From positions 1 through 34,363 of the IMG/VR virus record IMGVR_UViG_3300037119_003331: DNA of 34,363 nucleotides. The stretch is one strand, 5' to 3'. A model generated the notes under the pieces. It was not told the DNA's origin. It ran no database searches and saw only the letters and a list, made by a program, of their open reading frames with translations. Both the position numbers and the translations under genes were made by a program. This stretch comes from a virus. This document shows positions 1-34,363 of the stretch, piece after piece; positions within the stretch are counted from its first letter, which is position 1, and each line of letters begins with the position of its first letter.

Positions 1-220
1 AGGGCATCGCGCCGCCGAAGCGGGCGTAGGTGCTGGCCTTGGGCTTGTTCCAGACATGGCCGCGCTTGGGGTTGGTGGTCTGGCTCACGAAGCGGAACCC
101 GGTGCCGGGCTTGTATTCGAGCCAGTACCGGATGCGGCAGCGGAGCCGGAACCCGTAGGGGTAGTCTTCAACGAGGTAGGCGGTTTCGGGGGTGGTGTGG
201 CCGGTGAGGATGCGGGTCAT
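1..220 (-). CDS. Conserved phage protein of unknown function (partial, runs off left edge)
   Basis: The gene starts at the ATG at 220, seven to eight bases downstream of an AAGGAGAA ribosome site, and is open to the left edge, so the C-terminus is missing. The visible 73 residues contain an aromatic and basic core (YPYGFRLRCRIRYWLEY) followed by a SQTTNPKRG stretch. Small phage proteins with this core are common, but I know of no assigned function. It has its own copy of the early promoter (243..271) and so heads a transcription unit separate from the longer leftward operon. That the gene is real is likely from the ribosome site and the natural amino acid composition; function unknown. Confidence 0.75.
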   Translation of the reverse strand, partial: MTRILTGHTTPETAYLVEDYPYGFRLRCRIRYWLEYKPGTGFRFVSQTTNPKRGHVWNKPKASTYARFGGAMP

Positions 221-242
221 GCGTGGTTCTCCTTTCGCCCTA

Positions 243-271
243 GATGTAAGCATTGGCTACAGAGGAGTCAA
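243..271 (-). promoter_or_regulatory. Early promoter copy 1 with embedded operator
   Basis: Read on the minus strand: TTGACT (271..266), a 17-nt spacer, then TACATC (248..243). The spacer and -10 contain TGTAGCCAATGCTTACA, an imperfect palindrome (TGTA-N9-TACA) also found at three other promoters in the window. It lies just upstream of the gene starting at 220. Confidence 0.7.
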
Positions 272-288
272 GGGGGTGAGTTACAAAA

Positions 289-720
289 TTATTCCTCCAC
301 CGGCTCCTCGTCTGGGGTGTCGGTCTTCCAGCCGTCGACGGTATCGGCGAGATCGCGCAGCATCTTGGCGGTCCAGCCGCACCACTGGTTCCGGTTGCCC
401 AGCCCCTCCCATTCGTCCCGGAGAAGCTCGCGCAGCGACATGATGCCGATCGCGTCTTCGTGGTTGCACAACTCCACGGCTAGTTCGCCTTGCTGGTATC
501 TGATCCACACATGGGCTTGCGCGCAGGCGTCGGCCGCATAGTCGGCAAAGCTCTCCTCAAGCAGCTTGGTAGCTCGCTTGATCTCGGCCTTTATCGCTTC
601 CTCGATCGGGTCCATGTTCAGTTCGAGTTCGATGTCGGCCATGCCGGCCCACTCGGCCCATTCCTTCATCCCCTCGCGGAGAAGCTTCAGGCCTTCCTCT
701 GATGGTTTCAGGTACATCAC
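289..720 (-). CDS. Hypothetical acidic early protein, 143 aa
   Basis: Last gene of the ten-gene leftward operon. Its start overlaps the stop of the upstream gene by 4 nt. The protein is acidic and mostly helical, with a Glu-rich N-terminal half (residues 1-60) and a Trp-containing C-terminal half (WCGWTAKMLRDLAD near residue 112). There are no recognised catalytic motifs, membrane segments or signal peptide. I do not recognise the family. Its position in a tight early operon suggests a host-takeover or accessory role, but nothing in the sequence proves it. Confidence 0.7.
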   Translation of the reverse strand: MMYLKPSEEGLKLLREGMKEWAEWAGMADIELELNMDPIEEAIKAEIKRATKLLEESFADYAADACAQAHVWIRYQQGELAVELCNHEDAIGIMSLRELLRDEWEGLGNRNQWCGWTAKMLRDLADTVDGWKTDTPDEEPVEE

Positions 721-905
721 CGGTTCTCCCTTGCCATTTGGTCGAGTCGGATCGCGGTGAGCAGGGCGAGCAGATGCTCCTCCCGGGGGCCGTCGATCGG
801 CGGCCAGTCGGGGCTGTCGAGTTCGCGGATTGCCTTGCGAACGAGATCAAGGTCTTCGCGGAGGGTGACTAGCTCAAACCATTCCGTGACGGTGCGCGGG
901 GTCAT
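717..905 (-). CDS. Hypothetical early protein, 62 aa
   Basis: The ATG at 905 overlaps the stop of the upstream gene (902..1102) by 4 nt, which fixes the start; the longer open frame reaching 1244 is an artefact. The product is a small, probably helical acidic protein with a proline break in the middle (SPDWPPIDGP). It has a 4-nt overlap with the downstream gene as well. No family recognised. Confidence 0.65.
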   Translation of the reverse strand: MTPRTVTEWFELVTLREDLDLVRKAIRELDSPDWPPIDGPREEHLLALLTAIRLDQMARENR

Positions 906-1102
906 GGCTTCAGTCCCTTGAAATCGAGCGCTGGCACAGCGCCGCTGATCGAAATGCGCTGGTGGGCCAGCCAGACGGCCGACACTAGCCTTAGCTGCCA
1001 GTCCTCGCCGTAGCGAATGCGGGTCAGGTGATACGAAGCACGCGGCGACCACACCTTTCGGAAGTAGAAGAAGGTGTCCCGGAAGCAGGCAGGGTGGGTC
1101 AT
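902..1102 (-). CDS. Hypothetical basic early protein, 66 aa
   Basis: Small basic protein rich in aromatic residues near its N-terminus (FFYFRKVW). Start and stop both overlap neighbouring genes by 4 nt, so translation is probably coupled along the operon. No motif recognised. Confidence 0.6.
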   Translation of the reverse strand: MTHPACFRDTFFYFRKVWSPRASYHLTRIRYGEDWQLRLVSAVWLAHQRISISGAVPALDFKGLKP

Positions 1103-1389
1103 GCGGGCACCTCCGTAGGCTTCGCAAGCGACTTGATGACGGCCTCGACGGTCGCCTCGACTTCATTGGTGTGGGTCGGGTGAGTGTAGACGTCCCAACC
1201 GCCGTCCTTGAAGGTCTGGACGATGAAGGTGCCCCAATCGCCATTGCCGTTGTTGGCGAGGAGGTGGGTCATCCAAGCGATCTGCGTGTCTTTTGGTCCC
1301 TTGATCTCCCAGTTGATATGCACCGCGTAGCCGCGCTTGCGCAGCGCCTGTGCCAGCGTGTTGTCGGGGTAGGTGTGGGTCTTGGTCAT
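1099..1389 (-). CDS. Hypothetical early protein, 96 aa
   Basis: Starts with MTKTHTY and overlaps both neighbours by 4 nt. The central part (WEIKGPKDTQIAWMTHLL, near residue 27) looks like a mixed alpha/beta fold. No cysteine cluster, membrane segment or nuclease motif is visible. Function unknown. Confidence 0.65.
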   Translation of the reverse strand: MTKTHTYPDNTLAQALRKRGYAVHINWEIKGPKDTQIAWMTHLLANNGNGDWGTFIVQTFKDGGWDVYTHPTHTNEVEATVEAVIKSLAKPTEVPA

Positions 1390-1577
1390 GCTGGCTCTCC
1401 TTCTAGGTAGATGATGTCATCGGTCCCCTCGGGGATTTTGACCGCCACTGCGTCGAGGCGACCCCGGGCGCGGAGTTCGATCGCCTTCGCGACCGCGTCC
1501 TCCGCATGGTTGAACCGCAAGTCGACGGGGCCGAAGAACTCCATCCAGACGACGGCGATCACTTCTGGCTTGGTCAT
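1386..1577 (-). CDS. Hypothetical early protein, 63 aa
   Basis: Small protein starting MTKPEVIAVVWMEFFGP with a beta-strand-like N-terminus and an amphipathic helix (EDAVAKAIELRARGR). Overlaps of 4 nt on both sides place it firmly in the operon. No family recognised. Confidence 0.65.
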   Translation of the reverse strand: MTKPEVIAVVWMEFFGPVDLRFNHAEDAVAKAIELRARGRLDAVAVKIPEGTDDIIYLEGEPA

Positions 1578-1963
1578 GTCGTCTCCTTTCCGTTGTTCAT
1601 CAGGATGCAGGCGATCGCGGCGCGCTGGCTCTCCCCAGCGGCCTTGGTCATGGCCCGGGTGTCCCAGAGCGTCCCGGTCTTGCGGTTGGGGCCGCCGCCG
1701 AAGCCGATGACGTCAAAGTGGGGCGTTATCTCCTTGTTGACGTTGGGCTCGTCGCCGCCGTCGTGGTAGCAGACGTCCACGCACTGGGGCGGGCCGCCGT
1801 TCCGGTAGGGCATGAAGCTGAAGGTGATCCGCTTGCCCTCACTGGTCTTGGCGCTGATCGTGAAGCCGCCGTCAGGGACGTCGACCGCCAGCGTCGGGAC
1901 GCGGTTGAACTCGGCGTAGCCGGCGGCCACGGCGTTCTCGGTCTTGGTGTAGAGCTTGGTCAT
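1574..1963 (-). CDS. Hypothetical early protein, 129 aa
   Basis: Largest central gene of the operon. The N-terminus (MTKLYTK) resembles that of the first rightward gene (MTKLYAN, 3295..3609), but the rest differs. The body is beta-rich and glycine-containing (DVIGFGGGPNRKTGT). No catalytic motif I can name. Both ends overlap neighbours by 4 nt. Confidence 0.65.
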   Translation of the reverse strand: MTKLYTKTENAVAAGYAEFNRVPTLAVDVPDGGFTISAKTSEGKRITFSFMPYRNGGPPQCVDVCYHDGGDEPNVNKEITPHFDVIGFGGGPNRKTGTLWDTRAMTKAAGESQRAAIACILMNNGKETT

Positions 1964-2166
1964 GTCATGTTCCTTTCGATGACGTAGATTTCGAGGCCGC
2001 AGCCGCCCTTGCGGACCAGCGCGGCATCGGCCGCGTCATGGCCGTCAGGATCGACTTCAAAGGCAACCAGTTCTCCCATGCCCGCGAGGAAGTCGCGGGC
2101 CTTCTCGATCGTCTCGACCGTCGCCACAATGCGGCTGAAGGGGGAGAGTCGGATTTTGTAGGTCAT
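1960..2166 (-). CDS. Hypothetical early protein, 68 aa
   Basis: Small acidic protein with an alternating beta/alpha look: MTYKIRLSPFSRI, then a helix (EKARDFLAGMGEL), then a strand near the C-terminus. Four-nucleotide overlaps at both ends. No recognised function. Confidence 0.65.
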   Translation of the reverse strand: MTYKIRLSPFSRIVATVETIEKARDFLAGMGELVAFEVDPDGHDAADAALVRKGGCGLEIYVIERNMT

Positions 2167-2381
2167 CTTGCATCCCTCGCGTAGCGAACCTTGCCGTCGT
2201 AATCGACCCAGAGCGGCGTCTCATGGTGGCCGCCGTCCTTGACCCACTGGCGGGCGTACTCTGGGCTGACCCGGTCGTAGCCGACGCGGCTTATGTCGGC
2301 CTGCTCGGTCTGGCGCTGGGTCGACTCGACCAGCGTGGTGTGGGGGTATGGCCCCGGGTGGCTGCGTAGGTAGTAGGTCAT
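2163..2381 (-). CDS. Hypothetical early protein, 72 aa
   Basis: The start is the ATG at 2381, which overlaps the stop of the upstream gene by 4 nt; the longer reading frame to 2477 is not needed. The product begins MTYYLRSHPGPYPHTT and is hydrophilic, rich in Tyr, His and Arg. No motif recognised. Confidence 0.65.
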   Translation of the reverse strand: MTYYLRSHPGPYPHTTLVESTQRQTEQADISRVGYDRVSPEYARQWVKDGGHHETPLWVDYDGKVRYARDAR

Positions 2382-2668
2382 GCCTGTCTCCTCAGTTCGT
2401 TGTGGTATCTGGCGGGCACTTTCGCGCCGTCTTCGAAGTGGCTGGGCAGGGTGCCGTCGATGTCGAGGTAGACCCACTGGCGATCGACGATGCCCTCAAG
2501 GTCGTTGCCGACATCTCGGACCAGCCCGATCGAGCAGGGCTCGTGATCCTTGGCCCAGTCGACGGCCTCGGCGTAGGTCGCGAAGTGGCAGACCTCGGTG
2601 ATGTCAGTGCCGTCGTCGTTGAGCGTCTCGACCAGCCACTCGATGGTGGTGATCATCTTGTCGGTCAT
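2378..2668 (-). CDS. Hypothetical acidic early protein, 96 aa
   Basis: The ATG at 2668 is chosen because it overlaps the upstream stop by 4 nt, as everywhere else in this operon. The protein has two Cys (EVCHFA, EPCSIG) too far apart for a clear zinc site, and an acidic stretch VYLDIDGTLPS near residue 67. That stretch loosely resembles a HAD-type DxDGT phosphatase motif, but in a 96-residue protein, near the C-terminus, this is probably coincidence. Function unknown. Confidence 0.65.
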   Translation of the reverse strand: MTDKMITTIEWLVETLNDDGTDITEVCHFATYAEAVDWAKDHEPCSIGLVRDVGNDLEGIVDRQWVYLDIDGTLPSHFEDGAKVPARYHNELRRQA

Positions 2669-2889
2669 GCCGGCTCCTTCTGGATGGCCTTGAGGATCGC
2701 GTAGGCCTCGCGCAGGCCGCCGAAGCTCCTGCTGCGCTGGCCGGGGCCGTTGCCCTCGTCGTAGTGCCAAGGCGGGGCGAGGTGGACGAAGAAGCGGTCT
2801 TCATCCATGCCCTCGTTCTCGACCTCCTCGACACGATCGGGGAAGCGGGCGGTGATCTTGGCGCGGACCTCCCTGATGTTGATGATCAT
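2665..2889 (-). CDS. Hypothetical early protein, 74 aa
   Basis: The ATG at 2889 overlaps the upstream stop by 4 nt. N-terminus MIINIREVRAKI is strand-plus-helix; the C-terminal part (FGGLREAYAILKAIQKE) is a likely amphipathic helix. No recognised family. Confidence 0.65.
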   Translation of the reverse strand: MIINIREVRAKITARFPDRVEEVENEGMDEDRFFVHLAPPWHYDEGNGPGQRSRSFGGLREAYAILKAIQKEPA

Positions 2890-3152
2890 GCTCCGTACTC
2901 CTTCTTGGGCTGGGTGATCTCCAGCCCCATCAGGGCGAGGCCGGTGCTGCGGGCGCTGAACTTCGCGCCGTCCGGCGTCTTGCACCCTTCCAGCCCGGTC
3001 ATCCCGAAGAAGACGTTCGTCGCGTGCCGGACGGTGTGGGTGGAGTGGAGCGCCTCGACGGCGGCCCGGTAGAGCCCTTCGTCGTTGCCGATCCAGAGTG
3101 CCACGTTCCAAGCGTTCCAGCTTTCGTGGCCGTTGTATTCGCGTGCGGTCAT
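2886..3152 (-). CDS. Small phage protein, first gene of leftward operon (DUF7249-like)
   Basis: The ATG at 3152 is preferred over an in-frame GTG at 3173: an AAGGAG site lies 7 nt upstream of 3152, whereas the GTG sits before that ribosome site. The 88-residue product begins with YNGHESWNAWNVALWIGNDE, a Trp/Asn-rich pattern found in a family of small phage proteins that I recall as DUF7249; that name is from memory. It is the first gene after promoter copy 2 (3175..3202) and so probably the most highly expressed of the ten. Function unknown. Confidence 0.7.
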   Translation of the reverse strand: MTAREYNGHESWNAWNVALWIGNDEGLYRAAVEALHSTHTVRHATNVFFGMTGLEGCKTPDGAKFSARSTGLALMGLEITQPKKEYGA

Positions 3153-3174
3153 GGGCAGTGCTCCTTTCGCCACT

Positions 3175-3202
3175 AATGTAATCGTTGGCTACAAGGAGTC
3201 AA
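3175..3202 (-). promoter_or_regulatory. Early promoter copy 2 with embedded operator
   Basis: Read on the minus strand: TTGACT (3202..3197), a 16-nt spacer and TACATT (3180..3175). TGTAGCCAACGATTACA spans the spacer and -10. It drives the ten-gene leftward operon and is divergent from promoter copy 3, with 44 nt of AT-rich DNA between the two -35 boxes. Confidence 0.8.
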
Positions 3203-3246
3203 GAGGGGTGATGCCAATTATTTTGATTTCGTAGTGCGACAACCCC

Positions 3247-3274
3247 TTGACAGGGCGTAGCCAGTACTTACATT
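3247..3274 (+). promoter_or_regulatory. Early promoter copy 3 with embedded operator
   Basis: TTGACA (3247..3252), a 16-nt spacer and TACATT (3269..3274), with CGTAGCCAGTACTTACA across spacer and -10. A GAAAGGAG ribosome site and the ATG at 3295 follow. The -35 is a perfect sigma70-type hexamer. Confidence 0.8.
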
Positions 3275-3294
3275 AGGGGTGAAAGGAGAAGCCA

Positions 3295-3609
3295 ATGACC
3301 AAGCTCTACGCCAACGAACTCGGCTGGACCGACGTCACCCCCTACGAGGTGGTCGAGGTCCGCACCGAGAACAAGATGATGATCCGGCGCATGGCCACCG
3401 AGCGCGACCCGACTTGGAAGATGGACTTCCACCCCGGCGGCTTCGTCGGCCACGTCGCCAACGACCGCGAGCAGCGGTGGTTCATCACCCCCGATCCCGA
3501 AGCCCCGGTCTTCGCGATCCGGCTGAACAAGAGCGGCTGGAGAGACAAGTGGGGCAACCGCTACAGGGTCGAGGACAAGCCCCACAAGTTCCACGACCAC
3601 AACTTCTAG
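3295..3609 (+). CDS. Hypothetical early protein, 104 aa
   Basis: First gene of the rightward early operon, preceded by a clear GAAAGGAG site. The product begins MTKLYANELGWTDVTPYEVV; its middle (PGGFVGHVANDREQRWFITP) and basic C-terminus (WGNRYRVEDKPHKFHDH) suggest a compact beta-rich protein. Similar small proteins are frequent in phage early regions, but I know of no function. Confidence 0.75.
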   Translation: MTKLYANELGWTDVTPYEVVEVRTENKMMIRRMATERDPTWKMDFHPGGFVGHVANDREQRWFITPDPEAPVFAIRLNKSGWRDKWGNRYRVEDKPHKFHDHNF

Positions 3610-3618
3610 GAGGACCGA

Positions 3619-3804
3619 GTGATCATCAACCCCGTCACCGTCAAGTTCAGCCGCCACGAACTGGAAGCGGCCCACCGCGTCATCGAGCTTGCCATCGCCT
3701 CTCGCGCCACCGGCAAGGCGCGGCGGCGCGCTCTGGAAGGCGCGATCTGGAGCATCGAGCACGCCCTGTACGCGGCTGACCAGAAGAAGGAGGAACCCGC
3801 ATGA
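3619..3804 (+). CDS. Hypothetical early protein, 61 aa
   Basis: GTG start at 3619, placed 6 nt after a strong GGAGG site. The product is helical and basic (FSRHELEAAHRVIELAIASR, then RRRALEGAIWSIEHAL). It overlaps the next gene by 4 nt. No family recognised. Confidence 0.65.
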   Translation: MIINPVTVKFSRHELEAAHRVIELAIASRATGKARRRALEGAIWSIEHALYAADQKKEEPA

Positions 3805-4112
3805 GCCTGAACACCGATCTCGTCAACGCCATCGGCGCGCTGCCGGTCAAGAAGGCCGCCACGATGGCCAAGGCCGCCCACAAGGTGCTGCGCAGGCACG
3901 CCAAGCTCCACGGCATGGACCCCGACATCGAGGTGTTCATCAAGCCGCCCAAGGCGAGGCACTTCGGCTCCGAGTGCTGGGTCGTGTGCTGGGAGGCCGG
4001 ACCCTACGAGTGGGGCATCCCGGCGAGCATGAGCATCGTCACCGCCACCGGCAAGCTGGCCGAAACCTACTACGGCTTTGACCTCCTCTTTTTCCCCGGA
4101 GAAGACAGATGA
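3801..4112 (+). CDS. Hypothetical early protein, 103 aa
   Basis: Starts 4 nt inside the upstream gene. The N-terminal half is helical and basic (KKAATMAKAAHKVLRRHAK); the C-terminal half is aromatic with a WVVCWEAGPYEWG stretch near residue 61. No catalytic or membrane motif. Function unknown. Confidence 0.65.
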   Translation: MSLNTDLVNAIGALPVKKAATMAKAAHKVLRRHAKLHGMDPDIEVFIKPPKARHFGSECWVVCWEAGPYEWGIPASMSIVTATGKLAETYYGFDLLFFPGEDR

Positions 4113-4297
4113 GACTCTACACCTTCCGCGACCAAGACCAGAAGCCGGTCGCCGTCAACCTCGACCTCCTGCTCTATGCCGAAACATTCCGGCGGACCAC
4201 GCACGGCCCTGAGATGACTAGGCTGGTCTTCGCGACCGCCGAATATGTCGCGATCGACATGCCTCTGGCCGCCTTCGTCGATCTGGTCACCAGATGA
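4109..4297 (+). CDS. Hypothetical early protein, 62 aa
   Basis: Small soluble protein beginning MRLYTFRDQDQKPVAVNLDL, with a beta-rich pattern. It overlaps genes on both sides by 4 nt, so it belongs to the same translated unit. No family recognised. Confidence 0.6.
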   Translation: MRLYTFRDQDQKPVAVNLDLLLYAETFRRTTHGPEMTRLVFATAEYVAIDMPLAAFVDLVTR

Positions 4298-4485
4298 ACT
4301 GGCTCCAGAAGGCAGGCGCAGCGGTGGGCGGCTCCATGATCGCCGGCCCCATCGCGCTTGAGACAAGCCCCATCGCCGTCTTCCAGAACGTGGGCGACCT
4401 CCTGCTTTGCTACTTGATTGGAGCGGGCATACTCGGGTTGGTTGGCTGGTCCTTGCCAGACGACGACAACCACACAAGAGACTGA
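4294..4485 (+). CDS. Small membrane protein, 63 aa
   Basis: The C-terminal half has one clear hydrophobic segment (LLLCYLIGAGILGLVGW, residues about 38-54) followed by an acidic tail; a weaker hydrophobic stretch lies near residues 8-22. It is therefore probably an inner-membrane protein with one or two passes. It is encoded among early genes, not next to a recognisable lysin, so a holin role is not indicated. Overlaps the upstream gene by 4 nt. Confidence 0.6.
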   Translation: MNWLQKAGAAVGGSMIAGPIALETSPIAVFQNVGDLLLCYLIGAGILGLVGWSLPDDDNHTRD

Positions 4486-4539
4486 CAGCCTAGCTCCCGT
4501 GTCGTTTTCGCACTACATATCCCGAAAGAGGAGATGCGA

Positions 4540-4803
4540 ATGGACGCCAAGAAGCCCGGCCCCGGCCGGCCGCATAGCGGCAAGAAGATGATCACGCTAA
4601 GGCTGGAGCCAGATATCATCGAGCACTACCGGGCGACCGGCAAAGGCTGGTTGGCGCGCATCAATGAGACGCTAAGGCGATCAATCACGGCCCGACAGAA
4701 GTGGGCCGCTGTAAGAGATGCGAAGAAAAAGGTCGGCAAGGTGGTGAAGGCCGCATCCCGCGCCGCGAAAGCGAATGGAGGACAGTCGTCCGGTCCCGCT
4801 TGA
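4540..4803 (+). CDS. BrnA-like ribbon-helix-helix protein (orphan antitoxin-like)
   Basis: The ATG at 4540 sits 6 nt after GAGGAG; the ATG at 4534 would touch the ribosome site. Residues about 18-48 (MITLRLEPDIIEHYRATGKG, then ARINETLRRSI) match the DNA-binding core of BrnA-type antitoxins and related RHH proteins, in which a strand contacts DNA and the following helix ends in a R-I-N-x-x-L pattern. The rest is a Lys/Ala-rich basic tail. No BrnT toxin gene is adjacent, so it may act as a stand-alone repressor or as an antidote to a host toxin. Its 3' end overlaps the opposite-strand gene 4685..5191 by 119 nt. Confidence 0.65.
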   Translation: MDAKKPGPGRPHSGKKMITLRLEPDIIEHYRATGKGWLARINETLRRSITARQKWAAVRDAKKKVGKVVKAASRAAKANGGQSSGPA

Positions 4804-5191
4804 AGAGATAGCCGACGTATGAGGTCTTCAGCTTCTTGTGGTTGTTCCGACAATTGACCACCACGGCCACGATCGCATCGTGTCGGGCCTCGGCGATCTT
4901 CACCACACCTCTATCCGTAGCGAGAATGTCGGCGCTCGTCAGACCATGCCACCACGCCACCCGGGCGATTAGCTCCTCGGGTGGCGTGTAGTCGAGGATC
5001 GGCACCGGGGGACTGTGCAGCAACCGCCCATAGCGGCGATCGGCATCGACCAGTGCCTGCCAGTCCTGACGCTGCTCTTTCTGCCAGCGCAGCGACAGGG
5101 CGACCACCCGGTCCCGTCGAGGCGTCGGCCGGATCGGATCGTTCACCGGCTGCGCGCCGGCCATCGTCTGCCGGTATGCAACGAGGATCAT
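4685..5191 (-). CDS. DnaA domain IV-like DNA-binding protein
   Basis: This 168-residue protein has a C-terminal half resembling DnaA domain IV, the helix-turn-helix region that binds DnaA boxes: VAWWHGLTSADILATDR (about residues 73-89), a conserved helix (KIAEARHDAIVAVVV), then YLFKRDRTTVLHSLSR (about 128-143). The last stretch corresponds to the DnaA signature with a D-H-T-T-V-L-H core; here His is replaced by Arg. No Walker ATPase domain is present. Such stand-alone proteins could bind DnaA boxes in the phage origin or interfere with host initiation. The start overlaps the methyltransferase stop by 4 nt. The last 20-odd residues, Pro/Ser-rich, lie over the convergent RHH gene. Confidence 0.75.
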   Translation of the reverse strand: MILVAYRQTMAGAQPVNDPIRPTPRRDRVVALSLRWQKEQRQDWQALVDADRRYGRLLHSPPVPILDYTPPEELIARVAWWHGLTSADILATDRGVVKIAEARHDAIVAVVVNCRNNHKKLKTSYVGYLFKRDRTTVLHSLSRRGMRPSPPCRPFSSHLLQRPTSVGP

Positions 5192-7455
5192 TTGAACAGC
5201 GGCGTCCCCTCCGCCCCCATCAGCCTGCCCTTACCTTTCGCGATCGCGCTGCGCTTTGACGGCTTCGTGGCTAGGTCCATGCGGCGCGCAATGTCGGCTT
5301 GATATTCGGCCTCCCGTTCGATCAGGATGGCCTTGAAGCCCTCACGCCATGCCGCCTCGCCAGTCGTGCCAGTGCCGGCAAACATATCAAGCACGGTGCC
5401 GCCCGGTGGCGTAATTAGCCGGCAGAGGTACTGCATGAGGTCTAGTGGCTTGACGGTCGGATGCTTGGAGCCGATGCGGTCCTCGGCGTCGGCCTTGGCG
5501 GTGTAGTGGAATCGTCTATCGAAGCCCTGCGCCCCAACTTCCTCGCTCGTCTCGATGATGTCGAATGTGACAGCTTCGACACAGCGGCTGGACATCAAGA
5601 GGTTGACCGTAATCGTCGTGATGCCAGTCGGATTTGGGATTGCCACACACGTTACAGGGCCTAGCTTTGCCAAGAGTTTTTCGGGTGGTAACTCGAACGC
5701 GAACCTTCTCTCGATATTCTGGATCGTTTCGGTAACGCTCGCGACGATCAGCTTTAATTGCTGATCCGAGACGTTCATATTTGGTGCCCGGTAGCTTTGC
5801 CTTTGCAGCGTTTGCCTGTCCGCCGACATGGCCACTGCATTGCTTAGAGCAGAAACGACGTGCTCGCTTTGGAGCGCGAAAGTCCTTGCCTCATCGTTCG
5901 CAGATTTTATCGAAGGGCATCTTTCATCCTCCCTTGGAAATGATGCAAAGAACCGGGCTGCGGAACCGCTGTCGCCATATTCGGTCGTGTCATTGTATTC
6001 GGCTCCGCCATTACGCCATTGTGTCCTATCCACCCGTGGCGACCGATTGCGCGGCACATCACTGCTGTTGCTCTCAGGGAACACCGCCAGCACTTCCTCG
6101 CTGCCGTCATGGATGAGGTTGGCAGGCCAGCGGCCAAGAGAAGAAGCACGCTCCGCAGTCTCCGCGCCCGTCGCGTTCATCCGATAGCCGTCATGGCTAT
6201 GTTTGGCCGGATTAAATCGTGTCGATTCCGGCGCACCCTCCACCCTGCATCCGCCTATGTTCAGCGCTCCGGTTCCATGCAGCAGCACGTTCGCCGCTAT
6301 CGTGCCGATCAGCGGCTTGCGAGCCAGCACGATGGGCTCAAGGTTTGGAGAGAAGTACTTGTCGTTGTCTCGCGTGAAGACGGGCGTGGTCTGCGACAGA
6401 AAGAAGCTCAAGGTTCTCAAGGCGATTGTCTGTTCGGTCGCCGTTTCGATGGTGTACGTTCTCGCCTCGTCCAATACGGCGTCCGATATGCGCCTCCATA
6501 ACGAGAATGTGCTCCAGTCGATATTTGTTTGGCGCAACAGCAACGCCGATATAACCGGATTTAAGCTGGTAGCATCCGCCGCCGTAATTGGGATTTCCGT
6601 TCCCGACGAAATGCTGCCGTTGCCACTCTCCCTTGCACTCTCGGGAGCAATAGATTCCATCGCCTTTTTTGATGTGCGCGCGTGCGATGTAGAACTCGCC
6701 GCCGCAATGACGGCACTTTCTGGATTCGCCAAGACGCTCGTTCTGGCATGATCGACTACAGTATTTGCCCCCGCCTTTTCGCACTTGAGCAGGAAAGATT
6801 GCAAAATCTCGTCCGCATCGGAGGCAGGCAAAGGACACTTTCGACATAATTCACTCCAAAGACGAGTTCCCAAGTCTTGGAAAAGAATAGCAAAAACCGC
6901 CTTTAGTGGCAAGGGCTTGGCACAGAATGCGATTGGTTCCCATGCGGGCTTAGCGCTAGTGCCCCAGCCTTGCCATTGGCTGGCTTCCTCACTCGGCCTG
7001 TCGGAGTCAAACGCCCGGTCGATCGCCTTGCTCACATCATGGGATTTCGGGAACCCGCTTCCATAAATCCAAGCGATCTGATCGCGGATTTCAAAGCCGG
7101 CGTCCTCGATCGCGCACGCCATGCGGTGATAAGTCCGCGTGCCGCCAAAGGCGACCAGATGCGCGCCGGGCTTCATCACGCGATAGACAGCCGCCCATGT
7201 TTCGGGATCGAAGGCGATGTCGCCGCCGTCCCATTGCTTGCCCATGAAGCCAGCGCTGGCGCGGGCATATGCGCCAGTCTTGCCAACCTTGACCGGCGCT
7301 GCACCCTCGGCACCAAACCGCTTCACGATGCTGGTGAGATGATACGGCGGATCGGTGACGCAGGCGTCGATCGAGTTCTCTGGCAGAGTTGCCAGCACGT
7401 CGAGGCAATCGCCGGGATGGAGCGTCACACGATCGTCGAGGAAGTTGGTCACCAT
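5188..7455 (-). CDS. Site-specific DNA methyltransferase (N6-adenine/N4-cytosine, beta type) with two in-frame insertions
   Basis: The protein transfers a methyl group from S-adenosylmethionine to an adenine or cytosine amino group, usually to protect phage DNA. The catalytic motif DPPY is at residues 35-38 and the AdoMet-binding motif FAGTG at about 692-696; this order fits the beta class (motif IV before I). KHPTVKP and a WIYGSGFPKSHD stretch are also typical. Two segments do not belong to the family: about 200 residues after EPI at 173-175 (the EPI recurs at 373-375) and 135 residues at 513-647. Without them the protein would be about 420 aa, normal for the family. Both coincide with HNH-type genes read in another frame (6338..6847 and 5516..5920), yet the methyltransferase frame has no stop. 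Whether the 755-residue product is active is unknown. Confidence 0.85.
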   Translation of the reverse strand: MVTNFLDDRVTLHPGDCLDVLATLPENSIDACVTDPPYHLTSIVKRFGAEGAAPVKVGKTGAYARASAGFMGKQWDGGDIAFDPETWAAVYRVMKPGAHLVAFGGTRTYHRMACAIEDAGFEIRDQIAWIYGSGFPKSHDVSKAIDRAFDSDRPSEEASQWQGWGTSAKPAWEPIAFCAKPLPLKAVFAILFQDLGTRLWSELCRKCPLPASDADEILQSFLLKCEKAGANTVVDHARTSVLANPESAVIAAASSTSHARTSKKAMESIAPESARESGNGSISSGTEIPITAADATSLNPVISALLLRQTNIDWSTFSLWRRISDAVLDEARTYTIETATEQTIALRTLSFFLSQTTPVFTRDNDKYFSPNLEPIVLARKPLIGTIAANVLLHGTGALNIGGCRVEGAPESTRFNPAKHSHDGYRMNATGAETAERASSLGRWPANLIHDGSEEVLAVFPESNSSDVPRNRSPRVDRTQWRNGGAEYNDTTEYGDSGSAARFFASFPREDERCPSIKSANDEARTFALQSEHVVSALSNAVAMSADRQTLQRQSYRAPNMNVSDQQLKLIVASVTETIQNIERRFAFELPPEKLLAKLGPVTCVAIPNPTGITTITVNLLMSSRCVEAVTFDIIETSEEVGAQGFDRRFHYTAKADAEDRIGSKHPTVKPLDLMQYLCRLITPPGGTVLDMFAGTGTTGEAAWREGFKAILIEREAEYQADIARRMDLATKPSKRSAIAKGKGRLMGAEGTPLFK
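5516..5920 (-). pseudogene. HNH-like zinc-binding endonuclease gene nested in methyltransferase, interrupted by TGA
   Basis: Reading from the ATG at 5920, which has a GGAGG site 7 nt upstream, gives 134 residues with one in-frame TGA at codon 10 (5893..5891). Around it the protein reads ICER-stop-GKDF, and later RRFCSKQC; comparison with the nested gene at 6338..6847 (C-x2-C-GRDF ... YCSRSC) shows that the TGA replaces a zinc-ligand Cys codon, one base change from TGC or TGT. The C-terminal part (PCNVCG, WHHDDYGQPLDV, PLCRSCHIRHHRDE) is a typical HHDDY-type zinc/HNH module. The gene fills the 405-nt insertion in the methyltransferase almost exactly. No other start codon follows in frame before the zinc module. 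It may be a recent pseudogene; readthrough or a sequencing error cannot be excluded. Confidence 0.75.
6338..6847 (-). CDS. HNH homing-type endonuclease nested in the methyltransferase gene
   Basis: A 169-residue protein read in a different frame of the same strand as the methyltransferase. Two N-terminal zinc knuckles are visible: C8-x2-C11 with C30-x3-C34, and C45-x2-C48 with C67-x3-C71. They are followed by an HNH nuclease core: EHILVMEAHIGRRI (His113), ENVHHRNGDRTDNRLENLEL (His132, His133, Asn135, Asn141, Asn145). This arrangement is that of phage HNH homing endonucleases, which cut a host gene so that repair copies the endonuclease gene into it. A GGAG site lies about 9 nt before the ATG, and the stop TGA lies inside the restored methyltransferase sequence (ctTGAgcc). 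No intron structure was recognised around it. Confidence 0.85.
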   Translation of the reverse strand: MSKVSFACLRCGRDFAIFPAQVRKGGGKYCSRSCQNERLGESRKCRHCGGEFYIARAHIKKGDGIYCSRECKGEWQRQHFVGNGNPNYGGGCYQLKSGYIGVAVAPNKYRLEHILVMEAHIGRRIGRGENVHHRNGDRTDNRLENLELLSVADHARLHARQRQVLLSKP

Positions 7456-7472
7456 CGTTCGATCATAACCAG

Positions 7473-7844
7473 CTATGTCCGGTAGACTAGCCGGTTGTGC
7501 GCCAGCATCACGGCCTCTCGCGTTTCCTTGACGTCCATCAGTTCGACCTCGGCCTCCTGCATGACGCGCATGTGCTTCTCGTTGGCCAAGGCAATTGTAA
7601 CGTCGCGCTCGCGGGCGCTATCCATGATCTGCTTGTGGATCGTGTCGATCTTCGCCTGCATCTGCTCAAGGCTCTTGGCGAAGCTGTCCCGGCTGCGCAC
7701 AGAAAGAGATCGCTTGTTCGCCACAGAGAGGTCTGGCGAATCCTGCGCCAACGCCTCGGCCACGGCTTTTTCGGCCCGATCTTCCTCGTCCTCGGTGATG
7801 GCGCGCATCTTGATGGGGTTCATGTGGATAATCCTCTCATTCAT
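7473..7844 (-). CDS. Hypothetical coiled-coil early protein, 123 aa
   Basis: The ATG at 7844 overlaps the upstream stop by 4 nt, so the longer frame to 7937 is not used. From about residue 15 onward the protein is highly charged and helical, with heptad-like patterns (FAKSLEQMQAKIDTIHKQIM and MRVMQEAEVELMDVKE), suggesting a coiled coil. It lies between the regulator genes and the methyltransferase in the same leftward operon. No known family. Confidence 0.65.
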   Translation of the reverse strand: MNERIIHMNPIKMRAITEDEEDRAEKAVAEALAQDSPDLSVANKRSLSVRSRDSFAKSLEQMQAKIDTIHKQIMDSARERDVTIALANEKHMRVMQEAEVELMDVKETREAVMLAHNRLVYRT

Positions 7845-8140
7845 GGTTCGAGCTTCTCTAGCCTGTACTTTTCGTTGCCTGAGACGATGATCCAACCCAA
7901 GAGCGGCAGTGTATCGTTCGCCCTTAGCAGCCGCCACTCGAACGCCGCAGCTAGCCTAGGCTCATTGCCGGCCGTGCCTGTCGCCTGCCGCAGATTCTCC
8001 CGGGTGACTTGGCTGGGGTGCCGCTTGATCAACTGCACGACCATCGAATGGCTGGGATGGCTGGGGTCGATCAGGGCGAGGATGTTCTTGGCGGATTCGA
8101 TGTAGCGCTGTGGCCCAGCGTAGAGCGCCGGGGAGATCAT
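7841..8140 (-). CDS. Hypothetical protein, possible winged-helix, 99 aa
   Basis: The ATG at 8140 lies inside the stop of the Cro-like gene (aaATGAtc), so the two are translationally coupled. The product has a helical first half (RYIESAKNILALIDPSHPS) and a second half with a helix followed by a strand pair (PLLGWIIVSGNEKYRL), compatible with a winged-helix fold, though no signature is conclusive. Its coupling to a regulator suggests a partner role in transcription or replication control; that is inference. Confidence 0.6.
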   Translation of the reverse strand: MISPALYAGPQRYIESAKNILALIDPSHPSHSMVVQLIKRHPSQVTRENLRQATGTAGNEPRLAAAFEWRLLRANDTLPLLGWIIVSGNEKYRLEKLEP

Positions 8141-8325
8141 TTGCGCGGATACAGGTCGGGGCGCAGCTTGTGCCGTGATATCCCGGTGGCCTTCTCGATC
8201 TGCAGCACCCGCTCGGCCGGCACCCTTCGCCAGCGATAAAAAGTTGGGTGACGAACGTTGAGGGCGCGGGCCAAGGCAGCGATCCCGCCAACCTTGGCCG
8301 CTGCTTCTGCAACAATCGGTATCAC
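8137..8325 (-). CDS. Cro/YdaS-like helix-turn-helix regulator
   Basis: A 62-residue protein whose GTG start at 8325 follows an AAGGAG site by 6 nt. The longer frame to an ATG at 8403 cannot be used because that ATG lies in the -10 box of promoter copy 4. Residues 11-38 (KVGGIAALARALNVRHPTFY, then RWRRV) form a helix-turn-helix, followed by VPAERVLQIEKATGISRHKLRPD, the arrangement of Cro and YdaS-type proteins in which the second block packs against the HTH. It is first in its operon, directly behind a copy of the shared operator, and is the best candidate to bind that operator and regulate its own promoter. Confidence 0.8.
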   Translation of the reverse strand: MIPIVAEAAAKVGGIAALARALNVRHPTFYRWRRVPAERVLQIEKATGISRHKLRPDLYPRK

Positions 8326-8400
8326 GCAGTTCTCCTTGCCGCGCCGCGCCGGGCAGTGCCAAGCCCAGCCCCGCAACGCATTGCCTAGTGCGAAGCTCTC

Positions 8401-8429
8401 CATGTAATCTTTAGCTACGGATTGGTCAA
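8401..8429 (-). promoter_or_regulatory. Early promoter copy 4 with embedded operator
   Basis: Read on the minus strand: TTGACC (8429..8424), a 17-nt spacer and TACATG (8406..8401). CGTAGCTAAAGATTACA covers spacer and -10. The transcript would have a leader of about 70 nt before the GTG of the Cro-like gene at 8325. Confidence 0.7.
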
Positions 8430-8435
8430 GGCCCC

Positions 8436-8618
8436 TTAACGCAGCGGACGCACGACACCCTGCGGCGTGGCCAGCTTAAGAGGATTCACTGGTTTCACCG
8501 GCTTCATGGCCTGCAGGCTGGCGGCGGCGGTTGGCGAGGGATTGGCGCGCAGCCCGGACACCGGGGTCATCACCCCAGCCTTCGGCAGCTTCGGCATCGC
8601 AAGCGGATCAACTGGCAT
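8436..8618 (-). CDS. Hypothetical small Pro/Ala/Lys-rich protein, 60 aa
   Basis: Low-complexity basic protein (repeated VKPVNPLKL and ANPSPTAAASLQ type stretches). It is the last of four very small genes transcribed leftward from about 9170, and overlaps the upstream gene by 11 nt. The ANPSP-x-AAA segment recurs in the gene at 8789..8995 (ANPSPAAAAQLA). No function known; probably disordered. Confidence 0.55.
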   Translation of the reverse strand: MPVDPLAMPKLPKAGVMTPVSGLRANPSPTAAASLQAMKPVKPVNPLKLATPQGVVRPLR

Positions 8619-8784
8619 TTCTCACCCCCTTCTTCACGTTCGATGGTGGCACAGTCGTCGGCTTGGCGGTGACGGTAACCGTCGCAGGATCAATCCCGGC
8701 CGCCCGCAACGCATTAAACAGTAGCACCGTCCTGTGCGGCGTCAGAATCTGTTCCTCAACTGTCGGCTTGGGCTTATTGACCAT
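8608..8784 (-). CDS. Hypothetical small protein, 58 aa
   Basis: Reading from the ATG at 8784 gives 58 residues beginning MVNKPKPTVEEQILTPHR and ending with KKGVRNAS. The start context (ATGCG then ATGGT) matches that of the next gene upstream, 8789..8995. No family recognised. It is supported by tight spacing in a row of four similar-sized genes. Confidence 0.5.
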   Translation of the reverse strand: MVNKPKPTVEEQILTPHRTVLLFNALRAAGIDPATVTVTAKPTTVPPSNVKKGVRNAS

Positions 8785-8788
8785 CGCA

Positions 8789-8995
8789 TCACCCCTTCAG
8801 TTTCAAAGTGCCCCACTTCTCGGCGGGCGTCGGGCGTTTCACATCATCTGTGAAGGCGGCGTCCGTAACGGCAGACGTCGCCAGTTGCGCGGCGGCGGCA
8901 GGCGAAGGATTGGCCTTCTTCTTGTTCCGCTCAAGAATCTGCCTGATCCTTGGCGTGTTCAGGAAACTGGAGCCCGGTGGAATCTTGATGACCAT
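8789..8995 (-). CDS. Hypothetical small basic protein, 68 aa
   Basis: Product begins MVIKIPPGSSFLNTPRIRQI and has a Lys-rich middle (ERNKKKANPSPAAAAQLA). It sits 5 nt after the stop of the DUF6496-like gene. The ANPSP segment is shared with 8436..8618, hinting at duplication of a linker. Function unknown. Confidence 0.55.
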   Translation of the reverse strand: MVIKIPPGSSFLNTPRIRQILERNKKKANPSPAAAAQLATSAVTDAAFTDDVKRPTPAEKWGTLKLKG

Positions 8996-8999
8996 CGCA

Positions 9000-9170
9000 T
9001 CACCCCTTCATGGCTTTGCCAAAACCCTTGTGCTGCGGGATTTTAGCGCCTGCCTTCCGCGCCGTGTCAAGCGATGCCGCGACTGCTTGGCGCTGCGGAT
9101 AGCCGGCCTTGGTCATCTCGGAAATATTCTTGCTGATCGTCTTCTTCGATTTTCCCTTGGTCAGCGGCAT
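9000..9170 (-). CDS. Small Lys-rich phage protein (DUF6496-like)
   Basis: A 56-residue protein from the ATG at 9170: MPLTKGKSKKTISKNISEM, then TKAGYPQRQAVAASLDTARK. The first block plus the P-Q-x-Q-A-V-A-x-x-L-x-x-A-R-K pattern is typical of a widespread short phage and bacterial protein family that I recall as DUF6496. No function is established. It starts the leftward group of four small genes and lies back to back with the rightward HNH gene. Confidence 0.7.
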   Translation of the reverse strand: MPLTKGKSKKTISKNISEMTKAGYPQRQAVAASLDTARKAGAKIPQHKGFGKAMKG

Positions 9171-9726
9171 TACGACCTCCTATGATGCGCGGCAGGACCG
9201 GCGTTATCAGCACCGGCCCAAAATCCCCAATATCACTGGTAGCCTGCTCAATAAACTCTTCTCGCGAACCGTCCCTGACGGAGACTGCCTCATCTGGCAG
9301 GGGGCGAGGCTGAAAAAGGATATTGCCAATAGCTACGGCGTCATAGGCAAGCCGGGACAATGGCCAAAGATATGCCTCGTCCATCGATACATCTACGAAC
9401 AAATGTATGGGCTAGAACCGGACCAGATCGTCATGCATACATGCGACAGGAAGGCCTGCATCAACCCGGCACATCTATTTGCCGGCACGTCGAGCCAAAA
9501 CAATCGCGACGCATATCGACGAGGGCTTAAGAAACCATCGGATCAGACCCCGAAACTACACACTGGATTGAGCCGAGCCGCAAAATTAAAGCCGGCCGAC
9601 GTTCGAATAATTCGTAAGCTTTTGAGAGACGGTGTTTTAGGCATCGAGATAGCCAAACAATTTGGTGTTTGCGATGCGACTATTAGCTCTATAAAATTAG
9701 GTGTTCACTGGAGTCATGTTCAGTGA
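9109..9726 (+). CDS. HNH endonuclease with C-terminal helix-turn-helix (start uncertain)
   Basis: The core from about residue 40 reads LLNKLFSRTVPDGDCLIWQG, then VHRYIYEQMYG, then IVMHTCDRKACINPAHLFAG; this is the HNH pattern of phage free-standing endonucleases (His-x-Cys-Asp, Cys-x-Asn-Pro-x-His-Leu). After residue 150, LKPADVRIIRKLLRDGVLGI followed by EIAKQFGVCDATIS forms a helix-turn-helix, common in homing endonucleases for target binding. The first 35-40 residues are unconvincing: they overlap the opposite small gene and contain an unusual hydrophobic run, so translation probably starts nearer 9180, but no good start codon is visible there. The gene is more AT-rich than its neighbours, suggesting import. 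It overlaps the next gene by 1 nt (TGATG). Confidence 0.8.
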   Translation: MVISEIFLLIVFFDFPLVSGITTSYDARQDRRYQHRPKIPNITGSLLNKLFSRTVPDGDCLIWQGARLKKDIANSYGVIGKPGQWPKICLVHRYIYEQMYGLEPDQIVMHTCDRKACINPAHLFAGTSSQNNRDAYRRGLKKPSDQTPKLHTGLSRAAKLKPADVRIIRKLLRDGVLGIEIAKQFGVCDATISSIKLGVHWSHVQ

Positions 9727-10175
9727 TGGAGGATCGACAGCTTAATCTCTTTCTCACCAAGCGACAAAAAGGGAAACTTCCTCCGGGGCCATCTGAATTT
9801 CAGATTCACGTTGCTATAGCAGACTATCTCCGTATTGGGATCGCTCCGGGTTGGTTGTTCCTACACCCAAGCAACGGAGGAGAGCGGCCAGCCTTCATCA
9901 ACAAGCACGGTCGCCGCATTTCCCCCGAAGGCGGCAAGCTCCAGAGGATGGGCCAGCGCAAGGGCGCATCCGATCTCCTCCTTGCTGGTCCCCCACACGG
10001 AACGCTGCACGCATTGGAAATCAAGAAGCGCGGCGAACACCTCACTGACGAGCAGGAGCAATTCCTGAAAGAGGTGCTGGCGGCTGGCGGCAAGGCCGAT
10101 TGGGCCGACTCGGTTGACGCAGCGTTAGCCATCCTCAAGATGTGGGGCTGTTTGCGCCAAGGCATCCATATCTAG
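9726..10175 (+). CDS. VRR-NUC domain nuclease
   Basis: A 149-residue PD-(D/E)XK-type nuclease. The family signature is visible: GGKLQRMGQRKGASDLLL (about residues 76-93; Gly-x-x-Asp), then LHALEIKKRGEHLTDEQEQF (Glu-x-Lys) and an end with AGGKADWADSVDAALAIL. VRR-NUC proteins in phages cut branched or structured DNA and are usually placed beside replication genes, as here. The ATG at 9726 is used; it overlaps the HNH stop by 1 nt. The first part of the gene is AT-rich like the HNH gene before it. Confidence 0.85.
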   Translation: MEDRQLNLFLTKRQKGKLPPGPSEFQIHVAIADYLRIGIAPGWLFLHPSNGGERPAFINKHGRRISPEGGKLQRMGQRKGASDLLLAGPPHGTLHALEIKKRGEHLTDEQEQFLKEVLAAGGKADWADSVDAALAILKMWGCLRQGIHI

Positions 10176-10213
10176 TGTCTGGATTCTCGGGTTAGTCGGC
10201 GTAAGAATACGAC

Positions 10214-10239
10214 GGGCCGGTGCTGCGACACACCGGCCC
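10214..10239 (+). other. Strong stem-loop between VRR-NUC and prim-pol genes
   Basis: GGGCCGGTG (10214..10222) and CACCGGCCC (10231..10239) form a perfect 9-bp stem with an 8-nt loop in the 160-nt gap between genes. It is followed by CCTAACCC rather than a T-run, so it is not a standard intrinsic terminator; it may be an RNA stability element, or a weak or Rho-assisted terminator. Nothing else is clear in the gap. Confidence 0.55.
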
Positions 10240-10335
10240 CCTAACCCATCCATCGAGCATGTACGAGATGCCAGCGATGTCCCCCAATATTAGCGTATTT
10301 CATTTGGCTTACAATGGCCCGGGCCTCGGTGCGAC

Positions 10336-12345
10336 ATGATCGACGCGCCAATGCTCGATTATGCCATCGATTATGCCCGCGACCACGGGTGGCCAGTATT
10401 CCCCTGCGATCCGGCAACCAAGCGCCCGCTGACCAAGAATGGCTTCAAGGACGCCACCACCGATCCGGAACAGATCAGCGCTTGGTGGCACCGATATCCC
10501 AAGGCGATGATCGGCCTGCCAACCGGCAAAATCACCGGGATTGTCGTGCTGGATGTCGATGTCGATCCCAGCAAGCCGATTGATGGGCGGAAAGCCCTAG
10601 TTGGTCTGGAAATGCCGCAGACCATGATGGTGCAAACACCACGGGGCGGCTTTCACTATTACTTCCAATGGCCTGATGGCGTCGAAATCCGCAACAGCGC
10701 CAGTGATCTCGGGCTCGGCCTCGATGTCCGTGGCGAGGGCGGATATGTCATCGCCGCGCCATCCATCAATAAGGCCGGAAAAGCCTACCTCCTGTCCAAC
10801 GGCAGCGAGATTCTGCCATCACCGGCATGGTTCGTGGAGAAGATCAGGGTCAGGAAGCGCCCAGCGTCTCAGCCCTTCGCGCCACGGCCAATCAACGACC
10901 CCGACCATCAAAAGTGGGGCGATGTGGCGTTGAGTGAAATATGCGCCGAGATCGCATCATCTTCGGAGGGGGAGCGGCACAAGGTGCTGGTCCGGTTGTC
11001 CACGAAAATGCTGGGCAAGGTGATGGGTGGCTACTCTAGCATCAGCGTCGTGCGCAATCGGCTTTGGCAGGCTGCGTCATTCGCCGGGTTAGATGACAAG
11101 GAAATCAGTAAGGTACTCGATTGGGGCGAGGACAACGCGGAGCCGCATGGTCCAGCCGAACGGAGGAATGGAGACTGGAAGGCGAAGCCATACCGGATTG
11201 ACGGCGATCCCGGGCATCAGGGTGAGCAGAGCGAACCGTCAGAGCCGAAGAAGATCGAGCCGTTCACCACGGTCAGGGCGTCAATCTGGCACGAACTGCC
11301 AATTCCGCAGCAACACTTTCTCGACCATCGCAAGCTCATTCCGATGGCCAACACCACGATCCTCACCGGAGCCAGCGGCATCGGCAAGACCTATCTGGCG
11401 CTGCAGGCCGCTATCGCATCGGCCGCTGGATCAATGTGGCTCGGCGCACCCATCAGGCAGGGTCCGGTGATCTTCTACTCTGCCGAAGAAAATATGGATG
11501 TGCTGCATTCCCGGGTGGCGCGCATTTGCCTAGCTGAAGGCATCCACCTCGACAGGTTGGATGATCTGCACTTCGTGGACCTCACCGAGATCGTCAACGC
11601 ATCGCTGATCAAAGGCGACAACCGCACCGGATCGACAGTCGTCACGGAACTCTACAACAAGCTCGACCTGACAATGGATGCCATCAAGCCGGTGTCGGTG
11701 TGGCTGGACAATAGGGGCCTGATCGTCACCGGCAACGAAAACGACCGCAACATCGCAGCCGGTGCAATGCGAGCCTGCCAATTGCTCGGTGCCAAGCATG
11801 ATTGTGCCATCGCCATGCTGTCCCACCCCTCGAACGCAGGAGCAGATTCTGGCACCGGAGCATCTGGCTCGACAGCTTGGTTCGCGGGGGGGCGATCCGT
11901 GCTCAATCTCACCCGGCCAGAAGACGCCAGTGATCGATCCATAAGGACACTTGATAACAACAAGACCAACTATTCGGAGGACGGCACCCTGCTGAACCTG
12001 CGCTGGGAGATGGATCGCTTCACTTGCACGGACCCATTGCCACGCGCTGGCGATGACATCGGCATCCGAGACAAGGCAGAGCGGGTGTTTATGAAGCTGC
12101 TGATCTGGCACAACGAGCATGGCATCGAGGTGTCACCATCGGCTAAGTCCGGTGGCGTATTTGCGCCAAAAATGTTTGCCGCTCACCCCCAGTGCGAGCG
12201 GATCACACCGGGTCGTTTTAGGGCTGCAATGTTGGGCCTGATCGACACCAAAAAGATCGAAATCAAGTCACGCGGAAGGAAGGATTCACCCATCAAATAT
12301 CTTGTTGTATGTGCAGAAAAGAACCCCATTGAAATCATTACATAA
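10336..12345 (+). CDS. Prim-pol primase fused to RepA/RecA-like helicase
   Basis: A 669-residue replication protein. The N-terminal domain (residues about 1-190) is a bifunctional primase-polymerase: WPVFPCDPATKRPLTKNGF, GIVVLDVDVD (catalytic acidic pair, about 70-79), TPRGGFHYYF, and a LDVRGEGGYVIAAPS motif. The C-terminal part (about 320-560) is a RepA/AAA_25-type ATPase: Walker A GASGIGKTY near 344-352, a Glu-containing strand GPVIFYSAEEN, Walker B-like VSVWLDNRG, and SHPSNAGADSGTGASGSTAW as arginine-finger/sensor region. It would synthesise primers and unwind DNA at the phage fork. The stop lies inside the first copy of a repeat that continues into the candidate origin immediately downstream. 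Confidence 0.88.
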   Translation: MIDAPMLDYAIDYARDHGWPVFPCDPATKRPLTKNGFKDATTDPEQISAWWHRYPKAMIGLPTGKITGIVVLDVDVDPSKPIDGRKALVGLEMPQTMMVQTPRGGFHYYFQWPDGVEIRNSASDLGLGLDVRGEGGYVIAAPSINKAGKAYLLSNGSEILPSPAWFVEKIRVRKRPASQPFAPRPINDPDHQKWGDVALSEICAEIASSSEGERHKVLVRLSTKMLGKVMGGYSSISVVRNRLWQAASFAGLDDKEISKVLDWGEDNAEPHGPAERRNGDWKAKPYRIDGDPGHQGEQSEPSEPKKIEPFTTVRASIWHELPIPQQHFLDHRKLIPMANTTILTGASGIGKTYLALQAAIASAAGSMWLGAPIRQGPVIFYSAEENMDVLHSRVARICLAEGIHLDRLDDLHFVDLTEIVNASLIKGDNRTGSTVVTELYNKLDLTMDAIKPVSVWLDNRGLIVTGNENDRNIAAGAMRACQLLGAKHDCAIAMLSHPSNAGADSGTGASGSTAWFAGGRSVLNLTRPEDASDRSIRTLDNNKTNYSEDGTLLNLRWEMDRFTCTDPLPRAGDDIGIRDKAERVFMKLLIWHNEHGIEVSPSAKSGGVFAPKMFAAHPQCERITPGRFRAAMLGLIDTKKIEIKSRGRKDSPIKYLVVCAEKNPIEIIT

Positions 12346-12448
12346 AAAGGCTTGCACACACACCCCTTTCATTGAAATCATTGCACAAATGCCCTTGCTT
12401 GCAAAAATGGGTATGTGCAAGCAAGGTCGATTATCGAATGATTTCAAT
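12328..12448 (+). repeat. Candidate replication origin: direct and inverted repeats
   Basis: ATTGAAATCATT occurs at 12328..12339 and 12371..12382, and as its exact reverse complement at 12437..12448. Between them lies a perfect 11-bp inverted repeat, CCTTGCTTGCA (12393..12403) and TGCAAGCAAGG (12416..12426), plus extra TTGCAC motifs at 12352 and 12381. The stretch is AT-rich in a GC-rich genome and directly follows the primase-helicase gene, a usual place for an origin. The AT-rich 12346-12489 holds no credible gene. It could instead be a regulatory region or a recombination site. Confidence 0.6.
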
Positions 12449-12491
12449 CATATGGGTTGTGTGTGGTGTGCAGCTACCCCTACGGGGTAAT

Positions 12492-12517
12492 CCGGCGGGC
12501 CTTTTGGCCCCCGCCGG
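12492..12517 (+). other. GC-rich stem-loop upstream of nuclease gene
   Basis: CCGGCGGGCC (12492..12501), TTTT loop, GGCCCCCGCCGG (12506..12517): a stem with two bulged C residues, ending 20 nt before the next start codon. No T-run follows, so it is more likely a leader structure that ends the repeat region than a full terminator. Confidence 0.5.
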
Positions 12518-12536
12518 CAATCAGGAGGAGGACCGC

Positions 12537-13070
12537 GTGAAACTCACAATCAAAGCCATCCCAAACGTCTACAAGGGCGTCAACTTTCGCTCACGCCTTG
12601 AAGCTCGATGGGCTGCGTTCTTCGATCTCAATCGATGGCAGTGGGACTACGAGCCAATCGACATCGATGGGTGGTGTCCGGACTTCCAGATCACAACGCC
12701 GTGGTGCCATGTGTTCGCAGAGGTGAAACCGGTCTTGCCCGACTTGCCGGAACCACCCGTGCCAAGGTGGGTATTCGACAAAAACACCAGCGATGAGGAA
12801 TTTTACAAACGGCTGGCTGAACCACCACCGCCTCGCCAAAGCATGAGCGACGATCCATCATTCGCAAAAGCCTTCAAGCACTGGCAAGACGTTCAAGTGC
12901 TGCTGCTCGGCACCGGCCCTGAACGAGACAAGATCGGGTGTCTGCTCGATCCTCCGCCCACTGCGACCTATCACTGGTCCAGCGTCCACAACTTCCTCGA
13001 TAGCTGGAACATCGAGGCTTTCTGGCGAGAGGCGGGCAATGTCGTGCAGTGGAATGCTCAGAGCCATTGA
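12537..13070 (+). CDS. PD-(D/E)XK-like phage nuclease
   Basis: GTG start at 12537 after a strong AGGAGGAGG site; the longer open frame beginning at 12372 covers the repeat region and is not real. The product is about 177 aa: GVNFRSRLEARWAAFFDLN (Glu near residue 22), YEPIDIDGWCPDFQI (Asp near 47) and HVFAEVKPVL (Glu-x-Lys near 60). This E...PDF...EVK order is that of small phage endonuclease-like proteins of the PD-(D/E)XK superfamily, whose natural substrates are mostly untested. The C-terminal half, Pro- and Trp-rich, is not recognised. A strong terminator follows. Confidence 0.7.
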   Translation: MKLTIKAIPNVYKGVNFRSRLEARWAAFFDLNRWQWDYEPIDIDGWCPDFQITTPWCHVFAEVKPVLPDLPEPPVPRWVFDKNTSDEEFYKRLAEPPPPRQSMSDDPSFAKAFKHWQDVQVLLLGTGPERDKIGCLLDPPPTATYHWSSVHNFLDSWNIEAFWREAGNVVQWNAQSH

Positions 13071-13144
13071 TCCGTGATCGCCATCAGCCTATCTTCACAT
13101 CCTCGCTGCCACGATCCCCAATCCCAACAGCGGGAAGCTCAACT

Positions 13145-13194
13145 CCACACCTCGGCGGTTCAGGCAACCCCTCGTTTGCCGAGGTGTGGTTTTT
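13145..13194 (+). terminator. Intrinsic terminator before packaging genes
   Basis: CCACACCTCGGC (13145..13156) pairs perfectly with GCCGAGGTGTGG (13178..13189), followed directly by TTTTT (13190..13194). The 21-nt loop is long, but the 12-bp stem is strong. It separates the replication block from the packaging block, in the 229-nt gap 13071-13299 that contains no convincing gene. Confidence 0.75.
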
Positions 13195-13210
13195 CGCGTA
13201 TCGTCATCCC

Positions 13211-13284
13211 GTCGAGGCTGCGAGCGTCTTTCCCTCCAAGGTTGCCGTTCACGCCGTGGTCACACCTTCGGCTGCAGCCTCGAC
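13211..13284. repeat. Inverted repeat upstream of terS
   Basis: GTCGAGGCTGC (13211..13221) and its exact reverse complement GCAGCCTCGAC (13274..13284), 52 nt apart, ending 15 nt before the small terminase gene. Packaging initiation (cos or pac) sites are often at or near terS, so it may be part of one; it could equally be a leader RNA fold. Confidence 0.4.
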
Positions 13285-13299
13285 ACTCAGGGGGTGCCG

Positions 13300-13728
13300 A
13301 TGCCAATTCTGACCAATCCCAAGCAGGAGGCGTTCGCTCAAGGCCTCGCTCAAGGCCTCGCAAAGGTCGAAGCCTATCGCCAAGCTGGCTACAAGAAACC
13401 CTCCGATCCCGTCGCCTCACGGTTGTCAAGGGATGTCAAGGTGGCAGCACGTCTGAAGGAACTCCAAGCCAAAACCGTCGCGAAGTTCGAGGTGACCGCT
13501 GAGATGATGGCGCTCCAATTCATCGAGGATCGCTCCAACGCGATCAGATGGGGACAGGGCTCTGCCGCTCATGCCGCCAGCGTTTCCCTCGCAAAGCTGT
13601 TTGGCCTCATGGTCGAGCGCGTTTCGGTGTCGCACAACTACAGCCTGATGTCGGAGCAGGAACTCAGGCTGGAGCTTGCGTCGCTCGTCGCCGAAGCTCG
13701 ATCGCTGCGGCCGGGTGTTTCCCATTGA
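13300..13728 (+). CDS. terS: Terminase small subunit
   Basis: The ATG at 13300 gives a 142-residue protein of the Terminase_2 type, which binds the packaging site and recruits the large subunit. Visible features: N-terminal TNPKQEAFAQGLAQGLAKVE, followed by AYRQAGYKKPSDPVASRLSR, the DNA-binding helix-turn-helix pattern of the family; VAARLKELQAKTVAK; then a helical middle and a C-terminal MSEQELRLELASLVAEARSL. The AQGL repeat is encoded by a 12-nt tandem duplication (about 13335-13358). It is followed two genes later by the large subunit. Confidence 0.85.
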   Translation: MPILTNPKQEAFAQGLAQGLAKVEAYRQAGYKKPSDPVASRLSRDVKVAARLKELQAKTVAKFEVTAEMMALQFIEDRSNAIRWGQGSAAHAASVSLAKLFGLMVERVSVSHNYSLMSEQELRLELASLVAEARSLRPGVSH

Positions 13729-13777
13729 CCGCGTGTAACGTTGTGCTACGCTCCGACCTCATTTCGAGGACAATTCG

Positions 13778-14056
13778 ATGGCACATGCTGATGGCTGGGG
13801 TTCACCGCTAGAGGTCGGGAAGAGGCCCGACATCCAGCCCGACGACACCGTGCTGATCATCCGGGACGGCGGCGTCTACATCTCCACGCCAGAGCATGAT
13901 GATCACGATCCGGTGCCAGAGGACTTCCTCGTCGCTCTCGGTGTGGCGCGAGCCTTCGGCGATGAGGACTTTCGCCAGATGATGCTGATGATCACTCGCA
14001 GCGCCAGCGAGGCCGGCCACCTCGACGGCATCATCCGGGGGGCTAAGGTGCAATGA
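13778..14056 (+). CDS. Hypothetical acidic protein between terminase genes, 92 aa
   Basis: Acidic protein starting MAHADGWGSPLEVGKRPDIQ, with TVLIIRDGGVYISTP (strands) and a DEDFRQMMLMITRSASEAG helix. A GAGGA site precedes the ATG. It overlaps the next gene by 4 nt. It sits where some phages carry small HNH or regulatory genes, but no motif is visible. Confidence 0.65.
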   Translation: MAHADGWGSPLEVGKRPDIQPDDTVLIIRDGGVYISTPEHDDHDPVPEDFLVALGVARAFGDEDFRQMMLMITRSASEAGHLDGIIRGAKVQ

Positions 14057-14469
14057 TGGAGCCCGTTGCCTATCGTGGCCGGATAACGAAGAACGGCTAT
14101 CTGCCTGAAAATCACGAATGGCGTGATCAGCTTTGTGACCGTGACCGAGATGGGCGTCTCGTTGGCAAAGACCCAATGGCACTATCCCTTGACGTTTTAT
14201 CTGCCAGTGGCCATCCGCAGGCCTCCGCTAGAAGCGTCTTGGCGCGATTGAAGGTTATGCATGGGGTCGAACGCGGACACGAGGAGGATTTCCCTTTCGG
14301 CGCACCCAGTCGGCTCACGGAAATTAGGGATACAATTTGCAAACCGTGCTCGGCCGACAATCTTGCGGAGGTGCGCCGTTGCTCGATCTATGATTGTCCC
14401 GCATGGCAGTTCCGCATGGGGCGCAATCCACATAATCCCCAGCGCGGCATAAATCCCTTTGCCAAATGA
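14053..14469 (+). CDS. Phage protein with four-Cys zinc-finger-like motif, 138 aa
   Basis: The C-terminal part, near residues 94-130, carries C-x2-C ... RRC-x5-C (CKPCSADNLAEVRRCSIYDC), then PAWQFRMGRNPHNP. This Cys pattern followed by a F-R-M-G-R-N-P tail occurs in phage proteins encoded near terminase or replication genes and looks like a zinc-binding module; partner unknown. The N-terminal half (RDRDGRLVGKDPMALSLDVL) has no motif I recognise. The gene overlaps both neighbours by 4 nt, so it is likely co-translated with the terminase ATPase. Confidence 0.7.
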   Translation: MMEPVAYRGRITKNGYLPENHEWRDQLCDRDRDGRLVGKDPMALSLDVLSASGHPQASARSVLARLKVMHGVERGHEEDFPFGAPSRLTEIRDTICKPCSADNLAEVRRCSIYDCPAWQFRMGRNPHNPQRGINPFAK

Positions 14470-15263
14470 GCGCCAGCATTGACCTCCCCAACCCCGAAGA
14501 ACTCGCCAGATTGCCGCTGTCAAAACAGCAGCAAATCACCGCGATCACCGCAGCTATTGTCGATAAACTTAAGCAGAGACAGTTCTTCGATCTATTTCCT
14601 GACCGTGACAGGCTCGACACAGATGGCTCTATCCTTATCTATTCCAGAGACAAGTACCCTAAGCATCTCGAATTTTTTTCCGCCGGGGCGAACTACCGCG
14701 AACGATGCTTTCTCGCGGCTAATCGAGTCGGTAAGACTACATGTGGTTCATATGAAGTAACCTGCCACCTCACCGGGCTATATCCGGATTGGTGGGAGGG
14801 CAAGCGGTTCGAGCACCCGGTGAGGATATGGGCCTGCGGGCGGCGGAATGAATCGACGAGGGATATTATCAGTGCCAGTCTTCTAGGCCCTGTCGCCTAT
14901 GATGGGGTGCGCAAAGGGCTTGCAGGTACTGGGATGATCCCCGGCCACCTGATCGGGCGCACGACATGGAAGCGCGGCGTTGAAGACCTCGTTGATCTGG
15001 TGAAGGTTCAGCATGTCGGTGGCGGGTGGTCGACGCTCGGCCTTAAGAGCTACGAGCAAGGTCGTGGCAGTTTTGAAGGAACGTCGCAGCATGTGATCTG
15101 GCTGGACGAGGAGTGTCCACAGGATGTGTATGGCGAGTGTCTAATTAGACTTATGACAACGGCCGGAATAATGATGGTTACCTTCACGCCGCTCGCTGGA
15201 ATTACGGAAGTGGTGCAGCAATTTCAGCACGCATCCGACCGCGCTCATCTTGGCACGATGTAG
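14466..15263 (+). CDS. terL: Terminase large subunit, ATPase half (split gene, N-terminal part)
   Basis: 265 residues that end just after the motor domain. Walker A variant AANRVGKT at 84-91, Walker B with catalytic Glu VIWLDEE at 210-216 and the coupling motif TFTPLAG at 239-245 show an intact DNA-packaging ATPase. The nuclease domain normally fused behind it is absent: the frame stops 18 codons after the coupling motif, and the missing part is encoded separately at 19987..20736. Terminases pump DNA into the prohead through the portal and cut it; here the two activities would be on separate chains unless RNA splicing or rearrangement joins them. The first 300 nt are AT-richer than the surroundings. 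The start overlaps the upstream gene by 4 nt. Confidence 0.9.
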   Translation: MSASIDLPNPEELARLPLSKQQQITAITAAIVDKLKQRQFFDLFPDRDRLDTDGSILIYSRDKYPKHLEFFSAGANYRERCFLAANRVGKTTCGSYEVTCHLTGLYPDWWEGKRFEHPVRIWACGRRNESTRDIISASLLGPVAYDGVRKGLAGTGMIPGHLIGRTTWKRGVEDLVDLVKVQHVGGGWSTLGLKSYEQGRGSFEGTSQHVIWLDEECPQDVYGECLIRLMTTAGIMMVTFTPLAGITEVVQQFQHASDRAHLGTM

Positions 15264-15301
15264 GCTTGAGTTACGCCTGTCTGGTGGTATGGTGGTTAGT
15301 C

Positions 15302-15376
15302 CGGGCAAGGCGAGGCACTGCACTGCCGGGCGAGGCATAGCGTAGCCATGCGAGGCTGGGCACTGCAAGGCAAGGG
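15302..15376 (+). repeat. GC-rich degenerate repeats at left border of the terL split
   Basis: In the 156-nt gap after the ATPase half, units of the type GGCGAGGCACTGC recur imperfectly (GGCGAGGCACTGC, GGCGAGGCATAGC, GCGAGGCTGGGCACTGC), bordered by GTCCGGG on both sides. A similar GC-rich stretch lies just before the nuclease half (19906..19975). It could be a recombination tract or a structured RNA. Confidence 0.55.
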
Positions 15377-15419
15377 AGGTCCGGGTTAATCCCCGGGCCT
15401 CATGCTTCCGGAGGAAGAC

Positions 15420-15776
15420 GTGAAGGACGATACCGGCGACCTGTTCAGCCACGCTCGGCGCTCCGATCCGGCGACCTCGCATGAGGCGGTGCCAAAGAAC
15501 ATCAGCGCACAGGCGCTGCGAGTCCTGTGGGGCTATCGGGACGGTGACGCAATCCTCGACCACGCCGCCTACACGCGGGTCGGGATGGACAAGACCTCGT
15601 CGAGGCTGGCTCACCAGCGCTGTAGCGATCTTCGCAAATGGGGCCATATCGAGCGCACTGGCGAGCGCGGCACGACGCCCTCGGGGAAGCGTGGCAACCT
15701 GTGTCGGATCACGCCAGCGGGGCTGGATTACCTCACAGCACACCATTGGCGCACGGCGGAGGAGATCGAGTTCTGA
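15420..15776 (+). CDS. Winged-helix-type phage protein, 118 aa
   Basis: GTG start at 15420, 6 nt after GGAGG; the ATG at 15402 overlaps that ribosome site. The product contains RRSDPATSHEAV, a short block common in phage proteins, followed by a probable winged helix-turn-helix: a helix pair (HAAYTRVGMDKTSSRLAHQR, then CSDLRKWGHIERTG) and a wing ending in RITPAGLDYL. Such proteins usually bind DNA and regulate transcription or act as replication accessory factors. It is the first gene of the block that separates the two terL halves. Confidence 0.7.
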   Translation: MKDDTGDLFSHARRSDPATSHEAVPKNISAQALRVLWGYRDGDAILDHAAYTRVGMDKTSSRLAHQRCSDLRKWGHIERTGERGTTPSGKRGNLCRITPAGLDYLTAHHWRTAEEIEF

Positions 15777-15865
15777 TGAGCAGGGCGTCGGGTGCGTTGG
15801 GTGGGCTGCTGTGGCTGCTGCTGTTCGTGGCGGCGGTGGTGGTGATCGTGGCGATAGTCCTATGA
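15776..15865 (+). CDS. 29-residue single-pass membrane peptide
   Basis: ATG at 15776 overlaps the upstream stop (TGATG); the stop overlaps the next ATG by 4 nt. Almost the whole peptide is one hydrophobic helix (LLWLLLFVAAVVVIVAIVL). A sequence this short could arise by chance, but overlaps on both sides support translation. A role in the membrane (for example a mini-holin or a regulator) is possible but unproven. Confidence 0.5.
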   Translation: MSRASGALGGLLWLLLFVAAVVVIVAIVL

Positions 15866-16128
15866 GCAATCCAGAGCATCCGCGCATTACCGAAGTTGGC
15901 CGCTTGCTGGCCGAGAACGACCGGCTGCGTGAGGAACGGGATAAGTTTCACGATGCGCTGGAACATATCGCTGCCGGGGACTTCGCCGCCCTTGCTGCAG
16001 AGAACGAGCGGCTGCGCGAGGCGCTGGAGCGGATCGAAGATGTCGATTTCGACGAGTACAGCCTGTCAGAGTTGCATGAACTTGTAACCGGCATCGCCCG
16101 CGCCGCGCTGGCGAAGGAGGGGCAATGA
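15862..16128 (+). CDS. Coiled-coil protein 1 of mosaic array, 88 aa
   Basis: Starts 4 nt inside the upstream peptide gene. Contains two copies of an E-N-x-R-L-R-E coiled-coil unit (ENDRLREERDKF near residue 15 and ENERLREALERI near 50). It ends in RAALAKEGQ, the same tail as the next gene, encoded by the same DNA, which also carries the ribosome site of the following gene. No enzymatic motif. The shared ends suggest that genes in this array recombine as modules. Confidence 0.65.
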   Translation: MSNPEHPRITEVGRLLAENDRLREERDKFHDALEHIAAGDFAALAAENERLREALERIEDVDFDEYSLSELHELVTGIARAALAKEGQ

Positions 16129-16337
16129 ACAGGTGTGAAGTATGCGGCGGCGAAGGTCTTTACCCGATCATCGATAGCCACGGGCGCGAGCGCTACAGCA
16201 TTAAATGCCCCGAATGCTTCGGCAGCGGTGAGGGCGAAGCTGAGTTGCCAAAAACCGAAACGGTAGATTTGCAGCGAGACAAGTACGAGCGGGCGATGGC
16301 CGAGAAGCGTGCCGCGCTGGCGAAGGAGGGGCAATGA
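16125..16337 (+). CDS. Mosaic array protein 2 with zinc-binding CxxCxGxG repeats, 70 aa
   Basis: Two Cys pairs of DnaJ zinc-finger type: CEVCGGEG (residues 4-11) and CPECFGSGEG (28-37). These should bind one zinc ion. The C-terminal third is helical and ends in KRAALAKEGQ, identical in its last eight residues to gene 1 of the array. It overlaps both neighbours by 4 nt. No J-domain is present, so it is not a full co-chaperone. Confidence 0.65.
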   Translation: MNRCEVCGGEGLYPIIDSHGRERYSIKCPECFGSGEGEAELPKTETVDLQRDKYERAMAEKRAALAKEGQ

Positions 16338-16702
16338 GCGACATGTCCACCGACACGACGACACCCGCAACGGACAGGGAACTCGTCCAGATCGAAGGCA
16401 AGGCACGCGCCACTACGGTTATGCACTGGCCGGAACTGGTGCGGATGATCAACCGGCTGCGGCAGGCAGAGGCCGAGCGCGACCGGCTGCGCGAGCTAAC
16501 GGAAGCCCGTGACCGTGAAGATGCCGGATGGGTAGCCGAGTTTGAGCAGGTACAGGCCGAGCGCGACCGGCTGCGCGAGGCACTGAAGAAGGCCACCGAC
16601 AAGCTTGAGCGCGCAATGGTGTTGGTCGGTTCCGACCCGGAGTTTGCCGCCATCGGTGTCAGCGAGTTTCGCGCCGCGCTGGCGAAGGCGGTGGGGAAAT
16701 GA
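16334..16702 (+). CDS. Coiled-coil protein 3 of mosaic array, 122 aa
   Basis: Contains two units AERDRLRE (near residues 47 and 80), giving a long coiled coil from about 40 to 96. It ends in FRAALAKAVGK, a diverged copy of the tail of genes 1 and 2. The AERDRLREAL unit is encoded by nearly the same DNA in gene 5 (16860..17141). Overlaps of 4 nt on both sides. Function unknown. Confidence 0.65.
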   Translation: MSDMSTDTTTPATDRELVQIEGKARATTVMHWPELVRMINRLRQAEAERDRLRELTEARDREDAGWVAEFEQVQAERDRLREALKKATDKLERAMVLVGSDPEFAAIGVSEFRAALAKAVGK

Positions 16703-16863
16703 GCGACCTGACCGAGAAGCTGCGGGATGGCATCCCTGCTTATGACGTAATGCAGGATGGCACTGAGCTTCACGACATCGATGCCGCTGAAACCCTCATG
16801 GCAGAGGCTGCCGACGAGATCGACCGGCTGCGGGAATTGCTCCTGAAGGAGGCGGGGAAATGA
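16699..16863 (+). CDS. Coiled-coil protein 4 of mosaic array, 54 aa
   Basis: Reading from the ATG at 16699 gives a 54-residue acidic protein: MSDLTEKLRDGIPAYDVMQD, with a helix EIDRLRELLLKEAGK at its end. The IDRLRELL segment is another variant of the array's coiled-coil unit. It overlaps both neighbours by 4 nt. Confidence 0.6.
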   Translation: MSDLTEKLRDGIPAYDVMQDGTELHDIDAAETLMAEAADEIDRLRELLLKEAGK

Positions 16864-17141
16864 GTGACCAAAGGTACACTGACGCGCTGCTCGCGAACGG
16901 GAAGCTGCGCGAGGAGCGGGACCGGCTGCGCGAGGAACTGAACGGGCTGCAAAGAGCACACGATCAATTGGGCGACCAGTACGCAGGGGTAGTGGCCGAG
17001 CGCGACCGGCTGCGTGAGGCGCTGATAGTTGCAAGGGCCGACATAGCCGAATGGATGAGAGTTCACCACGGCGATGATGGAAGCGAAGCCGTTTTGAATC
17101 AGATCGACGCCGCGCTGGCGAAGAAGGAGGAGACGACATGA
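16860..17141 (+). CDS. Coiled-coil protein 5 of mosaic array, 93 aa
   Basis: Three units of R-x-R-L-R-E type: KLREERDRLREELNGLQRAH (near residues 15-34) and AERDRLREAL (46-55). The end, DAALAKKEETT, is a variant of the array tail, and its DNA provides the GGAG for the next gene. Highly charged and helical. Overlaps of 4 nt on both sides. No known function; probably oligomerises. Confidence 0.65.
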   Translation: MSDQRYTDALLANGKLREERDRLREELNGLQRAHDQLGDQYAGVVAERDRLREALIVARADIAEWMRVHHGDDGSEAVLNQIDAALAKKEETT

Positions 17142-17362
17142 CCAAAGGCGAATACCGGGTAGGCGTAGACTTCAACCCGTCGAAGAATCCGACAGTGGAC
17201 AAACTGAAGGAGGCGGCGGCCGAACTGATTGACCTGATCAGCGAGATTGACGATCAGGGGGAGAACGAGATCAAGCGTCTCAAAGCGCTGGCCGCGACGG
17301 AGATTGAGAGTGCAGCAATGTGGGCGACCAAGGCCGCAACGAAGAAACCGGAAGCGAAGTGA
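17138..17362 (+). CDS. Acb2-like small helical protein (candidate anti-CBASS nucleotide sponge)
   Basis: A 74-residue protein: YRVGVDFNPSKNPTVDKLKE, then AAELIDLISEI, then EIKRLKALAATEIESAAMWA ending in TKAATKKP. A helical hairpin with a conserved A-x-T-x-x-E-x-x-x-M-W-x-x-K-A ending is what I know from the Acb2/Tad1 hairpin family of phage proteins; these form hexamers that bind cyclic di- and trinucleotide signals and so block CBASS and related defences. Length fits the family. It lies at the end of the coiled-coil array in the block between the terL halves and overlaps gene 5 by 4 nt. Assignment is from memory of the family pattern. Confidence 0.55.
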   Translation: MTKGEYRVGVDFNPSKNPTVDKLKEAAAELIDLISEIDDQGENEIKRLKALAATEIESAAMWATKAATKKPEAK

Positions 17363-17386
17363 CGCGTTGTTGAGGTGCCGGCGACG

Positions 17387-17401
17387 GGAGGTCAGACCTC
17401 C
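17387..17401 (+). other. Short stem-loop after Acb2-like gene
   Basis: GGAGGT (17387..17392), CAG loop, ACCTCC (17396..17401) in the 87-nt gap after the Acb2-like gene. No T-run follows. It may mark the end of the coupled array or act as a weak Rho-assisted stop. Confidence 0.35.
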
Positions 17402-17449
17402 GTTCCCCGCTTCCCAAGCGCATAGAAGCTAACAAACAGGAGGCACATC

Positions 17450-17770
17450 ATGCCGACGACTTACGAATCTGTTGAATCCAAGGACAAGAAAGCCGCTGCC
17501 AAGAGGGTCGATGAAGCCGCTGAAGCCAACGAGAAGCGCGCCAAGAACGAGCGCGATGAGATGGACGACACGGCCGACGACAAGGTGCGCGCCGCGAAGG
17601 ATGCGAGGGACGCGGCTGCAAAGCCGAAGGCCGAGGAGCCAAAGGCTGTCAATGTGAGCGCAGACGGTGGCAAGCCCGAAGCTGCGGATCACCGGCATGG
17701 TGACGATGCCAACCCGCATGAAGGCCCGTCCGTATCGAGCCGTCCCGGCCCGCATGGTGAAAACGGCTGA
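17450..17770 (+). CDS. Hypothetical highly charged Lys/Ala/Glu-rich protein, 106 aa
   Basis: Good ribosome site (AGGAGG) before the ATG. Residues 1-65 are Lys/Glu/Ala-rich and helical (DKKAAAKRVDEAAEANEKRA); the rest is Pro/Gly/His-rich and probably disordered. The N-terminus MPTTYESV and its upstream DNA are nearly repeated at the next gene (MPTTYDSV, 17852..18124). Function unknown. Confidence 0.6.
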   Translation: MPTTYESVESKDKKAAAKRVDEAAEANEKRAKNERDEMDDTADDKVRAAKDARDAAAKPKAEEPKAVNVSADGGKPEAADHRHGDDANPHEGPSVSSRPGPHGENG

Positions 17771-17785
17771 AGGGTGAGGTACAGC

Positions 17786-17820
17786 ATCGCCGCCAAGGGC
17801 TACATGACCCGGGCGGCGAT
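17786..17820 (+). other. Stem-loop in intergenic gap
   Basis: ATCGCCGCC (17786..17794) and GGCGGCGAT (17812..17820) form a perfect 9-bp stem with a 17-nt loop in the 81-nt gap between the two MPTTY genes. No T-run follows. Confidence 0.4.
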
Positions 17821-17851
17821 GTGGGACTGGGTAGTCAACAGGAGGAGCAAT

Positions 17852-18124
17852 ATGCCAACGACTTACGATTCTGTATCTGGACTGCCGACGTACACGCCTC
17901 CGGGCGTCGAGGGTGACGCCCCGCTCGACCCGACAGGTGGCCAGCCCGCTGATGAATCCAAGTTCGATCGGATCGAGAAGATGCTGATCGAGCTTGCCGA
18001 GAAGGTCGACCGGGTTGAGAAGTTCCTCGCCGCTCGGCCGAAGCTGTTTGGCAATGACGGCACGGCGGAGGTCAGCGGCGCTGTCAGCGGTTCCGTCAGT
18101 GGCGGCGACACCAGTGCAGGATGA
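17852..18124 (+). CDS. Hypothetical protein sharing a 5' cassette with the upstream gene, 90 aa
   Basis: The ATG at 17852 follows GGAGGAG. N-terminus MPTTYDSVSGLPTYTPPGVE, then a helix (ESKFDRIEKMLIELAEKVDR, near residues 41-60) and a Gly/Ser-rich tail. Its first eight residues and the DNA around the start nearly repeat those of 17450..17770, while the remainder differs. No known family; the helix may form a short coiled coil. Confidence 0.6.
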   Translation: MPTTYDSVSGLPTYTPPGVEGDAPLDPTGGQPADESKFDRIEKMLIELAEKVDRVEKFLAARPKLFGNDGTAEVSGAVSGSVSGGDTSAG

Positions 18125-18440
18125 TATCTCCAAGCGGGTGAAGGCGGGGATGCCTGTCGACTTCCCTGATGCTGTGTGGCAGCGGCTGAAGGCGGTCGAG
18201 GAGTTCGTCAAGACGCTGACGATGCGGATCGAGACGATAGACGAAACTGTCGACCTCAACGGCAGTGACCATGAAGAGCGCCTCGACCGGCTTGAGCGTG
18301 CGCCGGTCGAGAGCATCATCCGAAGGCGCGAGATCGCGCTGTCTATGGCCCACAATCCCGAGGATTCACCGGAGGATGTGGTGATTCGGGCGCACGCATA
18401 TCTTCGGTTCCTAGAGGGCATCGACCCGCCAAACCCCTAG
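18114..18440 (+). CDS. Hypothetical helical protein, 108 aa (start uncertain)
   Basis: Open from a GTG at 18114, which overlaps the upstream gene by 11 nt; an ATG at 18150 is an alternative. The product has DFPDAVWQRLKAVEEFVKTL and DHEERLDRLERAPVESIIRR helices. The C-terminus (NPEDSPEDVVIRAHAYLRFL) is also helical. No known family. It ends the first part of the inter-terL block before a terminator-like hairpin. Confidence 0.55.
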   Translation: MQDDISKRVKAGMPVDFPDAVWQRLKAVEEFVKTLTMRIETIDETVDLNGSDHEERLDRLERAPVESIIRRREIALSMAHNPEDSPEDVVIRAHAYLRFLEGIDPPNP

Positions 18441-18527
18441 ATGTTGTGTTTGGACGCGATTTAGAGAATAGTGCCGCGTCAACGGGTTAGAGCGCTGTCC
18501 TTTCCGGCGTTCGCAAGTTGAACTGAC

Positions 18528-18548
18528 GCCCGCCCCCTGTCGGCGGGC
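18528..18548 (+). terminator. Terminator-like hairpin before structural genes
   Basis: GCCCGCC (18528..18534), a 7-nt loop and GGCGGGC (18542..18548), followed by ATTTGCTT. The stem is strong but the T-run poor, so termination would be partial. It lies in the 131-nt gap 18441-18571. Confidence 0.45.
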
Positions 18549-18571
18549 ATTTGCTTATCAGGGGTGATCTC

Positions 18572-18877
18572 ATGGCTCTGTTCGTCACGGAATACGCATC
18601 GCTTGCGTCGGACACTTTCAGCACTGGCATTGCGGCGGCGCTTGAACCCGCGCTAGCGGAGCAGGCCATTACGATCAGCGGCACGTCTGCTGCGTCTGCA
18701 GCCTTCAATACCCGCACCTGCTTTGTAATGCTTCATGCGCAAGAGGCGGTCTGCCTGAAGTGGGGCACGGCACCGACTGCGGTGACGACGGCACAGCGGA
18801 TGGCGGCGGGGGAGACGCGGTTTGTCGGGGTGCCGCCGGGTCAGAGTTACAAGGTTGCTGGAATTGCTGGAGCTTAA
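18572..18877 (+). CDS. Probable virion-associated small protein, 101 aa
   Basis: The product starts MALFVTEYASLASDTFSTGI and is Ala/Thr-rich without Lys clusters, ending VPPGQSYKVAGIAGA. Such short beta-rich Ala/Thr/Gly proteins occur among phage head or tail genes, where they act as decoration or minor structural proteins. No firm family. It is followed 5 nt later by the paralogue of a tail-fibre domain, which supports a virion role. Confidence 0.55.
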   Translation: MALFVTEYASLASDTFSTGIAAALEPALAEQAITISGTSAASAAFNTRTCFVMLHAQEAVCLKWGTAPTAVTTAQRMAAGETRFVGVPPGQSYKVAGIAGA

Positions 18878-18882
18878 TTGAC

Positions 18883-19647
18883 GTGTCCGCAGCCAGCATT
18901 ACCTATGACACCTCTGCCACCGATGCCACTACGCGAACCGACAACGGCACCATCCCATTTTCGCTGACGGTGGCTTCTGCGGCTGGTCAGGACCGGCTGC
19001 TGATTCTTACCACCATTGGTCCTGGTGGCATTGTCGATTACGATGCGGTCACTGTTAATGGCGTTTCTGCCACCAGAGTAGGCGTGGTCGCTCGCGGGGC
19101 GACGGAGGACAACAGCAACTGCGCGCTGCTCACCGCATATCGTGTTGCCGGCACTGCATCGACATCGCTCAGTGTGGTGGCAACCATTGATTGCCCCGGT
19201 GGCGGTAACGTCTATGGCGGTATTTGCGCCTGCTTCAGGCTGAGTGCCGGGAGCTTGCTGGCGCAGACCAGCGTTCAAGGTATTTATGGGGGAGTGTCGT
19301 CCGACCCGACGCTTGACACCAACACAGTGTCGGGCGGGGCCATCCTCGCGGTCGATTGGGTTTATGACTCTAACAAAGTTCACGCTTGGACCGGCGCGAC
19401 TGAGAGATTTGATAGCGTCACTTGTGGCTATGGCGATAGCCTTTCTGCGGCCACTGCCAACATTGTGACGGGGCAAACGCCGCGTCCCATCAGCCTTGCT
19501 CGCACGAACAACGTAGTATCCGATAGTGAGAGCGCTATCGCCGTCGTGCTGTCGTTCGATGCGGTGAGCGATGGTGGCGGCGGTGGCGGCGGTGCGGGCA
19601 TCCGCAAGAGTTCTATGGTTGGCATTGGCAGGATGATGGGAAGGTAG
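18883..19647 (+). CDS. Tail-fibre-domain paralogue, structural protein, 254 aa
   Basis: GTG start at 18883 with GGAG about 10 nt upstream; the open frame from 18760 overlaps the previous gene and is not used. The protein is a single beta-rich domain: FSLTVASAAGQDRLLILTTI, then VTVNGVSATRVGVVARGATE, LLTAYRVAGTASTSLSVVAT, and ESAIAVVLSFD near the end. This follows the same order as the two repeated domains in the tail fibre at 21086..24130 (VELVVVAVSG, MTKATGG, SAIFYMV, FVAIVLKQ). It ends in a poly-Gly linker and a basic tail, so it may be a carbohydrate-binding or capsid-decorating domain expressed alone. Confidence 0.6.
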   Translation: MSAASITYDTSATDATTRTDNGTIPFSLTVASAAGQDRLLILTTIGPGGIVDYDAVTVNGVSATRVGVVARGATEDNSNCALLTAYRVAGTASTSLSVVATIDCPGGGNVYGGICACFRLSAGSLLAQTSVQGIYGGVSSDPTLDTNTVSGGAILAVDWVYDSNKVHAWTGATERFDSVTCGYGDSLSAATANIVTGQTPRPISLARTNNVVSDSESAIAVVLSFDAVSDGGGGGGGAGIRKSSMVGIGRMMGR

Positions 19648-19658
19648 AGGTGTAAGTC

Positions 19659-19868
19659 ATGGTAAACGCCCTTATTAGCTTGATCGTCTGGCTGTTGGTG
19701 ATCGGGATTATCTACGCCATCTTCGACTACGTGCTGGTTAACCTCATTCCTGACCCTCCGCAAAAGATCATTCGCGTGGTGGTCATCGTCGTTCTGGCAT
19801 TGGTTGTGGTCTTGCTATTGCTGCAGCTAATCGGCCAAGGCGGTTTCACTATGCCAAAGCTGGGGTGA
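19659..19868 (+). CDS. Two-pass membrane protein (holin-like), 69 aa
   Basis: Two hydrophobic helices, LISLIVWLLVIGIIYAIFDY (about residues 5-24) and VVVIVVLALVVVLLLLQLIG (about 40-59), separated by a short polar turn (NLIPDPPQKIIR). Size and topology fit class II holins and the small Thivi_2564-type membrane proteins of phages and bacteria. No endolysin gene is visible in the window, so a lysis role is unproven. Last gene before the nuclease half of terL. Confidence 0.6.
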   Translation: MVNALISLIVWLLVIGIIYAIFDYVLVNLIPDPPQKIIRVVVIVVLALVVVLLLLQLIGQGGFTMPKLG

Positions 19869-19905
19869 TGATGGCTGGAAAGAATGAGGGAGCCGAAGCT
19901 CCCTC

Positions 19906-19975
19906 CCTTGCCGCGCAACGGCTTGCAGTGCAGAGCCGGGCGACGCAATGCATAGCACTGCCTAGCGCGGCAGGA
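19906..19975 (+). repeat. GC-rich degenerate repeats at right border of the terL split
   Basis: The gap 19869-19986 holds a GC-rich stretch (GGGCGACGCAATGCATAGC, CACTGCCTAGCGCGGCAGG) like the one after the ATPase half. CTTGCAGTGC (19922..19931) is the reverse complement of GCACTGCAAG in the left copy (15360..15369). The stretch ends with the ribosome site of the terL nuclease half. Confidence 0.5.
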
Positions 19976-19986
19976 GTGTACCTCTG

Positions 19987-20736
19987 ATGCCGGAAATCAC
20001 AAGCTCACGATTTTTGGTGCAGGCGGGGTGGCGGGACGTGCCGCACCTCGACGAGAAAACCCAGCAGGAATTGCTCGACTCCACGCCACCTCATCTTAGG
20101 GACGCAAGATCACAAGGTGAGCCAAGCATGGGAAGTGGGGCAATTTACCCAATTCCCATAAGTGATATTGAAGTCAAACCTTTTGTTATACCTTTTGGAT
20201 GGAAAAAGGGATATGCGTTAGACGTTGGATGGAACAGAACTGCTGCCCTATGGGGCGCACAAAACCCTGTTGATGGAACATTATACTTATACAGCGAGCA
20301 CTACAAAGGCCAGCAACTCCCAGTCGTTCACGCCGCCGCGATCAAGACGAGGGGGGAGTGGATTCGCGGCGCGATCGATCCCGCTGCCGGCGGTGCCAAC
20401 CAGAAAGACGGGACGCAGCTAAAGAAGGAATATCAGGGGCTTGGGCTGATCCTGACCGACGCGGACAACGCGCTCGAATCCGGATTGATCGCCGTGTGGC
20501 AGGCGCTGGCGCTCGGGCAGATGAAGATTTTCTCCACCTTGCAGAACTTCAAAGGGGAATACCGGGTCTACCAGCGCGACGAGCGCGGCCGGGTGATGGA
20601 CGGGCAGGCCGACCACCTCCTCGACTGTATGCGCTATCTCTGGCGCACTTGGGACAGGGTCGCGACATTGCCGCCGTTGCACCCAACTCAACATGGGTCC
20701 GGCATGAAAGCGGCTGACCAGCGAGCGGGATACTGA
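19987..20736 (+). CDS. terL: Terminase large subunit, nuclease half (split gene, C-terminal part)
   Basis: 249 residues with their own ATG and an AGGAG site about 11 nt upstream. Begins with RFLVQAGWRDVPHLDEK, the linker normally found after the ATPase domain, then the RNase H-like nuclease: YALDVGWNRTAALWGA (Asp79), GAIDPAAGG (Asp131) and DHLLDCMRYL (Asp209, Asp213). The nuclease cuts DNA at the start and end of packaging. With the ATPase half 4.7 kb upstream, all motifs of a complete large terminase are present, split at the domain boundary. A patch at about 20125-20300, covering the first catalytic Asp, is strikingly AT-rich (20 G/C of 60 at 20161-20220, against 42 of 60 at 20461-20520). 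Confidence 0.9.
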   Translation: MPEITSSRFLVQAGWRDVPHLDEKTQQELLDSTPPHLRDARSQGEPSMGSGAIYPIPISDIEVKPFVIPFGWKKGYALDVGWNRTAALWGAQNPVDGTLYLYSEHYKGQQLPVVHAAAIKTRGEWIRGAIDPAAGGANQKDGTQLKKEYQGLGLILTDADNALESGLIAVWQALALGQMKIFSTLQNFKGEYRVYQRDERGRVMDGQADHLLDCMRYLWRTWDRVATLPPLHPTQHGSGMKAADQRAGY

Positions 20737-21086
20737 TGACGACGCCTGAAACCCACGTTCTGAACATCTATCGCGGCGATAGCTACGCTTGGCAGTTCGT
20801 GTTCTGGAACGATGCGGCCAAGACCGATCCCCTCGACCTCACGGATGTGACGCCGAAGGCGGAAATCCGCAACAAGCCGGGTGGCAACCGGGTCACGGAA
20901 ATCACCTGTGCGGTGACGCTGCCCAACATCATCGACCTGACGCTGCCTGCGGCTGACAGCCATACGCTTCAGCCGGGGCAGCGGGTGTGGGATTTGCAGC
21001 TAACCTATCTGAGCGGCGAGGTGTCGACGCTGGTAGCCGGTCCCGTTCTGATCACGGGTGACGTAACGGATTCGGACCCTGAATAA
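20736..21086 (+). CDS. Beta-sandwich virion protein (BppU-like N-terminal domain type), 116 aa
   Basis: A short beta-rich protein: LNIYRGDSYAWQFVFWND, DLTDVTPKAEIRNKPGG, TLPNIIDLTLPAADS and WDLQLTYLSGEVSTLVAGPV. This series of strands, beginning with a Y-R-G-D-x-Y pattern, resembles the N-terminal domain of baseplate upper proteins and related tail-fibre attachment proteins. Its position directly before the tail fibre, with a 1-nt overlap (TAATG), fits an adaptor or fibre-anchor role. Overlaps the nuclease half's stop by 1 nt. Confidence 0.65.
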   Translation: MTTPETHVLNIYRGDSYAWQFVFWNDAAKTDPLDLTDVTPKAEIRNKPGGNRVTEITCAVTLPNIIDLTLPAADSHTLQPGQRVWDLQLTYLSGEVSTLVAGPVLITGDVTDSDPE

Positions 21087-24000
21087 TGGCCATCGATGTC
21101 ACCACGACAACCCCCACGGTGGCGGCCATCGATGTCATCATAAGCTCGCCGACGATCGTCATCGACATTGCGGAGGTGTCGGGGCCGAGGGGTGATCCCG
21201 GAACGCCCGGTGAGCCCGGGCCAGTCGGGCCAGCCGGCCCAGTCGGGCCAGCCCCTCCATCGGGCGCTGGAACTGTGATTGTGCAGGCAATTGACGAGCC
21301 TCCTGATCCCGGCCTTGAGGGGGTGCAGTGGTACGACCCCTCCACGGGCGACACGCGTGTCTGGTACGATAACGCTTGGCAACCGGTGGGCGTGCCAGTG
21401 GCCAACTCGCCGACGCTTTTGGCGGGGCAGGAGGTGGGCGTCGAGGTTGGCGTTGCGCTGATCTTGACCAAGCTGCTTGATCTGCCAGTGCCGTATTTCG
21501 ATGGTGGCAACGCGTACTGGACTCAATTTCCAAACGCCCATGCGGTCGGTATGAGCAGTCCATCGTACTTTGGGTTTGGCCTGTTTTACAGCCCAACGCA
21601 TGATGGTCATGCGGAACGCGCCGCCGCTGCGGGCATCACCCATTACGATTCGACTGAAGATTACCTAGGATATCTCGCCGCTGCGCTGGATGCCGGGCTG
21701 CGTGTCAATGTTTCGTATCGTTTCTGGTCTGTTGACATGGTGGATGCGGAGGATGGCGACAGTGATCCTCTCGTCACCGGGTGGTATCTTTCTGATGAAC
21801 CGGACATGTTCCATACTTTGGCATCTGTTACTGATGAATTTAACACAGCCAGAGCTAGAGATGACGGCCGATTTGCAGCGATGAATATTGGCTTGGGCGT
21901 TACGGGTCTTCCACTTTGGAATCCGACAACTACCGACGACATGGTTCGTACTGTCGATGTTTGTACTGTCGATGGTTATGTTTATTCCAGTGCTGGCATA
22001 AGGTTTTTCTACTCCACTAGTCCATACTGGACCGGCTCCACCGACCCTGATCTGATAAGGCGATCTGCTACATATGGCTGGCAATGCGACCGGATGCGCA
22101 GCTTCCAAGACCCCGGCAACCTAAAGCCGTATGGGGTTTGCGTTGAAACGGCCGATTCGTTTCGGTTTGAGTCGGCGGAAATACCGCATATCACATTGCC
22201 GGAAATCTCGGGTGCGGTGTGGTCTGCGATCAGGCACGGCGCTCGCACCATTTCTTTTTTCCAGCACAGCAGCGACCCCGAAATCCATTTCTATTCGATC
22301 ACCGGTATCGGTGATCCCCTCACCGGTTATTCCGGCCCCGGCGTTCCTTACATTCGTGAGCACGTCACGGATTTGACCTCTGAGGTGGCTGCATTAGCCG
22401 AGGTGATCGACGGCCCGACTTACGAGTGGGATTTTGGCGACGCCAACGTCGACACGATGCTTAAGGCGTATAACGGTGACGCCTACATCTTTGCTGGTCC
22501 GTCGTTAAATTCGCCGCTGCCGGGGCGCGGCACGACGGACATTGAGCAAGTCGGCGAGGTTCTGGAGTTCCAGTTTACCGATACGAGCGAAACCGGGACG
22601 GTATCGAGCGCCATCGAGGTCGCGGCGGATGTCGAGCTTGTAGTGGTCGCGGTGTCCGGCAGGCACGGCACGAACAACGGCTTTGCCTCGATGACGTTCA
22701 CGCAGAGCGGCGTTGACACGGCGATGACGAAGGCCACGGGCGGCGATGCGTCGGGCGCGTCTTGGCAGTCTGCGATCTTCTACATGGTCCTGCCAGACAC
22801 GGGTGCCAGCAAGAGCCTCAAATGGGACTGGCTTGGCGCTGCCAGCGATGGCGAGCGTGTGATCGCCGTCACCTTCTGGAAGGGCATCGATCTCGCTATT
22901 CCCGTTCGTGACAGCGACGGCTTTCAAGATACCGGGTTTGCGCTTGAAACGACGATACTGGTTGAAACGTCGGCATTGGATGTCGCGGACGGCGATCTGG
23001 TTCTGGGGTTCTGCGGCATGTACAACCCGGACGAGGATGGCCTCGCCAAGGTCAATGTCTTCCATCACATGACCCGGTTGGCTGACCTAGATTACGAAGG
23101 CAGTGCGGAGGGGATGCTGGCGACCGCGACGCCGGATGGCAATTGCACGTTTGGATTTACGAACGTCACAGTGGCGACCGAGGCAGCATTCGTCGCGATT
23201 GTCCTCAAGCAGGCCACCCTTCAAGCTGTCACCAGCACCATCACTCAGGTCGGCACAATTACTAACTTCGCGACGGTTGGCACCACAGCCAACTCTGGCG
23301 TCATAGGCCCCATCACTGTGCCTGTCGGCACTGAGATCGCCCTCGTCGCCGCTTTCGGGCGCGTCGGAGTGGCTGACGGTTTTGCCACGGTAACCATGAC
23401 GAAGAGTGGGGTTGATACCCCCATGACGCGACTGGTCGGCGGTGATGTAGACCCTGACGTATGGCAGTCTGCGTTGTTCTACATGGTCGAGCCTGATACA
23501 GGCTCTAACGTTGTGACATGGGATTGGGCCGGTGCTTCTAACGCGGTTGTCCCTACCGTATTTTCCGCCATGTTTTTGGAAGGTGTCGACCTCGCCGATC
23601 CGATCCGTGACAGCGACGGTGAGCAGCTTCATATTCAATATGTAGGCGGTCCTATGGAGGAATTTCCGTTAGAACTGCCGATGCTGACCAATCGGGAGGG
23701 CGACCTGCTCGTCGCGTTTTTCGGTGGGTTCCGTCAGAGTGCTACGGAAGGCAGCATCGATGTCTGGAAGAACCTTACGCTTCATACGCAGGGCTTGGCT
23801 ACCGACTTCTGGGATTACGCATGGGCTACCAGCGAGGTGATTGGCAGTGTGACGGTTGGTATAGAGGAGGCTACTGTGTTTACTCAGGGCGGACTTGTTG
23901 CCGTCGTTCTCAAGCCTGCCGCAGCGGTTACGCCTGCCACGCCTGACGTAGAGCCCCCGACAACCGACCGCTCCATCATCACTGCGACGTTTACGCTGCC

Positions 24001-24130
24001 GCCCGATCTGGCAGGCGCGACCGATGTCGAAGTGCTGAACGAGAGCCGGACAATCCCGGTTGTTGCCGGGGAGTTCGAGGACACGTTCGATGAGGAGTTC
24101 ACCTATCACAACTACAGGATACCGATATGA
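21086..24130 (+). CDS. Tail fibre with collagen-like stalk and glycoside hydrolase-like domain
   Basis: A 1014-residue fibre. N-terminus of beta-strands (1-30); collagen-like Gly-x-Pro repeats at about 32-56; then a probable TIM-barrel glycosidase at about 130-430 with GITHYDSTEDYLGYLAAALD, LRVNVSYRFW, GWYLSDEPD (232-240, Glu238 a candidate acid/base), VDVCTVDGYVYSS and HGARTISFFQHSSDPE. Two tandem copies of a beta domain follow (about 500-710 and 735-960), both with V-D-T-x-M-T, WQSA-FYMV, PDTG and PIRDSDG blocks. The same domain occurs alone at 18883..19647. The protein likely binds and degrades a capsular or exopolysaccharide. Glycosidase assignment rests on pattern only. Confidence 0.75.
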   Translation: MAIDVTTTTPTVAAIDVIISSPTIVIDIAEVSGPRGDPGTPGEPGPVGPAGPVGPAPPSGAGTVIVQAIDEPPDPGLEGVQWYDPSTGDTRVWYDNAWQPVGVPVANSPTLLAGQEVGVEVGVALILTKLLDLPVPYFDGGNAYWTQFPNAHAVGMSSPSYFGFGLFYSPTHDGHAERAAAAGITHYDSTEDYLGYLAAALDAGLRVNVSYRFWSVDMVDAEDGDSDPLVTGWYLSDEPDMFHTLASVTDEFNTARARDDGRFAAMNIGLGVTGLPLWNPTTTDDMVRTVDVCTVDGYVYSSAGIRFFYSTSPYWTGSTDPDLIRRSATYGWQCDRMRSFQDPGNLKPYGVCVETADSFRFESAEIPHITLPEISGAVWSAIRHGARTISFFQHSSDPEIHFYSITGIGDPLTGYSGPGVPYIREHVTDLTSEVAALAEVIDGPTYEWDFGDANVDTMLKAYNGDAYIFAGPSLNSPLPGRGTTDIEQVGEVLEFQFTDTSETGTVSSAIEVAADVELVVVAVSGRHGTNNGFASMTFTQSGVDTAMTKATGGDASGASWQSAIFYMVLPDTGASKSLKWDWLGAASDGERVIAVTFWKGIDLAIPVRDSDGFQDTGFALETTILVETSALDVADGDLVLGFCGMYNPDEDGLAKVNVFHHMTRLADLDYEGSAEGMLATATPDGNCTFGFTNVTVATEAAFVAIVLKQATLQAVTSTITQVGTITNFATVGTTANSGVIGPITVPVGTEIALVAAFGRVGVADGFATVTMTKSGVDTPMTRLVGGDVDPDVWQSALFYMVEPDTGSNVVTWDWAGASNAVVPTVFSAMFLEGVDLADPIRDSDGEQLHIQYVGGPMEEFPLELPMLTNREGDLLVAFFGGFRQSATEGSIDVWKNLTLHTQGLATDFWDYAWATSEVIGSVTVGIEEATVFTQGGLVAVVLKPAAAVTPATPDVEPPTTDRSIITATFTLPPDLAGATDVEVLNESRTIPVVAGEFEDTFDEEFTYHNYRIPI

Positions 24131-24420
24131 GCGGGGCGCAGATCGGTGTCGGCTCGGTGATGGTCGCGACGACCAGCGACGGTGGTCATCCGCCTGAGTT
24201 CTACGTGGAAGGCATCATCGCCAAGCTGATGCATGTTTCGGAGACGGCACCGCCCGTAATTCGCGAGCAGGCAAAGGCTTATCGGGAGACATTGCGGCAG
24301 ATCGTGCTGACCGGGGTGAAAGGCGCGATCCTGTCTAGCCATACCACCACTATCGCGAAACTGCGCAAGGCCGGGATGCAAGAGGCAGCAAGCCTCGTCT
24401 ACGATCTGCACAGGAGATAG
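24127..24420 (+). CDS. Hypothetical helical protein, 97 aa
   Basis: Overlaps the tail fibre stop by 4 nt. Begins with a short strand region (SGAQIGVGSVMVATTSDGG), then is helical: REQAKAYRETLRQIVLTGVK and KLRKAGMQEAASLVYDLHRR. No family recognised. Position after the fibre suggests a tail-associated or assembly protein. Confidence 0.65.
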   Translation: MSGAQIGVGSVMVATTSDGGHPPEFYVEGIIAKLMHVSETAPPVIREQAKAYRETLRQIVLTGVKGAILSSHTTTIAKLRKAGMQEAASLVYDLHRR

Positions 24421-24423
24421 ATT

Positions 24424-24867
24424 ATGGCCTTTACCGGCAATTATGTGTGCAACAGCTTCAAGTGGAATCTGGCGCTGGGCGTTCATAATTTCACGCCATC
24501 GACTGGCAATACATTCAAAATAGCGCTTTACACAAGCTCGGCTACGCTGACGGCTTCGTCCAACAACTATACAGCCATTGGCGAGGTGGCTACGGGTGGT
24601 GGCTATACAGCGACGGGACAGGCGCTGACGGTTGCGACGGGATACCCGACGCTGTCCGGGTCAACGATTCTCATCGATTTCGAGGACGCGACATGGGCTG
24701 CGTCCACCATCACGGCACGCGGGGCGATGATTTACGACGACACTTCCTCGGGCGATCTATCGGTGGTGGTCCTCGATTTTGGTGTCGACAAGATCACTGC
24801 CGGCGGGGATTTCTCTGTGGTCTTCCCGCCCGCCAATACGACACGCGCCATCATTAGGATCGTCTGA
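24424..24867 (+). CDS. Phage structural protein, Thr/Ala-rich, 147 aa
   Basis: Starts MAFTGNYVCNSFKWNLALGV and continues with FKIALYTSSATLTASSNNYT, TGGGYTATGQALTVATGYP, ATWAASTITARGAMIYDDTS, and FSVVFPPANTTRAIIRIV. This combination is typical of a phage virion protein of about 140-150 residues found near head-tail genes. Exact position in the particle unknown. The gene precedes the portal by 1 nt. Confidence 0.7.
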   Translation: MAFTGNYVCNSFKWNLALGVHNFTPSTGNTFKIALYTSSATLTASSNNYTAIGEVATGGGYTATGQALTVATGYPTLSGSTILIDFEDATWAASTITARGAMIYDDTSSGDLSVVVLDFGVDKITAGGDFSVVFPPANTTRAIIRIV

Positions 24868-24868
24868 C

Positions 24869-27268
24869 ATGGCTGACATGATGGTGATGAATCCCCCGAC
24901 TTCGCAGCCGCAACTGCCGCAGTCGTTGCAGCGGCCGTTGAAGGCTCCGTCTCGGGAGATGATGCGGGAGATCGTCGGTCGACATGAGGCCGAGGTGAAC
25001 AGCCGGATCGGCAAGCGGCAGAGCTTGGAAACGCGCTGGATCGAAGACCTTGAGCAGTATCACGGGCGCTATGACCCGGCGACAGCCAAGGTGCTGGCCG
25101 ATGAGGAGCGGAGCGGACTGTTCATCAACGCGACGCGGCCGAAGACGGATGCGCTCGCGGCGCGGTTGAAAGACCTGCTTTTCCCGACCGATGAGCGGAA
25201 CTGGGGCATCAACCCGACCCCGGTTCCGGAGCTTTCGGACGAGGTAGAGGCCGCCTCGCAGGCCGCGCGCGAGAAGATGAAGCAGGCGCAGGCCGCGCAG
25301 GCGGCACCGCAACAGGCGGTTGAGAACGAGGCTCCGCAGGAGGAGATTGCTGCGCTCGATCAGCAGGCGGCCGTGGCACAGCAAGAGGCCGATACGGCGA
25401 AGGAAGCCGCCAATGTGCTGTCGGCTCAACTGGAGGAAGGTCGCAAGCGGGCCGACCTCATGGAGAAGGAGATCGACGATCAACTGACGGAATGTAAATA
25501 CCAAGCCGTCAAGCGCCGGCAGATCGATTGCGCGTGCAAGCTCGGAACCGGGGTGACGAAAGGGCCGGTCACTGGGGACAAGGTGCGGCGCGGCTGGAAG
25601 CCAGACGAGCAGAGCGGCGAGCACAAGCTCGACATCTCGACTGGCAAGCAGCCAGCCTATCGCTACGTCGACATCTGGGGCTGGTTTCCGGACATGGATG
25701 TGGTCGACATCAATGACGCCAACGGCTGCTACGAGCGCTACCTGATGAACCGGCGCATGTTGCGCGGTCTGGCTGTGCTCGACGGATTCGACAAGGACGC
25801 GATCCGCCGCCTCCTTCAGCTTGCCCCCAACACCACGGCACCGTCCTATTTGTCGCAGCTTCGCAACATCCGCGCCGCCACCCAGCAAGTGACTGGCGAC
25901 CTCTATCATGTTTACGAATATACGGGGCCGCTGGAGCCGGATGATCTCAGGACTATCGCGCTCTGGATGCGGCAGAGCCTAGACCAGACGGTCAGCGGGA
26001 TAGCCAACGAGGCGCTGATACAGGTGGAGGAGATTGATCCGCTGGTGTCGGTCAATGCCTGTCTGTGGTTCTGCCAAGGCGAAATTCTCAAGCTGGCGAT
26101 CTACCCGTATGACTCGGGCGAGACGATGTATTCGGTCTTCAACCTCGCGAAGGACGAGGCGTCAGTTTTTGGGTACGGAATGCCGGCGATCATTCGCGAT
26201 CCGCAGTCAGCGCTGAATGGCGCTTTCCGGGCGATGATGGACAATGCCGGGGTGTCGAGCGGTCCGCAGGTGATCATCGACACCCAGAACATTGAGCCCG
26301 AGGATGGGGATTACAGGCTCAAGCCGCGCAAAATCTGGAAGGCAAAGAACGGCATTCAGAAGGAAAATCCGCCGTTCCAGCTATTCCATGTCGAGACGCG
26401 GCAGGACGAGATGATCAACATCATCAATCTCGTCGAGCGGTTTATCGACTCGATGTCGATGGTGCCTCAGATCATTCAGGGGCAGACCGGGGAAGTCGGC
26501 ACGCAGAACGTGATGAACACTGCGCTCGGCACCGCGATCCTGCACAATTCCGCCAATGTGACGTTTCGCTCGATCGTCAAGAGCTTTGATGACGATGTGA
26601 CCACGCCGGACATCCGGAGGATTTACGATTGGAACATGCAGTTCAACGAGAAGCCCGACATCAAGGGCGACTATCAGGTCGACGCTCGCGGTAGCTCTGT
26701 GCTGCTGATGCGGGAGATGCAGGCTCAAAACCTGATGGTCATTGCGATGCAGCTTGGCGGACATCCGATCTACGGCCCGATGTTGAGAAACCGCGAACTG
26801 CTCCGCAAGATTTTCCAAGCCTACATGGTGCCGGCGGAAGAGGTGATGCTGGGCGACGATGAGATTGACGCAATTCTCGCTGCGGCTGCGCAACAGAGTG
26901 AGGCTGCGATTGCGGCACAGGCTGCGGCCGAGAGCGAAAAGAAGAAGATGGAGCTTGAAAACCGCAAGCTCGAACTGCAGGCGGCGCAGGCCAATCAGGA
27001 GAATGCCAGCCGCGAGAAGATCGCCAAGCTGAATTACGACTCTCAGATGAACGTGATGGCGGCGAAGCTGAATATGTCGGTGCAGGAGCTTGAGGCGATG
27101 CTGGCCGGCAAGGAGATGGATCACGCCAGCAAGGAGCGGATTTTCGCGTCCGAGGTGGCGATCGAGCAGAAGAACGCAGCCGAGGCCCGTGCGCGAGGCG
27201 AGGTGCCGGGCGGCTCCGGTGGCTACGTCACGGGCGGCTCCAAGCCGAAGAAGAAGGCTGCAGCATGA
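24869..27268 (+). CDS. Portal protein (large podovirus type)
   Basis: Start at 24869 gives 799 residues; the open frame beginning at 24779 overlaps the previous gene. Portal proteins form the dodecameric ring at one capsid vertex through which DNA is packed. Visible: RHEAEVNSRIGKRQSLETRW (about 35-55), ERSGLFINATRPKTDALAAR and DLLFPTDERNWGI, a long Ala/Gln/Glu-rich coiled-coil insert (about 135-200), then the clip and wing region (GWFPDMDVVDINDANGCYER, MVPQIIQGQTGE). A second long Lys/Glu/Gln-rich coiled coil fills the last 120 residues, perhaps the barrel. The length is at the upper end of the range for podovirus portals. Stop overlaps the next gene by 4 nt. Confidence 0.88.
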   Translation: MADMMVMNPPTSQPQLPQSLQRPLKAPSREMMREIVGRHEAEVNSRIGKRQSLETRWIEDLEQYHGRYDPATAKVLADEERSGLFINATRPKTDALAARLKDLLFPTDERNWGINPTPVPELSDEVEAASQAAREKMKQAQAAQAAPQQAVENEAPQEEIAALDQQAAVAQQEADTAKEAANVLSAQLEEGRKRADLMEKEIDDQLTECKYQAVKRRQIDCACKLGTGVTKGPVTGDKVRRGWKPDEQSGEHKLDISTGKQPAYRYVDIWGWFPDMDVVDINDANGCYERYLMNRRMLRGLAVLDGFDKDAIRRLLQLAPNTTAPSYLSQLRNIRAATQQVTGDLYHVYEYTGPLEPDDLRTIALWMRQSLDQTVSGIANEALIQVEEIDPLVSVNACLWFCQGEILKLAIYPYDSGETMYSVFNLAKDEASVFGYGMPAIIRDPQSALNGAFRAMMDNAGVSSGPQVIIDTQNIEPEDGDYRLKPRKIWKAKNGIQKENPPFQLFHVETRQDEMINIINLVERFIDSMSMVPQIIQGQTGEVGTQNVMNTALGTAILHNSANVTFRSIVKSFDDDVTTPDIRRIYDWNMQFNEKPDIKGDYQVDARGSSVLLMREMQAQNLMVIAMQLGGHPIYGPMLRNRELLRKIFQAYMVPAEEVMLGDDEIDAILAAAAQQSEAAIAAQAAAESEKKKMELENRKLELQAAQANQENASREKIAKLNYDSQMNVMAAKLNMSVQELEAMLAGKEMDHASKERIFASEVAIEQKNAAEARARGEVPGGSGGYVTGGSKPKKKAAA

Positions 27269-27402
27269 TCAGGTGGTTTCGATGCTGGATGTGCTGGTGC
27301 CCCGGCCGGGTGGTTAGCGGCTGGCGCAAAGGCACCCTGCATATCGGCTGGTGCTGCAACGACTGCGGAATGGTCAAATACTATGATCGGGCAGGGACAT
27401 GA
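27265..27402 (+). CDS. Cys-rich mini-protein, 45 aa
   Basis: ATG overlaps the portal stop by 4 nt. Reading gives MIRWFRCWMCWCPGRVVSG, later WCCNDCGMVKYYDR: a C-x2-C-x-C and a CC-x2-C cluster separated by 21 residues, the layout of a zinc ribbon. The stop overlaps the next start by 4 nt, supporting real translation. No known family. Confidence 0.55.
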   Translation: MIRWFRCWMCWCPGRVVSGWRKGTLHIGWCCNDCGMVKYYDRAGT

Positions 27403-27629
27403 TCGACGCGTACACCGACACTTGGCGTGCTGTCGCTGCGAAGGCCAACGAGATGATCGAGGCCTGTCGCGCGCGGCTTGAGCAGAACGACCAATCGTAT
27501 GGCGAGAGCCAATTTCTGCGCGGCCGGATCACGGCGATGCGGGAGATTCTGGAGATGGCAAAGCCCGCCGTCATCAAAACGGGCACCGTGCCGCAGGATT
27601 TCCGATCCCGCGATCGAAGCGGCGTTTAA
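27399..27629 (+). CDS. Hypothetical helical protein, 76 aa
   Basis: Helical protein with two likely helices, RAVAAKANEMIEACRARLEQ and GRITAMREILEMAKPAVIK. Position between portal and scaffold, with a 4-nt overlap upstream, suggests a head assembly or chaperone role, but no motif supports a name. Confidence 0.6.
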   Translation: MIDAYTDTWRAVAAKANEMIEACRARLEQNDQSYGESQFLRGRITAMREILEMAKPAVIKTGTVPQDFRSRDRSGV

Positions 27630-27647
27630 CAGCAAAAGGGGTGAGAC

Positions 27648-28574
27648 ATGGAACAGAAATCACAGTCGGCAGCAGAGCCGACCGACGAACAGCTTTGGGC
27701 TGAAATCGGAGCCGACGAGGGTCAGATTGCAGAAAAGCCCGAAAGTGCTAAAGATACCAACGCTGAAGAGGCCGCCGCTCCCGATCAAGAGCCCGCCGCC
27801 GAACAGCAGGAAGAAGCAGCCCCGGATATCTGGGCTAATGCGCCGCCTGATCTGAAGGCCGCCCATGACGCTCAAGTGACGGCGCTACAGTCAGCGACGA
27901 CAGAGCACGCCCGCCGATCGATCGAAGGCCGGATCACTGCCTACACCCGTCGACTGCATGAGCGGAACGAAGCTGCAAAGCAGCCGAAACCCGCTGAAGA
28001 GGCCGCCGATGATCCGTTTACGGAATTGGTTGCCGAATACCCCGAGATAGCGACGCCGCTTCAGAAGAAGCTCGCACCGCTTGAGGCGAAAATTTCACAG
28101 TTCGATGCTCGCGAGCAAAGCCGCCAAGCCGCCGCCGATGCTCAGATGGACGCCGAACTGAAGGCCAACGAAACTCTACTTGAACAGCAGCATCCCGGTT
28201 GGGACAGCTACCTGAAGCAGTATGGGACCGTTTTCGGTGCATGGATCAACGACCAACCGTCCTATCTTCGACAGGCATTTGAAACCAACAAGAACGCGAT
28301 CATCGACCCCTATAGTGCGATCGATACGCTGAATGCTTTCAAGGAGTTCGTTGCCGCCAACTCGCAACCGTCGCAGCCGTCCAATGGGCGGCCAGCGGCT
28401 CAACAGAATGCGCTCAATTCGAGGCGCGCGGCACAGTTAGCAGGAACGGCATCACCTCATACGGCGGGCTCTAGGCCCACGGTGAGCGGCATCCCGGAAA
28501 ATGGCAGTGATGAACAGCTATGGAAAGCCTTTGCTGCCATCGACCCTGAAGAACGAAAATGGCGTAGCGCATGA
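27648..28574 (+). CDS. Scaffolding protein
   Basis: A 308-residue acidic, helical, low-complexity protein: N-terminal Glu/Ala/Pro-rich part (EAAAPDQEPAAEQQEEAAPD), a central helix block (RRSIEGRITAYTRRLHERNE) and a Pro/Ser/Gln-rich end. Such composition, with its place between portal and major capsid gene, is typical of phage scaffolds, which guide capsid assembly and are then removed. The C-terminal helix (ELWKAF-like, LWKAFAAIDPEERKWR) may bind the capsid protein. Confidence 0.75.
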   Translation: MEQKSQSAAEPTDEQLWAEIGADEGQIAEKPESAKDTNAEEAAAPDQEPAAEQQEEAAPDIWANAPPDLKAAHDAQVTALQSATTEHARRSIEGRITAYTRRLHERNEAAKQPKPAEEAADDPFTELVAEYPEIATPLQKKLAPLEAKISQFDAREQSRQAAADAQMDAELKANETLLEQQHPGWDSYLKQYGTVFGAWINDQPSYLRQAFETNKNAIIDPYSAIDTLNAFKEFVAANSQPSQPSNGRPAAQQNALNSRRAAQLAGTASPHTAGSRPTVSGIPENGSDEQLWKAFAAIDPEERKWRSA

Positions 28575-28606
28575 GGGATTGAGCGGAACCCAAAGGGTCC
28601 GCACCA

Positions 28607-29602
28607 ATGCCAACTCTATATGCTGATGGCGGCGTATCGCCACGCACAAACGTCTACGCGGAGCGTCAGATGCTCCGCCATGCCAAGCCCGTCATGGTGC
28701 TTGAGAAGCTTGGGCTCTCAAAGCCCATGCCGAAGAACAAGACGGACACGATCAAGTTCCGTCGCCCGAGAATCTTCACTGCGGCCACGACCCCGCTGGT
28801 GGAGGGCGTCACGCCTCCCGAGACGCAATTTTCCTATGAAGACGTGTCGGCCACGCTTCGCCAATACGGCCAAGTCGTTGTTATCACGGATAAAATCGAA
28901 GACCTCCATGAAGACCCGGTGCTGAATGATGCAGCGGTTCAGGCGGGCGAGAACATCGGCCGCACCATCGAGGCGCTCAACTATGGTGTCGTTCGCGCAG
29001 GGACTTCGGTCTACTACGCCAATGGCTCGGCCAGAACCGATGTCAACACCCCGATCACGCTTGCCAAGCAGCGCGCCGTCCTGCGGTCGCTCAAGGCCCT
29101 CAAGGCGCAGAAGATCACCCGCTCGTTGTCGCCGTCTTCGGACTACGGCACGCGCGCGGTCGAAGCGTCTTATGTCGCGGTGGCCCACACGGATGTTGAA
29201 TCCGACATCCGCAACATGCCCGGATTCAAGACGGTTGCCGAGTACGGCACGCGCTCGCCGATTTCGGAGCAGGAGATCGGCTCTGTCGAAGACGTCCGGT
29301 ACTTGCTGTCGCCTGACCTGAATCCGTTCCTCGATGCGGGTGGGGCAAAGGGGTCGATGGTGTCGACTAGCGGAACTAGTGCCGATGTATATCCCATTGT
29401 GTACTTCGGTCAGGACGCTTGGGGCATGGTTGCCCTAAGAGGACAGGGTGCTGTCTCTCCGACTATTATTCCGGTTGGACAGAAAACTAAGGACGATCCG
29501 CTCGGCCAGCGTGGGTACGTCGGCTGGAAGACTTGGCACGCAGCACTGATTTTAAATCAGGCATGGATGTCGAGACTTGAGGTTGCGGTAACTGCACTGT
29601 GA
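28607..29602 (+). CDS. Major capsid protein (N4-gp56 family)
   Basis: A 331-residue coat protein. The family pattern is clear: VEGVTPPETQFSYEDVSATL, then RQYGQVVVITDKIEDLHEDP (about residues 86-105), LNDAAVQAGENIGRTIEALN, and AYVAV/VAHTDVESDIRNMPGF near 195, ending WKTWHAALILNQAWMSRLEV. N4-gp56 proteins adopt the HK97 fold and build the icosahedral head. Gene order scaffold then capsid is standard. This is one of the best-supported calls in the window. Confidence 0.9.
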   Translation: MPTLYADGGVSPRTNVYAERQMLRHAKPVMVLEKLGLSKPMPKNKTDTIKFRRPRIFTAATTPLVEGVTPPETQFSYEDVSATLRQYGQVVVITDKIEDLHEDPVLNDAAVQAGENIGRTIEALNYGVVRAGTSVYYANGSARTDVNTPITLAKQRAVLRSLKALKAQKITRSLSPSSDYGTRAVEASYVAVAHTDVESDIRNMPGFKTVAEYGTRSPISEQEIGSVEDVRYLLSPDLNPFLDAGGAKGSMVSTSGTSADVYPIVYFGQDAWGMVALRGQGAVSPTIIPVGQKTKDDPLGQRGYVGWKTWHAALILNQAWMSRLEVAVTAL

Positions 29603-29615
29603 CTTTACTTAAAGG

Positions 29616-29664
29616 CGGCATCTAACGATGCCGTCCAACCCCGGCGGCATCTGACGATGTCGCC
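29616..29664 (+). terminator. Two tandem stem-loops after the capsid gene
   Basis: CGGCATC-taac-GATGCCG (29616..29633) and GGCGGCATC-tgac-GATGTCGCC (29643..29664, one G-U pair). Near-identical cores repeated 25-30 nt apart in the 82-nt gap. No T-run, so they are more likely mRNA-stabilising or partial attenuating structures than full terminators. Confidence 0.5.
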
Positions 29665-29684
29665 AACTCAAAGGAGTCTTCGCT

Positions 29685-30251
29685 ATGACGAAGAGCATTT
29701 CTAGGCATGGTGTCCTCGTCGGAAACGGCGCTGCCCTCAATGTCGAACTCGGCTTCATCCCTCACTCGGTCGACCTCTACAACGCAACGGACGGCACCCT
29801 TATCACCACCGGCTATCTGGTCCCGTGGGTGGTGCCTTTTTCAGGTGGCGGCACTTCGGAAATTGTCGCCGGCTCGACCATTCGAGGGGCGACCTCGGGC
29901 GCGACCGCACAGATAACCACCGTCCAGCTTTATTCCGGCACTTGGGCGGCTGGAGACGCGGCCGGCTTCATGACCCTGCAGGAGGGGTCGCTGGTCGGCA
30001 CCTTCGGGTCGGAAAACGTCGTCATCACCAACCTCTCCAGCGGCACGGTCGGCACCGACGATGCGACGGTCACGGTCAATGTCGTTCACAATGCTGCCGT
30101 TGCGGCGGCTGCGGCGGCTGCGACCGGCAACTCGGCGATCTCTCGTTATGAGGGAACGGCGGGGTCGGCGAGCAAGGGCTTCACGATCGGCTCGACACTC
30201 GCCGTTGAGGCCAAGGTGCTCCGCTACCGGGCATTCCGAGACAACTATTGA
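29685..30251 (+). CDS. Head decoration-like virion protein, 188 aa
   Basis: A beta-rich, Gly/Thr/Ala-rich protein without Cys: LVPWVVPFSGGGTSEIVAGS, TIRGATSGATAQITTVQLYS, and NAAVAAAAAAATGNSAISRY near the end. It directly follows the capsid gene, behind an AAGGAG site. Composition and place suggest a capsid decoration or minor head protein; no specific family is certain. Confidence 0.65.
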   Translation: MTKSISRHGVLVGNGAALNVELGFIPHSVDLYNATDGTLITTGYLVPWVVPFSGGGTSEIVAGSTIRGATSGATAQITTVQLYSGTWAAGDAAGFMTLQEGSLVGTFGSENVVITNLSSGTVGTDDATVTVNVVHNAAVAAAAAAATGNSAISRYEGTAGSASKGFTIGSTLAVEAKVLRYRAFRDNY

Positions 30252-30283
30252 TCGGCGGCTAGGCGCAATAAGGAACCGCACAC

Positions 30284-30802
30284 ATGACACTGACCGCATT
30301 CGATACGAACGCCACGCGTCGGGCGATCGCTATGGGCGACGACGCTGCGCTCGAACGCTACCTGCGTGAGGGACCGGCCAATGGGGGGGTGTACAACATT
30401 ACGGCCTCTTCCATCGGGATGAGCCAAGCCCAGCACGCCGGCAAGGTTCTCACGCTCAACATTGCGGGGGGCACCACGCTTACGCTGCCCTACGCTACTG
30501 GGACTCAGGACAAGTACACGATTGTCGTCGGGACCACGTTCACTGGTGATGGCATCATCAAGGTTGGCCGCGCTGCAGATACGTTCATCGGCTTCTCAAA
30601 CGGCGCGACGCTGGCCGGCACCACCGGCTTTGCCGAAGGCGTCGGCGGCACTGACGACACGCTGACGATGAACGGCACTACGACTGGCGGCATCGTCGGC
30701 TCGTCGGTCGAATTTACCGACATCGCCACCAACCTCTGGCTGGTCGATGCTCGACTGGTCGGGTCCAGCACGATGGTGACTTCCTTCACCGCTACTGTCT
30801 AA
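30284..30802 (+). CDS. Hypothetical virion protein, 172 aa
   Basis: N-terminal helix (ATRRAIAMGDDAALERYLRE), then a Thr/Gly-rich beta region (LTLNIAGGTTLTLPYATGTQ; TLTMNGTTTGGIVGSSVEFT). It resembles phage decoration or fibre-like beta proteins. It is the last gene before a strong terminator, so it belongs to the capsid transcript. Confidence 0.6.
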   Translation: MTLTAFDTNATRRAIAMGDDAALERYLREGPANGGVYNITASSIGMSQAQHAGKVLTLNIAGGTTLTLPYATGTQDKYTIVVGTTFTGDGIIKVGRAADTFIGFSNGATLAGTTGFAEGVGGTDDTLTMNGTTTGGIVGSSVEFTDIATNLWLVDARLVGSSTMVTSFTATV

Positions 30803-30812
30803 CTCCCGTCCT

Positions 30813-30837
30813 GCCGGGCGCAAATGCCCGGTTTTTT
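30813..30837 (+). terminator. Intrinsic terminator after head genes
   Basis: CCGGGC (30814..30819), loop GCAAAT, GCCCGG (30826..30831) and TTTTTT (30832..30837). A textbook intrinsic terminator at the end of the capsid gene cluster. Confidence 0.85.
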
Positions 30838-30858
30838 AACGCAAAAAGGGAGGGCCGC

Positions 30859-31113
30859 ATGGCCAAGATCACCAAGAAATCCGTCAAGAAACCCGCTCCG
30901 AAGGCCCCCAAGGAAGAGGCGTTCGAGCCGGTCGAAACGGTCAATGACGACGAAATCGAGGAGCCTGACGGGGCTCCCGATGAGGTGCAGGAACCCGACG
31001 ACTCAGGGGCCGATGCACCAGAGGAGCCGGCTGGTTCTCCTCCCTCCACCGGCTCCTCTCCCGCCATCAACGTCAATGCTGACGGGAGCCTTATCAATCG
31101 TGCAAACAGATAG
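30859..31113 (+). CDS. Hypothetical acidic Pro/Glu-rich protein, 84 aa
   Basis: Basic N-terminus (AKITKKSVKKPAPKAPKEEA), then a long acidic, disordered stretch (DDEIEEPDGAPDEVQEPDDS) and a Pro/Ser-rich middle, ending INVNADGSLINRANR. Probably unfolded; it may be a scaffold-like or linker protein. First gene after the terminator. Confidence 0.6.
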   Translation: MAKITKKSVKKPAPKAPKEEAFEPVETVNDDEIEEPDGAPDEVQEPDDSGADAPEEPAGSPPSTGSSPAINVNADGSLINRANR

Positions 31114-31127
31114 AGGAGCACTGACTT

Positions 31128-31688
31128 ATGGCAATTCGTAAAATCCCGGTCGACATGCTCAACGCCACGGCGTTGGCCACGCATGTCGCGGCGGCAATGG
31201 GACTGGACGTCAATCCGAAACTCGGTGTGCAAGGCATCAAGTCCAAGATGGCGCTGGCGGGATTCCCTACCGACTTCATCGATTACGACGATGGCGCGGA
31301 GGAGAAGCCGATCGCTCGCGTCGAGCCGCCACGGCAGCGGTATAAACCCGGCAAGCGGATGGTGCAGCTTCGCATCGAGCCGCAGGAAAAGCCGGGTGGC
31401 AACGAGCCGGTATTCACCAGCGTCAACGGCGTTTCGATCCTGATCCCCCGGGCGACATCGTGCTGGGTGGACTTCAAATATTACCACGCCCTGCAGAACG
31501 CGGTCGCGCACATCGCGGAGGTCGATCAGGATTCCAACATCACCAGTTGGCGCAAGGTGCCGGAATATCCGGTGAGCGTGTTCGTGATCGAGCCGCCGCT
31601 GACGGAGGAGGAGAAGGAACTCGCAGCCAAGCTCGAACATGAGGCGGCAGAGAAGCGGATAGCTGCGCGAGCCGCAGAGGCGGCCTGA
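31128..31688 (+). CDS. Hypothetical virion-assembly protein, 186 aa
   Basis: Helical N-terminus (NATALATHVAAAMGLDVNPK), a basic middle (RVEPPRQRYKPGKRMVQLRI), a beta core (VNGVSILIPRATSCWVDFKY, near 108-127) and an acidic helical C-terminus (EEEKELAAKLEHEAAEKRIA). Such proteins occur between capsid and adaptor genes in several podovirus-like phages; no function known. It overlaps the adaptor gene by 1 nt. Confidence 0.6.
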   Translation: MAIRKIPVDMLNATALATHVAAAMGLDVNPKLGVQGIKSKMALAGFPTDFIDYDDGAEEKPIARVEPPRQRYKPGKRMVQLRIEPQEKPGGNEPVFTSVNGVSILIPRATSCWVDFKYYHALQNAVAHIAEVDQDSNITSWRKVPEYPVSVFVIEPPLTEEEKELAAKLEHEAAEKRIAARAAEAA

Positions 31689-32398
31689 TGACGTACCTTG
31701 AACTGGCGCAAATGACGGCACAACAGACCGGCACCATCGAGGGCACGCTGCCTTCGACGGTGCTCGGACAAACGCGCCGGCTGAAGCTGATCGTGGATTA
31801 TGTCCGCGAGGCCTACAACGACATCCAGAACTCGCACCGTGCTTGGCGCTGGCTGCAGAGCCTGTTCTATTTCGACACGGTCGCCAGCACCAACAGCTAC
31901 GCCTACAGCGCCTTGACGGACGAACTCACGACGCTGCCGGTCGACCGTTTCGCGGCGTGGAATTTCAAGAATGATGGCTCTGACCGGAGCGTGTCCTCCT
32001 ACCTGCTCTCCACGGGCGTAGCGGAGGAAGGGCCGCTGCAGTGGATGGATTGGCCCCGCTTCAACGAAACGCAGCTACGGGGCACGCAGACGCCCGGGCG
32101 GCCACGCTGGTTCACGGTAGCGCCGAATGAGAAGCTCATCGTCTCGCCGACGCCAGATGGCATCTACAGGATTCGCGGTCCCTACCGGAAAAGCGCTCAG
32201 TCGCTGGCCGAGGACGATGACGTCCCGGAGATGCCCGCTGACTTCCACACCATCATCAAGGACGCCGCGCTCTGCTACGTCGAGGCTCATGACGAGGGGC
32301 CACGCATCCCGGTCTATCGGCTGCGGATGCTGCCGAACTGGTCGATGCTCGAATCCAGCCAATTGCCACGGACGACATGGGGGGCACCGCTGGCATGA
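31688..32398 (+). CDS. Head-tail adaptor/connector protein
   Basis: A 236-residue protein: N-terminal helix (TYLELAQMTAQQTGTIEGTL), then LIVDYVREAYNDIQNSHRAW (about residues 38-57), RWLQSLFYFDTVASTNSYAY, WFTVAPNEKLIVSPTPDGIY, and a final helix (YCVEAHDE-type, ALCYVEAHDEGPRIPVYRLR). This is the pattern of phage adaptor proteins that bind under the portal and connect it to the tail. Its place fits. Stop overlaps the next gene by 4 nt. Confidence 0.75.
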   Translation: MTYLELAQMTAQQTGTIEGTLPSTVLGQTRRLKLIVDYVREAYNDIQNSHRAWRWLQSLFYFDTVASTNSYAYSALTDELTTLPVDRFAAWNFKNDGSDRSVSSYLLSTGVAEEGPLQWMDWPRFNETQLRGTQTPGRPRWFTVAPNEKLIVSPTPDGIYRIRGPYRKSAQSLAEDDDVPEMPADFHTIIKDAALCYVEAHDEGPRIPVYRLRMLPNWSMLESSQLPRTTWGAPLA

Positions 32399-34363
32399 CG
32401 ATCCAAGTCCAGACATCGCTGATGTCAGGCGGGCTCGATCTGGTCACGCCGCCCATTGCCATGCCACCCGGCAAGGTGATCTCCGCGATCAACTACGAGC
32501 CGGACGTTGCCGGCTATTCCTCGACGATGGGGTTCGAGCGCTTCGACGGCCACACCAGTCCGTCCAGTTCGACCAGCCCCGCAGAGATCGCGCATTTGCG
32601 GACGTTGATCTCTGAGGTTCCCGGCACCGGCCCGGTGCGTGGGATCGTTGTATTCGACGGTGCCGTCTACGTATTCCGGGACGTGGATGAGACGACGGGC
32701 GGCATGTACAAGTCGACGGTCGGCGGCTGGTCCCTGCAGACCTTTGGCCGCGAGATGGGGTTCTCGACTGGCTCTGCCGAGTTTCTGGGTGGGGAGTACA
32801 TCGTCGGGGGGAGTTCTGGGGCGACCGCCGTTGTCGAGCGGGCGATCCTGCGTTCCGGCGCATGGGACGGCACGGCAGAGGGCTACTTCGTCCTTTCCAA
32901 CGTCACCGGCACATTCGTGGCCGAAACGGTCACGGGCGTCTCTACGGCCGCTACGGCCGTCGTAACAGTTCCAACTTCGCTCACGATCCCGGCGGGTGGC
33001 CGTTACGATTTCACGATCAATAACTTCTACGGGTCCGCCAACACCCCCTGCCTGTATTTCGCGAACGGCGTCAGTAATGCATGGGAGTGGTCGGGGAGCG
33101 TATTGTCTCCAATCCATACCGGCACGTCATCGGGGACAGTTAGCACCTACGATTATCTGGTCGGCTACTTGGTGCAGGAAGTGACCATTACCATCGCCAG
33201 CCCAGCCGTGGTGACCACTGTCGCCGCGCACGGCTACAGCGCTGGTCAGCCGATCGTGTTTGTGACGACCGGCGCGCTGCCGACTGGCATTACCGGCAGC
33301 ACGGTGACCTACTACGTGATTGCGACGGGCCTCACCCCTACCACGTTCCAGTTTTCGACAGTACTCGCTGGCGCTGCGGTCATCACCAGCGGCTCTCAGA
33401 GCGGCACCCACAAAGTTACTCGCACCAATCTGGATGTCGGGGATTTCATCGTAGCCGCAGATGGATCGAGCATTATTTTTGGAGGGTCTTTCGATGCTCC
33501 TGAGTTTGTCGAGCATTACAAGGGCCACCTGTTTGTAGCGTATTCGTCGGGGTCGCTGCTCAATTCCAGCATCGGCTCCCCTCTGGAGTACATGACCTCG
33601 ACGGGCGCGAGCGAAATATCGTTTGGCGACCGGATTACCGGGATGCTCACCTCGTCTACTGCGATGGTGATCACCGGGCAAAACCGCATCAGCTTCATAA
33701 CGGGCGACGATGCTGCAACGTGGGTGTTGAGTCCTGTTTCGGGGACATCCGGCGCGCAGCCCTACAGCCTGCAGATGATGGATGAGCCGGTATTCCTCGA
33801 TGATGCCGGGGTGCGCAAGCTGCAGGCGGTCGCTGCCTTTGGTGATTGGTCGACGGGGACGTTGACGCAGCCGGTCGAGCCGTTGGTCCTGCAAAAGCGC
33901 AACGCCGACATTACTCCAGTGGCGTCGTTGAAGATCAAGGCTCGGGATCAATACAAGCTGTTTTGGAGCGATGGCACGGGCCTCACGGTCTATCTCGGCC
34001 GCAAGCATCCGGAGACGTTGCCCTTCAATCTGCCTATCGATGTCTATTGCGCCACCGCAGGCGAGGTCGATAACGGCCAAGGCGACCGGCTGTTTGTCGG
34101 CAGCGCGACGGACGGATTCGTCTACGAGCTAAACCGTGGAACGTCCTTCGACGGAACGAATATCAAGACCTTCATTCGCCTGCCCTTCTCGGCGGCAGGA
34201 AGCCCCGCGCAGGAAACGCGCTGGACCAAGGTGACCTTTGAACTGGCGACGCCGGACACCATCGATATTGGGGTCGCATTCGATGTCGATTATGCGCGTG
34301 GGGTAGGGACAGCTTTCCAGATCGACATTCCCATCGATGCTGGCTCCGCGATCATTACGACGG
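32395..34363 (+). CDS. Tail/stabilisation-like structural protein (partial, runs off right edge)
   Basis: The ATG at 32395 overlaps the adaptor stop by 4 nt, and the frame is open for 656 codons to the edge. The N-terminus reads MSGGLDLVTPPIAMPPGKVI, with INYEPDVAGYSSTMGFERFD. Around residues 263-343 is a domain rich in strands (AAHGYSAGQPIVFVTTGALP, then TFQFSTVLAGAAV) of the type seen in many phage tail proteins and compared with ubiquitin-E1 FCCH domains. After it come repeats of beta-propeller character (HLFVAYSSGSLL, RLFVGSATDGFVYEL). Likely a tail hub or nozzle protein placed after the adaptor; identity is tentative. Confidence 0.7.
   Translation, partial: MTIQVQTSLMSGGLDLVTPPIAMPPGKVISAINYEPDVAGYSSTMGFERFDGHTSPSSSTSPAEIAHLRTLISEVPGTGPVRGIVVFDGAVYVFRDVDETTGGMYKSTVGGWSLQTFGREMGFSTGSAEFLGGEYIVGGSSGATAVVERAILRSGAWDGTAEGYFVLSNVTGTFVAETVTGVSTAATAVVTVPTSLTIPAGGRYDFTINNFYGSANTPCLYFANGVSNAWEWSGSVLSPIHTGTSSGTVSTYDYLVGYLVQEVTITIASPAVVTTVAAHGYSAGQPIVFVTTGALPTGITGSTVTYYVIATGLTPTTFQFSTVLAGAAVITSGSQSGTHKVTRTNLDVGDFIVAADGSSIIFGGSFDAPEFVEHYKGHLFVAYSSGSLLNSSIGSPLEYMTSTGASEISFGDRITGMLTSSTAMVITGQNRISFITGDDAATWVLSPVSGTSGAQPYSLQMMDEPVFLDDAGVRKLQAVAAFGDWSTGTLTQPVEPLVLQKRNADITPVASLKIKARDQYKLFWSDGTGLTVYLGRKHPETLPFNLPIDVYCATAGEVDNGQGDRLFVGSATDGFVYELNRGTSFDGTNIKTFIRLPFSAAGSPAQETRWTKVTFELATPDTIDIGVAFDVDYARGVGTAFQIDIPIDAGSAIITT

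What the first reader, a model, noticed from the sequence alone, without database searches (positions are those of the whole stretch)
14466..20736. Terminase large subunit split at its domain boundary by 4.7 kb
The ATPase half (14466..15263) has Walker A, Walker B and the coupling motif and then stops. The nuclease half (19987..20736) starts at the usual interdomain linker with its own ATG and ribosome site and has all expected acidic residues. Between them are thirteen genes. Homing introns are known in terL genes, but I know of no multi-gene block here. Either the phage uses a natural two-chain terminase, or the halves are rejoined by RNA or DNA processing, or a multi-gene element entered terL.
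Basis: partly seen in the sequence, partly recalled or inferred. Interest (0 to 1): 0.9.

Follow-up and report, generated by a model that had tools for sequence, protein, structure and literature searches.

The report
Two-chain phage DNA-packaging motor protein
In this phage and dozens of relatives, the DNA-packaging motor protein, a single protein in the phages where it has been studied, is made as two separate proteins from two genes, here 4.7 kb apart; the cut falls inside the motor domain, so the two pieces very probably have to reassemble to work.

Summary
In detail: window 14466-15263 encodes the ATPase core of a P22/LUZ24-type TerL and 19987-20736 the rest, 4,723 bases apart. It is neither misassembly nor decay. 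Among about 120 related loci, 45 distinct ones are split, all in the same loop, from many metagenomes and about 15 named isolates. In 21 the halves are adjacent or overlapping genes (ATGA, TAATG); in others 0.15-9.2 kb of unrelated genes separate them. Both halves are under purifying selection, no residues are missing, no intron, intein or conserved junction sequence was found, and four 54-64 kb relatives hold one copy of each half and no other TerL of this type. Best reading: a natural two-chain terminase. Correction: the cut is about 40 residues upstream of the interdomain linker, inside the ATPase domain, so the last core strand and the lid subdomain travel with the nuclease chain; that stretch is as constrained as the nuclease. 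In the window's all-split clade the gene block is a later, variable addition. Splits arose or reverted repeatedly (one origin rejected, p=8e-6), sometimes with an HNH gene exactly between the halves. I found no published description. Physical assembly is inferred, not shown.

The parts
13303..13728 (+). terminase small subunit (TerS) gene upstream of the ATPase half
   Evidence: phrog_51 terminase small subunit, E=1.6e-11
14466..15263 (+). TerL ATPase half (265 aa): N-terminal helices and ASCE core, ending shortly after the coupling motif TFTP
   Evidence: Terminase_6N 1-148; phrog_31467, a family of ATPase-half length, 4e-82; AlphaFold pLDDT 89; Foldseek to D6E and HK97 TerL
14715..14738 (+). 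Walker A, AANRVGKT
   Evidence: invariant or nearly invariant in A1 and A6
15093..15113 (+). Walker B and catalytic glutamate, VIWLDEE
   Evidence: D214, E215, E216 invariant
15180..15191 (+). coupling motif TFTP
   Evidence: T239, T241, P242 invariant
15264..19986 (+). intervening block of about 13-15 small phage genes (coiled-coil paralogues, fibre-associated genes, small membrane protein); no intron, intein or recombinase recognised
18572..18877 (+). gene of the block with homologues between the halves in the close relatives
   Evidence: 63-68% identity in L003, L006, L009, L087
19659..19868 (+). small membrane-protein gene, next to or near the nuclease half also in L003, L006, L009 and L087
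   Evidence: 40-54% identity
19972..19976 (+). Shine-Dalgarno-like AGGAG, 10 bases before the nuclease ATG
   Evidence: sequence
19987..20736 (+). TerL lid-plus-nuclease half (249 aa)
   Evidence: P22 gp2 nuclease 4dkw; phrog_5653
20005..20127 (+). residues 7-47 of the second chain: last ATPase-core strand and lid helices, structurally part of the ATPase domain in intact TerL
   Evidence: alignment to D6E TerL 5oe8 with its published domain limits; disordered start and two helices in the model; pN/pS 0.199
20128..20646 (+). RNase H-like nuclease domain
   Evidence: 4dkw aligns from MGSGAIYP on; D79 invariant, D209 and D213 nearly invariant

Best explanation
The phage uses a natural two-chain terminase large subunit. 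Chain 1 (265 aa) is the ATPase core; chain 2 (249 aa) carries the last strand of that core, the lid (transmission) subdomain and the RNase H-like nuclease. They are translated separately and, by inference, assemble non-covalently into a working TerL on the portal. The cut lies in a loop between the coupling motif and the last core strand, a place where the family tolerates breaks. In the window's lineage the split came first, with the genes adjacent; unrelated small genes and fibre-associated genes accumulated between them later. Elsewhere in the family HNH-type endonuclease genes sit exactly in the break, which suggests that homing-endonuclease insertion is one way the split arises. Shown: the sequence facts. 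Inferred: physical assembly and function.
For: (1) 45 distinct split loci, cut 20-34 residues after TFTP and restarting 4-15 residues before the W-D-D motif; intact relatives have 28-60 residues in between in all but two cases, the window 27+14. (2) 21 loci have halves overlapping or at most 10 bases apart, with overlaps typical of translational coupling (nine ATGA, five TAATG). (3) Prophages of named isolates: Aminobacter, Fulvimarina, Azospirillum, Sphingopyxis, Novosphingobium, Eilatimonas, Roseomonas, Herminiimonas, Vibrio galatheae, Kushneria, Chromohalobacter, and a complete Endozoicomonas plasmid. (4) dN/dS 0.04-0.27 in both halves of split pairs where dS is measurable, one comparison excepted; the orphan ATPase segment on chain 2 is as constrained as the nuclease, pN/pS 0.199 v 0.194. 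(5) One ATPase half and one nuclease half, and no other TerL found by the general profile, in four relatives of 54-64 kb. (6) Window's clade of 15 rows all split, 100/96 support. (7) No sequence conserved at either junction among close relatives. (8) Both halves fold as TerL parts.
Against: No transcript, protein or packaging data. None of the split phages is known here to be infectious; several are prophages. The models are single-chain, so the interface was not predicted. A terminase of an unrelated family was not exhaustively excluded. The window record is a linear fragment. The collection was seeded with split queries, so the 57:66 split-to-intact count is not a prevalence.
Confidence: 0.86

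Rival explanations
1. The chains work without assembling: the ATPase core translocates alone, as in phi29-type motors, and the nuclease chain cuts independently.
For: They are separate genes and could be made in different amounts; the ATPase half alone folds with high confidence.
Against: The ATPase chain lacks its last core strand and the lid, and exactly these residues stay conserved on the nuclease chain (pN/pS 0.199; W15, P19, H20, L21 invariant).
Confidence: 0.06
2. The halves are rejoined at RNA level by a split or trans-spliced intron.
For: terL introns exist; ICP1 terL is spliced (PMC10448857).
Against: No Rfam intron in the window or in 10 split loci; no conserved sequence at the junctions; many relatives have overlapping stop and start codons with no room for an intron; each half has its own stop or start.
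Confidence: 0.02
3. The block is an element that excises from DNA and restores an intact terL, or a split intein joins the proteins.
For: DNA excision that restores genes and split inteins are known elsewhere (own knowledge).
Against: No recombinase or intein domain recognised; block content and length differ among close relatives; genes outside the halves in the window lie between them in relatives; stop and start codons at fixed places.
Confidence: 0.02
4. terL is decaying and another terminase does the work.
For: Some split loci are prophages that may be defective.
Against: Strong purifying selection on both halves, conserved catalytic motifs, no other TerL found in four long relatives.
Confidence: 0.03
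5. Misassembly.
For: Metagenomic contig.
Against: Same arrangement in independent metagenomes and isolate genomes, one a complete plasmid; identical second contig across one junction.
Confidence: 0.01

Closest known systems
Single-chain TerL of P22 gp2 / LUZ24-like PaP3 p03 / EBPR podovirus 1 gp39
   Same: Same family, motifs and order; the two halves together align to the whole protein. PaP3 p03 has both ATPase and nuclease activity in one 482-residue chain (PMC3488191).
   Different: One gene and one chain there; two genes and two chains here, cut inside the ATPase domain.
Genes-in-pieces ribonucleotide reductase NrdA (Friedrich 2007, as cited in PMC10448857 and PMC5418858)
   Same: An essential phage enzyme divided into two peptides that keep function, associated with a homing endonuclease.
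   Different: Different enzyme; here most splits have no endonuclease between the halves, and the window has several kb of ordinary phage genes instead.
Intron-split terL of ICP1, and Campylobacter phage IBB_35 terL with intein and intron (PMC10448857, PMC3322345)
   Same: terL interrupted in the genome.
   Different: ICP1 terL is rejoined by splicing; here no splicing element was found and own stop and start codons delimit each half.
Herpesvirus terminase genes UL15/UL89 (own knowledge)
   Same: Terminase gene interrupted by other genes.
   Different: A eukaryotic spliced gene giving one protein.

Membership tests
P22/LUZ24-type terminase large subunit | Walker A, Walker B with catalytic glutamate, coupling motif | tested here: met
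P22/LUZ24-type terminase large subunit | RNase H-like nuclease with conserved acidic residues | tested here: met
P22/LUZ24-type terminase large subunit | ATPase and nuclease in one polypeptide | tested here: not met
   Two ORFs 4,723 bases apart; 45 distinct split loci
P22/LUZ24-type terminase large subunit | neighbours TerS and portal | tested here: met
   TerS upstream and a portal/head-tail adaptor gene at 24779; in relatives the DNA homologous to that gene directly follows the nuclease half
Homing-endonuclease genes-in-pieces gene | endonuclease gene in the break | tested here: not met
   None recognised in the window's block; present in L066, L087 (HNH/NUMOD4), L119 (HNH), L039 (endonuclease VII)
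Homing-endonuclease genes-in-pieces gene | both pieces under selection to keep function | tested here: met
Intron-interrupted terL | group I or II intron | tested here: not met
Split-intein protein | intein halves at the junction | tested here: not met
   No intein domain in either half; the halves cover the TerL profile up to each other with nothing added
Two-chain working terminase | chains assemble and package DNA | not testable with these tools
   Needs biochemistry

The most novel reading that the evidence does not exclude
The packaging motor of these phages is a hetero-oligomer in which the lid-nuclease chain binds the ATPase ring in trans, perhaps exchangeably or in fewer copies, so that cutting and translocation are regulated separately; the split may also help to escape immune sensors that recognise intact TerL, such as Avs (suggested only by the Avs3-terminase structure among the fold matches).
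Probability: 0.15. Interest if true: 0.92.

Novelty: new variant of a known kind. Interest (0 to 1): 0.8.

Why it matters
TerL with ATPase and nuclease in one chain is treated as universal in tailed phages (for example PMC7824862) and is a usual marker gene. Packaging models rest on how the lid transmits ATP hydrolysis to the nuclease domain (PMC5727402). A natural motor with the ATPase core on one chain and the lid plus nuclease on another makes it directly testable whether force needs a covalent link, and whether the lid acts on its own or a neighbouring subunit. It also means that annotation misses the second half (the Endozoicomonas nuclease half is called 'hypothetical protein') and that TerL trees may drop such phages. 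The same break recurs in the family, giving a natural series from intact to overlapping to 9 kb apart.

Tried and rejected
Rfam scans for introns: only one sub-threshold snoRNA-like match in the window and nothing in ten split loci. Sequence search of the PDB with the ATPase profile: no match; fold search worked. Literature: 'split terminase' and similar gave nothing; other searches gave only intron or intein cases or unrelated splits, and the papers opened do not report a two-chain terL. My first classification counted L042 and L047 as split because their ORFs run off the contig end, and misread the stop of L127; corrected. A single origin of the split was tested and rejected (AU p=8e-6). Promoter and terminator patterns in the block were near chance level. 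GC-rich repeat patches near both ends of the block were considered as recombination borders, but no sequence is shared with relatives there. Two family searches failed on a wrong coordinate or frame and were repeated.

Full report
Observation. The ORFs at 14466-15263 and 19987-20736 are as described. The first matches the N-terminal terminase model over positions 1-148 and a phage family of ATPase-half length (phrog_31467, 261 positions, 4e-82); the second matches the remainder of the N-terminal model and, weakly, the nuclease model. On the full TerL profile the two ORFs meet without a gap (231-418 and 419-596). Intact relatives align to both halves (EBPR podovirus 1 gp39, 49% and 54% identity).

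Where the cut is. It is not at the interdomain linker. The first part of the second chain matches the end of the N-terminal (ATPase) model and aligns with D6E TerL upstream of its nuclease domain. In D6E the lid contains Y213 and R224, and the interdomain linker is 230-241 (PMC5727402; the PDB chain numbering appears shifted by 3). The P22 nuclease crystal construct aligns only from our 'MGSGAIYP', about residue 48 on. In the model of the second chain, residues 1-11 are disordered and two helices lie at 23-32 and 35-43, as expected for a strand and lid deprived of their ATPase core. That residues 7-15 form the last core strand is inferred from the alignment and from knowledge of TerL folds. 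So the last core strand and the lid belong to the nuclease chain.

How widespread. Scans of viral and genome collections gave about 120 loci with both halves; after correction 57 are split and 66 intact, 45 of the split ones with distinct junctions. The breaks lie in the same loop: 20-34 residues from TFTP to the stop, 4-15 residues from the start to the W-D-D motif, with one or two loci not measurable. Twenty-one have overlapping genes or genes at most 10 bases apart, most often ATGA or TAATG. The rest have 0.15-2.7 kb, or in the window and its close relatives 4.7-9.2 kb, between the halves (about 11 kb in L084). They come from different metagenomes and from cultured alpha-, beta- and gammaproteobacteria, including a complete Endozoicomonas plasmid where the second half is annotated as hypothetical protein. 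Because the queries were split sequences, this is not a frequency estimate.

Evolution. On a 93-row tree the window sits in an all-split clade of 15 (100/96), within which the distance between the halves ranges from 0-8 bases (Kordiimonas, Fulvimarina) to 9.2 kb. The split therefore probably preceded the insertions there. Over the family the label needs 15 changes, at least 8 by well supported branches, and one clade of all split rows is rejected; splits recurred or reverted. HNH/NUMOD4 genes lie between the halves in L066 (the only gene there) and L087 (the first gene after the ATPase half), an HNH gene in L119 and an endonuclease VII gene in L039; L066 is surrounded by intact relatives. This fits homing-endonuclease insertion as one route, as for nrdA.

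The block. Among close relatives DNA similarity stops within about 14 bases after the ATPase stop, or before it, and restarts within a few bases of the nuclease start. Block genes vary. The genes at 24127 and 24424, which follow the nuclease half in the window, lie between the halves in L003, L006, L009 and L087; there the DNA homologous to the portal gene directly follows the nuclease half. So the nuclease half has changed position relative to neighbouring genes, as an independent gene would.

Function kept. dN/dS is 0.04-0.27 for both halves in split pairs where dS is not saturated, apart from one comparison (L112 ATPase, 0.52, which may contain a local frameshift). In 13 nuclease genes of the clade, pN/pS is 0.199 for the orphan ATPase segment and 0.194 for the nuclease. 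In four relatives of 54-64 kb the general TerL profile finds one ATPase half, one nuclease half and nothing else. These facts make decay unlikely and point to reassembly of the chains.

Alternatives. RNA splicing, DNA excision, inteins and misassembly are each contradicted (see rivals). What remains open is physical assembly, stoichiometry and any advantage of the split; these need experiments. I found no report of a two-chain TerL in the open-access library; subscription journals are mostly absent from it, so priority is not established.

Noticed in passing
15300-15375 and 19915-19975: GC-rich patches of GGC/GCA-type repeats (e.g. GCAAGGCGAGGCACTGCA) near both ends of the block, some in inverted orientation to each other. 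Possibly mobile or recombinogenic; the relatives' junctions compared do not share them.
   Followed up: partly
15862-17141: Run of small genes with repeated coiled-coil motifs (RDRLREAL) that look like tandem paralogues.
   Followed up: no
17435-17472 and 17837-17874: Two genes start with a similar 38-base stretch including ribosome site and MPTTY start (84% identity).
   Followed up: no
24127-24867: Two genes after the nuclease half that lie between the halves in relatives: gene order around the nuclease half has been rearranged.
   Followed up: partly
5188-7455 (-): 755-aa protein with DNA methyltransferase matches at both ends, possibly with an inserted domain.
   Followed up: no
L112:10001-10705: ATPase half with raised dN/dS (0.52) and low identity to a close relative; may hold a local frameshift or sequencing error.
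   Followed up: no
window 14466-15263 and 19987-20736 against PHROGs: Existing phage protein families of 261 and 199 positions (phrog_31467, phrog_5653) match each half alone, so half-TerL genes may already be in reference data without being recognised as such.
   Followed up: partly
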